From Pseudarthrobacter polychromogenes (GTDB lineage Bacteria; Actinomycetota; Actinomycetes; Actinomycetales; Micrococcaceae), in NCBI RefSeq assembly GCF_014644495.1, contig NZ_BMKU01000009.1, positions 1 to 64,000 of the forward strand: a DNA stretch of 64,000 nucleotides, read 5' to 3'. Each line of letters begins with the position of its first letter. The first letter of the stretch is position 1. Below, in pieces: positions 1-64,000 of this stretch. The position numbers and the translations under genes were made by a program. The notes below the pieces were generated by a model. It saw nothing but the letters and a program-made list of their open reading frames with translations. It had not been told where the DNA came from and did no database searches.

Positions 1-62
1 GACCCACAGCGCCGATGGTACTGCACCCGGGAGGGTGTGGGAGAGTAGGTCACCGCCGGACA
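1..62 (+). rRNA. rrf: 5S ribosomal RNA, 3' end only
   Basis: The first ~62 bases match the 3' half of an actinobacterial 5S rRNA: a GATGGTACTGC segment, then GGGTGTGGGAGAGTAGGTC, then the closing CGCCGGACA strand. The 5' part and the rest of the rrn operon lie left of the window. A hairpin follows within 20 bases, as expected at the end of an rRNA operon. The exact 3' end is estimated. Confidence 0.85.
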
Positions 63-79
63 CACACTAAAAAGGGTCG

Positions 80-106
80 AGGCCCCAACCACCACGGTTG
101 GGGCCT
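80..106 (+). terminator. rrn operon terminator hairpin
   Basis: A perfect 11-bp inverted repeat (AGGCCCCAACC / GGTTGGGGCCT) with a 5-base loop sits just after the 5S rRNA. It lacks a long T run, so rho-independent action is inferred from position and stem strength. Confidence 0.75.
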
Positions 107-124
107 CCCACATTTAACACCCAC

Positions 125-456
125 CCAAACCCTCTCGCACCTAATGCACCCCTTCCCGGCATCCCCTTCCACCTTGTGAAGGCCCCGGGACGGACCCTCT
201 CGCACTTAATGCAGGCACCGGGGCACCCTCTCTCAGTAGATGCCGCTTCCCGGACGATCCTCACCCACTTCCTACCAGCAATACCCCCCACCCCCGCATC
301 AGGTGAGAGAGCATCCCGACAAACCCCACATCAGGTGAGAGAGCGTCCCGGGAAACCGGACATCGAGTGAGAGAGCGTCCCGGGAAACCGGACATCGAGT
401 GAGAGAGCGTCCCGGGAAACCTCACATCGAGTGAGAGAGCGTCCCAGGGGATGAGC
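125..456. repeat. 32-bp-phased repeat array 1 (inverted units, then direct units)
   Basis: This array fills most of the gene-free stretch from 107 to 656. On the right, five head-to-tail units carry the core GTGAGAGAGCGTCC (the first has GCAT for GCGT); the GAGCGT positions start at 309, 341, 373, 405 and 437, exactly 32 bp apart. On the left, more degenerate units lie in the opposite orientation (cores near 129, 194, 225 and 254, with a weak one near 161). There are no variable spacers and no ORF with coding character. The same family recurs at 30151-30330. The function is unknown. Confidence 0.85.
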
Positions 457-656
457 CGGCAAATGAGTCAAAGGACGTCCGCTGGTGGCTGAATCCGGGA
501 CCGAAAACCCCGAAAATGCGGTGATTAACCTCAAAAAGTGCCGGAAACACGCGGAATTTGCGGAACCCGGGGGCCCAAGCTGGTAAGTTTTCGAACAGTG
601 GCTTGTGCGCATGCCGCGTTCAGGCTCCAGAATCATGACCGTCCAGGAGGACATAA

Positions 657-944
657 ATGGCTAAGAACCGTAGTGAACTTGTTGCAGAGGTAGCAGGCAA
701 GGCCGGCACCAGCCAGGCAGCCGTCAACTCCGTCCTCGACGCACTGTTCGAGGTTTTCGAGACTTCTGTCGCCGCGGGCGAGAAGATCACCATCCCGGGA
801 TGGCTCGCCGTCGAGCGCACCGACCGTGCAGCACGTACCGGCCGCAACCCGCAGACCGGCGAGACCATCCAGATCGCGGCAGGCCACAGCGTCAAGCTGA
901 CCGCCGGCTCCAAGCTGAAGGCTGCAGTCTCCAACAAGAAGTAA
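657..944 (+). CDS. HU family DNA-binding protein
   Basis: A 95-residue histone-like nucleoid protein. The N-terminal helix pair (NRSELVAEVAGKAGTSQAAV) and the beta-arm region with the RTGRNPQTGE motif are diagnostic of the HU/IHF family, and 90-95 residues is the usual length of short HU. It lacks the long lysine/alanine-rich tail of mycobacterial HupB. The start is fixed by AGGAGG at 645-650, six bases before the ATG. The gene is monocistronic, with a strong terminator directly after it. The upstream region holds a large 32-bp repeat array rather than another gene. HU would bend and compact DNA as a dimer. Family assignment is certain; which HU paralogue it is cannot be decided here. Confidence 0.95.
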   Translation: MAKNRSELVAEVAGKAGTSQAAVNSVLDALFEVFETSVAAGEKITIPGWLAVERTDRAARTGRNPQTGETIQIAAGHSVKLTAGSKLKAAVSNKK

Positions 945-980
945 GCTTCTTCCTCCCCGGCACGTAGCCGGCGCAGGAAA

Positions 981-1012
981 AGGAGCGGCAACCACACGGT
1001 TGCCGCTCCTTT
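981..1012 (+). terminator. Rho-independent terminator after HU
   Basis: A perfect 13-bp stem (AGGAGCGGCAACC / GGTTGCCGCTCCT) with the loop ACAC is followed by a T-rich tail (TTTTGCTTTTA). It lies 37 bases after the HU stop codon. Confidence 0.9.
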
Positions 1013-1060
1013 TGCTTTTAAGGCCGATTCGCGGGCCGGGCAGGCGTAGCGGACAATGGA

Positions 1061-3235
1061 ATGGTGTCTTCTGCCGCAAAACCACGTTCCACCACCCCCC
1101 AGCCCGTTTCCGTCAAGGGAGCGCGGGGCAACGGTGCGCCGGGTCAAGACAGCAGCGCCCTGGGGATCCCCCGGGGCTGGCAGCTGGCCGGGCTGGCGGC
1201 CCTGTTCCTGGGCCTTGCAGCGGCGTTGGTTTTCTCCGGCGCGGCAGGCGCCCGGGCGGTCTCTGACCCTGGAGCCTTGGTCCGCTGGGGCCTCCCCGTC
1301 AGCAAGGCCATCCATAACGTCTCGTTGGCGACTGTCATCGGCGGCCTGATCTTCGCCGTCGGTATCCTTCCCCGGAGTGCCGGGCCCCGCAGCCGGGCCA
1401 AGGAGGCGTCCGGTGGCGAAGCGCCGGAGCATCCCGCCTTCAGCCGCGCCCTGGCCGTGGCGTCCGCGGCAGGTGCCACGTGGACGCTGTCCGCCATCGC
1501 CGTCCTGGTCCTCACCTACTCTGATGTTGCGGGGCAGGGACTCTCCGGTGACGCGGAGTTCACGCAGGCACTGGTCTTCTTCATGACGGACATCGAGACG
1601 GGGCGGGCCTGGCTGGCCGTCACCATCATCGCGGCAATTGTGACAACGGCGCTGTTCGGGGTGCGATCTCTTGGGGGACTCGCTCTGACGCTGGTCCTGG
1701 CCCTGGTGGGGCTGGTCCCCACCGCGCTGATCGGCCACTCGTCGAGCTCCGCCGACCATGAGGGTGCCATCAATTCCCTGGGCCTGCACCTGGTGGGGGT
1801 CAGCACCTGGGTGGGCGGCATCATCATGCTGGCCCTGCTGTCCGGAATCCTGACCGGCCCCAAAGCAGCAGCCTCCGCCGACATCACGGAACCCACGCTC
1901 CGCCGGTTTTCCTCGCTCGCGGGCTTCGCCTTCGTGCTGGTGCTCGCCTCGGGCATCATTAACGCGAGCATCAGGATCACCAACTGGGCAGACCTCTTTG
2001 GTTCTCCCTACGGCCAGCTGATCCTGGCCAAGTCCGCGGCCACCCTTGTCCTGGGCGGAATCGGGTTCATGCACCGGCAGTGGGTGATCCCGCAGCTGGG
2101 CCGTAAGGGCTCCACAATGTCTTCACGGCGCGTGCTCTGGCAGCTGGTCCTGGCTGAATTCCTGGTGATGGGCGCAACGTCCGGCGTCGCCGTCGCCCTG
2201 GGCCGTTCCGCCCCGCCGGAGCCCACCAGCTTCGCCCCCGATGCCTCGCCCGCTTTTATCCTCACGGGCTACGAGCTTCCCCCTGAACTGACGCCTGAGC
2301 GGTGGCTCACGGAGTGGCGCCTGGACTGGCTCTGGATCGCCGCGGCTCTGTTCGGCCTAGTGGCCTATTTCCTGGGCGTGGCAAAGGTCCACCGGCGCGG
2401 TGACAAGTGGCAGTGGTTCCGTTCGGTGAACTGGGTCATCGGCCTCCTGGTCCTGACCTACATCACGTCCGGCCCGCCGTCGGTCTATGGCCGCATACTG
2501 TTCTCGGCACACATGGTGGACCATATGGCACTGACCATGGTTGCGCCCATCTTCCTGGTCCTGGGTGCGCCGGTGACGCTCGCCCTGCGGGCCCTGCCCG
2601 CCCGGGGCGACGGCTCCAGAGGGGCCCGGGAATGGCTGCTGGTGTTCATCCACTCGAAGTTCTCCCAGCTGGTCACCCACCCGCTCTTTGCGGCAGCCAA
2701 CTTTGCCGGCTCCATTGTGCTGTTCTACTACTCGGACCTGTTCGGCTTCGCCATGCGCGAGCACGTGGGCCACGAGCTGATGATTGTGCATTTCCTGCTC
2801 ACCGGGTACATCTTTGTGCTGACCATGATCGGCACCGACCCGCTGCCGCGCAGGGCGCCGTACCCCATGCGGCTCCTGCTGCTCCTGGCCACCATGGGCT
2901 TCCACGCCTTCTTCGGCGTCGCCATCATGGGCGGGACCAACCTCCTTGCCGCGGACTACTTCGGAAACCTGGGCAGGGAGTGGGGCCCCTCCGCCCTCCT
3001 GGACCAGCAGAAGGGCGGCGCCGTGGCCTGGGGCATCGGCGAGGTCCCCACGCTGCTGGTGGCGCTCGGCGTCGCCATCATGTGGTCCCGGTCTGACCAG
3101 AGGGAGACCAAACGCGTGGACCGGGCGGCGGACAGGAATAACGACGCCGATCTCACCGCTTACAACGATATGTTTGCCAAATTGGCCGAACGCGACGCCA
3201 GGCTGGCTGAACGCAACAAGCTGGAAGGACGCTGA
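1061..3235 (+). CDS. CopD/CtaG fusion: copper-transport and cytochrome c oxidase assembly membrane protein
   Basis: A 724-residue polytopic membrane protein. Residues ~40-330 hold a run of transmembrane helices with the CopD-type segment (SLGLHLVGVSTWVGGI, then FSSLAGFAFVLVLASG). Residues ~400-680 match CtaG of caa3-type oxidases, with histidine-containing helices (LFSAHMVDHMALTMVAPIFL, EHVGHELMIVHFLLTGYIF, LLATMGFHAFFGVAIMGG). In the combined family the CopD part moves copper across the membrane and the CtaG part helps load the oxidase copper centre. The ~40-residue N-terminus before the first helix is cytoplasmic and low-complexity. No good Shine-Dalgarno precedes the ATG at 1061, so the start is uncertain. 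The stop overlaps the next ATG by one base, which implies a two-gene operon. Confidence 0.9.
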   Translation: MVSSAAKPRSTTPQPVSVKGARGNGAPGQDSSALGIPRGWQLAGLAALFLGLAAALVFSGAAGARAVSDPGALVRWGLPVSKAIHNVSLATVIGGLIFAVGILPRSAGPRSRAKEASGGEAPEHPAFSRALAVASAAGATWTLSAIAVLVLTYSDVAGQGLSGDAEFTQALVFFMTDIETGRAWLAVTIIAAIVTTALFGVRSLGGLALTLVLALVGLVPTALIGHSSSSADHEGAINSLGLHLVGVSTWVGGIIMLALLSGILTGPKAAASADITEPTLRRFSSLAGFAFVLVLASGIINASIRITNWADLFGSPYGQLILAKSAATLVLGGIGFMHRQWVIPQLGRKGSTMSSRRVLWQLVLAEFLVMGATSGVAVALGRSAPPEPTSFAPDASPAFILTGYELPPELTPERWLTEWRLDWLWIAAALFGLVAYFLGVAKVHRRGDKWQWFRSVNWVIGLLVLTYITSGPPSVYGRILFSAHMVDHMALTMVAPIFLVLGAPVTLALRALPARGDGSRGAREWLLVFIHSKFSQLVTHPLFAAANFAGSIVLFYYSDLFGFAMREHVGHELMIVHFLLTGYIFVLTMIGTDPLPRRAPYPMRLLLLLATMGFHAFFGVAIMGGTNLLAADYFGNLGREWGPSALLDQQKGGAVAWGIGEVPTLLVALGVAIMWSRSDQRETKRVDRAADRNNDADLTAYNDMFAKLAERDARLAERNKLEGR

Positions 3236-5259
3236 TGAGCGAAACCGTACGCACGCATGCCCGGGTCCGGGCCTCCGAACTGGTGGGCCGCAACTGGTTG
3301 AACACGGGCGGCAAGACCCTGGACCTCGAAGCCCTGCGCGGCAAGATCGTGCTGCTGGATTTCTGGACCTTCTGCTGCATCAATTGCCTGCATGTGCTGG
3401 ACGAACTCCGGCCGCTGGAGGAACAGTACTCCGACGTCCTGGTCACGGTAGGCGTCCACTCGCCCAAGTTCGAGCACGAGGCCGATCCGGTGGCGCTGGC
3501 CGCCGCTGTTGAGCGCTACGAGATCCACCACCCGGTTCTGGACGATCCCGAGCTGGAGACCTGGAAGGCCTACACTGCCCGCGCCTGGCCCACCCTGGTG
3601 GTCATCGATCCCGAGGGCTACATCGTGGCGCACCTCTCCGGCGAAGGCCACGCGGACGGCCTGGCGGTGCTGATTCCCGAGCTCATCGCCGAACATGAAG
3701 CCAAGGGGACGCTGCACCGGGGCTCCGGCCCGTACGTAGCCCCGGAGCCCACCTCCGGCACCCTGCGCTTCCCCGGCAAGGCGCTTTTCCTTCCGCCGGG
3801 CCGCGGTTCCACCGCCGTGGATGGAACGTCCGACGACGGCGCAGCGGCAGGTGCCGCAGGAAACGGTGCTGCCGGCAAGGGTTCGTGGCTGGTCACCGAC
3901 ACGGGACACCACCGGCTGGTGGAACTCGGCACGGACTTCCATACCGTCCTGGGCACCTTTGGTTCCGGTGTAAGGGGCCATGCGGATGGCCCCGCTGCCG
4001 GGGATTCCCCCGTGGCCCAGTTCAACGAGCCCCAAGGCCTGGTCCTGCTGCCGGAAGACGTGGCAGCCAAGGCCGGTTACGACGTCGTGATTGCCGACTC
4101 CGTCAACCACCGGCTCCGTGGGCTGTCCCTCGCGGACGGTAAGGCCTCCACCCTAGCCGGCAGCGGCGTCCAGCGGCTTCTGGAGTCCGGTCCGGCGCGC
4201 GTGGACGAGGACGCAGCGGGGTTCACCGGCCAGCTCGGCGGGCACCCGCTGGACGTGGCACTGAGCTCGCCCTGGGACGTCGTTTGGTCCAGGAAGCTTA
4301 ACGCCGTGGTGGTGGCCATGGCCGGCGTGCACCAGATCTTCAGTTTCGACCCCCTCACCGGGGCGGTGGCCATCGTGGCGGGCAACGGTCTTGAAGGCCT
4401 GCTTGACGGCCCCGCGCACGAGGCGTGGTTCGCCCAGCCTTCCGGCCTGGCCGAGGACGCTGAGGGCAACATCTGGGTGGCCGACTCCGAAACGTCCGCC
4501 CTCCGCAAGCTGGCCATTGACGACGAAGGCACGGTCACCGTGGAGTCCGCGATCGGCAAGGGGCTGTTCGACTTCGGCTTCCGGGACGGCGAGGCTGCAG
4601 AGGCACGCCTGCAGCACCCCCTGGGCGTTACTGTCCTGCCGGACGGGTCCGTTGCGGTGGCTGACACCTACAACGGCGCCGTCCGCCGCTATGACCCCGC
4701 CACCCGCACAGTGTCCACCCTGGCGCGCGGCCTCCTGGAGCCGTCCGACGTGATTGTGGACCACACGCACTCGGCCGGTTCCGAGCCGCTGCTGGTGGTG
4801 GTGGAGGCGAACAAGCACCAGGTGGTGTTCGTTCCCATCCCCAAGGAAGCCCAGCAGGTGGACGAAGGCGCGGTCCAGACTCACCGGCCCAAGAGCCCCG
4901 TTGCGCCCGGTCCCCTGGAGCTGACGGTCCGTTTCACCGCCCCCACAGGGCAGAAGCTGGATGACCGCTGGGGTGACCCCACCCAGCTGAAGATTTCCTC
5001 AACACCGCCGGAGCTGCTGGCCTCCGGCGGCGGAACCTCGGTGGGGCTGCTCCGCACCCTGGAGCTTTCACCGGATGTGCCGGAGGGCATCCTGCACATC
5101 ACCGCACGGGCCGCCGCCTGCGACGGCCCCGAGACCGAGAACGGCGAGATCCCGGACCACGCCGCCTGCCACCTCTACCAGCAGGACTGGGGCATCCCCG
5201 TGGTGCTGCAGGGCGACGGCGATACCGAGCTGGTGCTGGACCTGCGCGGCATGGACTGA
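3235..5259 (+). CDS. Thioredoxin-like and NHL-repeat protein (NHLRC2 type)
   Basis: A 674-residue protein. Residues ~15-160 form a TlpA/AhpC-type thioredoxin fold with the redox motif C-I-N-C (Cys48 and Cys51, plus an extra Cys47) in FWTFCCINCLHVLDEL. Residues ~200-530 contain NHL beta-propeller blades, recognisable by repeats such as GLAEDAEGNIWVADSE and GVTVLPDGSVAVADTYNGAV. The C-terminal ~100 residues form a beta-rich domain. This domain order matches the NHLRC2 family, whose bacterial role is not established. No signal peptide is evident, so it is probably cytoplasmic. It is translationally coupled (one-base overlap) to the CopD/CtaG gene, which suggests a role in copper or thiol handling during oxidase assembly; that is inference. 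Confidence 0.88.
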   Translation: MSETVRTHARVRASELVGRNWLNTGGKTLDLEALRGKIVLLDFWTFCCINCLHVLDELRPLEEQYSDVLVTVGVHSPKFEHEADPVALAAAVERYEIHHPVLDDPELETWKAYTARAWPTLVVIDPEGYIVAHLSGEGHADGLAVLIPELIAEHEAKGTLHRGSGPYVAPEPTSGTLRFPGKALFLPPGRGSTAVDGTSDDGAAAGAAGNGAAGKGSWLVTDTGHHRLVELGTDFHTVLGTFGSGVRGHADGPAAGDSPVAQFNEPQGLVLLPEDVAAKAGYDVVIADSVNHRLRGLSLADGKASTLAGSGVQRLLESGPARVDEDAAGFTGQLGGHPLDVALSSPWDVVWSRKLNAVVVAMAGVHQIFSFDPLTGAVAIVAGNGLEGLLDGPAHEAWFAQPSGLAEDAEGNIWVADSETSALRKLAIDDEGTVTVESAIGKGLFDFGFRDGEAAEARLQHPLGVTVLPDGSVAVADTYNGAVRRYDPATRTVSTLARGLLEPSDVIVDHTHSAGSEPLLVVVEANKHQVVFVPIPKEAQQVDEGAVQTHRPKSPVAPGPLELTVRFTAPTGQKLDDRWGDPTQLKISSTPPELLASGGGTSVGLLRTLELSPDVPEGILHITARAAACDGPETENGEIPDHAACHLYQQDWGIPVVLQGDGDTELVLDLRGMD

Positions 5260-5284
5260 CGCGCCGCACCTTGATGACCAGAGT

Positions 5285-5328
5285 GGCCCGGTTTTCCACC
5301 CCATGAGGAGTGGGAACCGGGCCTTTTT
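5285..5328 (+). terminator. Terminator after the CopD-NHL operon
   Basis: GGCCCGGTT at 5285-5293 pairs with AACCGGGCC at 5315-5323, and a TTTTT run follows at 5324-5328. The inner part (TTCCACC / GTGGGA) extends the stem with imperfect pairing. Confidence 0.85.
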
Positions 5329-5339
5329 GTTGCTGCTTC

Positions 5340-5363
5340 CCCACAAAAGTGGGCCAACTTGGG
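5340..5363. repeat. Left copy of a short imperfect repeat flanking the AbiEi/DUF559 gene
   Basis: The segment CACAAAAGTGGGCCAACTTG resembles CACCAAAACTGGGCCAGTGT at 6326-6345, just past the stop of the enclosed gene. The left copy also contains a small hairpin, CCCAC-AAAA-GTGGG (5340-5353). It is a weak repeat; chance similarity is possible. Confidence 0.4.
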
Positions 5364-5402
5364 GCCGTCTTGTTCACATAGCACCGCTCGAGGCTGACGC
5401 CG

Positions 5403-5427
5403 GGCCAGGATGGCAGACATTCTGGCC
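5403..5427. promoter_or_regulatory. Dyad directly upstream of the AbiEi/DUF559 gene, possible operator
   Basis: GGCCAGGAT and ATTCTGGCC form a 9-bp inverted repeat (one mismatch) around a 7-base centre, ending two bases before the ATG at 5430. AbiEi-type antitoxins with an N-terminal winged helix are known to repress their own promoters, so autoregulation is a reasonable guess. It could instead be a leader hairpin that masks the start codon region. Confidence 0.5.
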
Positions 5428-5429
5428 TG

Positions 5430-6311
5430 ATGGACCCGACGGAAATCCTTAGATCAGCTGGTGGAGTATCGCTGCGGCGGGATGTGCTGGCTGCCGGTGC
5501 CACGGATACGGAGCTTCGCCGTGCGGTCCGCAGCGGCCAGGTGCTTCGGCTGGACAGGGGACTCCTGGCCGTGGCTGACGCAGACGCTGAGCTGGTGGCT
5601 GCGGGGCGCGCCCGCGGTCTGGTCACCTGCGTTTCCGCCGCCCCTGCATACAGCCTCTGGCGGCTCCGCCCTCCTGCCAAGCCCCACTACTGGCAGAGCA
5701 ATGGCCGAAGCGCAGTACGGTGTGTCAGCCACCGTACCGACTTGACGCAGCCGCCCCGCCATCGGACGCTTGCAGCCCTACCTGATGTCCTGCTTCATGC
5801 CCTGCTCTGCCTGCCGGAACTCGAGTCCCTGGTAATGGTGGAGTGTGCGTACAACCGCGGAGACATCGATCCGCCGTACCTGTTCCGCCACTTGGACGGA
5901 CCCCGGTGCGGCAAAGCGCGGAATGTAGTGTCCAAGGTTGACCGGGGCGCGGATTCCCTCCTGGAGACCCTGGCCCGGGTGCTCTTCCGGGACGCAGGCA
6001 TTCTTACCGAAACCCAAGTGTGGATCGATGGCATCGGCCGTGTTGACTTCCTGTTGGAGGGGTTCCTCATCGTGGAGATTGACGGGCTGGCCTTCCATCT
6101 TGAAGCCAGGCAGTTCAAGAAGGACCGCCGCAGGGACAACTCCGCAATACTGCAGGGCCTTCCCGTGCTGCGATTCTTCTACGACGACGTGGTTCATTCA
6201 CCTGAAGCTGTCCTGGCGCAGGTCCGCGAGGTTCTTGCCCGGGGTTCGCTTCGGTGGCCGCAACCAAACCGGCCCGGTTATTCGCCCAGCTGGCGCAACA
6301 ACGGCTGGTAG
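5430..6311 (+). CDS. AbiEi-type winged-helix / DUF559 endonuclease-like protein
   Basis: A 293-residue protein. Residues ~5-60 resemble the winged-helix region of AbiEi antitoxins (GVSLRRDVLAAGATDTELRRAVRSG, then LDRGLLAV). Residues ~195-285 resemble DUF559, related to very-short-patch-repair nucleases, with a candidate PD-(D/E)XK core EIDG (~residues 214-217) followed by KKDRRRDNSAILQGLPVLRFFYDDV. Genes of this build are common and strain-variable in Arthrobacter relatives. No AbiEii toxin lies beside it, so calling it half of an abortive-infection pair is not supported. The gene stands alone between two terminators or hairpins and is flanked by a weak repeat pair. Nuclease activity is inferred. 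Confidence 0.75.
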   Translation: MDPTEILRSAGGVSLRRDVLAAGATDTELRRAVRSGQVLRLDRGLLAVADADAELVAAGRARGLVTCVSAAPAYSLWRLRPPAKPHYWQSNGRSAVRCVSHRTDLTQPPRHRTLAALPDVLLHALLCLPELESLVMVECAYNRGDIDPPYLFRHLDGPRCGKARNVVSKVDRGADSLLETLARVLFRDAGILTETQVWIDGIGRVDFLLEGFLIVEIDGLAFHLEARQFKKDRRRDNSAILQGLPVLRFFYDDVVHSPEAVLAQVREVLARGSLRWPQPNRPGYSPSWRNNGW

Positions 6312-6324
6312 ACCTGCTGTTTGG

Positions 6325-6350
6325 CCACCAAAACTGGGCCAGTGTGGCGG
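6325..6350. repeat. Right copy of the short imperfect repeat flanking the AbiEi/DUF559 gene
   Basis: This is the partner of the copy at 5340-5363, sharing the core CAMAAAASTGGGCCA. It lies between the stop codon at 6311 and the stop of the convergent gene at 6359, in a spacer with no T-rich terminator. Confidence 0.4.
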
Positions 6351-6358
6351 GACCGGCC

Positions 6359-7378
6359 CTAGAAGCTCAGTACCGGCGTGACCTTGACCGTGTCCCCAGT
6401 GACGTCCAGGCGGGTGGTGAAGCTGAAGTCCACTTCCTCGTTGAGGGGGTACCAGGCTCCGGTAAACAGGTTCTGCTGGAGGGCTTCCACCTTGGCTTTG
6501 CCGTCCAGGGGAGCCACCACCCAGCGCCCGTCGAAGGGCTCAATGGCCACGTTGGGGTATTCCGTCACGGTCCACTTGATGCTGCCGTCCTGCACCGTGT
6601 TGTTGCTGGCGTAGTAGAACGGACAGTCCGGCTGGAGTTTCTGCTCCTTGGCGGCGACGGCGGCACAGCCGTCCAGGAATTCCCGAACCTTCGCAGACAC
6701 GTCCTTCTTCAGGTTGTCCGTGGCCTGCGTGAGGAGGTTGAGCGGCGCCACCGGGGCGTCCCGTGCCGTCACCGTGGCGCGGGTGGGGGCCGCCGAAAAG
6801 TACTCCCCGTTCACGGAGGCCTCGTATTCGCCGGGGTAGAAGACCGCAAAGGAGTTCCGGCCATTGGGCATGTTGACGGGCACGCCGTTGACGGTGGCCT
6901 CACTGGAGTTGACCACCGTGATGTCTACCGTCGGCAGCCTGGACGGAACGAAAGCCCAGGTGTTGAAGAAGATCCACTCGGTCCCGGTCTTGCGCAGCAG
7001 GAATTCCGTGCGGAGCCGGCTGCCGTCAATGGTGTACTCCAAGGGCACCATGACCTGGCTGTCCGGGCGTTCCTCGGCGTCACCGATATCCACGTTCGTG
7101 AACCGGGACGTCGCGGTCTGCAGGGCCGTGCCATCGAGCATGGCGGCGTTGCTGGGCGGGACAGTGGCGCGGAGCAGCCCCAACGCCTTCCCGCCGTCGC
7201 CGCTCTGCAGCGCGTCCAGATATTCGCGCACGGGCTGCTGCGGGCTGGCCACGGTGTTGTTGACCAGGTTCACCGCCACCACGGCGCCGGCGATGGCAAG
7301 CATGAGTCCCAGCAGCCATCCGGCCGCGATCCTCACCAACGCTTGACTCATCTGCACGTTCCATACGTTACCTGCCAT
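6359..7378 (-). CDS. Membrane-anchored protein of unknown function, possibly TcaA-like
   Basis: A 339-residue protein with one N-terminal transmembrane helix (residues ~18-40, GWLLGLMLAIAGAVVAVNLV) and a large exported part. Residues ~45-130 look like an NTF2-like fold (PVREYLDALQSGDGGKALGLL). Residues ~148-200 resemble a PEGA-like beta domain (VDITVVNSSEATVNGVPVN, then FAVFYPGEYEASV), and a second mixed domain follows. This order recalls the extracytoplasmic part of TcaA/YvbJ proteins, but no zinc ribbon precedes the helix and the match is tentative. Met10 (MSQALVRIAAG) is an equally good start; neither has a clear ribosome site. It ends close to and convergent with the AbiEi/DUF559 gene. 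Confidence 0.6.
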   Translation of the reverse strand: MAGNVWNVQMSQALVRIAAGWLLGLMLAIAGAVVAVNLVNNTVASPQQPVREYLDALQSGDGGKALGLLRATVPPSNAAMLDGTALQTATSRFTNVDIGDAEERPDSQVMVPLEYTIDGSRLRTEFLLRKTGTEWIFFNTWAFVPSRLPTVDITVVNSSEATVNGVPVNMPNGRNSFAVFYPGEYEASVNGEYFSAAPTRATVTARDAPVAPLNLLTQATDNLKKDVSAKVREFLDGCAAVAAKEQKLQPDCPFYYASNNTVQDGSIKWTVTEYPNVAIEPFDGRWVVAPLDGKAKVEALQQNLFTGAWYPLNEEVDFSFTTRLDVTGDTVKVTPVLSF

Positions 7379-7420
7379 GCGTCCGACGGCGGCAGTTGAG
7401 TCAGCTGGATGCGGTACCTT

Positions 7421-9124
7421 TTAGCGGCGGCGGCGCCGGGACGACGTGCCGAACACGCCGCGCAGCAGTTCCCGTCCGAGCTGGGTGCCGATGGACCTGG
7501 CCATGCTTTTCATACCACCGGCCAGGGCGCCGCCGAGCACTCCGCCGATGTCGCCCACCATCGAGTCTCCCGCACCCGGGCGCGGGGCGGTTTCGGCGGG
7601 CTTGCGGCGCCTTGTTTCGGCTGACGGGGCGGGCCTGCTGCTGGGCCGTCCAAGGATCTCCTCCTCGATCCGGCGTGCCTCAGCGTCGACGTCGTCCTGG
7701 CGTGCCCCGCCCGGAACGGATCCGCCGGGCACCGGCGGCGCTCCAGCTGCTGCGGGTCCGGTGGGCGCGGCGGCCTTCCCTGCCAGTTTTTCGAAGGCCG
7801 AGTGGTTGTCCACGGCTGTCCCGTACTTCTCCAGCAGGGCAGAGCCTGCCACGGTGCTCCGGACCAGGGCTTCGTCGCTGGGGCCCATCACGGACTCGGG
7901 GGCGCGGAGCCTGGTGAGCGCCACAGGTGTCGGGGCGCCCTTCTCGTTCATGACCGTGATGACGGCCTCGCCAATGCCTGCGGAGGTGAGTGTCTCCTCG
8001 AGGTCGTAGTCGCTCATGGGGAACGTGGACACCGTCGCCTTGAGGGCCTTCGCGTCCTCGGGAGTAAACGCGCGGAGGGCGTGCTGCACCCGGTTGGCCA
8101 GCTGGCCGAGGACCTCCGCCGGGACGTCCTTGGGGGTCTGGGTGACGAAGAAGATCCCCACGCCCTTGGACCGGATGAGCCGGACCGTGGTGGTGATGGC
8201 TTCCAGGAAGGCTTTGGAGGCGTCGTTGAAGAGGAGGTGGGCTTCGTCGAGGAAGAACACCAGCTTGGGCTTGTCGAGGTCGCCGGCCTCGGGCAGGTCC
8301 TCGAAAAGGTCGGCCAGCAGCCACATGAGGAAGGTAGAGAACAGCATGGGCTTGGTCTGCAGGGTGGGCAGCTCCAGGCAGGTGATCACCCCGCGTCCGT
8401 CCGGGGCGGTCCGCAGCAGCTCCGCGGTGTCGAATTCCGGCTCGCCGAAGAACTTCTCCAGGCCCTGCGCCTCAAGGCTCACCAGCTCCCGCAGGATAAC
8501 GCCGGCAGTGGCCTTGGACAGCCCGCCGAGTTCCTCGAGCTGGTTCTTGCCTTCAGCCGAGGTGAGGAACTGGATCACCGCGCGGAGGTCCTTCAGGTCG
8601 ATGAGCTCCAGGCCGTTCTTGTCGGCGAAGTAGAACACCAGCTGCAGGCTCGATTCCTGCGTGTCGTTCAGCTCCATGATCCGCGAGAGCAGGATGGGCC
8701 CGAACGAGGACACCGTGGCGCGTACCGGGACGCCGTTGCCGTCGCCGCCCAGGGCCAGGAACTCCACCGGAAACGTCCGGCCCTGCCAGGCCTGCCCGAT
8801 GCCCTCGGTGCGTGCGGTGAGCTTTTCACTGCCGGTGGCGGCCGTGGCCAGGCCGGACAGGTCGCCTTTGATGTCGGCCAGGAAGACCGGCACCCCGGCG
8901 GTGGAAAGCTGCTCGGCCATCATGTGCAGCGTGACGGTCTTGCCCGTGCCGGTGGCGCCGGCCACCAGTCCGTGCCGGTTCATCATCGAAAGCGGCAGCC
9001 GCACCGGCGCGTCCTTGTGGAGTTCGCCATCGATGATGGCGGCCCCCAATTCGATGGTGGCGCCTTCGAGCGTGTAGCCCTTCTGGAGGGTGGCGAGCTT
9101 CTCTGCTGTGGTTTTGTTGGCCAT
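7421..9124 (-). CDS. HerA-like / DUF853 (YjgR family) P-loop ATPase
   Basis: A 567-residue cytoplasmic ATPase. The Walker A motif GATGTGKT is at ~residues 56-63 and Walker B (KLVFFLDEAHLLF) at ~280-293. Further family motifs include GVGIFFVTQTPKDVPAEVLGQLANRVQHALRAFT. The C-terminal ~110 residues are proline/alanine-rich, then basic (SSRRRRR). This is the DUF853 branch of the HerA/FtsK superfamily; related proteins translocate DNA, but the role of the YjgR branch is not settled. No NurA nuclease neighbour is present. The start ATG at 9124 gives MANKTTAEKLATLQKGYTLE, typical of the family. Confidence 0.9.
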   Translation of the reverse strand: MANKTTAEKLATLQKGYTLEGATIELGAAIIDGELHKDAPVRLPLSMMNRHGLVAGATGTGKTVTLHMMAEQLSTAGVPVFLADIKGDLSGLATAATGSEKLTARTEGIGQAWQGRTFPVEFLALGGDGNGVPVRATVSSFGPILLSRIMELNDTQESSLQLVFYFADKNGLELIDLKDLRAVIQFLTSAEGKNQLEELGGLSKATAGVILRELVSLEAQGLEKFFGEPEFDTAELLRTAPDGRGVITCLELPTLQTKPMLFSTFLMWLLADLFEDLPEAGDLDKPKLVFFLDEAHLLFNDASKAFLEAITTTVRLIRSKGVGIFFVTQTPKDVPAEVLGQLANRVQHALRAFTPEDAKALKATVSTFPMSDYDLEETLTSAGIGEAVITVMNEKGAPTPVALTRLRAPESVMGPSDEALVRSTVAGSALLEKYGTAVDNHSAFEKLAGKAAAPTGPAAAGAPPVPGGSVPGGARQDDVDAEARRIEEEILGRPSSRPAPSAETRRRKPAETAPRPGAGDSMVGDIGGVLGGALAGGMKSMARSIGTQLGRELLRGVFGTSSRRRRR

Positions 9125-9190
9125 GGCGTTAGCTTAGCGGCGCGTGCGCTTCCGGAGCGGGTATGCCGTCAGTTCCATCTCCGCGAGTAA

Positions 9191-9228
9191 GGTCGACGGC
9201 GGCACTCAGGTGGGTGCCGCCGTCGACC
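9191..9228 (-). terminator. Hairpin after the choline-operon permease
   Basis: A perfect 15-bp inverted repeat (GGTCGACGGCGGCAC / GTGCCGCCGTCGACC) with an 8-base loop lies between the permease stop at 9278 and the ATPase start at 9124. On the minus strand there is no T run after the stem, so it may act as a mRNA-stabilising or insulating hairpin rather than a classic terminator. Confidence 0.65.
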
Positions 9229-9277
9229 TTTCCATGGGAACTGCCAGGGTGCAGCTGCCAGTCTGGGAGCGGTTGTT

Positions 9278-10879
9278 CTAGGACACTTTGGCGTCCACCG
9301 CGTCCAGCTCAGCAGGAGCGGCCTGCAGCGCGGCACCCGATGATGGATGGGCCGCGACGGCCGCGGCATGCTCGGCGAGCACGCCCGTCTGGTGGCGGAT
9401 CTTCAGCCGGTAGAGCAGGGCCCCGCCAACGGTGACGGCGGCAACGAAGATCACCCCGCCCCACTGCAGGTACCACTCGAACGGCGGCACCGAGTTGTAG
9501 ATCTCCGGGCGCGGCCACACCAGGTTCAGCGTCATGGCACCGCCCCACAGGACCGCCAGGATGTTCACCGGCAGCCCCCACTTGCCCAGGGAAAAGCCGG
9601 GCTCGGAGCCGTCTGCGGCGAGCGGCCACTTCTTCAGGAGGCGGTTGCGCAGCATGGGCACGGTGACCAGGAGGTAGGAGAGGTAGATCAGGACGATGCT
9701 GATGCTGGACATGATCGTGAAAATCGCGGGCTGCGTGACGTTGATGAGCAATGGCATCACGGCCAGGATGCCGATCACGATCGCCGCAACAGTCGGGGTC
9801 CTGCGGACAGGGTCCACTTTGCTCAGCTGCCGGCTGAACGGCAGGTTGTTGTCCCGGGCCATGGCGAACATCATGCGGATGGCGGCGGCATGGACGGCCA
9901 GGGTGCAGACCACCACGGCCACAACGATGCACGCAAGGAAGGCCTTGCCGAACGGTCCGCCCAGGACGGACAGCACGATGTACTGCAGCCCGCCGTCGGC
10001 CGAGCCCACCTTGGGGTCCGCAAGGTCCGGTGCGGCCAGGATGCCGAACAGCAGGATCAGGCCACCCAGCACGAACGAGGCCGTGATGGCCCGCAGGATG
10101 GCCTTGGGTGCCGTGCGCTTGGGGTCTTTCGTCTCCTCCCCCAGCGAGCTGGCCGTGTCAAAGCCGTACATGACGTAGCCCGATGCCATGGCGCCGATAA
10201 GGAAAACGCCGAAGAAGCCGAGGTCGTGGCCTTCCCCGAAGCCGGCGGTGTCAAAAAGGACCCCAGGCCCGCGCACCACGTGCCAGCCCAGCGCGAGGAT
10301 AAGGAGCACGGCCGCGCTCAGCTCCACGAAAACGCCGATGCTGTTGATCCGGGTCATGAGCTTCACGCCGAACGCATTGATGAGGGTGGAGATGGTGATC
10401 ATGATGCTGGCCAGCACCACGCCGTTCATGGCGAAATCGTAGGGGCCGGTGCCGTCACCGACGAACTGGAAGCCGGACCAGAGCTGGGGCAGGGTGAGCT
10501 GCAGGGCAAGTGCCACGGAGCCCAGCGCCACGATGGAGGAGAGCATCAGCAGCCAGCCGGCCAGCCAGGCCGAGGTGCCGGACGCGAGCCGTTTGGCCCA
10601 GTTGTACACCGATCCCGCCACGGGGTAGCGGCCCGCCAGTTCGGCAAAACACAGGGCCACCATCAGCTGGCCGGCGAAGACGAGGGGCCAGGACCACGCG
10701 TAGGCGGGGCCGGCCATGGAAAAACCAAAGTAGAACAGTTGGAAAACACCGGTGAGGATGGAGATGTAGCTGACACCAGCTGCGAAGCTGGCGAACTTGC
10801 CGATGCTCCGGTCCAGGGTCTGCGCGTAGCCAAACTCGTCCATGCCGCTTGAATCAATACTCTTGCTGGGTTCCGCCAT
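9278..10879 (-). CDS. APC-superfamily permease of the choline operon
   Basis: A 533-residue inner-membrane permease with about 12 hydrophobic helices. The N-terminal APC signature is SYISILTGVFQLFYFGFSMAGPAYAWSWP, continuing to ELAGRYPVAGSVYNW. The start ATG at 10879 is preceded by GAGGAG. It is the last gene of the run betB-betA-permease on the minus strand, 77 bases after betA. The position suggests uptake of choline, ethanolamine or a related amine, but the substrate cannot be read from the sequence. Members of this APC branch (with GABA or choline permeases) have a similar length and C-terminal tail. Confidence 0.85.
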   Translation of the reverse strand: MAEPSKSIDSSGMDEFGYAQTLDRSIGKFASFAAGVSYISILTGVFQLFYFGFSMAGPAYAWSWPLVFAGQLMVALCFAELAGRYPVAGSVYNWAKRLASGTSAWLAGWLLMLSSIVALGSVALALQLTLPQLWSGFQFVGDGTGPYDFAMNGVVLASIMITISTLINAFGVKLMTRINSIGVFVELSAAVLLILALGWHVVRGPGVLFDTAGFGEGHDLGFFGVFLIGAMASGYVMYGFDTASSLGEETKDPKRTAPKAILRAITASFVLGGLILLFGILAAPDLADPKVGSADGGLQYIVLSVLGGPFGKAFLACIVVAVVVCTLAVHAAAIRMMFAMARDNNLPFSRQLSKVDPVRRTPTVAAIVIGILAVMPLLINVTQPAIFTIMSSISIVLIYLSYLLVTVPMLRNRLLKKWPLAADGSEPGFSLGKWGLPVNILAVLWGGAMTLNLVWPRPEIYNSVPPFEWYLQWGGVIFVAAVTVGGALLYRLKIRHQTGVLAEHAAAVAAHPSSGAALQAAPAELDAVDAKVS

Positions 10880-10956
10880 GTGGACTCCTCAATCAAAAAA
10901 GCACGATAGTGATGGCCGTCCGCACTGCGGCGTACGGACGGCCGGTGGCCTGAAAC

Positions 10957-12612
10957 TCAGGCGAGGGAGGCGGCGAGTTCCAGATCCGCCGTCGTGGTTT
11001 CGCTGTTCCGGCCGGCGCGGGTGAGGTCCGCCCGGACTAAATCAGCACAGCGCTCGCCGATCATCATGACCGTGATGTTCGGGTTGACCGTGACGTGTTC
11101 CGGCATCACGGACGCATCGGCGACGCGCAGGCCGGTGACGCCCTTGACGCGCAGCTCGGGATCCAGCGGCGACATGTCGTCGTCGGCCGGTCCCATACGG
11201 ACAGTGCCCACGGGGTGGTACACGGTGTTGTGCGTCTTGCGGATGTAGTCCTGCAGTTCCTCGTCCGTCTGCGCCTCGACCCCGGGCGAGAGTTCCCGAC
11301 CGGCCCATTCCCCCATGGCCGGCTGGGCGGCGATTTCGCGGGCCTTGCGGATCCCCGCCACCATGACCCGCATGTCGTGCCCGTCCGGATCCGTGAAATA
11401 GCGCGGATCCACCATGGGCTTGTCGCGGAAGTCGCGGCTGCGCAGCCTGACGGTGCCGCGGGAGCGGGCGTGCGTGACGTTCGGGGTGAGGCTGAAGCCG
11501 TTCTCCGTGGTGGGGTAACCGTGCCGCAGCGTGTTCATATCGAACGGGACGGAGCCGTAGTGCATCATCAGGTCGGGGCGGTCCAGGCCGTCCTCGGTGG
11601 GGGTGAAGATGCCGATCTCCCACCACTGCGTTGAGGTCTGGACCATGGGCTGTTTGGCTTCGAACTGGACCACACCTTCGGGGTGGTCCTGCAGGTTTTC
11701 GCCCACGCCGGGGGAGTCCACCAGTACCTCGATCCCGTGCTGGGCGAGGTGGGCTGCCGGGCCGATGCCGGAGAGCATCAGCAGCTTGGGGGAGTCGATG
11801 GCGCCGGTGGACAGGATCACCTCGCGGTGCGCGGAGAGCCGGTGGGTCCGGCCGAAGGCTGAGTCCACCACGTCCACGCCGGTGCAGCGCTTGTCCGCGT
11901 CGAACACCAGCTGGCGGGCGCGGAGGCCGGTCAGCAGGGTGAAGTTTTCGCGCTCGATGATCGGATGGATGTAGGAGACGGAACTGGAGGACCGGGTGCC
12001 GTCCGCGCGGCGGTTGATCTGGAAAAAGTTGGCACCGTTGATCACGGTGTTGCCGGTGTTGAACTTCGCGCGCGGAATGCCGGCCTGCTCGCAGGCCTCC
12101 AGGAGCGCGACGCCGGCAGGATCCGCCGGGGGCACGTTCATCAGGTGCACCGGGCCTGAGTCCCCATGGTGCGGCGCGTCCGGACCGGCGTCCTCGTTGG
12201 TCTCCAGCCGCTGGTAGAGCGGCCAGGCGGCATCGGCATTCCAGCCGGTGGCACCGTACTTGGATTCCCACTCGTCCAGGTCCTCGCGCGGCGCCCAAAA
12301 GGCGATGCAGGAGTTATGGCTGGAGCAGCCGCCCATGACCCTGGCCCGGGCGTGGCGCATGAAGGAGTTGCCGTTTTCCTGCGGTTCCACCGGGTAGTCC
12401 CAGTCGTAGCCGGATTCGAGCAGCTCCATCCAGCGGTCCAGCTGCAGGATCTCGGGAAGGTTCCGGTCATCCGGGCCGGCTTCAACCAGGGCCACGGTCA
12501 CGTCCGGATCCTCGCTCAGGCGGGCGGCCACCGCGGCGCCGGCGGATCCGCCGCCGATCACGATGTAGTCGAATGCGTGCCCGGTGAGGTCCTCGATGTT
12601 GTCGACGTGCAT
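10957..12612 (-). CDS. betA: Choline dehydrogenase (GMC oxidoreductase)
   Basis: A 551-residue flavoenzyme that oxidises choline to betaine aldehyde. The FAD-binding motif is FDYIVIGGGSAGAAVAARLSE near the N-terminus. The second GMC signature is STGAIDSPKLLMLSGIGP, and the C-terminal catalytic region carries THNTVYHPVGTVRMG and VNPNITVMMIGERCADLV. The start ATG directly abuts the betB stop codon (no gap), with an AAGGAG ribosome site inside the end of betB, consistent with co-translation. The next gene downstream is the permease. Adjacency to betB and betI supports choline as substrate over other alcohols. Confidence 0.92.
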   Translation of the reverse strand: MHVDNIEDLTGHAFDYIVIGGGSAGAAVAARLSEDPDVTVALVEAGPDDRNLPEILQLDRWMELLESGYDWDYPVEPQENGNSFMRHARARVMGGCSSHNSCIAFWAPREDLDEWESKYGATGWNADAAWPLYQRLETNEDAGPDAPHHGDSGPVHLMNVPPADPAGVALLEACEQAGIPRAKFNTGNTVINGANFFQINRRADGTRSSSSVSYIHPIIERENFTLLTGLRARQLVFDADKRCTGVDVVDSAFGRTHRLSAHREVILSTGAIDSPKLLMLSGIGPAAHLAQHGIEVLVDSPGVGENLQDHPEGVVQFEAKQPMVQTSTQWWEIGIFTPTEDGLDRPDLMMHYGSVPFDMNTLRHGYPTTENGFSLTPNVTHARSRGTVRLRSRDFRDKPMVDPRYFTDPDGHDMRVMVAGIRKAREIAAQPAMGEWAGRELSPGVEAQTDEELQDYIRKTHNTVYHPVGTVRMGPADDDMSPLDPELRVKGVTGLRVADASVMPEHVTVNPNITVMMIGERCADLVRADLTRAGRNSETTTADLELAASLA

Positions 12613-14109
12613 CTAGTTCTCCTTGCTGTGGTCAGCGAACCAGCCGGTTACCTGCGGGCTGGTGTTCTGGTAGATGTGCTTGGCTTCCTGGTACTCCGCC
12701 AGGCCGGTGGGGCCGAGTTCACGGCCTACGCCGGACTGGCCGAAGCCGCCCCATTCAGCCTGGGGGAGGTAGGGGTGGTAGTCGTTGATCCAGATGGTGC
12801 CGTGCCGCAGCCGGCCGGCCACACGCTGCGCCTTGCCGGCGTCCTGGGTCCAGACCGCGCCGGCCAGGCCGTAGACGGTGTCGTTGGCCGTGGCCACGGC
12901 CTCGTCCTCGGTGGTGAAGGTTTCCACGGTGACCACGGGGCCGAAGGCTTCGTCCACCACCACGGACATGCCCCGCTGGACGCGGTCCAGGATGGTGGGC
13001 TGGTAGTAGAACCCGCCGTCGTACTTCTCCCCGGAAGGTGCCGCACCGCCGGTCCGCAGCCGGGCACCCTCCTGGATGCCGCGCTGGACGTAGGCGTGGA
13101 CCTTGTCGCGGTGGGCCGCGGAAATCAGCGGCCCGGTTTCGGCGTCATCGTCAAAGGGGCCGCCCAGCCGGATGTCCCCGGCACGGCGGACCAGCTCGTC
13201 CACGAAGCGTTCGGCGATCGATTCCTCCACCACCAGCCGCGCACCGGCGGAGCAGACCTGCCCGGAGTGGACGAACGCGCCGTTCAGGGCATTGTCGACG
13301 GCGGCGTCGAAGTCCGCGTCCGCGAACACCACGTTGGGGTTCTTGCCGCCAAGCTCCAGTGCCACCTTCTTGACGGTTCCGGCGGCGGCGGCCGCGATAC
13401 GCTTGCCGGTTTCCAGCCCGCCCGTGAAGGAGACGAGGTCGACGTCGGGATGTTCCGAGAGCGGTGCGCCCGCCTCCGCACCCGGTCCGGTCACCAGGTT
13501 GGCCACGCCCGCCGGCAGGCCGAGGTCCTGCAGCAGCTGCATGGCCAGGATGGCGGTGGACGGCGTCAGCTCGGACGGTTTGAGGACGAAGGTGCAGCCG
13601 GCGGCCAGCGCCGGGGCGATCTTCCACGCGGCCTGGAGCAGGGGATAGTTCCAGGGCGTGATCAGGCCGCAGACGCCCACGGGTTCGTAGACGATTTTGC
13701 TGGCGACGGCGGGGTTCCCGGCGTCGACCATGCGGCCCGCCTGCTGCCCGGCGAGCCTGCCGAAATACTCAAAGCAGGCGGCGACGTCGTCCATGTCAAT
13801 GCGGCTTTCCACCATCCGCTTTCCGGTGTCCAGCGACTCGGCGCGGGCAAACTTTTCGCGGCGTTCGCGCAGTCCAGCAGCGACCTTGAGCAGGAAGGTT
13901 CCGCGCTCGGGGGCCGGGACCGAGGACCAGGTGCCGGAGTCGAAGGCCGCGCGGGCTGCGGCGATGGCCCGCCCGGCATCTTCACGGCCGGCCTCGGACA
14001 CTGTGGCCGCCAGCTCGCCGTCGGCCGGGTTGCGGATGTGGCGTACGGCGCCGGATGCCGCCGGCTCCCATGCGCCGTTGATGAAAAGGGTGGAGGCTGT
14101 TTCGGTCAT
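12613..14109 (-). CDS. betB: Betaine-aldehyde dehydrogenase
   Basis: A 498-residue NAD(P)-dependent aldehyde dehydrogenase converting betaine aldehyde to glycine betaine. Key features are the WNYPLLQAAWK cofactor loop, catalytic Glu252 in LELGGKNP and catalytic Cys286 in GQVCSAGARLVV. The start chosen is ATG at 14109 (protein begins MTETASTLFINGAWEP), which has AGGAGA just upstream. An open frame reaches 14394, but that extra ~95-residue part is basic, low-complexity and covers the operator region, so it is not coding. This is the first gene of the operon, transcribed from a promoter overlapping two TTGAAC palindromes. Confidence 0.93.
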   Translation of the reverse strand: MTETASTLFINGAWEPAASGAVRHIRNPADGELAATVSEAGREDAGRAIAAARAAFDSGTWSSVPAPERGTFLLKVAAGLRERREKFARAESLDTGKRMVESRIDMDDVAACFEYFGRLAGQQAGRMVDAGNPAVASKIVYEPVGVCGLITPWNYPLLQAAWKIAPALAAGCTFVLKPSELTPSTAILAMQLLQDLGLPAGVANLVTGPGAEAGAPLSEHPDVDLVSFTGGLETGKRIAAAAAGTVKKVALELGGKNPNVVFADADFDAAVDNALNGAFVHSGQVCSAGARLVVEESIAERFVDELVRRAGDIRLGGPFDDDAETGPLISAAHRDKVHAYVQRGIQEGARLRTGGAAPSGEKYDGGFYYQPTILDRVQRGMSVVVDEAFGPVVTVETFTTEDEAVATANDTVYGLAGAVWTQDAGKAQRVAGRLRHGTIWINDYHPYLPQAEWGGFGQSGVGRELGPTGLAEYQEAKHIYQNTSPQVTGWFADHSKEN

Positions 14110-14332
14110 GCTGTCTCCTGGGGTGTAGGACTGTGGCGGCCCTGGGGCGGGGCCGGGGGCCGCTGCGGGCGCTGTGCTGCAGCTTGTGCTGACGCCCCGT
14201 AGCCCGGGGCAAGGCTTGGCGTGCGCGGGAACGGGCGGCACGGTGGGCCGTGCGCTGTCCGGACGCTTTATCGGGGACCGGCGAGAGGAGCGGGGCCCCA
14301 GGGGCCGGGAGTGACGCCGTGGCGTGTTGTGG

Positions 14333-14402
14333 CGTATGTCATACGAAGGAGAGTAACCGAGGTTGAACGGGCGTTCAATACATTTCTTGAACAACTGTTC
14401 AA
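14333..14402 (-). promoter_or_regulatory. betB promoter with two BetI-type operators
   Basis: Two 16-bp palindromes with identical arms, TTGAAC-N4-GTTCAA, lie at 14363-14378 and 14387-14402, 24 bp apart. On the minus strand, TTGAAC (14378-14373) can serve as a -35 with TACTCT (14355-14350) as -10 at 17-bp spacing, so a bound repressor would block the promoter. A third dyad, CGTATG-T-CATACG, lies at 14333-14345 near the predicted transcript start. Similar TTGAAC-type sites are known for BetI in other bacteria. The rest of the 360-base gap (14110-14469) is GC-rich leader without another gene. Confidence 0.8.
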
Positions 14403-14469
14403 TATGAAGCGCTGGGGTGCGCGTTAGGGCCGGCGTGTGGTGCCCGGTCCCGGGAGCCCAGGGTGGGGG

Positions 14470-15066
14470 TCAGTTGTCCCGCGGCGGGGCGAAGGCTATC
14501 TGCTCGGTGCGGGCGATGCTCCGCTGGATGGCTGCCTTGTCGATCCCGAGAAGGGCTGTGAGCCACATGCCGTTTTGGACCACGACGATGTCCGCCGCGC
14601 GATCCCTGCATTCCTCCGGGGGCAGCGCGGGGTTGGCATTGGAGACCAGCGCCGCAAGCCCGTCGAGGTACCGGTCGAAGGCTGCGGCATTGATCAGGGC
14701 GAAATCCTCGTGGGCCTGTGCCAGGGCCCAAAGGTGCAGGCGGAGGGACAGATACCGCGTGGTCAGCAGCTCTGCGCCGGCAACCCGATGCAGGGCCTTG
14801 CGGAGCTGCTCATCCGGGGCCAATGACGGGTCCGGTGCCACCAGCCGCAGATCGTGTTCGTCCACGCTGTGCAGTGCCGCCCGGACCAAGCTCATCTTGT
14901 CGTCGAAGTAGTAGTTGACGAGGCCCAGCGCGACGCCGGCTTCACGGGCCACGGCCCGCATGCTGACGCCCGAGATGCCGTGGCGCGACAGCAGGTCCAG
15001 CGCCGCTTCGAGAATGCGCGACTGCCGGTCGATCTGTTCGCCGGAGTTCACGGTATTTATCCCCAT
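14470..15066 (-). CDS. betI: TetR-family repressor of choline use
   Basis: A 198-residue regulator. The N-terminal helix-turn-helix is RILEAALDLLSRHGISGVSMRAVAREAGVALGLVNYYFDDK (read as two TetR helices plus recognition helix), and the rest is the all-helical ligand-binding domain. Position upstream of betB and the double palindrome point to BetI, which releases DNA on binding choline. The ATG at 15066 has a weak ribosome site; a GTG at 15051 (protein MNSGEQIDRQ) is an alternative. The gene reads in the same direction as betBA but is separated by 360 bases with the operators between. Confidence 0.85.
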   Translation of the reverse strand: MGINTVNSGEQIDRQSRILEAALDLLSRHGISGVSMRAVAREAGVALGLVNYYFDDKMSLVRAALHSVDEHDLRLVAPDPSLAPDEQLRKALHRVAGAELLTTRYLSLRLHLWALAQAHEDFALINAAAFDRYLDGLAALVSNANPALPPEECRDRAADIVVVQNGMWLTALLGIDKAAIQRSIARTEQIAFAPPRDN

Positions 15067-15285
15067 CCGGCCACACTATTGCCAAAGCTGGAGGAGTGCA
15101 CTTTACGCAGGGTCCCGCCGGGCCAGGTACACCAAGTAGTTGAAATTTCGGCTGGCTTGGGAAAACGAGTACTTAAGCGGAAAGACGGGTGGGGGACTAC
15201 GCGTGTGCTCCGCCCCTGCCGCCACCTACGGTTAGTCCAGGCAGCGGCCAGAGTGGGCCGCCCGATGGTCTCAACAGGAGCTCGC

Positions 15286-17619
15286 ATGCGCACTTCCCCG
15301 TCCACGTCTGTCCTCTCACGCCGGCTCGCGGCGGCCGTCGTCCTGCCGGGCCTGCTCACCAGCAGCCTCGTGCTGATCCAGCCGGCCGCCGCAGGTACCA
15401 GCGCTAACGCCGGGATCTGCAATGGGGTGGTGAACCAGCTGGCGCACCGCGGCCCCGTCCAGGAGAACCTGCTGAAGGCAGCGTCCAAGAGGAATGCTGA
15501 TGCCATCGCCGCGCTGCAGGCGGAGAAGGAAAAGCTCCAGGGCCAGGCAGACGTGGTGTCCGGTGACATGGCGGCAGTTCAAGAGGCGCTGGACGGCCTT
15601 GCGGCCCAGGAAGAGCAACTCGATAAGGACATCGCCAGCACGAAGTCTGAGCTGGCCAGGGTGGAAGCGGAAGCGAAGCTCAAGTCGACCGCCATCGTCG
15701 AGGCAAAGGCTGAGCTGGCCAGGCTTGACGGCCAGCAGCTGGACGTGGCGAGCGAACTGGCCCCGCTGGAGGAAGAACTTGACGCAGCCGTGGCTGCGTT
15801 GGATGTGTTAAAGGTCGAGGCTGACAAGTTGATTACTGCTCGGGACACCAATGATGCAGCCATTGCCGTGGCACAGGGTCAACGTGAAGCCCTGCAACAG
15901 GCAGCTGTTGACGCGGCCAGCGCCGTGGCTGGCCAGGAAGCCCAAATTGTGCTGGCTCAGGAGGAACTGACCATACTGACGGGCAAGGCTGTTCAGGCCG
16001 CCGATGCCGTCACCGTGGCGGAGACGGCTGTTGTCGACGCCGAAGCGCAACTCGCCATACTCGAGGCCGCCGGTATCACCGCAGATGGGGCGGTGAAGGC
16101 GCAGGAGGTTCTGGTTACCGAGGCCCAGGAGACGCTTGCCGGCATGGTAGCCCAAGCACAAGAAGCGGACGATGCTGTTACGGACAAGGCAACCCATATC
16201 GCTGCTGCCCAGGGCGAACTGACGGTACTGGAGTCAACTGCCGCCGATGCCCAAGCCGCCCTGGATGACAAAAACGCCGCGATCGAAGCCGCGTTCGTCG
16301 AACTGGCCACACTTCAGCAGACGGCAGCAGAAGCGGCAGCTGCAGTGACGGCGAACGATGACAGGATCGCTGCGGTCACCGGTGAAATCACAGTTCTGGA
16401 GGGCCAGGTTTCGGCCACCGGCGCTGCTATCACGGCCAAGCGGGCGGCGATCAGCAACGCCAAGGAGGAGCTCACGGCGCTTCAGGACCAGAAAGCGGCG
16501 CTGGATGCCGAGATTGCCGCCCTGACCTCCCAGATCAACGCGATCAACGGCAACTCGCAAAAGAAGCGCGATCTGATCGCGGAGCGTGACCGCAAGGCGG
16601 CAGAGCTCACCCCCATCAATACCGCGATCACCGACAAGACGGCGCAAATCTCGGGCCTGCAGGGTGACCTGGCGGCCCTCAACACCCAGGTCAACACGTT
16701 GAACACCCAACTGCTGGCCAAGCAGCAGGAAAGCAGCACGCTGCAGCAGAACGCTGCGCCGCTCCAGGCGGCATTGACGGCAGCCAATGCCGGCGTCACG
16801 GCAAAAGAATCTGACATTGCCGACCTTGAGGCCCAGGTTCCCGGCCTTGAGGACGCGCTCGACGAGGCGGAGTCGGCGGTGAGTGCCAAGCAGGCGGAGC
16901 TGTCAGCGTTGGAGGAACAGCGTGCCGTGGCTGAGCAGGCGGCCGCGGACGCAGCAGATGCGGTCGCGGCCCAAGAGGAAATCGTGGCAAACCTTGAGGC
17001 CACCCTGCAGGGGCTGGAGTCCGCCGCGCAGAACGTCCAGCAGGCCATCGCCGACCAGGAAGCGGTCCTGGCCACAAGGAACCTGGAGTTGGCCCAGGCC
17101 CAGGACGACTTTGCGGCGGCGGACACTGCAGTTGACGGCAAGGAGTCCGAGATCCGGGCGCTGCAGGACGAACTCTCTGTGCTCCAGGCAGCCCTGGATG
17201 ACGCGGACAAAGCCGCCGCGGCAAAGGAAGCCGAGGTTGCTTCGCTGAACACACTGGCGGAAAGCCTGGCCGCGCAAGTCACCGCCGCGAACGCCAGGAT
17301 AACGGCCAAGGAAGCTGAAATCGTTTCCCTGCAGGAGCGGGTGGCGCCACTGGCGGATCAGCTTAGCAAGCTGAACGGCGAGATCAGCGCCGTCGAGGCA
17401 AACCTGGCGTCACTGCAATTGCAGCTGACAGCCCTGGACAAGCAGGTCACCGACGCCCAGGCAACGCTGCGTACGCTGGAGGCGCAAAAGAAGCAGAACA
17501 AGGACGCAATCACTGCGCAGAAGTCGACGGTCACGGCCTTGATAACAAACATGGGCGAGATTCAGATCCAGATAAAGGCCATCGACGGAACGATCGCCCT
17601 CGGCGGCTGCGCCGTCTGA
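15286..17619 (+). CDS. Large secreted coiled-coil protein
   Basis: A 777-residue protein. The start is ATG 15286, preceded by ACAGGAG; upstream open frame is not used. Residues 1-~36 form a signal peptide (RRLAAAVVLPGLLTSSLVL, then PAAAG). From ~residue 50 to ~765 the sequence is an almost unbroken string of Ala/Glu/Gln/Leu/Lys heptads with Ala or Leu at core positions, such as LDKDIASTKSELARVEAEAK. One cysteine near the new N-terminus (AGIC) and one at the C-terminus (GGCAV) are the only obvious cysteines, so end-to-end disulphides are conceivable. No anchor, LPXTG or catalytic domain is seen. It stands alone, ending at a strong hairpin. Possible roles are a surface fibre or a cell-wall spacer; the function is unknown. 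Confidence 0.85.
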   Translation: MRTSPSTSVLSRRLAAAVVLPGLLTSSLVLIQPAAAGTSANAGICNGVVNQLAHRGPVQENLLKAASKRNADAIAALQAEKEKLQGQADVVSGDMAAVQEALDGLAAQEEQLDKDIASTKSELARVEAEAKLKSTAIVEAKAELARLDGQQLDVASELAPLEEELDAAVAALDVLKVEADKLITARDTNDAAIAVAQGQREALQQAAVDAASAVAGQEAQIVLAQEELTILTGKAVQAADAVTVAETAVVDAEAQLAILEAAGITADGAVKAQEVLVTEAQETLAGMVAQAQEADDAVTDKATHIAAAQGELTVLESTAADAQAALDDKNAAIEAAFVELATLQQTAAEAAAAVTANDDRIAAVTGEITVLEGQVSATGAAITAKRAAISNAKEELTALQDQKAALDAEIAALTSQINAINGNSQKKRDLIAERDRKAAELTPINTAITDKTAQISGLQGDLAALNTQVNTLNTQLLAKQQESSTLQQNAAPLQAALTAANAGVTAKESDIADLEAQVPGLEDALDEAESAVSAKQAELSALEEQRAVAEQAAADAADAVAAQEEIVANLEATLQGLESAAQNVQQAIADQEAVLATRNLELAQAQDDFAAADTAVDGKESEIRALQDELSVLQAALDDADKAAAAKEAEVASLNTLAESLAAQVTAANARITAKEAEIVSLQERVAPLADQLSKLNGEISAVEANLASLQLQLTALDKQVTDAQATLRTLEAQKKQNKDAITAQKSTVTALITNMGEIQIQIKAIDGTIALGGCAV

Positions 17620-17655
17620 GGTCCGGACTGAGGCGCCGGACGCCCCAGGAAGTGC

Positions 17656-17702
17656 GACACAGCGGAGGGGCCAGGTCACCATGACCTGGCCCTCCGTGTG
17701 TC
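17656..17702. terminator. Bidirectional hairpin between convergent genes
   Basis: A long stem centred on GCCAGGTCA-CCA-TGACCTGGC extends outwards through GGAGG/CCTCC and GACAC/GTGTC. It lies between the coiled-coil gene and the DJ-1-type gene and could stop transcription from both sides. No T tract. Confidence 0.75.
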
Positions 17703-17720
17703 AGCTGCCTGGGTCCAGAG

Positions 17721-18419
17721 TCAGCCCAGTGCCTTGATGACTTCCTTGGCGACGTCCTCGCTGGACTGCGGGTTCTGCCCGGTGATGAGGTTGCCGTCGC
17801 GGACCACGTTGGAGGTCCAGGCGGCCCCGTTCTCGATCATCGCGCCCTTCTCCTTCAGCGCGTCCTCCACCAGCCACGGCGTGTTCTCGCCCGTGCCGCC
17901 GCCCAGCTCTTCCTCGTTGGTGAAGACTGTGAGGCGGCGTCCGGCGAAAACGAACGTGCCGTCGTCGTCCGTTGCGCTGAGCAGCCCGGCGGGACCGTGG
18001 CAGAAGGGGGCAATGATCTTGCCGTCCTTGTTGGCTGACACCAGCAGCCGGCCCAGGTCGGCGTCCTTGTACAGGTCGGCCATGGGTCCGTGCCCGCCCG
18101 GCATCACCACGGCGTCATAGGCGGAAGGGTCGACGCCGGCAAGCACCAGCGGGTTCGAGAGCTCGCCGTCGATGGACGCCAGGTAGTCCCGGAAGCCTTT
18201 CGCGCGGTCCTCGCCGCCCGCGGATTCCGCGGCCAGGCTGACCTGGTCCACCGTTGGCTTCGCTCCACGCGGGGTGGCGAGGTGGACGGTGTGGCCGGCG
18301 TCGAGCAGGGTCTGGTGCGCCACCACCAGCTCCTCGGCCCAGAACCCGGTAGGGTGTTCGCTGCCGTCCTTCATGGTGAGGGAATCGGCTGCGGATACAA
18401 CCATCAGAATGTTTGCCAT
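17721..18419 (-). CDS. DJ-1/PfpI-superfamily protein (Hsp31-like glyoxalase or deglycase)
   Basis: A 232-residue class I glutamine-amidotransferase-like protein. The nucleophile elbow is IIAPFCHGPAGLL with Cys140 followed by His, and VVMPGGHGPMADLY precedes it. The length and the N-terminal ADSLTMKDGSEHPTGFWAEEL segment match the Hsp31-like branch, whose members convert methylglyoxal without glutathione or act as protein deglycases. The start is ATG 18419, with AGGAG nine bases upstream; a longer frame to 18467 lacks one. It sits 57 bases after an aldo/keto reductase on the same strand, a sensible partnership for reactive-carbonyl detoxification. Confidence 0.87.
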   Translation of the reverse strand: MANILMVVSAADSLTMKDGSEHPTGFWAEELVVAHQTLLDAGHTVHLATPRGAKPTVDQVSLAAESAGGEDRAKGFRDYLASIDGELSNPLVLAGVDPSAYDAVVMPGGHGPMADLYKDADLGRLLVSANKDGKIIAPFCHGPAGLLSATDDDGTFVFAGRRLTVFTNEEELGGGTGENTPWLVEDALKEKGAMIENGAAWTSNVVRDGNLITGQNPQSSEDVAKEVIKALG

Positions 18420-18476
18420 GGTGTTGCTCCTGTCGTTGGCGACTGTTTTGCCGTGCTGCTTCTCCATCCGCCGCGG

Positions 18477-19349
18477 TTATCCGGCTGCGGCTTCAAGTTC
18501 AGCGTAGGTGTCCTCGTCCAGCGTGACCTTGGCCGCGGCCAGGTTTTCTTCCAGGTGCTTCACGGACCCGGTGCCGGGGATAGGCATCATCACGGGGGAG
18601 CGGCGCAGCAGCCACGCCAGCGCCACCTGCGAGGTGGTGGCACCAAGGCGCTTCGCGGCCTCATCCAGCGGCCCGCCCGGCTGGGCAAGCTCGCCCGCTG
18701 AGATCGGGGCCCACGGAATGAAGCCGATGCCGTTTTCCTCCGAGTAACGCAGGACATCCTCGGAGCTGCGGTCCGTGAGGTTGTACCGGTTCTGGACGGT
18801 GGACACGGTGAAGTGCCTTCCGGCGGCTTCGAGTTCCTCAACGCTGACCTGCGAGAGGCCCAGCGCCCGGACCTTGCCCTCGTCCTGGAGCTCGCGGAGC
18901 ACACCAAACTGCTCCTCAGCGTCCACCTTGGGGTCAATCCGGTGGAGCTGCAGCAGGTCCAAAGTGTCCACCTTGAGCTTCCGCAGGCTGAGTTCAGTCT
19001 GCTGGCGCAGGTACTCCGGCCGGCCCACGGGAATCCACTGGTTGGGGCCGGTGCGGGTGAAGCCCACCTTCGTGGCGATCTTCAGTCCGTCCTTGTAGGG
19101 GTGCAGCGCCTCAGCCAGGATCTCTTCACTGATGTTGGGGCCGTAGGAGTCGGCGGTGTCGATGAAGTCCACCCCGAGTTCGACGGCGCGGCGCACCACC
19201 CGGACCGCGGTGCTGCGGTCAGCGGGCTCACCCCACACACCGTCACCGACAATGCGCATGGCACCAAAGCCAAGCCGGTGAACGGTTCCCAGGTCCTTCA
19301 GGTCAATCGTTGCGGACAGTTCCAGCTGGTTCGACGTATTCAGGCTCAT
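18477..19349 (-). CDS. Aldo/keto reductase
   Basis: A 290-residue NADPH-dependent oxidoreductase with a TIM-barrel fold. The signature [12 protein letters not shown] supplies catalytic Asp and Tyr, IATKVGF the Lys, and LLQLHRIDP the His of the tetrad. The C-terminal [17 protein letters not shown] is the cofactor-binding stretch. It most resembles the oxidoreductases of the YeaE/Tas-like branch that act on small aldehydes. The gene precedes the DJ-1-like gene, probably in one transcript. Upstream it faces a divergent flavin oxidoreductase gene across 112 bases. Confidence 0.88.
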
Positions 19350-19461
19350 AGGGGCGGCAACATCATAAGTTTGCTGAGTATTCCTGGACGGGCTGAAATA
19401 AGCCGGCCCCCGCCGTCGTTATGCATCAAGTGCCTGCCGCGATCCGGCGGGCGCGAACCCA

Positions 19462-20481
19462 ATGAACAGCTTTGAAAGGCCGGCACCCGACGTGACTCTC
19501 CCCCTCTCCATCCTTGACCTGGCAACCATCGGGAAGGGCCAGACGGCGGCGGAGAGCTTCGCGGGCAGCGTGGCCATGGCACAAAGCGCGGAAAAGCTGG
19601 GGTACCGCCGCGTCTGGTACGCCGAGCACCACAACATGTCCTCGATCGCCTCCTCCGCCACCAGCGTGCTCATAGCCCACGTCGCCGCACACACCGAAAG
19701 CATCCGCCTCGGCGCCGGCGGCGTCATGCTGCCCAACCACTCACCGCTGACCATCGCCGAGCAGTTCGGCACGCTGGAAACCCTGCATCCGGGCCGCATC
19801 GACCTTGGCCTGGGACGTGCGCCGGGAAGTGACCAGAACACCATGCGCGCGCTGCGGCGGGACCCGATGTCCGCCGACAGCTTTCCGCAGGACGTCCTGG
19901 AGCTCCAGGGCTATCTCACCGGGCCCACCCGGATCCAGGGCGTGGAAGCCACCCCCGGCAAGGGCACGAACGTGCCGCTGTACATCCTGGGCTCGTCCCT
20001 GTTCGGCGCGCGCCTCGCCGCCCAGCTGGGGCTGCCGTACGCGTTCGCCTCCCACTTTGCCCCGAACGCCCTGCAGGACGCGGTGGCCCTCTACCGCCGG
20101 GAGTTCAAGCCCTCGGCGCAGTTGGATGCCCCGCATGTCATCGCCGGTGTGAACGTCATTGCCGCCGATTCGGCCTCCGAAGCGCAGGCCATGATGCAGG
20201 CCACCAAACGTGCACGGGTGTCGCTGTTCTTCGGCGGCGGCCGCGAGTTCACGGACGACGAGGCGGACATGATCCTCGATTCGCCGCAGGGGCAGCACGT
20301 CTCCCAGATGATGACGAATTCCGCGGTGGGAACGCCCGACGTCGTCATGGACTACCTGGACAGTTTCGGCCGGCACGCCGACGCCGACGAGCTCATCGTG
20401 GCGCACCAGAGCACCGGCACGGACGCCCGGCTGCGGTCCGTGGAGCTCCTGGCCGAAGCCGCGGGGCTGGCACGGGTTTGA
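19462..20481 (+). CDS. LLM-class flavin-dependent oxidoreductase
   Basis: A 339-residue bacterial-luciferase-like enzyme (single subunit). Typical segments are [64 protein letters not shown], and the C-terminal [24 protein letters not shown]. The family uses FMNH2 or F420; the [11 protein letters not shown] and MLPNHSPL motifs belong to the YhbW/LuxA-like FMN group (MsnO8). The substrate is unknown. The ATG start encodes [24 protein letters not shown]. It stands alone and ends in a short hairpin. Confidence 0.88.
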
Positions 20482-20501
20482 GCGGGCAGTTATAGCCCGC
20501 T
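20481..20501 (+). terminator. Short hairpin overlapping the oxidoreductase stop codon
   Basis: AGCGGGC (20481-20487) pairs with GCCCGCT (20495-20501) around a 7-base A/T loop. The following 195 bases to the next gene show no clear ORF or strong palindrome. Confidence 0.55.
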
Positions 20502-20696
20502 GTGCGTGCAGCCGCAGGGACCGCAGACTTTTACACATACGCAATACAGGGGACTTTCGGGGGTAACCGCGGAGGCTGACGATGGGAGTGCCCCCTCCGG
20601 AGTTCCGGGAACCCCGGGGAGGGGCACCAACCGGTAGCCCGCAGGAGATCCAGCGGCTGTAGTCCCGGCCCGGTCCTGCCTCAAAGGGGTACATGG

Positions 20697-23327
20697 ATGC
20701 CAACGCCGTTGAACCAAAGCGTCGCGGATTCCGCACTGCTCACCAGGTCCCTGCCGCTGGGCATGCTCCGGACATTCGTCCAGTCCGACGCCGCCGACGA
20801 AGGGCTCACGCCTGCGCTGCTGGCGGAACTGAAGGTGCTGGCCCGGGTACCGGGGCTGATTGTGGCCTGCAATTACGGTGGAACCCTGTGCGACGCCGAA
20901 GGCATCTCCACCGAGACGCTCCCGCTGGGAAGTGCCGCCATCGCGCTGCGCGCCCTGGCAGCGCTACCCAACACCCACGCCGCCGTCATCTCCGGGCGGT
21001 CGCTGCGTGACCTCGCCGCGGTATCGCGCCTGCCGGCGGAGGTGCACCTGGTGGGCTCGCACGGCGCCGAATTCGATATGGGGTTCGCGCACCAGCAGAC
21101 CCTCGCCACCGAGTCTGTCCTGCAAAAAGTCCACACCGCGCTCAACGAGGCCGTGGGGTTCCAGAAGGGCATCTGGATAGAGCGCAAACCCGTGGCCGTT
21201 TCGGTGCACACCCGGCCGGCAGCCCCGGACATCGTGGCGGCCGTGACGGACACCGCACGGGAGGTGGCCCGCGCCCACGGACTGCACTTCATTGTGGATG
21301 GCTCCGTGCTGGACCTGTCCGTGGTGGAGCCGTCCAAGGCGGAGGCCCTGGAAAGCCTGCGGTCCAGGCTGGGAGCCAGCGCGGCCATGTATGCGGGTGA
21401 CGCGGACAGCGATGAACTGGCCATGGCCACCCTGCGCGGGCCGGACATGGGATTGCGGGTGGGCCTGGGGGAGACCTCTGCCTCCTACCGGCTCCGCGAC
21501 CCGGAATCCTTCGCCCGGGTGCTGGCGATCCTGTTCGAGCTGCGGCGTGCCTGGCTCTTCGGCGAGGACGCCGTGGGCCTGGAACGGCACAGCCTGATCG
21601 GCAACGGATCCTCGACAGCCCTGGTGACACCGGACGCGAAAATCTGCTGGATGAGCCACCCCCTGCCTGACTCCGGATCGTTGTTCGCGCACATCCTGGG
21701 CGGAGACGCCGCAGGTCATTTTTCGGTGGAGCCGGTCAAGGCCTCCCAGGTATTGGGGCAGCGCTACGTGGATAGCACCATGATTGTTGAAACCCGCTGG
21801 GCGGACGTTACGGTAACGGACTACCTTGAGCCGGCCCCTGAGGGGATCACCAGCCTGGTCCGGGTGCTCTCCGGCAATGGCGCCGCCAGGATCACCTTTG
21901 CCCCCAGGCCGGACTACGCCAACGCCCCGTTCAGCATGGAGGCCCGCGGCGAGGAACTGCACGTGGTGGGGACGTCGGAGCCGTTCATCCTGCTGGCGCC
22001 CGGCGTGACCTTCAGCATCACCTCGGACGGGCGCCACGCCACGGCCACCGCCGCCGTCAACCTGCAGGACGGCCCGGTGGTGCTGAACCTGCGCTGCGGA
22101 GACACGGAGCACCAGCCCGCGGTACCCGAAAGTGAGGCGGACCGGCGCTCCGCGGTGGCGCTGCATGCCCGGCAGTGGGTGCAGGGGCTCGTCCTGCCGG
22201 GCGTCAAACCATCCCTGGTCCGGCGGTCGGCCCTGGTCCTGCGTGCCCTGGTGCATGAACCCACGGGCGCGGTACTGGCGGCACCCACAACCTCCTTGCC
22301 CGAAGGGATCGGCGGGACGAGGAACTGGGATTACCGGTACTGCTGGCTGCGGGACGGTTCCATGACCGTCAACGCGCTGGTGGACCTGGGCTCCACCCGG
22401 GAGGCCGCGGGCTTCCTGTCCTGGCTGGGCCGGATCCTTGAGCACGCCCCCGGCCCCGAATGGCTGCACCCCCTCTATTCCGTGACGGGCGCACCCCTTT
22501 CCACGGAAGCCGTCATCGACAGCCTGCCCGGGTACGCCGGGTCCCGTCCCGTGAGGATCGGCAACGCAGCTGACCACCAGGTCCAGCTGGATGTCTTTGG
22601 CCCCATCGCCGAGCTGATCCTTGCCCTGAGTGAACGGGAGGGGGCACTCGCCGACGAACACTGGGAGCTGATGGTCCAGATGGCGTCAGCCGTCCTGGCC
22701 CGCTGGCACGAACCCGACCATGGCATCTGGGAGGCCCGCCGGGCACCGCGGCACCACATCTACACCAAAGTGATGTGCTGGGTGACCCTTGATCGCGCAC
22801 TCCGCACGGCGTCCCGCCACGGCCGGGTTCCCGAGGCAGCCTGGGCGCCGGTGGCCGCCACCATCAGGGACGAAGTCCTGCGGGAGGGCTGGGACGAGTC
22901 CGCGAAGTCCTACACGGTGGCCTATGACAGCCCGGACCTGGATGCCGCCGTCCTGCACATCGGGCTCTCCGGGCTCCTGGACGTCACGGACCAGCGGTTC
23001 CTGGATACCGTCACCGCCGTGGAGCGGGAACTCCGGGTGGGGCCCACCGTGTTCAGGTACAGGTACGACGACGGCCTGCCGGGGCTGGAGGGCGGCTTCC
23101 ACATCTGCACCACCTGGCTGATCGAGGCGTACGTTGCCACGGGCCGGATCGAGGAAGCCTGGGACCTCTTCGACCAGCTGGTGAACCTCTTCGGGCCCAC
23201 CGGGCTGCTGCCGGAGGAGTACGATCCCGGCACCGAAACCCATCTGGGAAACCACCCCCAGGCCTACTCCCACCTCGGCTTCATCCGCTGCGCCCGGATC
23301 CTGGACGAACACCAGGACAAACGGTAG
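20697..23327 (+). CDS. GH15 glucosidase (trehalase-like) fused to a degenerate trehalose-phosphatase domain
   Basis: An 876-residue protein. Residues ~35-275 are an OtsB-like HAD domain: VISGRSLRDLA (motif II), VEPSKAEAL (motif III Lys), YAGDADSDELAM (motif IV). Motif I, normally D-Y-D-G-T, reads N59-Y60-G61-G-T, so both aspartates, including the nucleophile, are gone and phosphatase activity is unlikely. Residues ~290-500 form the beta domain and ~500-876 the (alpha/alpha)6 barrel of glycoside hydrolase 15 (GGTRNWDYRYCWLRDGSMT; GGFHICTTWLIEAYVATG; NHPQAYSHLGFI). Actinobacterial GH15 enzymes of this type include trehalases and alpha-glucosidases. The start ATG follows AAAGGGG. The HAD part may now act in sugar-phosphate sensing or as a scaffold; that is inference. 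Confidence 0.88.
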   Translation: MPTPLNQSVADSALLTRSLPLGMLRTFVQSDAADEGLTPALLAELKVLARVPGLIVACNYGGTLCDAEGISTETLPLGSAAIALRALAALPNTHAAVISGRSLRDLAAVSRLPAEVHLVGSHGAEFDMGFAHQQTLATESVLQKVHTALNEAVGFQKGIWIERKPVAVSVHTRPAAPDIVAAVTDTAREVARAHGLHFIVDGSVLDLSVVEPSKAEALESLRSRLGASAAMYAGDADSDELAMATLRGPDMGLRVGLGETSASYRLRDPESFARVLAILFELRRAWLFGEDAVGLERHSLIGNGSSTALVTPDAKICWMSHPLPDSGSLFAHILGGDAAGHFSVEPVKASQVLGQRYVDSTMIVETRWADVTVTDYLEPAPEGITSLVRVLSGNGAARITFAPRPDYANAPFSMEARGEELHVVGTSEPFILLAPGVTFSITSDGRHATATAAVNLQDGPVVLNLRCGDTEHQPAVPESEADRRSAVALHARQWVQGLVLPGVKPSLVRRSALVLRALVHEPTGAVLAAPTTSLPEGIGGTRNWDYRYCWLRDGSMTVNALVDLGSTREAAGFLSWLGRILEHAPGPEWLHPLYSVTGAPLSTEAVIDSLPGYAGSRPVRIGNAADHQVQLDVFGPIAELILALSEREGALADEHWELMVQMASAVLARWHEPDHGIWEARRAPRHHIYTKVMCWVTLDRALRTASRHGRVPEAAWAPVAATIRDEVLREGWDESAKSYTVAYDSPDLDAAVLHIGLSGLLDVTDQRFLDTVTAVERELRVGPTVFRYRYDDGLPGLEGGFHICTTWLIEAYVATGRIEEAWDLFDQLVNLFGPTGLLPEEYDPGTETHLGNHPQAYSHLGFIRCARILDEHQDKR

Positions 23328-23389
23328 TCGGCCTTCTTCCTGGGTACCTAGAGTGGAGGTGACACCACCCGGAAACCGAAACGAGACTT

Positions 23390-24874
23390 ATGTCCGCCAC
23401 CCGCGCCCAGGGAGTGGGCTTCCGTTCTGAACGGGGCCCCATCCTCATTGCCCTGATGCTCGCCACCGGGTTGGTGGCCATCGATTCCACCATCGTGGCC
23501 ACGGCCGTTCCGTCGATTGTCCGGGACATCGGCGGGTTCGAGTCGTTCCCCTGGCTCTTTTCGGCGTACCTGCTGGCTCAGGCTGTCTCCGTGCCAATCT
23601 ACGGAAAACTCTCGGACATGGTGGGGCGCAAACCGATCATCCTTGCGGGCATCGGGCTGTTCCTCCTGGGGTCTGTGCTGTGCGGCATCGCCTGGAGCAT
23701 GCCCGCGCTGATCGCCTTCCGTGCCCTGCAGGGGCTCGGTGCCGGCGCAGTGCTGCCCGTCTCGATCACGATCGCAGGGGACATCTACTCACTGGAGGAG
23801 CGGGCCAAGGTCCAGGGCTACCTCGCGAGTGTGTGGGCGGTTTCCTCCGTGGTGGGACCAAGCCTGGGCGGCATTTTTGCCGCCGTGGGCTTCTGGCGCG
23901 GAATCTTCCTGGTCAACATCCCGCTGTGCCTGCTGGCGGGATGGATGCTCGTCCGGACCCTGCACGAGAACGTGGAAAGGGCCAAACACCGGGTGGACTA
24001 CGCCGGCGCGGGGCTGTTGGCGGCTTCGCTTGGCCTGCTGATCCTTGGTGCCCTCGAGGGCGGCCAGGGCTGGGCCTGGACTTCACCGGTGAGTCTTGGC
24101 ATCTTTGCCGTGGGAGGGGTGCTGCTGGCCCTGTTCCTCCTGGTGGAACGACGCGCGGCGGAGCCCGTGCTGCCATCCTGGGTGATATCCCGCCGGCTCC
24201 TCGGCACCACAGCCCTCGTGTCCTTCGGCGTCGGTGCCGTCATGATCGGACTGACGTCCTACGTGCCCACGTTCCTGGAAGGTGCGTTGGCCAGCTCGCC
24301 ACTGGTCGCCGGGCTGGCCTTGGCGGCACTCACCTTGGGCTGGCCGATCAGTGCCTCGCAGGCCGGACGCTTCTACCTGCGGATCGGGTTCAAGGCCACA
24401 GCGCTCATCGGCATCTCCATCACCGTGGCCGGCCTCGCGGTCCTTGCACTCACCGCGGCTGCTCCCAGCGTGGCGCTGGTCGCCGCCAGCTGCTTCGTCG
24501 TCGGACTCGGCCTGGGGCTGGTGGCCACCCCCACCCTGATCGCTGCCCAGTCCAGCGTTTCCTGGAATGAGCGGGGTGTGGTCACCAGCACCAACATGTT
24601 CGCCCGGTCCATCGGGAGCGCACTGGGCGTGGCCGTTTTCGGCGCCGTGGCCAACGCCATCTACGGGCAAACGGCCGGAGGCGGCAGCAACGGCCCGGCG
24701 GTGGTGGCCGCTTCCGGTGCGGTGTTCGTGGCTGCCCTTGCAGCCGGGGTCCTGACGGTGGCAGCAGTCCTGGCAATGCCTGCCGTGCGGGCGGGCACAA
24801 AGGACGCCGGCGGCGAAGACGGCGGGGGCAGCGGGGAGCCGGTCCTCACCGACGCGGAGGACAGCTCTCGATAG
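23390..24874 (+). CDS. MFS drug/proton antiporter, DHA2 (14-helix) type
   Basis: A 494-residue membrane transporter. Motif A is GKLSDMVGRKPII, motif B-like LIAFRALQGLGAGAVLP, and motif C LASVWAVSSVVGPSLGGIF. The opening ALMLATGLVAIDSTIVATAVPSIV is the motif D1 of 14-helix multidrug exporters of the EmrB/QacA group. The C-terminus is a charged Gly/Asp/Glu tail. It probably exports hydrophobic toxic compounds using the proton gradient; the substrate is unknown. It stands 62 bases after the GH15 fusion, on the same strand, but no functional link is evident. Confidence 0.9.
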   Translation: MSATRAQGVGFRSERGPILIALMLATGLVAIDSTIVATAVPSIVRDIGGFESFPWLFSAYLLAQAVSVPIYGKLSDMVGRKPIILAGIGLFLLGSVLCGIAWSMPALIAFRALQGLGAGAVLPVSITIAGDIYSLEERAKVQGYLASVWAVSSVVGPSLGGIFAAVGFWRGIFLVNIPLCLLAGWMLVRTLHENVERAKHRVDYAGAGLLAASLGLLILGALEGGQGWAWTSPVSLGIFAVGGVLLALFLLVERRAAEPVLPSWVISRRLLGTTALVSFGVGAVMIGLTSYVPTFLEGALASSPLVAGLALAALTLGWPISASQAGRFYLRIGFKATALIGISITVAGLAVLALTAAAPSVALVAASCFVVGLGLGLVATPTLIAAQSSVSWNERGVVTSTNMFARSIGSALGVAVFGAVANAIYGQTAGGGSNGPAVVAASGAVFVAALAAGVLTVAAVLAMPAVRAGTKDAGGEDGGGSGEPVLTDAEDSSR

Positions 24875-24904
24875 CCTGCCCCACGCTGACTTCCGGCACC
24901 GGCG

Positions 24905-24958
24905 GCCGGAACCAGCAGCCGGCAACCGTGGCCGGCAACTCGTAGCCGGCGATCAGCG
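24905..24958. repeat. Small 13-14-bp tandem repeat
   Basis: GCCGG recurs at 24905, 24918, 24931 and 24945 within four imperfect 13-14-bp units (for example GCCGGCAACCGTG). It occupies the gap between convergent genes and touches the 3' end of the sarcosine-oxidase-like gene. Confidence 0.6.
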
Positions 24959-26089
24959 ACCGGCGCGGAAGATCTCCGGAGCGGGCCGGGTGCCGGTGGC
25001 CAGATCCGCAAGGATCCGGCCGATGACGGGGGTGAACTTAAACCCGTGGCCCGAGAATCCGGCGCCGATCACCACGGGGCCGATCCGGTCCAGGACGAAG
25101 TCCTCGTCCGGGGTGGTGGTGTAGGTGCAGCTGACCGCCTCGAAGGAGTCCGCGTCCACCCCGGGCAGCCATGTCCGGGCGTACTCCTGGAGGGCGGCAA
25201 GCTGCACAGGCTCCGGAAGGAAGGACCGCCGGTCCGGATCCACCACGGGGCCCACTCCGTGCCAGCCGGCCTTAATTCCCTCACCCGGAGTCTGCATCCC
25301 GTACACAGGGGAATACCAGCCCTTGTAGTCCGCGCCCGCCCCCGGATAGTGGTTGAAACCAGGCCATGCTGCTCCCGGGTCCGTGACCCGGAAGTGCGCC
25401 GGCTGTTCCTGGGTGACGCGCAGCTGCGGAATCCGCAACCCGGAGCCGTTGGTGACCGCCCCGCCCAGGAGTTTTTCCGTCCAGCCGCCGGCCGTCACCA
25501 CCACCTGCGCCGCGGCGAGCACCTCCGTTCCGGCTGCGGACTCCACAACCAGCCGGACGCCGTCGTCCATGACCTGGAAGTCCACCACCTTGGTGTGGTG
25601 CCGCATCTCGGCGCCGCGGGCCACGGCGAGCCGCTGCATGGCAGGGAGGGCCGCATCAGGGTTGAGCTGGCCGCCGTCGGGCAGGTGGAGCACCTGCTGG
25701 TCGAAGCGGATGCCGCGCCAGCGCTCGGCGGCCTCTTCGGGGTGGAGGAATTCCGCGCGGATCCCGGCCTGTTCCAGGGCGGCGGCAACGTCGGCGAACA
25801 GCGGCTCAGGCCCGTGGTTGACCACCCCCGTGCGCGCCAGCAGCTGTTCCCCGCTTTCCTCCTCGAGCTCGTCCCAGAGGGCAAGCCCCTCGGCCAGCAT
25901 GGCCACGTACTCGGGCCGGTGGTAGCCCGGGTTCAGGTTGCGGGTGGTGCCGTGGGAGGCCCCGATCCGGTGCCCGGGCCCGAACTGCTCCACCAGCGTC
26001 ACCTGCCGGCCGCGGCGCGACAGCGCCCACGCGGCCGCCGAGCCCATCGCCCCGCCGCCGATCACCACGGTGTCCACAACTGTTTCCAT
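24953..26089 (-). CDS. Monomeric sarcosine oxidase / N-methyltryptophan oxidase family flavoenzyme
   Basis: A 378-residue FAD enzyme. The dinucleotide-binding motif is TVVIGGGAMGSAAAWALSRRG at the N-terminus. Cys321 in SCTYTTTPDEDFVLD occupies the place of the cysteine that holds FAD covalently in this family. The closing GFSGHGFKFTPVIGRILADL contains the conserved Lys of the flavin region. Such enzymes oxidise secondary amines such as sarcosine to glycine, formaldehyde and peroxide. GGAGGGCTG precedes the ATG at 26089. It lies 13 bases after the AEC transporter gene, probably co-transcribed. Sarcosine is the end of betaine breakdown, but the bet operon is 10 kb away, so the substrate is open. 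Confidence 0.88.
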   Translation of the reverse strand: METVVDTVVIGGGAMGSAAAWALSRRGRQVTLVEQFGPGHRIGASHGTTRNLNPGYHRPEYVAMLAEGLALWDELEEESGEQLLARTGVVNHGPEPLFADVAAALEQAGIRAEFLHPEEAAERWRGIRFDQQVLHLPDGGQLNPDAALPAMQRLAVARGAEMRHHTKVVDFQVMDDGVRLVVESAAGTEVLAAAQVVVTAGGWTEKLLGGAVTNGSGLRIPQLRVTQEQPAHFRVTDPGAAWPGFNHYPGAGADYKGWYSPVYGMQTPGEGIKAGWHGVGPVVDPDRRSFLPEPVQLAALQEYARTWLPGVDADSFEAVSCTYTTTPDEDFVLDRIGPVVIGAGFSGHGFKFTPVIGRILADLATGTRPAPEIFRAGR

Positions 26090-26102
26090 CAGCCCTCCAG
26101 GG

Positions 26103-27029
26103 TCAGGTCAGCAGCAGCGCCACGCCGATCATGGCCGGCACTGCCACCACGGTGGTTATCAAAACGGTGTCCTTGGCCACGGTAAGGCCGGTCTTGTAGC
26201 GGCTGGCGGCCACAAAGACATTCTGCGCGGTTGGCAGCGCGGCGGTCACGACGACGGCGAACAGGATGTGGCCCTCCAGCCCCAGCAGGAAGCGGGCCAA
26301 GAGATAGGCAAGCACCGGCTGGACGCCGAGTTTGAAGGCGCTGGCAAGGAGCGTGTCCATGCGGCGGCCCGCGGACGCCTGCAGCGGGCGGGTGCCGTTC
26401 AGGCTCATGCCGAACGCGATCAGCATGGCGGGAATCGCCGCGCCGCCGATCAGGTGGATCGGCTCCATGACCAGTTCCGGGATCTGCCAGCCGGTGCCTG
26501 CCACCAGCAGGCCCAGCGCCGAGCCGACGATCATGGGGTTCCGCACGATCATTACGAGGAAGGTCAGCGGCGTGGTGCGGTGGCTGCTGGTGCTTGAGTC
26601 CAGGAGCATCAGGAACAGCGGCGTGAAGAAGGCGAGCTGGAAGATCAGGAGCGGCGCCACGTAGCTGGCGTCGCCCAGCACGTAGACCGCGATGGGAATG
26701 CCCAGGTTGGCCGAGTTGACCAGCGAAGCCGCCATGGAGGACATCAGCGACTCGGGAAGCGAACGTTTGAGCCAGAACTTGGCAATGGCAAAGAAGATCG
26801 TGGCCGTGGCGATGGCGGACACCGCCGCTACCAGCAGCGGAGCCGCGAAGACTTCGGCGAGGCGCGCCTTGCTGAGGGTTTCAAAGAGCAGTGCCGGGCT
26901 GGCGACGAAAAACGTGAGGGAGCTCAGCACCTGCCGGGCGTTGTCACCCAGGATCTTCTGCCGGCCCACGAACCAGCCCACCAGGATGATGCACCACACC
27001 ACAAAGAAGCCGGCCAGCACGCCTAGCAT
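26103..27029 (-). CDS. AEC (auxin efflux carrier) family transporter
   Basis: A 308-residue membrane protein with two five-helix halves. Family traits are the opening VLAGFFVVWCIILVGWFVGRQ, VNSANLGIPIAVYVLG in the first half and AIPAMLIAFGMSLNG in the second. Bacterial AEC members carry malate, other carboxylates or amino acids. It lies between panD (51 bases upstream on the same strand) and the sarcosine-oxidase-like gene (13 bases downstream). The neighbours hint at an amino-acid-like or beta-alanine-related substrate, but this is a guess. Confidence 0.88.
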   Translation of the reverse strand: MLGVLAGFFVVWCIILVGWFVGRQKILGDNARQVLSSLTFFVASPALLFETLSKARLAEVFAAPLLVAAVSAIATATIFFAIAKFWLKRSLPESLMSSMAASLVNSANLGIPIAVYVLGDASYVAPLLIFQLAFFTPLFLMLLDSSTSSHRTTPLTFLVMIVRNPMIVGSALGLLVAGTGWQIPELVMEPIHLIGGAAIPAMLIAFGMSLNGTRPLQASAGRRMDTLLASAFKLGVQPVLAYLLARFLLGLEGHILFAVVVTAALPTAQNVFVAASRYKTGLTVAKDTVLITTVVAVPAMIGVALLLT

Positions 27030-27080
27030 GGCACAGCCCGCAGGGCGCGGCGGAGCAGGGGACCGGGGCTCACGCTCCGG

Positions 27081-27506
27081 TTACAGTGCGGCGTTGTTAA
27101 GTGCGAAAGGGGGGCGCAGCAAGCCCGGGGTAAGGCCCTCGGCGGGGTCGTTCCCCAGTTGGATCACGCGGTTGTTTTCGTCCACGTGGACCACCCTGGG
27201 CTCGTAGCTCTTGGCTTCCTCGGTGGTCATCTGCGCGTAGGTAATCAGGATGACAATGTCGTTTTCCTGCATCAGGTGGGCCGCGGCCCCGTTGATGCCA
27301 ATGACGCCGGAGCCGCGCTCGCCGGCAATGGTGTAGGTCTCAAGGCGGGAGCCGTTGGTCACGTCCACGATGGACACCAGCTCACCCGGCAGGATGTCGG
27401 CGGCCTCGAGCAGGTCCAGGTCGACGGTGACCGAACCTACGTAGTGCAGGTCAGCGTGAGTGACGGTGGCCCGGTGGATTTTGGACTTGAACATTGTTCG
27501 ATTCAT
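27081..27506 (-). CDS. panD: Aspartate 1-decarboxylase
   Basis: A 141-residue pyruvoyl enzyme making beta-alanine from aspartate for pantothenate and CoA. The proenzyme cleavage site Gly24-Ser25 is in YVGSVTVD; Ser25 becomes the pyruvoyl group. Other conserved pieces are [18 protein letters not shown], the Lys9 region, Tyr in [22 protein letters not shown], and [11 protein letters not shown]. It is slightly longer than the E. coli enzyme (126 residues) because of a C-terminal tail. No strong ribosome site is seen before the ATG, and ATG 27494 (MFKSK) is an alternative. No panB or panC is nearby. Confidence 0.96.
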
Positions 27507-27614
27507 AACGGCTTTAGTCTAGCGGCGGGGGCCCTGCCGCGCAGTGACGCAGGAAACACTTGCGCAGGGAGGACCGGAGTTCCGGGGTGCAAGGACACGT
27601 TCGACGGCGGCCGG

Positions 27615-28529
27615 TCACCCGGCGACGTCCCCCGCCACTGCTCCTGCCGTGGCTGCAAGGGTTTCCCGGGCAGCCAGGATGGCGGGGCGCTTTGCGCTGG
27701 AGCGGCGGACCGAGGTGAAGACGGTGCGCCGCGGCTTCCCCGGCAGATCCAGGAGCCGGGCCGTGGTGTCCCGGCCGGTCCACACCAGGTCCGGCATCAG
27801 CGCCACGGCGTTGCCCGACTCGATGAGCCGGATCTGGGCCTGGAGATCAGCGGTCTCATAGCGCACGTCGGGTTCGAACCCCGCACTCCGGCAGGCCTGC
27901 TCAGCCCAGTGCCGCGACGCGGCACCCCGCGGCTCCATCACCCAGGCGAGTTCCGCGGTGTCCTCGATCGAGGAGATGGCGGGGCCGCCGTCGGACGCCG
28001 GCGGAACGGCGAGCCGGATGGCATCGGTGGTCAGCTTGACCCTGTCCAGCTCGGGATAACGGGGGGCGGCATGGCCCGGATACTGCTCGGCAATGACGAG
28101 GTCGAAATCGCGGGCCCAGGTTTCGTGGAGGGCGGTCTCGGGCTCCCGCTGGATCATCTCGATCCGGACCTCGGGGTAGGTGCGGGACATGCGCGTGAGT
28201 GTTTCCGGCATGAGGGCGAGGGCTGCCGACTGGAAAACGGCAATCCGGACGGTGCCGGTGACCGTTGTCAACGATGCCGCCAGGTCCGCCTCGGCCTGCT
28301 CCATGGTTTCCAGCAGGCTTGCGGTATGCGCCACGAGGACTTCGGCCTGGGGCGTGAGCTGCACCCGGCGCCCCGTCTTGCGGAGCAGCTCGACGCCTAC
28401 TTCCTTTTCCAGCAGGGCAAGCTGCTGGGAGACCGACGACGGGCTGTACTGCAGTGCCTCCGCCACCTCCGCGAGGGTCCCCCTGATGCTGAGTTCACGG
28501 AGTAGACGGAGCCGGCGGACGTCAAGCAT
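27615..28529 (-). CDS. LysR-family regulator, probably of proline uptake and breakdown
   Basis: A 304-residue regulator. The N-terminal winged helix is LDVRRLRLLRELSIRGTLAEVAEALQYSPSSVSQQLALLEKE, followed by the linker and the periplasmic-binding-like effector domain. It is transcribed away from an APC permease, and a shared motif (CTAAC-N9-TTAGAA-N7-CTTTATCT) lies in front of both that permease (20 bases from this gene's start) and putA. This arrangement is typical of a LysR controlling its neighbours and itself. The effector is not visible; proline is inferred from putA. Confidence 0.85.
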   Translation of the reverse strand: MLDVRRLRLLRELSIRGTLAEVAEALQYSPSSVSQQLALLEKEVGVELLRKTGRRVQLTPQAEVLVAHTASLLETMEQAEADLAASLTTVTGTVRIAVFQSAALALMPETLTRMSRTYPEVRIEMIQREPETALHETWARDFDLVIAEQYPGHAAPRYPELDRVKLTTDAIRLAVPPASDGGPAISSIEDTAELAWVMEPRGAASRHWAEQACRSAGFEPDVRYETADLQAQIRLIESGNAVALMPDLVWTGRDTTARLLDLPGKPRRTVFTSVRRSSAKRPAILAARETLAATAGAVAGDVAG

Positions 28530-28548
28530 AGGGAAATCCTTACCGAAA

Positions 28549-28583
28549 CTAACGAATATAGGTTAGAAGTAGTCACTTTATCT
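28549..28583 (+). promoter_or_regulatory. Probable LysR operator/promoter of the permease gene
   Basis: CTAAC (28549) and GTTAG (28562-28566) form a dyad; TTAGAA begins 14 bases after the start of CTAAC and CTTTATCT 27 bases after. The same three elements with identical spacing occur before putA at 30369-30403. Lies between the divergent LysR and permease genes. Confidence 0.75.
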
Positions 28584-28684
28584 AACGCAATCCCGCTTGC
28601 ATACTGTTGGGACCGAGTTACCCCCGTCACAAGCGATTCTTCGCGCGCGCCGTGACGGGGTCGCACCCCAAGCAGGAGTTCCTG

Positions 28685-30148
28685 ATGAGCACTAGAGATA
28701 TGACCCAGTCGATCATGCGGCGCAAGCCCATTGACGACATTGAAGAAGAGAACAAACACAGTGGCCTCTTTAAGTCACTCGGGCTTTGGCAGCTTACGGC
28801 GATCGGCGTAGGCGGCATTATCGGCGTCGGCATCTTTTCCCTCGCGGGACTGGTGGCCGCCGGCAGCGAGAGCACACCCGGCGTGGGGCCCGCGGTGCTG
28901 ATCTCCTTCCTGGTGGCAGGCCTTGCGTCGGCCGCCGCTGCTTTGTCCTACGCGGAATTCGCGGGCATGATTCCCCGCGCAGGGTCCGCCTATACCTACG
29001 GATACGTGGCGCTTGGCGAGATCATCGGCTGGTTCATCGGCTGGGACCTCCTGCTGGAGTACATCGCCATCGTGGCGGTGGTTGCCATCGGCATTTCCGG
29101 CTACTTCGACGCCTTCCTCTCGGGAATCGGCATCAACATGCCCATCTGGATGACGTCCACCGCTGACGAAGGCCGGGGCGGCATCGTCAACATTCCGGCC
29201 ATCGTGGTCTGCCTGATCGTGACCTGGATCCTGTCCCGCGGCACCAAGGCCTTCGGCCGGTTCGAACTCGTGGCCGTTGCCATCAAGGTCATCCTCATCC
29301 TCTTTATCATCGGACTGGGTGTCTTCTACATCGACACCAACAACTACAACCCGTTCATGCCCAGCGGCTTCGGCCCGGTCCTGGCCGGCGCGGCCACGGT
29401 CTTCTTCGCCGTCTTCGGCTACGACGCCATGAGCACCGCGGCGGAAGAGGCCAAGGACGGCAAGAAGCACATGCCCAAGGCCATCATTCTTTCCCTGATT
29501 ATTGCGATGCTGCTCTACGTGGCGGCCACCCTGGTGCTGACCGGCATGCAGAACTACAAGGACATTGACCCCACGGCCGGTTTTGCCTCCGCTTTCACGG
29601 GTGTGGGCCTGCCGGTGATTGCCACCATCATCTCGGTGTTCGCCGTCCTGTCCATCCTGACCGTGATGCTGACCTTCCTCCTGGGCGTTACCCGCGTCTG
29701 GTTCTCCATGAGCCGCGACGGCCTGCTGCCCGGCTGGTTCTCCAAGACGGACCGCCACGGCACCCCGCAGCGCGTCACGTGGATTGCCGGCGTCGCCTCC
29801 GCCCTGCTGGCAGGCGTGTTCCCCATCAAGGCTGTTGCCGACCTGACCAACATCGGCATCCTGGCCGCGTTCGTCGTCGTCTGCTTCTCGGTGATCGTGT
29901 TCCGCTACAAGAAGCCGGATGCGCCCCGGACCTTCCGCCTGCCGTTCATGCCGTTCATCCCGGCCTTCGGTGTCCTGGCGTCGGCATTCCTGATGTTCCA
30001 GCTGCACTGGGAAACCTGGGCGCGGTTCGGCGTCTGGCTCCTTGTTGGCCTGGCGATCTACTTCTTCTACGGAAAGAAGCACTCGCTGATGAACCCCAAC
30101 AGCCCCCGGCATGAGGAGATCGTGGAGATGCACCGCCCCCTCGTCTGA
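28685..30148 (+). CDS. APC amino-acid permease, probably for proline
   Basis: A 487-residue transporter of the CAT/YfnA-like branch with 12 helices. Signature parts are GLWQLTAIGVGGIIGVGIFSLAG, GPAVLISFLVAGLASAAAALSYAEFAGMIPRAGSAYTY and FFAVFGYDAMSTAAEEAKD. The start chosen is ATG 28685 with AGGAG at 28674-28678; an open frame from 28607 covers the promoter and is not used. A shared promoter motif links it to putA, 320 bases downstream, so proline is the best guess for substrate, although family members usually carry basic or broad-range amino acids. A strong terminator built from repeat units separates it from putA. Confidence 0.87.
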   Translation: MSTRDMTQSIMRRKPIDDIEEENKHSGLFKSLGLWQLTAIGVGGIIGVGIFSLAGLVAAGSESTPGVGPAVLISFLVAGLASAAAALSYAEFAGMIPRAGSAYTYGYVALGEIIGWFIGWDLLLEYIAIVAVVAIGISGYFDAFLSGIGINMPIWMTSTADEGRGGIVNIPAIVVCLIVTWILSRGTKAFGRFELVAVAIKVILILFIIGLGVFYIDTNNYNPFMPSGFGPVLAGAATVFFAVFGYDAMSTAAEEAKDGKKHMPKAIILSLIIAMLLYVAATLVLTGMQNYKDIDPTAGFASAFTGVGLPVIATIISVFAVLSILTVMLTFLLGVTRVWFSMSRDGLLPGWFSKTDRHGTPQRVTWIAGVASALLAGVFPIKAVADLTNIGILAAFVVVCFSVIVFRYKKPDAPRTFRLPFMPFIPAFGVLASAFLMFQLHWETWARFGVWLLVGLAIYFFYGKKHSLMNPNSPRHEEIVEMHRPLV

Positions 30149-30150
30149 CT

Positions 30151-30330
30151 CCCGGACGCTCTATCACCTAACGTCGCTTTACCCCGGACGCTCTATCACC
30201 TAACGTCGCTTTACCCCCGGACGCTCTATCACCTTCCTGTGGAGGGTGATAGAGCGTTTCCGTTTTTCCCGCATCAAGTGGGAGAGCGTCCGGGAATTTG
30301 CGGCGTTAAGTGAGAGAGCGTCGGGTGGGG
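30151..30330. repeat. 32-bp-phased repeat array 2 (three inverted units, then three direct units)
   Basis: Inverted units have ACGCTC at 30156, 30188 and 30221 (spacing 32 and 33), with the shared stretch GGACGCTCTATCACCTAACG. Direct units have GAGCGT at 30252, 30284 and 30316 (spacing 32 and 32), for example ATCAAGTGGGAGAGCGTCCG. The two sets meet head to head at the loop 30238-30240. The core matches array 1 at 125-456. No coding frame crosses it. Confidence 0.88.
30221..30264 (+). terminator. Terminator formed by the innermost inverted pair of repeat array 2
   Basis: The 17-bp stem (ACGCTCTATCACCTTCC against GGAGGGTGATAGAGCGT, one G-T pair) closes a TGT loop and is followed by TTCCGTTTTT. 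It lies 73 bases after the permease stop codon and should end that transcript. Confidence 0.88.
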
Positions 30331-30361
30331 GAAGGGGCAATCCGGCGATGTGCAATAGTTC

Positions 30362-30403
30362 ATCTTTTCTAACCTGTATTGCTTAGAAAAGATCGCTTTA
30401 TCT
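30362..30403 (+). promoter_or_regulatory. Probable LysR operator/promoter of putA
   Basis: A perfect 11-bp inverted repeat, ATCTTTTCTAA (30362-30372) and TTAGAAAAGAT (30383-30393), has a 10-base centre. It includes CTAAC-N9-TTAGAA and is followed by CTTTATCT at 30396, matching the permease promoter at the same spacing. The putA start lies 67 bases downstream. Confidence 0.78.
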
Positions 30404-30470
30404 TATGTGACTGGAAGCTCATACTGGTGGATAAGACCTCCTTGAACCCCAGGAAAGAACGAGAAAAGCC

Positions 30471-33400
30471 ATGACCCACATTGCAATGGAACCGGCAGTC
30501 GCCACCGGAACTGCGCCCCGGACTGTCGATGTCGACGTGCCCCAGGCCAAGGCATTGGCCAACGAAGCGGTGGCACTGGTCCGCCATTGGCTGACCGAGG
30601 CATCCAAGGTTCCCGTGGACGCTTCTGCCCAGCAGCTCGCCGGCGTCCTGAAGGACCCCAACGGCCTGGAGTTCACCGTTGGCTTCGTGGACGGCGTGGT
30701 CCGCCCCGAGGACCTGAACGTCGCCGCACGAAACCTCGCCGCTCTGGCCCCCAAAGTCCCGGCCTTCCTGCCCTGGTACATGCGGAGCGCCGTGGCACTT
30801 GGCGGAACCATGGCCCCGGTCCTGCCGCAGGTTGTCATCCCGGTCGCGCGAAAGGTCCTGCGCGAGATGGTGGGCCACCTGATCGTTGACGCCACCGACG
30901 CCAAGCTGGGACCTGCCATTGCCAAGATCCGCAAGGACGGCATCAAGCTGAACGTCAACCTCCTGGGTGAAGCCGTCCTGGGCGAGCACGAGGCCTCCCG
31001 CCGGCTCGAGGGCACGCACACGCTGCTGGCACGTCCCGACGTCGACTACGTCTCCATCAAGGTCTCCTCCACGGTGGCCCCGCACTCGCCATGGGCCTTC
31101 GACGAAGCCGTTGAGCACGTCGTCGAGAAGCTCACCCCGCTGTTCGAGCGGGCAGCGTCATTTCCCAAGGCCAAGTTCATCAACCTGGACATGGAGGAGT
31201 ACAAGGACCTGGACATGACCATCGCGGTCTTCACCAGGATCCTGGACAAGCCCCAGTTCAAGAACCTTGAAGCCGGCATCGTGCTTCAGGCCTACCTTCC
31301 GGACGCACTCTCCGCCATGATCCGCCTGCAGGACTGGGCCGCTGAGCGCCGCGCCAACGGCGGCGCCGCCATCAAGGTCCGCGTGGTGAAGGGCGCCAAC
31401 CTGCCCATGGAGCAGGTGGAAGCCTCCCTCCACGACTGGCCGCTGGCAACGTGGGGAACCAAGCAGGACTCGGACACCAGCTACAAGAGCGTCATCAACT
31501 ACTCCCTGCACCCGGAGCGGATCAAGAACATCCGGATTGGCGTGGCCGGCCACAACCTGTTCGACATCGCCTTCGCCTGGCTCCTTGCCAAGCAGCGCGG
31601 CATTGCGGATACCGCACCGCAGAGTATCGAGTTTGAGATGCTGCTCGGCATGGCGCAGGGACAGGCCGAGGCCGTCAAGAAGGACGTCGGCTCGCTCCTG
31701 CTCTACACGCCGGTGGTGCACCCGGCCGAGTTCGACGTCGCCATCGCCTACCTGATCCGACGCCTCGAAGAGGGCGCCAGCCAGGACAACTTCATGTCCG
31801 CCGTGTTTGAACTCAGCGAGAACGAATCGCTGTTCGAGCGCGAAAAGCAGCGTTTCCTGTCCTCCCTCGACGCGCTGGACAACAGTGTCCCGCCGGCCAA
31901 CCGCCAGCAGGACCGCAACCTCCCGCCGCAGCCCCTGCCGCACGACTCGTTCAAGGACACCCCGGACACCGACCCGTCGTTGCCGGCCAACCGCGACTGG
32001 GGCCGCGCCATCCTGGAGCGCGTCCCGTCCTCCACGCTCGGCAGCGCTGCCGTGGAAGCCGCGTTCATCAACGACGAAGCAAAGCTGAACGACGCCATCA
32101 CTACCGCCGTCGAAAAGGGCAAGGCCTGGGGCGCGCTCTCAGGCGCCGAACGTGCCGAGATCCTGCACCGCGCCGGCGACGTCCTCGAAGCCCGCCGCGC
32201 CGACCTGCTCGAGGTCATGGCCAGCGAGACCGGCAAGACCATCGATCAGGGCGACCCGGAGGTCAGCGAAGCTGTGGACTTCGCCCACTACTACGCCGAG
32301 TCCGCACGGAAGCTGGACAAGGTCGACGGCGCCACGTTCGTCCCAGCGAAGCTCACCGTAGTCACGCCGCCGTGGAACTTCCCGGTCGCCATTCCGGCCG
32401 GGTCCACCCTCGCCGCGCTCGCCGCCGGCTCCGCCGTCGTCATCAAGCCTGCCAGGCAGGCCGCCCGCAGCGGCGCCGTGATGGTCGAAGCACTGTGGGA
32501 GGCCGGCGTTCCCAGGGATGTGCTCACCATGGTGCAGCTCGGTGAAAGGGAGCTGGGCAAGCAGCTCATCAGCCACCCGGCTGTCGACCGGGTGATCCTC
32601 ACCGGCGGCTACGAGACTGCCGAGCTGTTCCGGTCCTTCCGCCAGGACCTGCCGCTGCTGGCCGAGACCAGCGGCAAGAACGCCATCATCGTCACCCCCA
32701 GCGCGGACTTGGACCTGGCAGCCAAGGACGTGGCCTACTCCGCGTTCGGCCACGCCGGCCAGAAGTGCTCGGCCGCCTCACTGGTGATCCTGGTGGGCTC
32801 CGTGGCCAAGTCCAGGCGCTTCCACAACCAGCTGATCGACGCCGTCACCTCCCTGAAGGTGGGCTACCCGGAGGACCCCACCAGCCAGATGGGGCCGATC
32901 ATCGAGCCCGCCAGCGGCAAGCTCCTCAACGCCCTTACCACCCTGGGCGACGGGGAAAACTGGGCCGTTGAGCCGAAGAAGCTGGACGGCACCGGCCGGC
33001 TCTGGAGCCCGGGCGTGCGCTATGGCGTCAAACGCGGCTCCTACTTCCACCTCACCGAATTCTTCGGGCCCGTCCTGGGCGTGATGACCGCCGACACCCT
33101 GGAAGAGGCCATCGATCTCCAGAACCAGATCGAGTACGGCCTCACCGCCGGGCTGCACTCCCTGAACTCCGAGGAACTGGGCGTCTGGCTGGACAGTATC
33201 CAGGCCGGAAACCTCTACGTGAACCGCGGCATCACGGGTGCCATTGTGCAGCGGCAGCCGTTCGGCGGCTGGAAGAAGTCAGCCGTCGGTGCAGGAACCA
33301 AGGCCGGCGGACCCAACTACCTGGCAGGCCTGGGCGACTGGGCCCCTGCCACAAGCACCGCGGAGGCCGGCATCACCCACGCGGGCGTGCGCCGCATCCT

Positions 33401-33977
33401 CAACGCGGCCGGCTCCGCCCTGGAACCCGCTGAGCTCGAGTCCGTCCAGCGTGCGCTCGCCTCCGACGCGCAGGCCTGGGCAGACGAGTTCGGTACCGCG
33501 AAGGACGTCTCGGGACTCAGCGCGGAACGCAACATCTTCCGCTACCGCAGCCTTCCCGTGACGGTGCGCCTGTCCGAGGGTGCGCCGCTGGCGCACCTGG
33601 TCCGGACCGTGGCGGCCGGCGTGCTTGCGGGTTCGGAGCTGACCGTCTCCACCGCCGTCGAGCTTCCCGCCCAGCTGCGCCCGGTGCTGATTGCCCTGGA
33701 CATCGAGGTGACGGTGGAGTCCGACACCGACTGGCTGGTTTCGGCAGGCAGGCTCGCGGCGGTGGGCAAGCTGTCCAATGGCCGCGTGCGCCTGATCGGC
33801 GGCACCGCCGCGGCCCTGGCAAAGGCCGCCGGGGGACGCCCCGACCTGGCAATCTACGCGCACCCGGTGACCGAAGCGGGCCGCGTTGAGCTGCTGCCCT
33901 TCCTGCACGAACAGGCCGTCAGCATCACCGCCCACCGCTTCGGCACCCCCAACCACCTCTCGGATGCCCTGATCTAG
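30471..33977 (+). CDS. putA: Bifunctional proline dehydrogenase / glutamate-semialdehyde dehydrogenase
   Basis: An 1168-residue PutA-type enzyme that converts proline to glutamate. Residues ~80-430 are the FAD-dependent proline dehydrogenase barrel (LEGTHTLLARPDVDYVSIKV, FINLDMEEYKDLDMT, RVVKGANLPMEQVEAS). Residues ~510-980 are the NAD-dependent aldehyde dehydrogenase: TPPWNFPVAIPAGSTLAALA, the active-site LAETSGKNAII Glu, and the nucleophile Cys in FGHAGQKCSAASLVI. The C-terminal ~180 residues form the extra domain of long PutAs. No N-terminal ribbon-helix-helix is present, so it does not repress its own gene; the LysR at 27615-28529 is the likely regulator. The operator dyad lies just upstream, and a bidirectional terminator follows. 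Confidence 0.95.
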   Translation: MTHIAMEPAVATGTAPRTVDVDVPQAKALANEAVALVRHWLTEASKVPVDASAQQLAGVLKDPNGLEFTVGFVDGVVRPEDLNVAARNLAALAPKVPAFLPWYMRSAVALGGTMAPVLPQVVIPVARKVLREMVGHLIVDATDAKLGPAIAKIRKDGIKLNVNLLGEAVLGEHEASRRLEGTHTLLARPDVDYVSIKVSSTVAPHSPWAFDEAVEHVVEKLTPLFERAASFPKAKFINLDMEEYKDLDMTIAVFTRILDKPQFKNLEAGIVLQAYLPDALSAMIRLQDWAAERRANGGAAIKVRVVKGANLPMEQVEASLHDWPLATWGTKQDSDTSYKSVINYSLHPERIKNIRIGVAGHNLFDIAFAWLLAKQRGIADTAPQSIEFEMLLGMAQGQAEAVKKDVGSLLLYTPVVHPAEFDVAIAYLIRRLEEGASQDNFMSAVFELSENESLFEREKQRFLSSLDALDNSVPPANRQQDRNLPPQPLPHDSFKDTPDTDPSLPANRDWGRAILERVPSSTLGSAAVEAAFINDEAKLNDAITTAVEKGKAWGALSGAERAEILHRAGDVLEARRADLLEVMASETGKTIDQGDPEVSEAVDFAHYYAESARKLDKVDGATFVPAKLTVVTPPWNFPVAIPAGSTLAALAAGSAVVIKPARQAARSGAVMVEALWEAGVPRDVLTMVQLGERELGKQLISHPAVDRVILTGGYETAELFRSFRQDLPLLAETSGKNAIIVTPSADLDLAAKDVAYSAFGHAGQKCSAASLVILVGSVAKSRRFHNQLIDAVTSLKVGYPEDPTSQMGPIIEPASGKLLNALTTLGDGENWAVEPKKLDGTGRLWSPGVRYGVKRGSYFHLTEFFGPVLGVMTADTLEEAIDLQNQIEYGLTAGLHSLNSEELGVWLDSIQAGNLYVNRGITGAIVQRQPFGGWKKSAVGAGTKAGGPNYLAGLGDWAPATSTAEAGITHAGVRRILNAAGSALEPAELESVQRALASDAQAWADEFGTAKDVSGLSAERNIFRYRSLPVTVRLSEGAPLAHLVRTVAAGVLAGSELTVSTAVELPAQLRPVLIALDIEVTVESDTDWLVSAGRLAAVGKLSNGRVRLIGGTAAALAKAAGGRPDLAIYAHPVTEAGRVELLPFLHEQAVSITAHRFGTPNHLSDALI

Positions 33978-33998
33978 CAGCGGGGGCCCTGAGGCAAG

Positions 33999-34042
33999 AA
34001 AAAGGCTGGCCGACCACCACTAGGTGGCCGGCCAGCCTTTTT
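33999..34042. terminator. Bidirectional terminator between putA and the zinc-ribbon gene
   Basis: AAAAAGGCTGGCCG-A-CCACC pairs with GGTGGCCGGCCAGCCTTTTT, giving a ~19-bp stem with A and T runs at the two feet, so it can act on both strands. Confidence 0.9.
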
Positions 34043-34089
34043 GATGCCTGGTGTCCGCGCCTGTTGCGCGGCTGGAGACCTCGCGTTAG

Positions 34090-34407
34090 TCAGCCCAGGT
34101 ACCACCCGGGCGGCGTCCAGGTCACCGGCACGCTGTGGGCGGAGAAATCCTCGCACCGGGTGCATGTGTATGCCACCTCGCCCAGGGCGGCGACCGTGCC
34201 GTCACGCCGGTACGTAGGCGGGATGTAGGACTCCAGATAGACGAATTCGTCGGTCCGGCAGGTGTCGCAGGTGGGTTTGCCTACGTAGCCGGTATCGGTT
34301 GTTGCTATCCCGGCGCCGAGGGTGGAGCGGCGGGTGGCCGGTGGCCGCGCAGTGTTGAGCGGGCGCGCATGGGCCGAGCTGGCATGGGTGTTCCTGGCTG
34401 TCGTCAT
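34090..34407 (-). CDS. Small zinc-ribbon protein of unknown function
   Basis: A 105-residue protein with two CXXC pairs, CDTC and CTRC, about 35 residues apart, typical of a zinc ribbon. Around them lie VYLESYIPPTYRRDGTV-like beta segments. The N-terminal ~45 residues are basic and low-complexity. The start used is ATG 34407 (MTTARNTHASS); a longer frame to 34596 overlaps the next gene and has no support. It ends against putA and no partner is evident. Function cannot be assigned. Confidence 0.7.
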   Translation of the reverse strand: MTTARNTHASSAHARPLNTARPPATRRSTLGAGIATTDTGYVGKPTCDTCRTDEFVYLESYIPPTYRRDGTVAALGEVAYTCTRCEDFSAHSVPVTWTPPGWYLG

Positions 34408-34564
34408 TGGCTGCCTGTCCCGGGTGGAAATCCTGGCATGCAGGAGCCCCCCGTGCTTGAGAACCGGCCAGCTGCTTGACCCTAGAAAGTCAGCATAGGG
34501 GATGCTGCCTTCAGCAATCAATGGAAACTGCGGAATGGCTGCGCCCATCGGGGAACCGCCGGCG

Positions 34565-35419
34565 TTATGCTTGCCGGTTAATTGTCCTGCCCACAATGGA
34601 CTGCGTCAGCGCGTCAATGACCTCCGCGTTGGCCAGCGGGTTGCGGATCAGGGTGAAGTCCACGTCGCCCACTGCCGGCAGGTCGAACCGCCGGGTGATG
34701 ATTTTGAGGTCTTCCGGGACGAGCGACGACGGCATCACGGCCACGCCGATTCCTGCCCTGACGGCCGCCAGCACTCCGCTGATTTGGCGCGTGGTGCAGG
34801 TGATCCGCCAGGTCCTGCCGTGGGACTCGAGGGCGTCGATGGCGAGTTTCCGGCTCAGGCTGGGTGACGGGTAGGCGATGAGCGGCACGGGAGACGCCGG
34901 GTCCAGCGTGGTCTGCTCGAGCCCAACCCAGGAAAAGGAATCATGCTGGACCACTGTTCCGTCCTTGGCTCCCGCCACCCACTTGACGAAGACCAGGTCC
35001 AGCTGCCCCGCGTTGAGTTTCCGGTACAGCTGGTCGCTTTGGCCCACCGTCAGCTCCAGGTTGATCTGCGGATAGATTTGCCGGAATTCCCGCAGGATCC
35101 GCGGCAGGCCCGTGATGGCCAGGTCATCGGCCGTGCCGAACCGCAGCCTTCCACGCATGGCAGAGCCGGAAAAGTAGCGGGAAGCGGAATCGTGGGCAGC
35201 CAGGATGTTCCGGGCGAAGCCCGCCATGGCGTCCCCGTTGTCCGTCAGCCGTACATCGCGGGTATCCCGGCTGACCAGGACCCTCTTGGCAGCCGCCTCC
35301 AGCTTGCGGACATGCTGGCTGACGGTGGGCTGGGCCAGGCCCAGCCGCTCCGCCGCCTTGGTGAAGCTCAGCGTCTCCGCGACGGCAAGGAAGGAGCGCA
35401 GCTGGGCCGGTTCGAACAC
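34565..35419 (-). CDS. LysR-family regulator
   Basis: A 284-residue regulator. The winged helix is FEPAQLRSFLAVAETLSFTKAAERLGLAQPTVSQHVRKLEAA, followed by a usual effector domain. The start is taken as GTG 35419, because the LysR fold begins there and ACGGAG lies upstream. Upstream in-frame ATGs (35500, 35590) would add a cysteine-rich stretch (YCKPQCPRCPHRC) unlike any LysR N-terminus. It is divergent from the MFS gene at 35563, which it probably controls; the 143-base gap holds the likely operators. Confidence 0.85.
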   Translation of the reverse strand: MFEPAQLRSFLAVAETLSFTKAAERLGLAQPTVSQHVRKLEAAAKRVLVSRDTRDVRLTDNGDAMAGFARNILAAHDSASRYFSGSAMRGRLRFGTADDLAITGLPRILREFRQIYPQINLELTVGQSDQLYRKLNAGQLDLVFVKWVAGAKDGTVVQHDSFSWVGLEQTTLDPASPVPLIAYPSPSLSRKLAIDALESHGRTWRITCTTRQISGVLAAVRAGIGVAVMPSSLVPEDLKIITRRFDLPAVGDVDFTLIRNPLANAEVIDALTQSIVGRTINRQA

Positions 35420-35562
35420 AATGGACTCCGTGGGACATCGGTGCGGACAACGCGGACATTGCGGTTTGCAATACGAGTTATAGGGACGATACGTCTCCAT
35501 AATCCTAAGTCCCAGCCTAGCGTTAAGGGCATCCCGGACCGCACGCACTTGAGGACACACCT

Positions 35563-36942
35563 GTGGCACCCCCACCGCCGTCATCGGCAACCGTCACCCA
35601 ACCCGTCATCGATACCGCCGGCTCCGCGCCGCCGGACCACCAGACCCAGCCGCTCGCCGTCGTCACTGAACGCCTGCCCTGGAAGCACACCTTTATCTCC
35701 CTGCGGGTCCCCAACTTCCGCATCTTCGCGATAGGCCACTTCATCGCCGTCGTCGCCATCTGGATGCAGCGGATCGCCCAGGACTGGATGGTGCTGGAAC
35801 TGTCCGGATCCGTCACTGCAGTGGGCATCACCGTGGCGCTGCAATTCCTGCCGTCCCTGCTCCTGGGACCATGGGGCGGGATGGTCGCCGACCGGTTCGC
35901 CAAGCGGAAGATCCTGATTCTCTGCCAGGGCATGGCGGCGGTGCTGGCGGCCGTGCTCGCGGCCCTCGCCCTGAGCGGGGCCGTTGAGGTGTGGCACGTC
36001 TACGTCATCGCGCTGGTGCTTGGCCTGGTGACGGTCCTTGACCAGCCGGCCCGGCAGGTCTTCGTCAATGAACTCGTGGGGCCCACGTACCTGCGCAACG
36101 CCATCAGCGTCAACTCCACCACCTTCCAGTTGGGCGGCCTGATTGGCCCCGCCCTGGCCGGGTGGATGCTTACTGCCGTGGGTGCGGGGTGGGCTTTCGC
36201 CGGCAACGCCGTGGCGTGCTGTTCCACCGTGGCCATGCTGCTTCTTTTGCGCAAGGACCAACTGTTCGTGAGCGAGCCCGCCCCGAAGAGCAAGGGGATG
36301 CTGCGCGAAGGACTGCGGTATGCGCTGGGCAAGCCCACCATCTACTGGCCCTGGCTGATGGCAGGTTTCATCGCGGTGTTCGCCATGAGCCTGCCCGTGG
36401 TGCTCGCCGCCTTCGCTGACAACGTGTTCAATGCCGGTGCCGCAGGCTACGGCCTCCTGAACGCCCTGGTGGCGCTGGGCGCGCTGGCCGGCGCGGTGGC
36501 ATCCACGCGGCGCCGCCGGCTCCGGCTGCGCTCCGTGGTGTTCTGCGCGGGAATGTACGGGGTCATGCTGTGCCTTGCCGCGCTGGCGCCGTCCATGCCG
36601 GTGTTCGGCGCGGTCATGGTGCTCTCGGGATTCTGGTGCCTGATGTTCCTCACCGGGTCCAACCAGCTGGTCCAGGTCAGCTCCAACATGGGCATCAGGG
36701 GCCGGGTCATGAGCCTGTACATCATGGTCCTGATCGGCGGCCAGGCAATCGGCGGGCCCATGCTGGGCTGGATCGCCGAGCACGCCGACCCGCACGTGGC
36801 GCTGCTGGTGTCCGGCGGCGTGCCTGCCCTCGCGGCCCTGACGGTCGCAGTGATCCTGGCGCGCAAGGGCTCGCTGTCGCTGAGGGTGGACCTCAAGGAC
36901 CGGCGGCAGCCCGTGCGGATTGTCCGGCGGGCGGCCGCGTAG
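35563..36942 (+). CDS. MFS transporter, DHA3-like exporter
   Basis: A 459-residue 12-helix transporter. Signature parts are RVPNFRIFAIGHFIAVVAIWMQRIAQDWMVLELSGSVTAVG and GPWGGMVADRFAKRKILILCQ, which resemble the DHA3 (enterobactin-exporter-like) group, as does the FVNELVGPTYLRNAISVNSTTFQLGGLIGPALAG segment. GTG 35563 is the start, with GAGGA ten bases upstream. A ~40-residue Pro-rich cytoplasmic tail precedes the first helix. The divergent LysR gene probably regulates it. The substrate is unknown. Confidence 0.87.
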   Translation: MAPPPPSSATVTQPVIDTAGSAPPDHQTQPLAVVTERLPWKHTFISLRVPNFRIFAIGHFIAVVAIWMQRIAQDWMVLELSGSVTAVGITVALQFLPSLLLGPWGGMVADRFAKRKILILCQGMAAVLAAVLAALALSGAVEVWHVYVIALVLGLVTVLDQPARQVFVNELVGPTYLRNAISVNSTTFQLGGLIGPALAGWMLTAVGAGWAFAGNAVACCSTVAMLLLLRKDQLFVSEPAPKSKGMLREGLRYALGKPTIYWPWLMAGFIAVFAMSLPVVLAAFADNVFNAGAAGYGLLNALVALGALAGAVASTRRRRLRLRSVVFCAGMYGVMLCLAALAPSMPVFGAVMVLSGFWCLMFLTGSNQLVQVSSNMGIRGRVMSLYIMVLIGGQAIGGPMLGWIAEHADPHVALLVSGGVPALAALTVAVILARKGSLSLRVDLKDRRQPVRIVRRAAA

Positions 36943-36948
36943 CCAGGA

Positions 36949-38103
36949 CTACAGCGCCAGGTGCGGGTACGCCTCTTCGCGCTTCTGGAACTCCAGGACA
37001 TCCTTATTGCGGATGACGCCGTCGCGGATCTCGATGGCACGGGCAATGGTGTCGTTGCCGTCCCACGCCCCGGGGCCGCTGACGACGGTGTCCAGGAATG
37101 GCAGCAGGGCCTGGCTGATTTCCCAGCTGGCGGAGTTCCAGAGGTAGGACGGGCTGTGGTCCACGGCGTAGTAGTTGATGTGGTCGCCCACCGTAAACAT
37201 GGGGTCGGCGAAGGTGGTGGACCGTGCCCAGCTGAAACCCATGCCCTCGTCGCACGAAACATCCACAATGAGGCTCCCGGGACTGAACGCCGCCAGGTCC
37301 TCCGTGCGCAGGTACGTCAGCGGGTTGTTGGGGTCCTGCAGGGTGCAGTTGACCACGATGTCGCTCTCGGCCAGGAACGGTGCCAGCGGTACCCTGCCGC
37401 GCTCGCTGATGACCTGGCTCAGGAAGGGGGCTTCGTCGTCGTGGTCGAACTGGACGATGTTCACAGAGTGGATCGGCGCACCGACGGCGGCCACGCCCCG
37501 GTTGGTCAGCACCTGGACGTCATGGATCCCGTGGGCGTTCAGGGCGGTGACGGCACCGCGGGCTGTTGCGCCGAAGCCGATGACCGTGGCGCTGAGCCTC
37601 CGGCCGTAGTCGCCGGTGGACCCGGTCAGCGCGAGGGCGTGCAGCACGGAGCAGTACCCCGCGAGTTCGTTGTTCTTGTGGAAGACGTGCAGTCCAAAGC
37701 CGCCATCGCTTGCCCAGTGGTTCATGGCCTCGAAGGCAATCAGCGTGAGCTTCTTGTCGATGGCCAGCTGGGTGATGGCGCGGTCCTGGACGCAGTGCGG
37801 CCAGCCCCAGAGGACCTGGCCGTCCCGCATGTCGGCGAGGTCTTCCGGCTGCGGCTTGGGCAGGAGGACGACGTCGGCCTCCGCCAGCAGCGCCTCCCTG
37901 CCGGCCATCCTGCCCACCAAAGGCGAGAGGTGTTCGTCGGATACGCCCAGCCGCTCGCCGTAGCCGGTTTCCAGGATGATGTGCTCGCGGATGTCGGGTG
38001 CGATGCGCTCGAAATGCAGCGGATGGATGGGGAGCCGGCGCTCATCGGGCTTCTTGGTTGAGGCCAGGACGCCGAGGGTCAGTCTTTTCTGCTGCCCTGT
38101 CAC
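36949..38103 (-). CDS. Alanine-dehydrogenase/PNT-family oxidoreductase, N5-(carboxyethyl)ornithine synthase-like
   Basis: A 384-residue NAD(P)-dependent enzyme. The N-terminal half has LGVLASTKKPDERRLPIHPLHFERI, which matches the alanine dehydrogenase / saccharopine dehydrogenase N-terminal lobe, and the nucleotide-binding motif is ATVIGFGATARGAVTALNAHG in the middle. Its best fit is the group named after N5-(carboxyethyl)ornithine synthase; an opine or saccharopine-type reaction is likely, but the substrate is uncertain. The start is GTG 38103, overlapping the TGA of the upstream 46-residue gene (GTGA), so translation is probably coupled to it. Confidence 0.75.
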   Translation of the reverse strand: MTGQQKRLTLGVLASTKKPDERRLPIHPLHFERIAPDIREHIILETGYGERLGVSDEHLSPLVGRMAGREALLAEADVVLLPKPQPEDLADMRDGQVLWGWPHCVQDRAITQLAIDKKLTLIAFEAMNHWASDGGFGLHVFHKNNELAGYCSVLHALALTGSTGDYGRRLSATVIGFGATARGAVTALNAHGIHDVQVLTNRGVAAVGAPIHSVNIVQFDHDDEAPFLSQVISERGRVPLAPFLAESDIVVNCTLQDPNNPLTYLRTEDLAAFSPGSLIVDVSCDEGMGFSWARSTTFADPMFTVGDHINYYAVDHSPSYLWNSASWEISQALLPFLDTVVSGPGAWDGNDTIARAIEIRDGVIRNKDVLEFQKREEAYPHLAL

Positions 38104-38240
38104 TTCTTTTTGGCGGCCTTGCTGGAGGTGATGTCCAGGGAGCTGGCCGGGGCGGAAGCGGCTTTCTTGTCGGCCCGCTTTTCCTTGATGGACTTGCCGG
38201 ATTTTTTGGATGCTGTTTGACGCGGGGACTTGTCAGCCAT
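38100..38240 (-). CDS. 46-residue lysine-rich basic protein
   Basis: A short protein with 13 Lys and many Ala and Ser, ending KAAKKK, without hydrophobic segments. Start ATG 38240 has AGGAG ten bases upstream, a strong signal, and its TGA overlaps the GTG of the dehydrogenase gene, so it is probably a real translated leader cistron. Its basic SKAAKKK-like tail resembles nucleic-acid-binding tails, but no fold is recognised. It may exist mainly to couple or pace translation. Confidence 0.7.
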   Translation of the reverse strand: MADKSPRQTASKKSGKSIKEKRADKKAASAPASSLDITSSKAAKKK

Positions 38241-38344
38241 GAATTGCTCCTGTAGCGGAACCGAAGAGGTTCCTGACTTCTGACGATACACTCCGGTACC
38301 TAATGGGCGCCGGGGTGGTTTGTCTTCTGTCCCGCTGCAAGCAG

Positions 38345-38418
38345 TGGAGCGGCTGACGGGAATCGAACCCGCGTATCAAGCTTGGGAAGCTAGCGCTCTA
38401 CCATTGAGCTACAGCCGC
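38345..38418 (-). tRNA. tRNA-Gly (anticodon CCC)
   Basis: On the minus strand the sequence runs GCGGCTG (acceptor), GCTC-AATGGTA-GAGC (D arm), CTAGC-TTCCCAA-GCTTG (anticodon arm, CCC in the loop, one T-T mismatch), GCGGG-TTCGATT-CCCGT (T arm), CAGCCGC and discriminator T, with the 3' CCA encoded at 38347-38345. The length of 74 bases fits tRNA-Gly. Confidence 0.93.
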
Positions 38419-38659
38419 GCTGCCCCGCCGTAGAGGGGCAGAACATAGCTTAGCGCAGAACTTTGCCTGCCCTGCCCACACACGCTGCGCGCCGCCCATG
38501 TCCCGGTCAGGGGAACGTCATCCAGTAACTCTTCAATAACGTCGCCTGCCGTGGCTAGGTGGGCCTGCGGAGCGCTGGCTAACCTGAACCGGGTAGCTGC
38601 GGGGCCGGGGGGATTGCAGCTACTGCGGCAGTTGAACCTCAACCACAGGAAGATCCCCC

Positions 38660-39139
38660 ATGGCATTCGCAGAACACGAGGTCCTTATCCGGCGGGACGC
38701 CATGGCCGTGTATCTGTACCTGCTTGATGCGACCAACCTGCCTGCGTGGAACGACTCGGTGCGCAGCGTCAAGCTGCTTCTAGGCGCATCGGCCTCCAAG
38801 GGAGCGGTGTACCGGAAGATGGTGGCCGGACGGTCCGGGCTGAGCATCCCCGCGGAGCTGGAAATCACCCACGCCCGGCCCGGAGCCGAAATCCAATTCC
38901 AAGCCATTTCCGGGCCGGCCCACCGTTCGGGCGGGTACTACCTCAGCACGGAGGCTGAAGGAACTCGCGTCAGGTTTGCCCTCGAGGCCCGGGCAGAAGG
39001 GGCGGCCGGCGTCCTGCACAGGCTCAGGTTGCTCAACCGGATCGGATTCCTGAACAGGATGCTTCAGCGGAGTGTCTCCACCGAGGTGGCCCAGCTCGAA
39101 CGGCTCAAGGACGTCCTGGAGCTCCAGCCGGCCATCTAG
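38660..39139 (+). CDS. SRPBCC-fold protein (polyketide cyclase/dehydrase-like)
   Basis: A 159-residue protein with a START/SRPBCC-type layout: AEHEVLIRRDAMAVYLYLLDATNLPAWNDSVRSVKLL, then beta strands (LEITHARPGAEIQFQAI, GGYYLSTEAEGTRVRFALEA) and a C-terminal helix. Such proteins bind hydrophobic ligands or act as cyclases; nothing specifies a ligand. AGGAAG precedes the ATG. It stands alone after tRNA-Gly and ends 30 bases from the convergent CAP gene. Confidence 0.78.
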   Translation: MAFAEHEVLIRRDAMAVYLYLLDATNLPAWNDSVRSVKLLLGASASKGAVYRKMVAGRSGLSIPAELEITHARPGAEIQFQAISGPAHRSGGYYLSTEAEGTRVRFALEARAEGAAGVLHRLRLLNRIGFLNRMLQRSVSTEVAQLERLKDVLELQPAI

Positions 39140-39169
39140 GAGGGCCCGTCCCCTCCAGCAGCGGCGGGC

Positions 39170-40930
39170 CTACTGCGCCAGCCGTTGCCCGGTCCACGGG
39201 CCCGGAATGTTCGAAGGCGACGCGAGGCTTCCGGAGGTCAGGTCCCAGTACTGCACGACGTCGGACGCCCTTCGCAGGGCCAGCCCGGTGGAGTTGAGTC
39301 CGGTAACGTCCCGCAGCGGCCTGAGGCCCGTGACGTCTCCCCAACCGGTGGCGACGGTAGCCCTGGCTTCGGTGCGCAGTGCGGTGGTGCCCCAGCCGCG
39401 GTGCAGCTGGACGGAGCCGTCAGCCCGGAGTGCAAGGATGTCCTGGAACCCGTCGGCGTCGTAATCCACCATGGACAGCTTCCGTGCGGCGCCGATGGAG
39501 CCGACGAGTGCCCGTGCGGAGAGGTCGCCCAGGCCCTTGTTGGGATACAGGTAGAGGTTTCCCGCCCCGTCTAGGGCAAGAATCTGGGGGAGCCTGTTGT
39601 TGGCACACCATCCGCCGACGGCGAGGGTAAGGGTTTCCCACCCTCCGCTTCCCAGGGTGGCGGGCGGCTGGAATCCGCCGGCGGCAATGCCGCGGTGGAG
39701 CGTCAGGGTGCCGCTGTTCCACTGCGTGACGAGGTCGTAGGCGCCGTCCCTGTCCCAGTCCGTGGTGAATACTTCCTTGGCGCCGGCAAAACCTGAGCCG
39801 ATGACCTTGGCAGCGGCAAAGGTGCGCGCTCCGGTGGCTGCGCGTGCCAGGAGCTGGCCGGAGGAGTCGACGGTCACCAGGTCTCCGGGCCCCTTGATGG
39901 CCGCTGCGGAGAGGTCAAGCGTGGGCGGCATGTGCCGTACCGGGGCGTCGCACACGGTGGGCGGCGGCGCCGGGAAGGGTGTGCTCGTCCCGGTTCCGCC
40001 GGGTGAATTGGTGGTACCGGCGGGAAGGGTGGTGTAGCCGAAGAAGTTCACCACGCCCCAGATCTTGTACGTGCGGTCCGTAAAGCTGATCCCGGCCCCC
40101 ATGACGTTGAAGCGCGGATCGAGGAGCATGGCGTTGTGGCCGGGGGAGCCTTTCCACCATTCCACCAGCAGCGCTGCGTCCCGGTCCGTGCGGATGGCGA
40201 TGACCTCGCCGGCGCCGTTGTTGGGGCTTAGGGCGCGCTGGTCCGTCCAGAAGCTGGCGCGGTGCTCGATGACCTCGCGGGTTGCGATGCTGTCCGACCA
40301 TTCCTGTGCCAGGGCCGCCACTGTTGCGTTGTATTTCACGGGGTTCAGGCCCTTGGACGCCCGGTACTCGTTGATCCGGTTGAACACCGTGAGGATGGCG
40401 GCTGCGTTGCTGTCCGGGATGAGGGCTTCCGGTGCGGGAACGGCCGCAAGGGATTCCGGAGCCGCCTGGCGGGACACCTGAGGGGAGGCAAGTTCCTCGT
40501 CCGGTGCCCAGAGGGGAGGTATGGACGGGACGTCGGGTGCCGGCTCTTCGGAGGCCGGAACGGGTGCCGGTGCTGCGGGCTCGGGGGAATCCTCAACGGT
40601 GCCGGCGGACGGACTGGTTGCCGGATACGGTGCCAGGGGTTCCGCCGCCACAGGTCCCACCGCCACTGGTTCGGCCGCCAAGGGTTCCGTGGGTGATGCC
40701 GGCCGGATGTCCGGTTCAACCGCGGGGGCGAGCAGGGACCCGCGGGAGTCCGCGCCGGAGGGGGACCCGGCGCCCTCGGTTACGGCCGGAGCGCCCAGGC
40801 TTACGCTGCTGGGCCCCGTTGCGCCCACTGGCGGCCCTGCGGCCGGCACCGGCGGTGTGCCCGCCGATGAGGAGAGCAGCGCTAAAGCCAAGAGCGCCCC
40901 AATAAAAGAGGGCGCGGCCAATCTATTCAC
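39170..40930 (-). CDS. Secreted CAP-domain protein with C-terminal FG-GAP-like repeats
   Basis: A 586-residue exported protein. Residues 1-~25 are a signal peptide (IGALLALALLSSSAGT). Residues ~25-170 are a Pro/Ala/Glu-rich linker. Residues ~178-300 are a CAP (SCP/PR-1) domain: FNRINEYRASKGLNPVKYN, then VEWWKGSPGHNAMLLDPRFNVMGAGI with the family His. Residues ~335-586 contain FG-GAP/VCBS-like beta-propeller repeats (TDWDRDGAYDLVTQWNSG; VDYDADGFQDILALRADG, with calcium-binding-style DXDXDG). Such proteins act at the cell wall or outside. The gene is divergent from dcd, with 146 bases between. Confidence 0.82.
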   Translation of the reverse strand: MNRLAAPSFIGALLALALLSSSAGTPPVPAAGPPVGATGPSSVSLGAPAVTEGAGSPSGADSRGSLLAPAVEPDIRPASPTEPLAAEPVAVGPVAAEPLAPYPATSPSAGTVEDSPEPAAPAPVPASEEPAPDVPSIPPLWAPDEELASPQVSRQAAPESLAAVPAPEALIPDSNAAAILTVFNRINEYRASKGLNPVKYNATVAALAQEWSDSIATREVIEHRASFWTDQRALSPNNGAGEVIAIRTDRDAALLVEWWKGSPGHNAMLLDPRFNVMGAGISFTDRTYKIWGVVNFFGYTTLPAGTTNSPGGTGTSTPFPAPPPTVCDAPVRHMPPTLDLSAAAIKGPGDLVTVDSSGQLLARAATGARTFAAAKVIGSGFAGAKEVFTTDWDRDGAYDLVTQWNSGTLTLHRGIAAGGFQPPATLGSGGWETLTLAVGGWCANNRLPQILALDGAGNLYLYPNKGLGDLSARALVGSIGAARKLSMVDYDADGFQDILALRADGSVQLHRGWGTTALRTEARATVATGWGDVTGLRPLRDVTGLNSTGLALRRASDVVQYWDLTSGSLASPSNIPGPWTGQRLAQ

Positions 40931-41076
40931 AACATCCCCAGCTCTGTTGGGCCATCCGGGAGACCATCCGGCGCCTGAATCACTGCTGTAACAGTAGCCC
41001 CACGAGCGCTCTGCAACAACGAAAAAATGTTGCTGTGGATAACTGCCTAGGAGGGGCCGTACGGTAATTTGGGACG

Positions 41077-41652
41077 GTGCTGATCTCTGACCGCGATATA
41101 CGTGCCGAAATAGACTCCCAGCGGATCGTGCTCGAACCGTACAATTCCGCGATGGTCCAGCCGTCGTCCGTGGATGTTCGGATCGACAAGTTCTTCCGCC
41201 TGTTCGATAACCACAAGTACGCCCACATCGACCCCGCCGAGGAACAGCCGGAGCTTACGCGCCTTGTGGAAGTGGAGCCGAACGAGCCCTTCATCCTGCA
41301 CCCGGGCGAGTTCGTCCTGGGGTCCACGTATGAGACCGTCACGTTGCCGGACGACATCGCGGCGCGCCTGGAAGGCAAGTCCTCCCTGGGCCGGCTGGGC
41401 CTCCTGACCCACTCCACGGCCGGGTTCATCGACCCCGGATTCTCAGGCCACGTAACCCTGGAACTGTCCAACATGGCCACCCTGCCCATCAAGCTGTGGC
41501 CGGGCATGAAGATCGGCCAGCTGTGCTTCTTCAGGCTGACGTCCTCTGCGGAGCATCCCTACGGTTCGGGCGAGTACGGCAACCGCTACCAGGGCCAGCG
41601 CGGTCCCACTGCAAGCCGCAGCCACCTGAACTTCCACCGCACGGAGATTTAG
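41077..41652 (+). CDS. dcd: dCTP deaminase
   Basis: A 191-residue trimeric pyrimidine-nucleotide enzyme. The conserved pieces are [56 protein letters not shown] (active-site Ser, Arg and Glu region) and [11 protein letters not shown]. In several actinobacteria the enzyme is bifunctional and goes directly from dCTP to dUMP; whether that holds here cannot be told. Start is GTG 41077. It is divergent from the CAP gene. Confidence 0.95.
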
Positions 41653-41673
41653 CAGGCAGCGGAAGCGCCCGCA

Positions 41674-41693
41674 CCGCCCCCACGCAGGGGCGG
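41674..41693. terminator. GC-rich hairpin between convergent dcd and the antiporter gene
   Basis: CCGCCCC and GGGGCGG flank a CACGCA loop, nine bases before the antiporter stop. No T tract. Confidence 0.55.
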
Positions 41694-41701
41694 CGCTGGC
41701 C

Positions 41702-42880
41702 TCAGGCGTTGGCGGCCACGCCAGCGGGCGGCTGGGCGGCCCTGACAGGCCCCACAAACCGGGCCGCCAGCGGACCTATGACCGCCATCAGTAGGACATA
41801 CGCGGTGGCAAGCGCCGCCAGTTCCCCGGGGACCGCCCCGGAAGCAACTGCCAGCCCCGCAATGACGATGGAAAATTCACCGCGTGCGATCAGCGTGGCT
41901 CCGGCGCGCAGGCGGCCGGGCCGCGCAATGCCGGCGCGCTTGGCCGCCCAGATGCCCGTCGCCATCTTGGTGGCGGCCGTGATGACGGCCAGCACCAGGG
42001 CCCAGCCAAGGACCGGCGGGATGGATGCGGGATCCGTATTAAGCCCAAACGCCACAAAGAAGATGGCAGCAAACAGGTCCCGCAGCGGCTCGAGGATGCG
42101 GGTCGCGTTGTGCGCCGTCGCGCCTGAAATAGCGATGCCGAGCAGGAATGCTCCCACCGCGGCGGAAACCTGCATGGCCGAGGCTATCCCGGCCACCAGC
42201 AGCGCGGCGCCCAGCACGTTCAGGAGGAACACTTCCGAGTTCTCGCTATGGACGGCCTTGGACACGTGGTGCCCGTGCCGCAGCGCCACCATTAGCACCA
42301 CACTCACCACTGCCAAGGCGATGCCAACGCTGGTGAGACCGCCGAGGAAGCTGACGCCGGCCAGGATGGTGGTCAGCACGGGAAGGTAGACGGCCATGGC
42401 CAGGTCCTCGAACACCAGGATGGACAGCACCACCGGTGTTTCCCGGTTGCCTATCCGGCCCAGGTCTGTGATGACCTTGGCTGCAATCCCCGATGAGGAG
42501 ATGTAGGTGACGCCGCCCAGCACCATGGCGCCCACCCCGCCCCAGCCCAGCACGTAGGCCAGGGCAGCACCGGGCAGGAAGTTCAGGACCAGGTCGAGCA
42601 CACCGCCCTGCCAGGAGCGGCGCAGTCCGGTGAAGAGTTCCGTCGCGGTATATTCCAGCCCGAGCATAAGCAGGAGCAGGATCACCCCGATCTCACCGGA
42701 GACGTGCGCAAATTCCTTCATGCCGTCAAGCTTGACGATGCCGCCGGCACCGAACGCGAGTCCGCCCAGGAGGTAGAGCGGGATGGGGGACATTCCGACC
42801 CGTCCGGCCACCCTGGCCAGCAGGCCAAGGCAGAACACAACAGCCCCCAGTTCAATGAGGGTCAGGGCCAACGGGTCCAT
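41702..42880 (-). CDS. khtU: K+/H+ antiporter (CPA2 family, KhtU-like)
   Basis: A 392-residue membrane protein with ~12 helices. The CPA2 marks are GEIGVILLLLMLGLEYTATEL, ISSSGIAAKVITDLGRIGNRETPVVLSILVFEDLAMAVYLP and FAAIFFVAFGLNTDPASIPP. It lacks the C-terminal RCK domain of KefB/C, because the regulatory subunit is a separate gene (42887-43369) just upstream, six bases away. That two-gene build matches KhtTU, which expels potassium under alkaline or methylglyoxal stress. Confidence 0.87.
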   Translation of the reverse strand: MDPLALTLIELGAVVFCLGLLARVAGRVGMSPIPLYLLGGLAFGAGGIVKLDGMKEFAHVSGEIGVILLLLMLGLEYTATELFTGLRRSWQGGVLDLVLNFLPGAALAYVLGWGGVGAMVLGGVTYISSSGIAAKVITDLGRIGNRETPVVLSILVFEDLAMAVYLPVLTTILAGVSFLGGLTSVGIALAVVSVVLMVALRHGHHVSKAVHSENSEVFLLNVLGAALLVAGIASAMQVSAAVGAFLLGIAISGATAHNATRILEPLRDLFAAIFFVAFGLNTDPASIPPVLGWALVLAVITAATKMATGIWAAKRAGIARPGRLRAGATLIARGEFSIVIAGLAVASGAVPGELAALATAYVLLMAVIGPLAARFVGPVRAAQPPAGVAANA

Positions 42881-42886
42881 GGCGAC

Positions 42887-43369
42887 CTATCCGTGACGCA
42901 GGATATTAGCCGCCGCGTCAAGGCCTTCCTGGGTACCCACTGCCACCAGCAGGTCGCCGGTATGGAGGACGACGTCGGGTCCCGGCGACGGGAGCACCTC
43001 GCCTTCGCGCATGATCGCCACGATGGAGACGCCGCACCGGGTGCGGATGCACGCCTTACCCATGGGCTGGTTCTGGAAGGGGGAGTCCGGGGCAATGGAG
43101 AACTGCCGGGTAACGATTCCCGGGACGTCCTTGTGCTCCTCTGTAAGTTTCATGGCCAGGTGCTGCCCGCCCAGGAGGTTGCCGAGGGTGGCTGCTTCTT
43201 CGGTGGTGAGAGGGATGGATGCCTGGCATGTGTCCGGATCATCCCAGGCCGAGACAATGAGTTCGGTCTGGCCCTCGCGCCGCTCCACCACGCCGATCCG
43301 GCGGCCTGAGGCGGTCATGAAATCCTTGCGCCGGCCCAGACCGGGAAGGTTGGTTTCGTCCACGTTCAT
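42887..43369 (-). CDS. khtT: Regulatory subunit of the K+/H+ antiporter (KhtT-like, TrkA-C domain)
   Basis: A 160-residue soluble protein. The C-terminal ~70 residues form a TrkA-C (RCK-C) nucleotide-binding domain: KACIRTRCGVSIVAIMREGEVLPSPGPDVVLHTGDLLVAVG. The N-terminal part (RRIGVVERREGQTELIVSAWDDPDTC) matches the KhtT N-domain. The stop lies six bases from the antiporter start, so the two are co-translated. In the family it gates the pump in response to a nucleotide. Confidence 0.87.
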   Translation of the reverse strand: MNVDETNLPGLGRRKDFMTASGRRIGVVERREGQTELIVSAWDDPDTCQASIPLTTEEAATLGNLLGGQHLAMKLTEEHKDVPGIVTRQFSIAPDSPFQNQPMGKACIRTRCGVSIVAIMREGEVLPSPGPDVVLHTGDLLVAVGTQEGLDAAANILRHG

Positions 43370-43378
43370 GGTTCCAGA

Positions 43379-44425
43379 CTAGTCTGCCTGGCCAGGGCTG
43401 GGGGCGGGGCCCGAGGATTCCCGCAGGACCAGCCGCATGCCCGGAGGGCCGGGCTCCGGAGCGGGCGCGCGTCCCGGGTTCAACGCTGCGAGCAACTGCT
43501 CCATGGCCCGACTGCCCTGGGCCTCCAGGTCCATGTGGACGGTGGTCAGGGACGGGACCAGGAACGCGGATTCAGGATGGTCGTCCCAGCCGACGACGCT
43601 GATATCGGCGGGAACCCTGAGGCCATGGTCGTGCAGGGCACGGATGGCCCCGATGGCCAGATGGTCGTTCGCGGCGAAGATGGCAGTGAAGGAGGGTTTG
43701 GCCAGGAGGATTTGCCCGGCGGCGTATCCGGAGGCGGCGCTCCACTCCGCTTCGGCCACTCCGCCGTCTTCAAGCCCGGCGTCGTGCACCGCCTTGCGGT
43801 AAACGGCCAGGCGGTTGCGGGCTGCGGGCCATTCCTGCGGGCCCGCGATATGGGCGATCCGCCGGTGGCCGAGGCCGGCAAGGTGCTCCACAATAGCCTG
43901 CGCCGCAGAGCCGTCCGAAATGCGGCCCTGGCCGCGCATCTTGTCGTCATACTCGCCGGCCACCACCACGGGGATGCGTTCCTGCGCCTGCAGGAGATCC
44001 GTCCCGGAAATGGGCACGAAGGACAGTGCCCCCGCGAAAGGCCCGCCGTCCAGGATGCGGCGGAGCCGCTCCGTCCGCTCCGGACCGGCACCTTCCAGGG
44101 CGACGACGTCCAGGTGGTATCCGGCTTTCCGGGCGGTTGCGGCCGCGCCATTGAGCATCCGGGACGGAAAGTATGGCGAGGATCCGGGCACCAGCGCCAG
44201 GAGCCGGTAGGCGGCCTTGGTCCGCAGCGATCGGGCGGTGAGGTTGGGCGAGTAGTTCAGTTCCGCCATGGCCCGTTCCACCTTCTCCGATGTGGAGGCC
44301 TTCAGCTTGGAGCGGTCAGCCATGTACCGGGAGACAGTCTGGTGGGAGACGCCGGCCAACCGCGCCACTTCGTAGATCGTTGCTGCACGGGCAGGCGGCC
44401 GGGTTTCGGCGGGGGACGGCGTCAC
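43379..44425 (-). CDS. LacI-family repressor
   Basis: A 348-residue repressor. The N-terminal helix-turn-helix is IYEVARLAGVSHQTVSRYMA, with a hinge helix near SPNLTARSLRT, then a periplasmic-binding-like domain. GTG 44425 is the start used: it overlaps the TGA of the upstream cupin gene (GTGA), and GGAGG lies ten bases before; a frame reaching 44461 lacks that support. It is the last gene of the Gfo/PmoA/cupin operon and probably binds the double palindrome at 47275-47308, making a closed feedback loop. A 9-base gap leads to khtT. Confidence 0.88.
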   Translation of the reverse strand: MTPSPAETRPPARAATIYEVARLAGVSHQTVSRYMADRSKLKASTSEKVERAMAELNYSPNLTARSLRTKAAYRLLALVPGSSPYFPSRMLNGAAATARKAGYHLDVVALEGAGPERTERLRRILDGGPFAGALSFVPISGTDLLQAQERIPVVVAGEYDDKMRGQGRISDGSAAQAIVEHLAGLGHRRIAHIAGPQEWPAARNRLAVYRKAVHDAGLEDGGVAEAEWSAASGYAAGQILLAKPSFTAIFAANDHLAIGAIRALHDHGLRVPADISVVGWDDHPESAFLVPSLTTVHMDLEAQGSRAMEQLLAALNPGRAPAPEPGPPGMRLVLRESSGPAPSPGQAD

Positions 44426-45183
44426 AGCCTGGAATCCTCCCACGTGGTGAGGCGCCCGCACATGCCGAACCCCTCACCCGCGCGCTGTTCGGAACTGGCC
44501 ACCGCTGCCCCCGCCAGGGACGCGGCCGAGCCGTCTGCCAGCTCGCGGAGTGCCTGCTCCGTTGCCAGGACCTGGCTTTGGACGTTCGCTGCCCAGAGTT
44601 CAGTCCAATGCCCGACGCGCGGGCGGACCAGGCGGGCGGCCGCGCGGTGGAACTCCTGGAGCGCCGGAGTGCCGTCCCGCAGCACGGATGTATGCAGTTC
44701 GGCGTATCCTTCCAGGGCGAGGTCGCGCCGCCTCCGCGCTGCCGCTGCAACGTCGCTTTCCTCCGCACCCCGGGGCAGCAGGGCGTGCGCGGCGTACAGG
44801 TCCGGGTCCTGGAGGATGCGGCGTGGAAACGTCAGGACGGCGTCTCCGGCCTCAGGCAGGCCCGCGTTGGACATGATCACGTTGAGCGTGAGGCCGCCCC
44901 TGTTTACCAGCCGGTGGACGGTGCCGGGGCTGAACCACACCAGCGATCCGGCCGCCAGCCCAAGTTCCTGGACGCCTCCCATCGAAATGGTGTGCACCTC
45001 TCCCGTGCCGCCCGTGACCACGTACGCCTCGGAAGACACCGTGTGGAGGTGCGGGGAGCCGCCGCACAAGCCGTCGGTGGATTCCCAGTCGTACACCCGA
45101 AGCCCGGTAACTGCAGTGCCGCCGGGAAAGCCCGGCGCCGGGAGGAGCTGGTCCATCCGGCTGTCCACCGGCCGGCCGTTCAT
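44422..45183 (-). CDS. Cupin-domain protein
   Basis: A 253-residue protein. The cupin metal motif 1 is GGSPHLHTVSSEAYVVTGG (two His and Glu), followed by VHRLVN with the motif-2 His. The C-terminal ~140 residues are helical and of no known family. The start is ATG 45183, overlapping the PmoA-like stop codon (ATGA); the longer frame to 45387 is a shadow of that gene. Cupins in sugar operons are often isomerases or sensors. The reaction is unknown. Confidence 0.82.
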   Translation of the reverse strand: MNGRPVDSRMDQLLPAPGFPGGTAVTGLRVYDWESTDGLCGGSPHLHTVSSEAYVVTGGTGEVHTISMGGVQELGLAAGSLVWFSPGTVHRLVNRGGLTLNVIMSNAGLPEAGDAVLTFPRRILQDPDLYAAHALLPRGAEESDVAAAARRRRDLALEGYAELHTSVLRDGTPALQEFHRAAARLVRPRVGHWTELWAANVQSQVLATEQALRELADGSAASLAGAAVASSEQRAGEGFGMCGRLTTWEDSRL

Positions 45184-46151
45184 GTCCCTGCCGGGGACGC
45201 CGGGGCAGCCACCAGGATGCCGCGGGCGGCCGTTGCCAGTGCTTCCGCCCTGTCCTGGTCCGATGCGCCGTCCGCAACCACAACGCCGTACCGGAAACGG
45301 AGGGTGGCACCTGCCTGGAACAGGACTTCCTTGCTGAAGAACGGGGCAGGGCCCATGCAGGCAAACGGCTCGGACCGGGCGAACCACTCCGGCTCCGGAT
45401 GGACGCTGCCGGGATCGTCAACCATCACCAGCGTTGAATAGCGGCAGGTTTCATCGTGCTGCCCCACGAAGGAAAGCCAAGGGGCCCGCTGGCCGCGGAG
45501 CTCCTCGCCGGTGGCGCCGCCGGGTCCCATGATGGTCCCGCCCGCGAAGGAGCGGGGGCCGCGCCAGAACAGTCCGCCGTATCCTGCGTTCTCACGGCCC
45601 TCCGTGGTGGGGGAACCGATGTGGATGTCCTCGCCGGAAACGTTGGTCATGGCGGTGTCGAAGACGAGGGTGTAGCTGGCGTCCGCCCCCGGCACCACCT
45701 GGAAGGACCGATCCTCCTCGACCACGAGCGAGCCCTGCTGGGTCATCCACTGCAGCCTGTGCGCAAAATTGAACGTGCCGTCGTCGTCCGTTGCCGTTGT
45801 GGTTTCCCGGTGCCGCATGGCGCCGTTGTTGGGCAGCCATTGGTAGTCCTGGCCGCGCCGGTAGCTGGGGCCGCCCCAGAAGTTGTCCGGGCCAAGGTGC
45901 GGCAGGGACCAGGCGATGCCTTTGTGCCACACATGGTCGTGCGGGCGGTAGGCGCTCACCAGGTCGCCTCCCCTGGTGCGGACCGGATGGAAGTACGGCC
46001 GGGGCGATTCCGCCTGGGGATCATCGGCAGCATAGGTGTAGGTAAGGACGGGCACGCCGTCCAGTGAGATTTCGACGGCGGCGCCATTGTCCGTCCAGCC
46101 GAGCTGGTGGGCGGGGGCTGGGGCGGCAGTTGTTCCGGGGGCGGTGCTCAT
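45180..46151 (-). CDS. PmoA-family (DUF6807) carbohydrate-operon protein
   Basis: A 323-residue soluble protein of the family named PmoA in databases; despite the name it has no relation to membrane methane monooxygenase. Typical motifs are PRPYFHPVRTRGGDLVS, RPHDHVWHKGIAWSLPHLGP, NFWGGPSYRRGQDYQW and GYGGLFWRGPRSF. Members usually occur with Gfo/Idh/MocA dehydrogenases in sugar-use operons, as here, with four-base overlaps on both sides (ATGA). Its biochemical activity is not established. Confidence 0.85.
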   Translation of the reverse strand: MSTAPGTTAAPAPAHQLGWTDNGAAVEISLDGVPVLTYTYAADDPQAESPRPYFHPVRTRGGDLVSAYRPHDHVWHKGIAWSLPHLGPDNFWGGPSYRRGQDYQWLPNNGAMRHRETTTATDDDGTFNFAHRLQWMTQQGSLVVEEDRSFQVVPGADASYTLVFDTAMTNVSGEDIHIGSPTTEGRENAGYGGLFWRGPRSFAGGTIMGPGGATGEELRGQRAPWLSFVGQHDETCRYSTLVMVDDPGSVHPEPEWFARSEPFACMGPAPFFSKEVLFQAGATLRFRYGVVVADGASDQDRAEALATAARGILVAAPASPAGT

Positions 46152-47248
46152 GCGTGGCTCTTTTCCAGTTTCCAGGGTTCCAGCCGGCCGTCGGCACGGT
46201 CGAAGAACGGGTTTCCTTCAGTGATGTCGCCGCGGCGGACGGTTTTGCCGGTGATCGCGGATGCGTAGATTGCGGCGGCGAGCTCCATGGTGGGGTAGGC
46301 GTCAGCGAGCGTGACCGGCGGAACGGTCCCGGTGCTGACGGCTTCGATGATCCGGGCATATTGCGCGGAGTGGCCGCTGGGTGCGCTGGCCGGGCCGTCC
46401 GTCCACGCGGCGGCGAGGTGCTCCTGGCCGGGTGCCGGGGTAAAGCGCCAGTTCGAGTCGTCGTAGCCGTAGAGGTGTTCCAGTTCCACGCTGGCATGCT
46501 CGTAGTCGAACCGCAGCTGGGAGGTTTCCCGGGGCGAGATCACGGAGTTGATGACGGTGGTCAGCGCGCCCGATTCGAACCGCACGATGGCGGTGGAGAC
46601 GTCCTCTGTCTCCGTCCGGCGGGCCAGCTTTCCGGCGAATGCCGTCACTTCCTGCCAGGGCCCCCACAGGTGGAGAAGGAGATCGAACTGGTGGATGCCG
46701 TGCCCCATGGTGGGTCCGCCGCCCTCAACGTCCCATTGGCCGCGCCACGGAACGTCAAAGTACGCCTGGTCCCGGAACCAGAGGGTGTTGCAGAACCCAG
46801 TGAGCGGGCTGCCCAGGGCTCCGGACTCCTGCAGGTCCGCCAGCTTGCGGGCGCCCGTACCAAAGCGGTGCTGGAAGATGCAGCTCACCCGCCTGCCCGT
46901 GGCGCGTTCCGCTTCCTGGAGCTCCCGCAGCTGCCGGAGCGACAGGGCGGGCGGTTTCTCCAACACCACGTCCATGCCCAGCGCCATGGCTTCCAGGGCC
47001 ACGGGGGCGTGCGACGACGGCGGCGTGCAGACGGCGACCAGGTCCAGTCCGGTTTCCGCTGCGGCGGCCAGGGTGGGGGCGGTCTGGCCGACACCCACCT
47101 TTTCCGCAAATTCTGTTGCCCTGTGGGGGTCGATATCCACCGCCACCACGAGCTCCGCGCCCGCCAGCTTCAGGGCTTCCGCATGTGCATGGGCAATGCC
47201 GCCCGTGCCGATGATTCCCACGCGGGGACGATGTTGGGCCTGTGTCAT
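46148..47248 (-). CDS. Gfo/Idh/MocA-family oxidoreductase
   Basis: A 366-residue NAD(P)-dependent sugar or inositol dehydrogenase. The Rossmann motif is RVGIIGTGGIAHAHAEALKLAGAELV, then CTPPSSHAPVALEAMALGMDVVLEKPPAL with the catalytic EKP. The start is ATG 47248 (MTQAQ), with GAGGAG just upstream; ATG 47263 has none. It is the first gene of the operon with PmoA-like, cupin and LacI genes, read from a promoter carrying a LacI-type double operator 27 bases upstream. Confidence 0.9.
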   Translation of the reverse strand: MTQAQHRPRVGIIGTGGIAHAHAEALKLAGAELVVAVDIDPHRATEFAEKVGVGQTAPTLAAAAETGLDLVAVCTPPSSHAPVALEAMALGMDVVLEKPPALSLRQLRELQEAERATGRRVSCIFQHRFGTGARKLADLQESGALGSPLTGFCNTLWFRDQAYFDVPWRGQWDVEGGGPTMGHGIHQFDLLLHLWGPWQEVTAFAGKLARRTETEDVSTAIVRFESGALTTVINSVISPRETSQLRFDYEHASVELEHLYGYDDSNWRFTPAPGQEHLAAAWTDGPASAPSGHSAQYARIIEAVSTGTVPPVTLADAYPTMELAAAIYASAITGKTVRRGDITEGNPFFDRADGRLEPWKLEKSHA

Positions 47249-47274
47249 GGTGCTCCTCGTCATTGAAAGGATTC

Positions 47275-47308
47275 ATGTTATCGATCACAATTATGTGATC
47301 GATAACAT
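47275..47308 (-). promoter_or_regulatory. Double LacI-type operator before the Gfo/Idh operon
   Basis: A perfect 34-bp palindrome: ATGTTATCGATCACA, ATTA, TGTGATCGATAACAT. Each half is itself a near-perfect 14-bp LacI-type site (TGTTATCGATCACA, 6 of 7 paired; second TGTGATCGATAACA), with centres 18 bp apart. It lies between the UMF1 transporter stop and the operon start. Confidence 0.88.
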
Positions 47309-47356
47309 CGTGCGTCAAGAGGTCGGCGGGGAGCCCCACGTAAAACGTGTGGGCTG

Positions 47357-48760
47357 TCAGGCGGCAGGCACGACGGCGATGGGCGCCCGGTCCGGCGACT
47401 TGACGGGCAGCAGGACGAGCAGTCCGGCCAGCAGCACGACCATGATGCCCAGGATGCCCCAGCGCTGCGCCTCGCCCGGCGCCACCAGCGGGGCCGCAAG
47501 GGTGATGCTGAGGGTGAAGAGCGCTGGTGCCAGGAAACTGACGGCGCGGCCGGTGGTGGCGTAGAGGCCGAAGAGTTCGCCGGACTCGCCGTGCGGGGCC
47601 AGCCTGGCCAGGTAGGCGCGTGATGAGGCCTGGGCGGGCCCCACGAACAGGCACAGGAAAAGCCCGAACACCCAGAAGGTGGTGCTGCCGGCCCAGGCCA
47701 TGCCCAGGAAGGTGTAGTCGCCGTTGCCGAGCACCAGGATGACGCTGCCCGCAACCAGGAGGCCCACCAGCGAACCGATGATCACCCTCTTGGGGCCGAT
47801 CCGGTCGTCCAGCAGGCCGCCAAGCACTGCACCCGCTGCGGCCACGACGTTGCCGAAGATGGCGAAGAAAATGACCTCGGACAGCTCAAAGCCAAAGGTT
47901 CCCGCAGCGATGATTCCGCCGAAGGTAAAGACGGCGGCCAGTCCGTCCCGGAAGACTGCGCTGGCCAGCAGGAAGTAGATGGTGTGGGGGCTGGTGGCGT
48001 AGATGGCCTTGATCCGGCGGAAAAGCAGCCCGTAGCTGGCTGGCAGGCCCAGCCGCTTCGCCGGGGCGGCGCGGGGAAGCTCGGGAACGGCGAACAGCAC
48101 GGGGAGGGCGAAAATGAAGAACCAAAGGGCCGAGAAAACAGCCACCAGCCGGATGTTCAGGCTGTCCTCGGTGGACGCGCCGAACCAGTCGAAGCTGGGC
48201 TGGACGAACAGTTGGAGGACTATGAGCAGGGCAACGATGCCGCCCAGGTAACCCGCTCCCCAGCCGAATCCGCTGACCTTGCCGATGTTCCGCGGCGTGG
48301 AGATCTGGGCGAGCATGGCGTTGTAATTGACACCCGCGAACTCGAAGAACACGTTGCCCAGGGCTATCAGGGACACTCCGAGCAGCAGGAATTCCGGCCG
48401 CGGGAAGACGAAGAAGCACAGGGCAGTGAGGATGGCGACGGCGGCCGTGTTGACTCCCAGCCACAGCTTGCGCCGGCCGCCTGCGTCGGAGCGCTGGCCG
48501 GTGACAGGAGCAAGCAGGGCAATCGCCAGGCCGGCAACTGCCAGGGCACCTCCCAGGACCGCCGAGGCCTGGTCTTCGCCGCCGAAAGCGTTGGAGGTGA
48601 GGTAGACGGTGAAGACGAACGTTGTCATCACGGCGTTGAAGGCTGCGGATCCCCAATCCCATGACGCCCACGCCAGGATGCGGCCTGTGCTGGTGCGCTG
48701 GTTCCCGGACTCAAGTTCCGAGGACGGCTGCGTTGCCCCTGGAGCGCTGGCGCTGTTCAT
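47357..48760 (-). CDS. UMF1-family MFS transporter
   Basis: A 467-residue membrane protein. The opening ILAWASWDWGSAAFNAVMTTFVFTVYLTSNAFGG is diagnostic of the UMF1 (Atg22-like) branch of MFS; other marks are GVNYNAMLAQISTPRNIGKVSGFGWGAGYLGG. The start used is ATG 48760 (MNSASAPG); ATG 48769 (MHPMNS) is equally possible. It lies upstream of and on the same strand as the Gfo/Idh operon and may supply its substrate. The frame continues open to 49504, but that stretch is antisense to mnhA. It is divergent from the Mrp operon. Confidence 0.85.
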   Translation of the reverse strand: MNSASAPGATQPSSELESGNQRTSTGRILAWASWDWGSAAFNAVMTTFVFTVYLTSNAFGGEDQASAVLGGALAVAGLAIALLAPVTGQRSDAGGRRKLWLGVNTAAVAILTALCFFVFPRPEFLLLGVSLIALGNVFFEFAGVNYNAMLAQISTPRNIGKVSGFGWGAGYLGGIVALLIVLQLFVQPSFDWFGASTEDSLNIRLVAVFSALWFFIFALPVLFAVPELPRAAPAKRLGLPASYGLLFRRIKAIYATSPHTIYFLLASAVFRDGLAAVFTFGGIIAAGTFGFELSEVIFFAIFGNVVAAAGAVLGGLLDDRIGPKRVIIGSLVGLLVAGSVILVLGNGDYTFLGMAWAGSTTFWVFGLFLCLFVGPAQASSRAYLARLAPHGESGELFGLYATTGRAVSFLAPALFTLSITLAAPLVAPGEAQRWGILGIMVVLLAGLLVLLPVKSPDRAPIAVVPAA

Positions 48761-48955
48761 AGGATGCATCGTATCCGCCCGTGGCGAACAGGAGGCGGAG
48801 CGAACCCCCGGGGATACCGGGCTCCGCGCCGGGCGCGGCATCCTGCGGGGCGGGGCGGGTGCCGGGGCCTTGATAAACTGGAGCCTCCCGGACCTAACGA
48901 ATGAACCGCCTGCTCCAACTTTGACAATCGAATCCCTGACGTTGCGGAGATACCA

Positions 48956-51900
48956 GTGATAACAGTCCTTGCCGTGCACTTTTCGGTGGCTGTGCTGGCT
49001 CCGTTCCTCTTCCGGGCCTGGGGCCGCAACGCGTTCTACGCACTCGCAGCTGTTCCTGCCGCATCCTTCATTTGGCTGCTGCTGCAGCACGGTCCGGTCT
49101 ACGCCGGAACGGGGTCCATCAGCGAAACGGTCCCCTGGATTCCCGGGCTCCAGCTCGAACTTGCCTTCCGCATGGACGCGCTGGCCTGGGTCATGTCCCT
49201 GCTGGTGCTGGGCGTCGGGTCGCTCGTGCTGGTTTATTGCGCCAGGTACTTCAAGAAAAAAGACCAGGACCTCGGTGCCTTCGGTGCGCAGCTGCTGGCC
49301 TTTGCCGGCGCCATGTTCGGCCTGGTTGCGGCGGATGACCTGCTGCTGCTGTTCATTTTCTGGGAACTGACCACCATCCTGTCCTACCTCCTGATCGGAT
49401 TCGCCCGCACCAGGCTGGCTGCGCGGCGGTCCGCCTTGCAGGCACTCATGGTCACCACTGCCGGCGGGCTGGCCATGCTGGTGGGACTCATCATGCTGGG
49501 CCACACGGCCGGCACCTACCGCATTTCAAGCATCCTGGATCAGGCGCCCGCCCTCACGAGCGGAGCCTCCGGCGCCATGGTGAGCGCCGCCGTCGTACTG
49601 ATCCTGGTGGGCGCCATTACCAAGTCCGCCCTGGTCCCGTTCCACTTCTGGCTCCCCGGCGCCATGGCCGCACCCACGCCGGTCAGCGCCTACCTGCACG
49701 CCGCTGCGATGGTGAAGGCAGGAATCTACCTGGTTGCCAGGCTGGCGCCCGGGTTCTCCGAAACGGCGTACTGGCAGCCGGTGGTGCTGGGCTTGGGCCT
49801 GTCCACCATGCTGGTGGGCGGCTACCGGGCGCTGCGCCAGACCGACATCAAGCTCATCCTCGCCTACGGCACCGTCAGCCAGCTGGGCTTCCTCACCATG
49901 GTGGTGGGCCTGGGCACGCCGGACGCGGCGCTTGCAGGGCTCGCAATGCTCCTGGCCCACGGGCTGTTCAAGGCCACCCTGTTCCTGGTGGTGGGCATCA
50001 TCGACCACCAGTCAGGAACGCGCGACGTCCGTAAGCTGTCCGGCGTGTTCCGCTCCTCCCGTGCGCTCGGAGTGGTGGCCGCAATTGGCGCTGCTTCCAT
50101 GGCCGGAGTTCCCCCGCTGGCCGGGTTCGTGGCCAAGGAATCGGTGCTGGAGTCCTTCGTCCACCACGCGGGAGACGAAGCAGCCGGGCCGTGGGGCATG
50201 GTGGTCCTGGCCGGTCTGGTCCTGGGATCCATCCTCACCTTTGCCTACAGCGCGCGCTTCATGTGGGGCGCGTTTGCCGTCAAGCCCGGCGTGGAGCCCA
50301 CGCCCTTCAAGGCCATCAGGCCCTCTTTCCTCGCCGCGCCGGCCATCCTCAGCCTTATGACCATCATCTACGGGCTGTGGCCGGCACCCGTTGATGCATG
50401 GATCCAGCCGTACGCCGCACTGTTTGCCTCCACCGCTCCCGACGCCGGAACGGCCGCTGAGCAGGCCGGGTACCTTGCGCTGTGGCATGGCTTCACGCCG
50501 GCGCTGGGCCTGACGGCCCTCACGTTCGCGCTGGGCCTGGCGATGTACTTTGGCCGGGACGCGGTCTCGCGGGCACAGTCCCTGGTCCCGCCGTGGGTGG
50601 ACGGGGACAAGGCGTACCAGTACACCATCGGCGGGCTGGATGACGCAGCGGTGTGGATCACTGGACGCACGCAGCGCGGTTCGCTGTACTACTATCTGGC
50701 CGTCATCCTCAGTGTCGCCTTTGTCCTGCCACTGTCAGTGATCCTGGTGACCGGAAAGCCGCTTCCGGACGGCATCTACCTGGTTGACCCCGGCTCCCCG
50801 CTCCAGCTCGTGGTGGGTGCGGGCATTGTGATCGGCGCTTTGGCAGCCGTCAAGGCCAACAAGCGGTTCCTGGCTGTCCTGATGGTTTCCGTCACCGGTT
50901 ACGGCATCGCCCTGATGTTCGCGCTCCAGGGTGCCCCGGACCTGGCACTGACGCAGATGCTGGTGGAAACCATCATCCTGGTGGCTTTCGTGCTGGCGAT
51001 GCGCAGCCTGCCGCCCGAGCTCCGCGACCGGACCGGCGGCAAGTACCGGGTGGTGCGCGTGATCATCGGCCTGGGCTTCGGCGTCACGATGGTCTTCGCC
51101 GCGATTTACGCCATGGGGGCGCGGATAGCAACGCCCGTGTCCCTGGAGTTTCCGCGTCTCGCGTACGAGGGCGGCGGAGGACTGAACATCGTCAACGTGA
51201 CACTCGTGGACATCCGGGCCTGGGACACCTTCGGTGAAATCACCGTCCTGGCGCTGGCAGCCACCGGCGTGGCGAGCCTCATCTTCGTCCGGGGCCGCGG
51301 CGACAGGATCCTGAACTCCGCCACCGTTGCGGAAGGAACCGTCGGCCGCCACCGGGGAGTTGACCCGGGGAGCCGGGACGCGGCGGCGCTGGCCGTCAGC
51401 CGGAAGTTCGCGGCGTCTGCCCGGGATGCGTGGATCGTGGCCGGCCGGACCCTGGCCCCCGAGCGCCGGTCCATCATTTTCGAGGTGGTCACCCGGCTGA
51501 TCTTCCACTCCATGATCATGTTCTCGCTGTACCTCCTGCTGGCCGGCCACAACCTGCCCGGCGGCGGCTTCGCCGGAGGGCTGACAGCCGGCCTGGCCCT
51601 GACCATCCGGTACCTGGCCGGAGGACGGTTTGAGCTCCGCGAGGCCACCCCGGTCAGCGCCGGTGCCCTGCTGGGAATAGGGCTGGCCGTGGCTGCAGCC
51701 TCCGGCGCAGTGCCGCTGCTGCTCGGCGGCCAGGTGTTCCAGACCGCCATCATCGAGCTGTGGCTTCCGGTGTTCGGCGACATCAAATTCGTCACCTCCA
51801 CCATTTTTGATATCGGCGTGTACATCGTGGTGGTGGGCCTGGTGCTGGACGTCCTGCGGAGCCTGGGCGCCGAAATCGATGAACACTTTGAACAGCGTTC

Positions 51901-52027
51901 CGCCGTGGGTGGCCGGACTCCCGGCGAGGAGCAGGAATTCGCGGGCGACGACTCCGCCACACCGTCCGCACGGGAGCAGGAGCCTGAAGGCGTCGCCTCC
52001 GAGACCACCGCAAAGGGCCAACCATGA
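48956..52027 (+). CDS. mnhA: Mrp Na+/H+ antiporter subunit A with fused subunit B
   Basis: A 1023-residue membrane protein. The N-terminal ~600 residues are a complex-I ND5-like proton channel (ADDLLLLFIFWELTTILSYLLIGF; KSALVPFHFWLPGAMAAPTPVSAYLHAAAMVKAGIYL). The end carries an MnhB domain (LIFHSMIMFSLYLLLAGHNLPGGGFAGGLTAGLALTIRYLAGG). No separate mnhB follows, so A and B are fused. Start GTG 48956 with GGAG upstream. It is the first gene of six, overlapping mnhC by four bases. Proton-coupled sodium export at alkaline pH or high salt is the known role. Confidence 0.93.
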   Translation: MITVLAVHFSVAVLAPFLFRAWGRNAFYALAAVPAASFIWLLLQHGPVYAGTGSISETVPWIPGLQLELAFRMDALAWVMSLLVLGVGSLVLVYCARYFKKKDQDLGAFGAQLLAFAGAMFGLVAADDLLLLFIFWELTTILSYLLIGFARTRLAARRSALQALMVTTAGGLAMLVGLIMLGHTAGTYRISSILDQAPALTSGASGAMVSAAVVLILVGAITKSALVPFHFWLPGAMAAPTPVSAYLHAAAMVKAGIYLVARLAPGFSETAYWQPVVLGLGLSTMLVGGYRALRQTDIKLILAYGTVSQLGFLTMVVGLGTPDAALAGLAMLLAHGLFKATLFLVVGIIDHQSGTRDVRKLSGVFRSSRALGVVAAIGAASMAGVPPLAGFVAKESVLESFVHHAGDEAAGPWGMVVLAGLVLGSILTFAYSARFMWGAFAVKPGVEPTPFKAIRPSFLAAPAILSLMTIIYGLWPAPVDAWIQPYAALFASTAPDAGTAAEQAGYLALWHGFTPALGLTALTFALGLAMYFGRDAVSRAQSLVPPWVDGDKAYQYTIGGLDDAAVWITGRTQRGSLYYYLAVILSVAFVLPLSVILVTGKPLPDGIYLVDPGSPLQLVVGAGIVIGALAAVKANKRFLAVLMVSVTGYGIALMFALQGAPDLALTQMLVETIILVAFVLAMRSLPPELRDRTGGKYRVVRVIIGLGFGVTMVFAAIYAMGARIATPVSLEFPRLAYEGGGGLNIVNVTLVDIRAWDTFGEITVLALAATGVASLIFVRGRGDRILNSATVAEGTVGRHRGVDPGSRDAAALAVSRKFAASARDAWIVAGRTLAPERRSIIFEVVTRLIFHSMIMFSLYLLLAGHNLPGGGFAGGLTAGLALTIRYLAGGRFELREATPVSAGALLGIGLAVAAASGAVPLLLGGQVFQTAIIELWLPVFGDIKFVTSTIFDIGVYIVVVGLVLDVLRSLGAEIDEHFEQRSAVGGRTPGEEQEFAGDDSATPSAREQEPEGVASETTAKGQP

Positions 52028-52656
52028 GCGTAAACCTGACCCTCCTGATCGTGATGGGGGCCCTGTACGCCTGCGGGATCTACCTGGTGCTGGAGCGCAG
52101 CCTCACGCGTGTCCTGCTGGGGCTGATGCTCCTGGCCAATTCCACCAACCTGCTGATTTTGGCCACCGGCGGATACTCAGGGCTCGCACCCTTGTACTCA
52201 AAGGACACTGCCGCCGGGGATTACAACGATCCGCTTCCGCAGGCCCTGATCCTGACGTCCATCGTCATTTCCTTTGCCGTCACCTCTTTTATGCTGGGCA
52301 TCATTTACCGCACGTGGGTGCTGGCACGCCGTGACGAGATCCAGGACGACGTAGAAGACCTCCGCGTTGCCGAGACTCCGAGCTTCGACGCAGAGGACGA
52401 CTCCGAGGTCCCTGCCGAGACCTCAGAGTTCCCGCTCACCATGCTGGGCACCGACGGCCACAGCGTCTCCAACCACAGTGTCTCCAACGACGGCGGCACG
52501 GGCCATGGCGGCCCCGGCGAGTCCACCTCGAACGACGGCGCTGCCGGGACAACGCTGCTGGCCGGCGGCCGCGAGATGGCGGCCGAGCAGGCAGCCTCCG
52601 AAGAAAAACCCGGCTCCACCAATGTGGCCCCTGGCCCGGAAGGAGGCGGAAAGTGA
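52024..52656 (+). CDS. mnhC: Mrp antiporter subunit C
   Basis: A 210-residue protein. Residues 1-~110 are the three-helix NuoK-like core (YACGIYLVLERSLTRVLLGLMLLANSTNLLIL, DPLPQALILTSIVISFAVTSFM). The remaining ~95 residues are an acidic, Ser/Gly-rich hydrophilic tail with a short repeat (HSVSNHSVSND), making the protein nearly twice the usual ~115 residues. The function of the tail is unknown. It starts inside the mnhA stop and overlaps mnhD (GTGA). Confidence 0.92.
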   Translation: MSVNLTLLIVMGALYACGIYLVLERSLTRVLLGLMLLANSTNLLILATGGYSGLAPLYSKDTAAGDYNDPLPQALILTSIVISFAVTSFMLGIIYRTWVLARRDEIQDDVEDLRVAETPSFDAEDDSEVPAETSEFPLTMLGTDGHSVSNHSVSNDGGTGHGGPGESTSNDGAAGTTLLAGGREMAAEQAASEEKPGSTNVAPGPEGGGK

Positions 52657-54257
52657 ACCTCGCAAGCCTTGCCCCGCTCGCCGTCGTACTTCCCATCCTG
52701 GGCGCCGCCCTGACCTTCATGCTGATCCGCCATTCACGGGCCCAGCGCGCGGTGAGTATCGCCCTGCTCTCCCTCACGCTTCTGCTGGAATGCCTCCTGC
52801 TTGCCTCCGTCTGGGACGGCGGCACGTTTGCCGTAACCCTGGGCGGCTGGCTGCCGCCGTGGGGCATCGTGCTGGTGGTGGACCAGTTCTCGTCGCTGAT
52901 GCTGGTGGTCTCCTCGGCGGTGAGCCTTGCCGTGCTGGTGTACGCCACCGGGCAGGGCATGGCCGACGGCGACCAGGATGCGCCCGTCTCGATCTTCCAC
53001 CCCACCTACCTGATCCTGGTGGCGGGCGTCTCCAATGCGTTCCTTTCCGGGGACCTCTTCAACCTTTACGTAGGGTTCGAGATCCTGCTGACGGCAAGCT
53101 ACGTGCTGATGACGCTCGGCGGCACCGGACCCCGCATCCGGGCAGGCGTCACCTATGTGGTGGTGTCCGTGGTGTCCTCGGTGCTGTTCCTCATCTCGAT
53201 CGCCATGGTCTACGGCGCCACCGGAACCATCACCATGGCGGACCTGGCCATTAAGCTCGGTGAGCTGGACCAGGGCACCAGGACGCTGCTGCACGTGATG
53301 CTCCTGGTGGCGTTCGGCATCAAGGCCGCCGTTTTCCCGCTGTCCTTCTGGCTGCCGGACTCCTACCCCACGGCGCCGGCGCCGGTCACTGCCGTGTTCG
53401 CGGGCCTGCTCACCAAAGTGGGTGTGTACGCCATGGTGCGCACCGAGACGCTGCTGTTCCCAGGGGACTCACTGAACACCCCGCTGATGGTTGCCGCGTT
53501 ACTGACCATGGTGGTGGGAATCCTTGGCGCATTGGCACAGAGCGACATTAAACGTCTGCTCTCGTTCACCCTGGTGAGCCACATCGGCTACATGGTTTTC
53601 GGCCTGGCCATGTCCTCCGTGGCGGGGCTCGGTGCGGCTGTCTTCTACGTGGTGCACCACATCACCATCCAGACCTCCCTCTTCCTGGTGACAGGGTTGA
53701 TCGAACGCCGGGGCGGCAGCTCCTCCGTGGACCGGCTGGGCGGCCTCGCCAAGCTGTCCCCGCTGCTGGCACTGCTCTTCTTCGTGCCCGCCATGAACCT
53801 GGCCGGGATCCCGCCATTCTCCGGATTCCTGGGGAAGGTGGGGCTCATGCAGGCCGGCGTTGAACTGGGAACACCGCTGGCATACGTGCTGGTGATCGGC
53901 GGGGTGCTGACCAGCCTGCTGACCCTGCTTGCCGTAGCCAGGGTGTGGAACCGCGCGTTCTGGCGCAGGCCTTCCGACGCCGAACACCCGGATCCCGTGC
54001 TGCTGGCCACGCCTGCCGCCCGCGTCACCGGGCCGGGAGCCAAACCGAACACCGTCACCCTGCTGCCGCGCACCATGGTGGGCTCCACCATCGGGCTGGT
54101 GGTCCTGGGCGTCGGGCTGACTGTGTTCGCGGGGCCGCTGTTCATGGTCTCTGACCAGGCCGCGCACGACATGCTCGACAGGTCCTCCTACATCCAGGCA
54201 GTCCTGGGCGAGGACACCGACGTCCCACTGGTCCTTACCGCAGGGGGAGGGAAATGA
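52653..54257 (+). CDS. mnhD: Mrp antiporter subunit D
   Basis: A 534-residue ND2/ND4-like proton-channel subunit with ~14 helices. Marks include NLYVGFEILLTASYVLMTLGG, FGIKAAVFPLSFWLPDSYPTAPAPVTAVFAGLLTKVGVYAMVR with the conserved Lys, and IPPFSGFLGKVGLMQAGVEL. Starts at GTG 52653 within the mnhC stop, and overlaps mnhE by four bases. Works with MnhA in the membrane. Confidence 0.94.
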   Translation: MNLASLAPLAVVLPILGAALTFMLIRHSRAQRAVSIALLSLTLLLECLLLASVWDGGTFAVTLGGWLPPWGIVLVVDQFSSLMLVVSSAVSLAVLVYATGQGMADGDQDAPVSIFHPTYLILVAGVSNAFLSGDLFNLYVGFEILLTASYVLMTLGGTGPRIRAGVTYVVVSVVSSVLFLISIAMVYGATGTITMADLAIKLGELDQGTRTLLHVMLLVAFGIKAAVFPLSFWLPDSYPTAPAPVTAVFAGLLTKVGVYAMVRTETLLFPGDSLNTPLMVAALLTMVVGILGALAQSDIKRLLSFTLVSHIGYMVFGLAMSSVAGLGAAVFYVVHHITIQTSLFLVTGLIERRGGSSSVDRLGGLAKLSPLLALLFFVPAMNLAGIPPFSGFLGKVGLMQAGVELGTPLAYVLVIGGVLTSLLTLLAVARVWNRAFWRRPSDAEHPDPVLLATPAARVTGPGAKPNTVTLLPRTMVGSTIGLVVLGVGLTVFAGPLFMVSDQAAHDMLDRSSYIQAVLGEDTDVPLVLTAGGGK

Positions 54258-54799
54258 GCCGCCGGCGCATTTCGCTGCGCCAGGAGCTTCCGCTCCTGGT
54301 GTGGCTGGTCATTGTCTGGGGGGCCCTGTGGCAGGACTTCAGCCCGGGCAACCTCCTGTTCGGGGCCCTGTTGTCAGTAGCAGTGGCACGCCTGTTCTAC
54401 CTTCCGCCGGTGGAGCTCAGCGGACGCTTCAACATCCTGCATGCCATTCCGTTTGCGCTGATGTTCCTGGCCAAGGTGGTGATGGCCAGTATGCAGCTCC
54501 TGTTCCTTGCCGTGTGGCGGGGTCCCAGGGTGAAGAATGCTGTTGTGGCGGTGACCCTGCGCAGCCACCAGGACCTCCTGGTCACAGCCACGGGCCACGT
54601 GATTTCACTGATTCCCGGATCGCTGGTGGTCGAGGTGGACCGGTCAACATCAACGCTCTACCTGCACGCGCTGAACATCAGCTCCCCGCAGGAAGTCGAA
54701 AACCTGAAGAACGAGGTGCTGTCCATCGAAGCGGGGCTGATCAGGATCATGGGTACCAGGGATGAGCTTGAGATTTTGCGAACGGAGGCGGCCGCATGA
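54254..54799 (+). CDS. mnhE: Mrp antiporter subunit E
   Basis: A 181-residue membrane protein with the family motifs FSPGNLLFGALLSVAVARLFYLPP, FLAKVVMASMQLLFLAVWRG and LITVTAGTV-like region LVTATGHVISLIPGSLVVEVD. Overlaps mnhD and mnhF by four bases each. Length matches the family. Confidence 0.92.
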   Translation: MSRRRISLRQELPLLVWLVIVWGALWQDFSPGNLLFGALLSVAVARLFYLPPVELSGRFNILHAIPFALMFLAKVVMASMQLLFLAVWRGPRVKNAVVAVTLRSHQDLLVTATGHVISLIPGSLVVEVDRSTSTLYLHALNISSPQEVENLKNEVLSIEAGLIRIMGTRDELEILRTEAAA

Positions 54800-55074
54800 T
54801 GCAGGTTGTCCTGGCAGTGACCGCCGTGATTTTCTCTCTCGCAGCCGTCGGCGCCATCATCAGGATTTCCCGCGGCCCGTCGCTGCTGGACCGGGTGCTG
54901 GCCACGGATGTCCTGCTGGCCATCCTGGGTGGGGCCCTGTGCGTGGACATGGCCGTCAACCGGCACCTGAACAACCTGATGCTGGTGGTGGCCATCTCGA
55001 TCATCGGCTTCATCGGGTCCGTGACGGTGGCAAGGTTTGTGGCAGACCGGAGGGAGCAGCCCAATGAGTCCTGA
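54796..55074 (+). CDS. mnhF: Mrp antiporter subunit F
   Basis: A 92-residue protein with three helices (ILVMVLA-type VLAVTAVIFSLAAVGAII, ISRGPSLLDRVLATDVLLAILGGALC, AISIIGFIGSVTVARFV). RGPSLLDRV is the family mark. It overlaps mnhE by four bases, and its last bases overlap the start of mnhG. Confidence 0.92.
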   Translation: MMQVVLAVTAVIFSLAAVGAIIRISRGPSLLDRVLATDVLLAILGGALCVDMAVNRHLNNLMLVVAISIIGFIGSVTVARFVADRREQPNES

Positions 55075-55465
55075 TTCCACTGGCCTGGATGCCTGGGTGG
55101 ACGTGCTGTCCGCGGTGTTCATGATTGTTGGGGCCACCATGTCCCTGGGGGCGGCCATCGGCCTGCTGCGGTTCCCCGACCTCCTGAGCCGCATGCATGC
55201 CGCCACCAAACCCCAGGTACTGGGCCTGTTCCTGCTCCTGGCATCCATCGGACTGCAGATGCGCACCTTGTGGGTGTGGCCCGTGCTGCTGGTGGCCTGG
55301 ATCTTCCAGCTGCTCACCGTACCGGTCTCTGCGCACATGGTGGGGCGTGCGGGCTACCGCACCAAGCACCTGCACCGCGAACTCCTCACCTCGGACGAGC
55401 TGGAGGCCGTGGTGCAAAAAGCCGCCGCCAAAGCCGCCCGTGAGGACGGTTCCGGCGACGGCTGA
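55064..55465 (+). CDS. mnhG: Mrp antiporter subunit G
   Basis: A 133-residue protein with three helices. GLLRFPDLLSRMHAATKPQVLG is the PhaG/MnhG signature. The start is ATG 55064, with GGAGGGAG upstream, overlapping mnhF by 11 bases; a longer frame from 55037 is inside mnhF. It is the last gene of the Mrp operon. Confidence 0.92.
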   Translation: MSPDSTGLDAWVDVLSAVFMIVGATMSLGAAIGLLRFPDLLSRMHAATKPQVLGLFLLLASIGLQMRTLWVWPVLLVAWIFQLLTVPVSAHMVGRAGYRTKHLHRELLTSDELEAVVQKAAAKAAREDGSGDG

Positions 55466-55540
55466 GTGCTGATGGCCCCGGGGAGCCGGGAGTGGTGCAA
55501 AACATCCCGGTTGGGCGGGGCTATGGGGCTGGACTGCGTG

Positions 55541-55804
55541 CTAGACGATGTCCTGGCTCTTGGCGAACCGGGTGATGGCCCGCTGGGTGCCGCGGTTGGC
55601 CAGGACCTGGATGATGGTGCTGACAGAGGCCGAGATCAGCGCGAACGTCAGCGCGGACTGCAGGCTCGTGGGGACGTCCTCGTCCTTGCCGGTAGGCGGC
55701 TCACGCCCGGTGGACTTTTCCCAGATGGTGTTGACCAGCTTGGTGCCGACGAAGCCGGCGCCGAGGCTCACGCCGGTGCCGAGCAGCTTGATGAAAAGGT
55801 TCAT
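55541..55804 (-). CDS. DUF4235 small membrane protein
   Basis: An 87-residue protein with two hydrophobic stretches (IKLLGTGVSLGAGFVGTKLVNTIWE and LQSALTFALISASVSTIIQVLANRG), the DUF4235 pattern common in actinobacteria. The start ATG at 55804 follows AAGGAG. Its function is unknown; the family is often found with stress genes. It is convergent with the Mrp operon. Confidence 0.85.
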   Translation of the reverse strand: MNLFIKLLGTGVSLGAGFVGTKLVNTIWEKSTGREPPTGKDEDVPTSLQSALTFALISASVSTIIQVLANRGTQRAITRFAKSQDIV

Positions 55805-55894
55805 TCCTTAGTACTCCTTGCGGGCGGAAAACGGGCTGTTCCTAGCCTATCTGGCGTTTGCCGGGTCCCTTGCCCAGCGTGCCGCGTCGCTTGT

Positions 55895-56110
55895 TCAGTC
55901 TGACGGGGGTTCGGTGCGGAACTTGATCATCTTGTGGGTGCCGTCGCAATAGGGCTTGATGGCTGAGGCGCCGCACCGGCAGAGCGCCACGGTTTTGCGG
56001 TCACGGGGAACCGGTTCGCCGGACGGCGTGACGAGCTCAAAGTCGCCGCGCACAATAAGGGGCCCGTCGGGGCAAACCACAATGGAGCTCTCGGTGGGTT
56101 CCTGGTTCAT
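55895..56110 (-). CDS. CDGSH iron-sulphur domain protein
   Basis: A 71-residue protein with the CDGSH signature CRCGASAIKPYCDGTH (3 Cys and 1 His), which holds a redox-active [2Fe-2S] cluster. The start is ATG 56110 with AGGAG eight bases upstream; a frame to 56188 lacks support. It lies 88 bases after the haem-oxygenase-like gene on the same strand and likely forms a redox pair with it. Confidence 0.9.
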   Translation of the reverse strand: MNQEPTESSIVVCPDGPLIVRGDFELVTPSGEPVPRDRKTVALCRCGASAIKPYCDGTHKMIKFRTEPPSD

Positions 56111-56198
56111 CTCTGCTCCTGCGGATCGCTGGGAAATTTGGTGGAAGTCGTTGTTGATGCCTGCGTGGAGCCCGTCAGTAGAGTTCATGCCCTGGTGC

Positions 56199-57254
56199 TC
56201 AGGCCGCAGCAGGCAATGCCTGCCTCAGCGAGGTCCCGCCATTTTCCCAGGACTGCATGATGTGCGCGGACAGCCTGCCGTCCACGGCCATGACCGCGGT
56301 GGCTCCGAACAGGACGTCCGCCAGCAGGTGGGGTTCGGCCTCAACCAGCCCGCCCGCAAGGTCCCGGCCGGCAATCTGCTCGTGGACGGCGTCGGCCTCC
56401 ACATGCTCGTCGAAGTAGTGGGTGACGTCCGTATCGAATCCATGCCGTCGGAAGCCCCTGCCGTACAGGCGGTTGGGCTGGGAGGACGTCATCTCATAGA
56501 TGGCCAGATGCCCCGTGATGGCGCCCCGCAGCCGGCGGTTCAGGCCGAACAGGGACATCAGGTTCACAGCAGCGAGGGAGACCGCGGGGACGGCGTCCAC
56601 GTATGCCCCGTACCCGTCCTCCATTCCCAGGCCCCGCATGGTGCGGGCAAAAAGGGCGCTGTGCATCCGCTCGGGCCGTCCGCCGCCGTACTCGTCCGCC
56701 TGGATTTCCACCAGTGCCGCTTTCGGCCTGCCGGAGAGCCGCGGGATGGCGAAGGTGTGCGGGTCGGCTTCCTTCAGCTGGTAGATGGACTTGTGGATCA
56801 GGAATTCCTTGAGCTGGCCCAGGCTGGCCTTCCGGGCCACATACCGGGAGAGGCTGGGGCCGGTGTCGCGTGCGGCCAGGCCGAACAGGACGTCGGCCAC
56901 TGCGTCGCTGGTGACACCGGGTTCTGCCGGAAGGTCCAGGTTACCGGCGGCCGCCGCGGCAGCCTCCCGGAGCGCGGCTTCGAACGGCTTTTCCAGCCGC
57001 TGGCGCACCCGGATCAGTTCCGGGGCCCACTCCCACTCGTCACCCACGCCCTCAAGGCCCGAGTAGTGGAGCTCGTAGAGGCAGAAGAGCGTCAGCTGGA
57101 GGTCGTCGTCGCCAATGATGTCCAGGGTTTCGGGAAGATGGCCGGCCACCGTCCGGTGCAGGGCCTCAAGGGCGGCCCCGTCCATGCCCGGCAGTTCCTT
57201 GAGGACGTTGAATAAGGCGGTGCTGACGGGACCCCGTGCTGCTGGGATTTTCAT
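56199..57254 (-). CDS. Iron-containing redox enzyme, haem-oxygenase-like diiron family
   Basis: A 351-residue all-helical protein. Candidate metal ligands lie in LYELHYSGLEGVGDEWEW, QADEYGGGRPERMHSALFARTM and VTHYFDEHVEADAVHEQI, the spaced Glu/His/Asp pattern of the haem-oxygenase-like diiron fold. Members in other systems oxidise or cleave amino acids and fatty acids; the substrate here is unknown. AAGGAG precedes the ATG. Neighbours are the CDGSH gene downstream and DUF4383 upstream. Confidence 0.82.
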   Translation of the reverse strand: MKIPAARGPVSTALFNVLKELPGMDGAALEALHRTVAGHLPETLDIIGDDDLQLTLFCLYELHYSGLEGVGDEWEWAPELIRVRQRLEKPFEAALREAAAAAAGNLDLPAEPGVTSDAVADVLFGLAARDTGPSLSRYVARKASLGQLKEFLIHKSIYQLKEADPHTFAIPRLSGRPKAALVEIQADEYGGGRPERMHSALFARTMRGLGMEDGYGAYVDAVPAVSLAAVNLMSLFGLNRRLRGAITGHLAIYEMTSSQPNRLYGRGFRRHGFDTDVTHYFDEHVEADAVHEQIAGRDLAGGLVEAEPHLLADVLFGATAVMAVDGRLSAHIMQSWENGGTSLRQALPAAA

Positions 57255-57325
57255 GGTGCTCCTTCAGGTCTGGCGTGTGCCGGGTCCGTGCCCCCTGCGC
57301 TGGGGGCCCGGCCGGAAGATGGTGG

Positions 57326-57841
57326 TCAGCGGCCGCGGGTGCCGGGCGCTGAAGACGTGGCGGTGCTGGAGGTGACGGCGCCGGAGCCGTCTCCGGCAGC
57401 GGCCGGGTCTGGTCCACGGGCGAGCATGATGGCCAGGGCAATCATGGCCAGGCCAAGGACCAGGTGGAGCCAGTTGTCGGCATCGTTTGCGGGGAGGAAG
57501 TTCGCCGGGGTGGTGTCTCCGACCAGGAGGCCGTACAGCCAGAGGACCAGGTAGATGACACCGCCGTAGATGAGGAAGTTCCGTGCCTGCGGGTGCGAGC
57601 GCGACATCAGGACGCCGGCAAGTCCAAAGAGCAGGTGCACGGAGTTGTGGAGGACGGACACCTGGAAGATCCCGAGCAGCAGCGCTCCTGAGGCGTGCCC
57701 GGCCAGGTGGAGCGCGTCATAGTGTGAGGTGATGCCGGGAATGAATCCCAGGATGCCGGCCAGGCAGAACACGGCGCCCGTTGCGAGCGCCGCCTTCTGC
57801 AGGCCTGTTCGGGCGCCTGCCCGGCGGATGCTGGCTGCCAT
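57326..57841 (-). CDS. DUF4383 four-helix membrane protein
   Basis: A 171-residue membrane protein with four helices: AALATGAVFCLAGILGFIPG, GALLLGIFQVSVLHNSVHLLFGLAGVLMS, NFLIYGGVIYLVLWLYGLLVG and WLHLVLGLAMIALAIML. HNSVHLLFGLAGVL with paired His is the family signature. It precedes the haem-oxygenase-like gene by 71 bases. A TAGTAA/TTACTA dyad lies just upstream. The function is unknown, though the family is tied to stress or redox neighbours. Confidence 0.85.
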   Translation of the reverse strand: MAASIRRAGARTGLQKAALATGAVFCLAGILGFIPGITSHYDALHLAGHASGALLLGIFQVSVLHNSVHLLFGLAGVLMSRSHPQARNFLIYGGVIYLVLWLYGLLVGDTTPANFLPANDADNWLHLVLGLAMIALAIMLARGPDPAAAGDGSGAVTSSTATSSAPGTRGR

Positions 57842-57872
57842 GTGCTGTACTCCTCAAACCCTGGAGACAACA

Positions 57873-57890
57873 TAGTAAGCATGATTACTA
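57873..57890 (-). promoter_or_regulatory. 18-bp palindrome upstream of DUF4383
   Basis: TAGTAA-GCATGA-TTACTA gives six-base perfect arms, in an AT-rich patch (57870-57900) 31 bases upstream of the start codon at 57841. It could be a repressor site for the DUF4383/redox/CDGSH group. Regulator unknown. Confidence 0.6.
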
Positions 57891-57939
57891 AATAATTGCT
57901 AAGCAGGCTTTGTATTCTGCCGGCGTTGTGCGCCGGTCA

Positions 57940-58089
57940 CTAGCCTTCCGGGCCGGCCCACGAGTAGGGGTTTGTGTCCGGACTTCCGCGGCGGCCGTGG
58001 TCGTAGCGTTGCTGCCAGGACTTCCCGACGGCGGACACCAGTTCCGCCAGCAGGGAATAGTAGGGGTGGTCCGGGCTGATGAAAATCAT
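57940..58089 (-). CDS. Small conserved-looking protein, unknown function
   Basis: A 49-residue frame with GC-rich third positions and a natural-looking composition (MIFISPDHPYYSLLAELV, ending SWAGPEG). It lies 22 bases after the UPF0303 stop on the same strand. The alternative start ATG 58167 would overlap UPF0303 by 56 bases and give 75 residues. GGGACGAG immediately precedes ATG 58089. Treated as real but uncertain. Confidence 0.5.
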   Translation of the reverse strand: MIFISPDHPYYSLLAELVSAVGKSWQQRYDHGRRGSPDTNPYSWAGPEG

Positions 58090-58111
58090 CTCGTCCCAGG
58101 CTTTCAGGGCC

Positions 58112-58654
58112 TCACTCCGCGCCGGCCGGCCGGAGGATATCGCGGAGAGCCTCGACCACCAGGTCATGGTCCTGCACCTGCGGCAATCCGGACACGGTGA
58201 CGGTTGCTACGGCGCCCACCCCGGTGACGTACACGGGGAAGGAACCGCCGTGCGCGGCGTAGAGCGCCTGGTCGAACCAGGCATTGTCTTCAATACGTCC
58301 GCCGCTGAGCCGGGCGCGCAGCCCCACCAGCAGGGAAGGAACCTCGTACCGGGCGGCGGTCCGCTTCTTGGCCCGGATCCAGTGCCCGTTGTCCGGTGTT
58401 GCCCCCGGCAAGGCAACGTGGAAGAGGACCTGCTCGCCCTTGGTGATGTCGATGGCGATGGGAAGCCCGCGCTCTTTGCCCAGCTCCACCAGGAGCAGCC
58501 CCAGGTTCAGGGAGTCGTCCAGGGAGAAACCGGGAAATTGGAGTTCCCGGACCTCCGCCTCAATCCGCACGATCAAGGCCTCCAGGGATCCCGCCGGCTG
58601 GGCATCGCGGGAATCCGGATCATACCCGGTCACATCTGGTGGATTCGCAGTCAT
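58112..58654 (-). CDS. UPF0303 / HbpS-like haem-degrading-domain protein
   Basis: A 180-residue soluble protein. Motifs FSLDDSLNLGLLLVELGKERGLPIAIDITKGEQVLFHVALPG, then HWIRAKKRTAARYE and ALYAAHGGSFPVYVTGVGAVATVTVSGLPQVQDHDLVVEAL are those of the UPF0303 and GlcG/HbpS fold. Haem binding is proposed in the family; no proof here. The start used is ATG 58654 (MTANPPDV); the frame continues to 58729. It is divergent from the thiamine-related riboswitch operon. Confidence 0.85.
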   Translation of the reverse strand: MTANPPDVTGYDPDSRDAQPAGSLEALIVRIEAEVRELQFPGFSLDDSLNLGLLLVELGKERGLPIAIDITKGEQVLFHVALPGATPDNGHWIRAKKRTAARYEVPSLLVGLRARLSGGRIEDNAWFDQALYAAHGGSFPVYVTGVGAVATVTVSGLPQVQDHDLVVEALRDILRPAGAE

Positions 58655-58733
58655 GGCCCACAATCTACCCCTCCCTGCGGTAAACTGGACCACGCCCAAC
58701 AGGGCGGATATTTCACCAAACAGAATCATTCAA

Positions 58734-58854
58734 CGACAGGGGAGCGCCGCCGTCGGCATCACTGGCCATGCCAGGGACCGCAGGTGGGCGCTGAGAGTGC
58801 GGACAGCCGCAGACCCTCGAACCTGATCCGGTTAGTACCGGCGCAAGGGAGTCG
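58734..58854 (+). ncRNA. TPP riboswitch (THI element)
   Basis: The conserved core reads GGGGAGC (58739-58745), GCTGAGAGTGCGG (58790-58802), then ACCCTCGAACCTGATCCGG, TTAGTACCGGCG and CAAGGGAGTC. The closing P1 stem pairs CGAC (58734-58737) with GTCG (58851-58854). Ligand is thiamine pyrophosphate. It controls ykoEDC just downstream. The promoter is not clear; a TAAACT -10 candidate lies at 58681. Confidence 0.93.
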
Positions 58855-58907
58855 AGTTCTCGAAGTGCGCGCAGCGGCAGCAGTGCCGGTAGCCGCGTCC
58901 ACTTTCC

Positions 58908-58926
58908 CCTCCTGTTCCTCAGGAGG
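58908..58926 (+). promoter_or_regulatory. Ribosome-site-masking hairpin below the TPP riboswitch
   Basis: CCTCCTG (58908-58914) pairs perfectly with CAGGAGG (58920-58926) over a TTCCT loop. The right arm is the ykoE Shine-Dalgarno, six bases before its ATG, so this stem would block translation start. ACAGG at the 5' edge of the riboswitch (58736-58740) could pair with CCTGT (58911-58915) and free the site when TPP is low; this switch is inferred. Confidence 0.75.
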
Positions 58927-58931
58927 ACCAC

Positions 58932-59555
58932 ATGGCAACAACAGCAGTCAAGAAGCCCGCCGGCAAGTCCTGGCGCGTCGTGGACATCGTGGTGGCGGCC
59001 CTCATCGCCGTCGCCGGCGGCGTCATTTTCTGGGCCTGGTCCCAGGGGGCCGCCGCAGTCTCCGGACCCATGAACGCCGTCTACCCGCCCCTGACCGGCC
59101 TGATCGCCGGCGGCTGGATGATCCCGGCCGTCCTGGGCATGCTCATCATCCGCAAGCCAGGCGCCGCGCTCTTCTGCGAGACGGTGGCCGCCACGGGTGA
59201 ACTGTTCATGGGCTCCCAGTACGGGGCGTCCGTACTGTTCTCCGGATTCGTCCAGGGCCTGGGTGCCGAGATCATCTTCGCTATCTTCGTGTACCGGAAG
59301 TTCAACCTGCCCGTGGCACTGCTTGCCGGCGCCGCCGCCGGCCTTTTCTGCGGCCTGAACGACTCCTTCGCGCCGTGGGGCTGGAACATCGCCTACGCCG
59401 CCGGCGACAAGCTGGCCTACATCATCTTCACCGCCATCTCCGGCGCCATCATCGCCGGAGCACTGTCCTGGATTGCCACCCGCGGCCTGGCCAGGACCGG
59501 GGTCCTGAGCTCCTTTGCATCACGCAAGGCGGCAACGGAGCCCGTCTTCTCCTGA
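58932..59555 (+). CDS. ykoE: ECF transporter substrate-binding subunit YkoE (thiamine or its precursor)
   Basis: A 207-residue membrane protein with ~6 helices. The family marks are IAGGWMIPAVLGMLIIRKPGAALFCETVAATGELFMGSQYG and GLGAEIIFAIFVYRKFNL. It captures a hydroxymethylpyrimidine- or thiamine-type ligand and hands it to the ATPase module. Start ATG 58932 with AGGAGG. Its stop overlaps the next start (TGATG). Confidence 0.92.
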   Translation: MATTAVKKPAGKSWRVVDIVVAALIAVAGGVIFWAWSQGAAAVSGPMNAVYPPLTGLIAGGWMIPAVLGMLIIRKPGAALFCETVAATGELFMGSQYGASVLFSGFVQGLGAEIIFAIFVYRKFNLPVALLAGAAAGLFCGLNDSFAPWGWNIAYAAGDKLAYIIFTAISGAIIAGALSWIATRGLARTGVLSSFASRKAATEPVFS

Positions 59556-61111
59556 TGGGCGCCCCTTCGCGGCACGAGGAATCCGTGGCGGTGCGTCCGG
59601 CTGCCGTCACAGCCCGTGGCTGGGGCTGGCGGCACGCGGGGCGCGCCAAGCCGGCCGTCCGTGGCCTCGACCTGGAGATTCGCCCGGGGGAGCGGGTGCT
59701 CCTCCTGGGGCCCTCCGGCGCCGGCAAGTCCACGCTCCTGCATGCCCTGGCCGGGGTACTGGGGGACATAGACGACGACGGCGGCGACGCCAGCGAGTCC
59801 GACGAGACGGGTTCGCTGCTGGTTGACGGCGCCGTGCCCCGCGGGCAGCGCGGCCGGGCCGGGCTGATGCAGCAGGACCCGGAGACGCAGGTGGTCCTCT
59901 CCCGCGTCGGCGACGACGTTGCCTTCGGCGCCGAGAACCTCGCCGTGCCCCGCGACGCCATCTGGGCCCGCGTGCACGAGGCGCTGGACGACGTCGGACT
60001 TTCCCACCTGCCGCTGGACCACCCGACGTCGGCCCTGTCCGGCGGGCAAAAACAGCGCCTGGCGCTGGCAGGAATCCTCGCCATGCGGCCCGGCCTGATC
60101 CTGCTCGACGAGCCCACGGCGAACCTGGACCCTGCCGGTGTGCTGGAAGTCCGCGACGCCGTGGGCCGCTGCCTGGACAAAACCGGTGCCACGCTGGTTG
60201 TGGTGGAGCACCGGGTGTCCGTGTGGAAGGACCTGGTGGACCGGATCGTGGTGCTGCAGCCGGGCAGCGCCACCGATGATGCCGTGCTGCTTGACGGTCC
60301 TCCGGACCAGGTGCTCGCGGACGCGCGGACCATGCTGGCGGCGGCAGGTGTGTGGGTGCCCGGGTATGTTCCTGAGACACGTGCAAGGTCGGGCAACCCG
60401 GCGGCAGGCTCCGGCGATCTCCTGCTGGCGGCCGAACACCTTGCGGTTTCCCGGGAACGTCCGCGCCGCAGCGGCTTTCGGAAGGTCCCCACGGTGCCCG
60501 TCCAACACGATATTTCCGCGCAGGTCCGGGCAGGGCAGGCGCTGGCCATCACGGGCCCCAACGGGGCGGGCAAGTCAACGTTTGCGCTGACCCTCGCGGG
60601 ACTCCTGGAGCCGGTGGCTGGAAAGGTGTCGGCCACCCTGGACCTCAGCCGCGGCGCCGGGATAGACCCTTATAAGTGGAAAGCCGAGCAGCTCATCGAG
60701 CGGATCGGCACCGTGTTCCAGGAGCCTGAGCACCAGTTCGTCACCGGGAAGGTGCTGGACGAACTCCTGTTCGGTCCGCGGCACCTGGGGCACGGTGAGG
60801 AGCGCGTGGACGAGCTGCTGGAGCGGTTGCGGCTGACCCACCTCGTGGACGCGAACCCCTATACGCTGTCCGGCGGCGAGAAGCGGCGCCTCTCCGTGGC
60901 CACGGTCCTGGCGGCCCATCCCCGCGTGCTCGTGCTGGACGAGCCGACGTTCGGCCAGGACGCCAACACCTGGGCGGAGCTGGCCTCGTTCCTGTCCGAG
61001 CTCCTGGATGGCGGCACCGCCGTGGTGTCCGTGACGCACGACGCCGAGTTCACCGCCGCACTGGGTGGAACCGAGCTGCGGATGGCTGCCGCCGAACCGG
61101 TGGCGCCATGA
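59555..61111 (+). CDS. ykoD: ECF transporter ATPase with two ABC domains (YkoD)
   Basis: A 518-residue protein with two ATP-binding cassettes. The first has Walker A GPSGAGKST and LSGGQKQRLALAGILAMRPGLILLDEPTANLDP. The second has GPNGAGKST, then LSGGEKRRLSVATVLAAHPRVLVLDEPTFGQD. Start is ATG 59555; the longer frame from 59375 lies inside ykoE. Both domains have complete signatures, so both are probably active. Confidence 0.94.
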   Translation: MGAPSRHEESVAVRPAAVTARGWGWRHAGRAKPAVRGLDLEIRPGERVLLLGPSGAGKSTLLHALAGVLGDIDDDGGDASESDETGSLLVDGAVPRGQRGRAGLMQQDPETQVVLSRVGDDVAFGAENLAVPRDAIWARVHEALDDVGLSHLPLDHPTSALSGGQKQRLALAGILAMRPGLILLDEPTANLDPAGVLEVRDAVGRCLDKTGATLVVVEHRVSVWKDLVDRIVVLQPGSATDDAVLLDGPPDQVLADARTMLAAAGVWVPGYVPETRARSGNPAAGSGDLLLAAEHLAVSRERPRRSGFRKVPTVPVQHDISAQVRAGQALAITGPNGAGKSTFALTLAGLLEPVAGKVSATLDLSRGAGIDPYKWKAEQLIERIGTVFQEPEHQFVTGKVLDELLFGPRHLGHGEERVDELLERLRLTHLVDANPYTLSGGEKRRLSVATVLAAHPRVLVLDEPTFGQDANTWAELASFLSELLDGGTAVVSVTHDAEFTAALGGTELRMAAAEPVAP

Positions 61112-61908
61112 GGCAGGAACTGAACCTGCGCGGCAACCAGGCCCCGCTGACCCGCGCCAATCCCCTGAGCAAGTTCGCCGCTGTCTTCCTCATCACGGCA
61201 GTGCTGGCGCTTTCGATCGACTGGGTTTCCGCGTCAGTGGCGCTGGCCTTCGAATTCCTGCTGTTCCCGCTCGCAGGCCTGACGCTGACGCTGCTGTGGC
61301 AGCGCGGCTGGCCGCTGATCCTCGCGGCGGCCGTGGGGGGCTGGAGTACCTCAATCCTGGCTCCGGACAGCGGAAGGACGCTGATCGACGTCGGCATCTG
61401 GACCATGAGCGAAGGCTCGCTGGAACTGGGGATCGGCTTCATGCTGCGCGGGCTGGCCATCGCCCTTCCGGCGGTGCTGCTCATGAGCTGCACCGACCCC
61501 ACGGACCTGGCCGATGCCCTGGCACAGAAGGCCCGCCTGCCGCACCGCTTTGTGCTGGGGACCCTGGCCGCCATGAGGCTGGTGGGCCTGATGGCGGAAG
61601 AGTGGCAGACCATCGGCATGGCGCGCCGGGCCCGGGGCGTGGGTTCGCGCGGCAGTGCCGTTCAGCGGTTGAAGGCGACGCTGGGGCAGAGCTTCGGGCT
61701 CCTGGTGCAGGCAATCCGCCGGGCGTCACGGCTGGCAGTGACCATGGAGGCGCGTGGTTTCGGCGGCGGACGCCGGACGTGGGCGCGCGAATCCACCTTC
61801 AGCGCGCTGGATGCCTGGGTGCTTGCCGGGGGCGTAGTGATGGCGGGAACAGCGGTGGTTGCAGCAGTGTCCCTTGGGACATGGAACATGGTGTGGCTGG
61901 GAAGCTGA
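61108..61908 (+). CDS. ykoC: ECF transporter transmembrane subunit (YkoC)
   Basis: A 266-residue T-component with ~5-6 helices and a coupling segment after the membrane part (MARRARGVGSRGSAVQRLKA and AVTMEARGFGGGRRTW, the ARG motifs that contact the ATPase). It overlaps ykoD by four bases (ATGA), ending the riboswitch operon. Confidence 0.92.
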   Translation: MRQELNLRGNQAPLTRANPLSKFAAVFLITAVLALSIDWVSASVALAFEFLLFPLAGLTLTLLWQRGWPLILAAAVGGWSTSILAPDSGRTLIDVGIWTMSEGSLELGIGFMLRGLAIALPAVLLMSCTDPTDLADALAQKARLPHRFVLGTLAAMRLVGLMAEEWQTIGMARRARGVGSRGSAVQRLKATLGQSFGLLVQAIRRASRLAVTMEARGFGGGRRTWARESTFSALDAWVLAGGVVMAGTAVVAAVSLGTWNMVWLGS

Positions 61909-61921
61909 CACCTGGGCCGGC

Positions 61922-62815
61922 CTAGGGGCAGGCATAGTTGTAGTCGAAACCCCTGGACACGAACTGGGCCAGCACCACCCTGCCGCCGCCGGTCAGCGGC
62001 TCCTGTGAGCAGGCGCTCGCCGCGCCGGAGGCGTTGAGGGACCCGGCCAGCCAGCTGGGAAGCGAATAGAGGTTGCTCGAGCTGCTGACTGTTCCGACAA
62101 TCCGGTCCCACTGCTGGCCGGTCGAGTAGATCCCCACCTCGGCTCCGATGCTGTGGAAGAAGTCAGTCATGCCTTCGAGGACGGTCCGGTTGGCATCCTT
62201 GTCGGTCCGGGACCAGCTGTTCTCCGTTTCAACGTCCAGCCACCAGAAGTATGAGGAGGGGTTGATGATCCCGCGGAAGTACGCGTCGTCGTAGGCCTTG
62301 GCGAAGCCGTACATATAAGCGCAGGCCTTGCCGTAGTCCCCGGCCTTGCAGGGGCCGTAAGGGTTGTGGACATCCTTGCCGGGCGGGTACTCGTCGTTTT
62401 CCGGCCACCAGGAGCCGGCGGCGCCGGGATTGGCGGTGTTGACGTACAGGGAGACTGTGGGCTGGCCGGGGTGGCCGGCGGAATCTTCGGCCCACCTGAG
62501 CTGCTCGGACAGGCAGGGGTTCGTGGTGTTGGCCAGGCCATTGTTGACGCCCACAATGGCAAACGCCTGTTCCGAGGGAAAATCTCCGTTGCACTGCGGC
62601 CACGAGATGTCGTTACCCAGAAATGACTGCTGCCCCTCCCCGGGTGAAGGAACGGCGTAGGCGGGGGCACCGGTGACCAGGAACAGCGCGGCAAGAAGCA
62701 GGCCAAACATTGCCGGCACGGCCCGTGGGTTTCCGGCGTGCAGTACCCGGTGTGACGGCGCCCTGCCCCGCTTGGTGGTGCTTGGCGGCGCCTTGCTGGC
62801 TGGTGTGCGGCGCAT
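61922..62815 (-). CDS. Secreted GH25-like (DUF1906-like) protein
   Basis: A 297-residue exported protein. The signal peptide has a long positive region and the core MFGLLLAALFLVTGAPAYA (~residues 36-54). The mature part begins with GNDISWPQCNGDF, has VGVNNGLANT and WWLDVETENSW with paired acids, and ends with FVSRGFDYNYACP; this is a TIM-barrel glycoside-hydrolase-25-like layout. Start ATG 62815 with GGAGG is favoured over ATG 62851 or 62956. It may act on the cell wall; activity is inferred. Convergent with ykoC, 13 bases away. Confidence 0.78.
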   Translation of the reverse strand: MRRTPASKAPPSTTKRGRAPSHRVLHAGNPRAVPAMFGLLLAALFLVTGAPAYAVPSPGEGQQSFLGNDISWPQCNGDFPSEQAFAIVGVNNGLANTTNPCLSEQLRWAEDSAGHPGQPTVSLYVNTANPGAAGSWWPENDEYPPGKDVHNPYGPCKAGDYGKACAYMYGFAKAYDDAYFRGIINPSSYFWWLDVETENSWSRTDKDANRTVLEGMTDFFHSIGAEVGIYSTGQQWDRIVGTVSSSSNLYSLPSWLAGSLNASGAASACSQEPLTGGGRVVLAQFVSRGFDYNYACP

Positions 62816-62994
62816 GCTGCCTCCGTTGCCGCTGGACGAAGAGGTCCCCATCCAGTGTCCCGCCGTTGGCACGGAGAGGTCAAGGTGCCTCGATTCCCCG
62901 GTTATATCGCATGGGACGGGTAACGAATCGTTATGACGGCCCATTGGGGAGTCCATGTCCCGCCCGATAGCTCATGTGTGATATAAACTTGACT

Positions 62995-64000
62995 ATGACG
63001 CAGGAAACCGCCGAACACGTTGCCGCCATGTTGAGGGACGCCCGCAGTGAGAAGGGCTGGACCCAGGGCCAGCTGGCTTCCGAGCTGGGTACGAGCCAAA
63101 GCGCCGTTGCCCGGATGGAGCAGGGCAAGCAAAACCTGAGCCTCAGAATGATCCAGCGCCTTGAAGCGATCTTTGGCAGGAGCATCGTGAACGTGGGCAA
63201 GCCGCAGATGACGCACCTGCGGGTTGAGGGCGGACATACCCTTTCAGGTTCTGTGGACGTCAACAGCAGCAAGAACGCCGGAGTGGCACTGCTCTGTGCC
63301 AGCCTGATCAACCGGGGGACTACTATCCTTCGCCGCCTGGCGCGCATCGAAGAGGTAAACCGGATTGTTGAGGTCCTTAGCAGCATCGGCGTGGAGTGCA
63401 CCTGGCTTAACGACACCGACCTGCAGCTTCGGCGTCCGGCTGTGCTGGACCTGGACGCCATGGACGTTGACGCGGCACGCCGCACGCGGAGCGTCATCAT
63501 GCTTCTGGGACCCCTGCTGGACGAATCTGCAAAATACCGGCTCCCCTATGCCGGCGGCTGCGACCTCGGGACCCGTACGGTTGAACCGCATATGCAGGCA
63601 CTCCGCCAGTTCGGACTCTCGGTGGAGGCCACCGCAGGTTTCTACAGCGTCCAGGCCCCGCCCGCGGACACCCGGGACCGCTCGTTCGTCCTCACCGAAC
63701 GGGGCGATACTGTCACCGAGAACGCCATCATGGCAGCCGCCCACCGCGAGGGCACAACCGTGATCCGTAACGCCAGCCCCAACTACATGGTGCAGGATCT
63801 TTGCTTCTACCTGCAGATGCTGGGCGTGGAGATCGAGGGCGTAGGCACCACCACCCTGAAGATCACGGGGCGCCTGTCCATCGACGCCGACATCGAGTAC
63901 TTCCCGTCGGAGGACCCCATCGAGGCGATGAGCCTGATCACCGCGGGCATTGTCACCAACTCCGAGGTGACCATCCGGCGCGTGCCCATCGAGTTCATGG
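62995..64000 (+). CDS. XRE helix-turn-helix / MurA-like enolpyruvyl transferase (runs off the edge)
   Basis: The frame starts at ATG 62995 and is open to the window end (335 residues seen). Residues ~8-62 are an XRE helix-turn-helix (AMLRDARSEKGWTQGQLASELGTSQSAVARMEQGKQNLSLRMIQRLEAIFG, read in parts). From ~residue 70 it is MurA-like: NSSKNAGVALLCASLINRG with the Lys-Asn pair, and the active-site Cys189 in GGCDLGTRTVEPH. MurA adds enolpyruvate to UDP-GlcNAc for peptidoglycan. Fused to a DNA-binding domain it may both sense a wall precursor and regulate, or keep catalysis. TATAAA at 62982-62987 and no ribosome site suggest a leaderless transcript. Confidence 0.82.
   Translation, partial: MTQETAEHVAAMLRDARSEKGWTQGQLASELGTSQSAVARMEQGKQNLSLRMIQRLEAIFGRSIVNVGKPQMTHLRVEGGHTLSGSVDVNSSKNAGVALLCASLINRGTTILRRLARIEEVNRIVEVLSSIGVECTWLNDTDLQLRRPAVLDLDAMDVDAARRTRSVIMLLGPLLDESAKYRLPYAGGCDLGTRTVEPHMQALRQFGLSVEATAGFYSVQAPPADTRDRSFVLTERGDTVTENAIMAAAHREGTTVIRNASPNYMVQDLCFYLQMLGVEIEGVGTTTLKITGRLSIDADIEYFPSEDPIEAMSLITAGIVTNSEVTIRRVPIEFM

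Follow-up and report, generated by a model that had tools for sequence, protein, structure and literature searches.

Mirrored 32-bp-phased repeat arrays dispersed behind genes in Pseudarthrobacter polychromogenes and related Arthrobacter-group bacteria

Several kinds of repeated or hairpin-forming DNA elements are described that can be set beside the arrays reported here. REPs form hairpins and are placed at gene 3' ends. The DNA uptake sequences of Neisseriaceae and Pasteurellaceae have a conserved core of ~12 bp, differ in version between related species, and occur as inverted pairs behind genes; a genome holds roughly a thousand of them or more, and they are not known to form 32-bp arrays. 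In eukaryotes, TTF-I Sal-box arrays and other protein roadblocks consist of repeated sites of ~18 bp behind rRNA genes and stop polymerases. Iterons and plasmid centromere arrays are direct repeats spaced by whole helical turns that are cooperatively bound, each at one site of a replicon beside the gene for the binder. CRISPR arrays are built of identical direct repeats with unique spacers between them, and an intrinsic terminator is a G+C-rich stem followed immediately by a T run. BIMEs are intergenic, dispersed, and grouped in regularly spaced clusters, and their units are described as alternating in orientation and protein binding and transcription termination as shown or suggested for them (PMC2817692).

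The window analyzed here is a stretch of 64,000 nucleotides at the start of P. polychromogenes contig NZ_BMKU01000009.1. It opens on the 3' end of a 5S rRNA gene (positions 1 to 61, + strand; Rfam RF00001, 29.2 bits, E 0.00097, below the gathering score, its 5' part being cut by the window start). A perfect 12-bp inverted repeat 3' of this gene (79 to 107; repeat finder), terminator-like on the - strand, is probably the terminator of the rRNA operon, for which we infer a role on the + strand. A gene for an HU-type DNA-binding protein lies at 657 to 944 (+ strand; Pfam PF00216, E 2.3e-25). A sequence-only reading had placed a 32-bp-phased array between the rRNA and this nucleoid-protein gene, at 125 to 456, and that position was confirmed. 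The right arm (292 to 445, + strand) holds five direct 32-bp units with core starts at 303, 335, 367, 399, and 431, found by Tandem Repeats Finder (TRF; period 32, 4.8 copies, 91% matches), by the repeat finder, and by a position-weight matrix trained on copies from the P. polychromogenes genome. The five direct GAGCGT units of the earlier reading do follow one another at exact 32-bp steps, but the hexamer is exact only at 341, 373, 405, and 437 and reads GAGCAT at 309. The opposite units that it had seen on the left are also present, as mirrored, diverged units (128 to 268, - strand), although the weight matrix finds three clear ones and one degenerate one rather than four or five. Their cores start at 128 (28.3 bits), 193 (29.1 bits), 224 (19.5 bits), and, weakly, 256 (6.9 bits), and no unit was reported near 160 at a threshold of 5 bits.

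The window contains another array (30151 to 30325), with a build like that of the first. It begins directly after the stop codon of an amino acid permease gene (28607 to 30148, + strand; Pfam PF13520, 2.7e-53). Its left arm (30151 to 30232, - strand; TRF and weight matrix) has three mirrored units with core starts at 30155, 30187, and 30220, and its right arm (30246 to 30322, + strand; weight matrix) has units at 30246, 30278, and 30310. The mirrored cores at the center are 26 bp apart and form a dyad hairpin (30216 to 30262, also an inverted-repeat match), with an RNA fold of -33.6 kcal/mol and z -7.0 for positions 30214 to 30266. The gene downstream, a neighbor only, encodes a bifunctional proline dehydrogenase/aldehyde dehydrogenase (30471 to 33977, + strand; Pfam PF01619 and PF00171). 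The window also carries an ordinary TPP riboswitch (58728 to 58867; Rfam RF00059, 59.6 bits). The idea of a special tie to rRNA and HU was not supported: a 5S tail motif was found beside three of the searched stretches (the window, L043, and L053), the neighbors annotated at other arrays are ordinary genes, and among these annotated neighbors HU was seen at the window array only. The HU gene looks like an incidental neighbor.

Copies are numerous in this genome and widespread in its relatives. With at most one mismatch, GTGAGAGAGCGTCC matched 79 places in the P. polychromogenes genome and the reversed pattern none, and 80 loci from other genomes contained 386 weight-matrix sites compared with 3 in the reversed sequence; these contrasts exclude chance. 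A total of 39 arrays of at least two units each, with 156 units, were identified in the genome by weight matrix, a count that covers the window and 32 stretches around GTGAGAGAGCGTCC-like places and that arrays of purely diverged units escape. Pairs of units phased at 32 bp were present in 106 of 198 sampled genomes of the genus, at 0 to 111 pairs per genome, with reversed controls at 0. The phased two-unit pattern matched at least 114 stretches in named public genomes, and among the 80 matches listed all were from Arthrobacter, Pseudarthrobacter, Paenarthrobacter, or a Micrococcaceae bin. An exact 13-mer was found in 35 of 99 genomes (this one and relatives), one of the 35 being outside the genus, with one match; the reversed 13-mer gave one match in each of two genomes of the 99. 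The phased pattern had no match in viral contigs, and no similar DNA was found among plasmid or phage records. The array family is essentially confined to one genus. A recent duplication restricted to two loci, which the sequence-only reading had named as an outcome that would undo its proposal, is ruled out, as is a plasmid or phage element, by the 79 places, the 106 of 198 genomes, and the lack of viral or plasmid matches. A literature search of limited reach (core sequence; Arthrobacter repeats) brought up, in the portions of text that it returned, no description recognized as that of the 32-bp array repeat, and the passage on Arthrobacter livingstonensis in PMC12306157 gives numbers only.

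The unit comprises a 12-bp core, GTGAGAGAGCGT, and a 6-bp stretch before the core. For same-strand neighbors within 400 bp, the spacing was exactly 32 bp in 90 of 97 cases in P. polychromogenes and in 220 of 238 cases in the 80 other loci, so that copies elsewhere share the phasing first seen in the window. Seventeen of the 25 other steps were of 31 or 33 bp. Linker sequence drifts while the 32-bp step is kept. As the earlier reading had stated, there are no spacers of the CRISPR type: the 32-bp step includes the unit, and adjacent linkers are alike. Where orientation switched within 400 bp, it did so as '- then +' rather than '+ then -' by 47 to 1 in other genomes and by 22 to 0 in P. polychromogenes. 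The usual build is "<- <- (hairpin) -> ->": the units of an arm share one direction, and the two arms are mirrored about a single dyad. Units of one orientation only were present at 33 of the 67 distinct loci, roughly half. The distance between mirrored cores at the dyad was 26 bp in 36 distinct sequences, 27 in 2, 15-18 in 11, and 36-38 in 8, with 6 elsewhere between 15 and 38. The 25 distances outside 26-27 were phased at 10.5 bp (p 0.006), and their phase matched that of the 26 class (p 0.016). A core and a spacing that stay conserved while linkers drift, together with dyad distances of 15-18, 26-27, and 36-38, fit the proposal that equivalent bases face one side of the helix. The mirrored arrangement, the covarying central hairpin, and the genome-specific variants described below are additions to what the sequence-only reading had noted.

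With this build, the arrays resemble the known systems only in part. They are like the BIMEs and REPs of Enterobacteria, Pseudomonas, and Xanthomonas in being dispersed, intergenic, and present in many copies (39 arrays and 156 units here). BIME units alternate (PMC2817692), whereas the present arrays are direct within arms and have one inversion. The REP or BIME unit is itself a palindromic hairpin; the present core and its flanks are asymmetric, and the strong hairpin arises at the dyad between mirrored units. The REP-associated Y1 transposase (PF01797) was detected in 2 of 198 genomes of the genus, in one of them over the cut-off, and not in the P. polychromogenes genome; a control search with PF01797 gave matches in 5 of 14 well-known genomes. 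Three REP/BIME features (alternating orientation, palindromic unit, and RAYT transposase) thus fail, and the arrays are not filed as REPs. The DNA uptake sequences share a core of ~12 bp, species variants, and inverted pairs, but the present repeat amounts to the 156 units of 39 arrays. As with TTF-I Sal boxes, the sites are repeated; here three arrays of the genome were seen behind rRNA genes, the arms are mirrored, and the binder is putative. Iterons and centromere arrays have the same whole-turn spacing, whereas the present arrays are dispersed over the chromosome, with no common neighbor gene in the clusters examined. Like CRISPR arrays, they contain regular direct repeats, but the step equals the unit, unique spacers are lacking, the arms are mirrored, and dozens of loci are involved.

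Sequence comparison between loci and genomes indicates which parts of the unit are conserved. Between orthologous arrays, 5.5% of positions differed in the core (positions 0-11), compared with 25.5% in the six positions before it and 26.7% in the linker; the 150 comparisons include many with shared members and are not independent, and the contrast between core and linker is somewhat inflated, the units having been picked by a core-centered matrix. Divergence was also below the linker mean at the C at -6, the A at -2, the G at 14, and the A/T stretch at 18-20. The six base pairs before the core behaved differently from the linkers: their agreement averaged 0.79 between loci of one genome and 0.40 between genomes, compared with 0.42 and 0.38 for the linkers, which are slightly more alike within a genome (six genomes, 65 units; none of 500 label shuffles reached the within-genome value for either part). 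Within-genome agreement of the pre-core stretch was 0.83-0.92 in five of 10 genomes (G114, G216, G058, G115, and G219) and weak or absent in G105 (0.65), G200 (0.48), G159 (0.56), G212 (0.67), and G195 (0.72). One variant is common to G058 and G115 and another to G114 and G219, and these may be non-independent. Pre-core stretches that are alike while the linkers are nearly unrelated between loci argue for selection on the site, since copying of whole units would have made the linkers alike too. Such a pattern is more in keeping with binding sites of a sequence-specific factor than with DNA that was copied. All-A and all-T stretches both occur in the linker, also with TpA steps, so that stiff A-tracts are not established there.

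Placement was analyzed for 156 arrays (from the P. polychromogenes genome, the named genomes, and the G058 stretches) grouped into 67 distinct loci, with genes called by a simple hexamer score, so that single boundaries may be off. Array edges toward a gene 3' end had a median distance of 19 nt to the stop codon, 43 of 82 of them being within 20 nt; for edges toward a gene 5' end the distance was 134 nt, with 4 of 52 within 20 nt. The neighboring genes were convergent at 25, tandem at 32, and divergent at 10 of the 67 loci, compared with 123, 354, and 175 of 652 background gene pairs from the same loci, a background that includes the gaps with arrays. Where a half array lay between tandem genes, it pointed at the upstream gene at 11 of 16 distinct loci and the opposite way at 5, which is not significant. 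A polar roadblock read from half-array orientation, at 18 to 6 with orthologues counted and 11 to 5 without, is therefore not claimed.

Among the matches listed, arrays occupy orthologous positions, the gcvT-gcvH gap and the region 3' of ackA being two examples, and their unit number varies. A one-armed array of 2-6 units stands just ahead of gcvH in many species (gcvT-gcvH, L177-L206), and the gap from its last unit to the start codon is short and varies rather little. Other repeats were found in these regions. Another dispersed palindrome behind genes, which carries variants of TGCTCCGTAA....C.TTTT on one arm or on both, was seen in the ackA 3' region of G010, G013, G015, G019, G021, and G058 (loci in L207-L233); in G058 it matched 19 times, at about 14 places. 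Between genes there is also a third repeat, GGTTGAGCnTGTCGAAA or a sequence close to it, in gcvT-gcvH of G005 and G028 (among L177-L206) and in the ackA 3' region of G042 (L224). At a few loci, half arrays frame a gene. Outward-pointing half arrays frame a DUF559-type nuclease-like gene in L038 (1521-2842), where they are 1.1 kb apart, and a MerR regulator and a DUF2306 gene in L036 (1569-3010); the framed spans of the two loci are 1.1-1.3 kb. In L052, an alpha/beta hydrolase gene lies between half arrays.

The architecture, spacing, place, core conservation, hairpin, and patchy distribution of the arrays, all seen in the sequence, lead us to propose that they are clusters of binding sites for a putative sequence-specific DNA-binding protein and that they may mark or close transcription units at their 3' ends, a proposal to which we give about an even chance. 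Protein binding, cooperative binding on one face, and boundary action of the bound array are what we infer from these features. A candidate factor of the Arthrobacter group would bind double-stranded DNA at each site, probably cooperatively, and sites every 32 bp (about three helical turns) would place the bound molecules on one helix face. The 6-bp stretch before the core would be set as a genome-wide variant in part of the genomes. The bound array could then work as a boundary between transcription units, whether as a transcription end, an insulator, or a chromosome-organizing site. A protein-bound boundary at operon ends is our best guess.

The strongest competing explanation gives the hairpin a role in RNA. 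The arrays would then be RNA elements at transcript ends, with the hairpin acting as a transcription terminator or 3'-end stabilizer and the tandem units arising as by-products of slippage. Five central-dyad sequences from four arrays folded at -21.5 to -33.6 kcal/mol, with z -4.8 to -8.2, the entire window array had an RNA fold z of -5.6, and the strong placement at gene 3' ends suits such elements as well. Covariation points the same way: at core position 4, a G/T polymorphism, the two sides of the dyad agreed in 0.83 of 58 dyads compared with 0.59 after shuffling. Among the nine positions tested, correlation across the dyad was found at -4, -3, 4, 12, 13, and 14 and not at 15 or 19, position 9 being invariant. 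Either pairing or template-switch correction of near-palindromes seems to maintain the hairpin. Because it needs single-stranded DNA or RNA, the covarying dyad counts against double-strand binding as the whole account. For second-rank units across the dyad, positions 13, -3, and -4 were correlated and positions 4, 12, 14, 15, and 19 were not; pairing of whole arms as one long hairpin was rejected on the basis of this correlation at only three of nine tested positions. Moreover, the 33 one-oriented loci of the 67 are without a mirrored pair that could be found, and RNA structure needs no 32-bp step in such half arrays. The present stems are strong. The consensus lacks the immediate T run of the T-run type of terminator: positions 13-16, next after the stem, are rich in G and C, and A outnumbers T in the A/T stretch at 18-21. 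A terminator-pattern scan of window positions 1-1100 gave no match inside the array. On balance, we regard RNA elements as a possible but rather unlikely explanation of the arrays.

The arrays might instead be a selfish, REP- or MITE-like dispersed repeat, spread by a transposase, grown in tandem by recombination, and without host function. Their dispersed, intergenic occurrence, their near one-genus range, and the swing from 0 to 111 phased pairs per genome are in keeping with this, as are the variable unit number of orthologous arrays and the likeness of adjacent tandem units at all nine tested positions, which is what local duplication would produce. Against it stand the linkers, nearly unrelated between loci while the sites are alike, and the absence of any viral, plasmid, or phage match. 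Transposition of the RAYT/REP kind was rejected as a driver, the Y1 transposase being present in just the 2 of 198 genomes. No target-site duplication was recognized at empty gcvT-gcvH and ackA sites among the matches listed, where the flanks are mostly ~75-90% identical and too diverged to define junctions. Carriage of a gene between half arrays as a mobile unit was likewise rejected, the contents of L038, L036, and L052 being ordinary and different in the three annotated cases. No array-linked gene was found among the 25 largest protein clusters around arrays, which are orthologous neighborhoods or common paralogous families. We consider a selfish origin doubtful.

A further alternative is that the arrays are chromosome-positioning sites, like nucleoid occlusion sites or other terminus-excluded sites, which could be a special case of the binding-site proposal. 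Few array loci fall in the chromosome quarter opposite dnaA: 2 of 40 in G058, 2 of 32 in G040, and 1 of 19 in G016 (binomial p 0.001, 0.007, and 0.03); for the half opposite dnaA, the counts were 12 of 40, 11 of 32, and 5 of 19. The G058 loci derive from 100 of 121 matches, the other 21 lying beyond 3.98 Mb or on a second contig, and chromosome length was approximated at 4.3 Mb for G040 and 5.2 Mb for G016, with dnaA at or near the contig start. For comparison, the different palindromic repeat of G058 was present in this quarter at 3 of about 14 places, and the GGTTGAGCnTGTCGAAA repeat, with 3 matches in G058 and 0 in both G040 and G016, has too few copies to serve as a control for terminus depletion. 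Conserved genes tend toward origin-proximal positions, and the scarcity of arrays opposite the origin may mirror only where conserved genes lie. The three genomes likely share arrays by descent and so are not three tests. We regard chromosome positioning as an improbable role of the arrays.

The distribution among species bears on the proposed binding factor. In a tree of ackA from 28 genomes, a single gene with several open forks, the array-free G001, G003, G006, G009, G017, G029, and G035 form a well supported clade of seven species, nested in a group that is otherwise array-rich except for G007. Array-free was defined first by the exact 13-mer; the seven species and G007 are also at zero for phased pairs. 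The same tree has a second group with very few arrays (G010, G014, G018, G019, and G024), of which G018, zero by 13-mer, nevertheless has three units at gcvH and one phased pair. A search for relics compared 400 kb each of G001 and G058: weight-matrix sites numbered 0 and 56, and exact 11-mer pairs at lag 32 numbered 9 and 213, respectively; the G058 stretches were chosen partly for known arrays and the G001 stretch irrespective of content. The 400 kb of G001 contained no 32-bp TRF array (there was one of period 31 and one of period 33), and the absence of such an array and of sites ruled out for G001, over this stretch, that a different 32-bp array has taken the place of the family. Loss of the arrays in the seven-species clade is the simplest reading, as if a required candidate factor had been lost. 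A fuller version of the binding-site proposal would have a genus-specific putative factor mark operon ends, more on the origin side than on the terminus side, through cooperative mirrored arrays; its pre-core recognition would shift between species, old orthologous arrays would be re-tuned, and loss of the factor would entail loss of all arrays. In this complete form, the proposal is tentative and rather unlikely.

Intergenic repeat families in bacteria are often ascribed to transposition. In these arrays, what recurs appears to be a site at fixed intervals rather than a copied sequence. The presence of arrays in roughly half of the genomes sampled from the genus, and their absence from nested relatives, amounts to a natural experiment for the putative factor and for the role that it may have at transcript ends.
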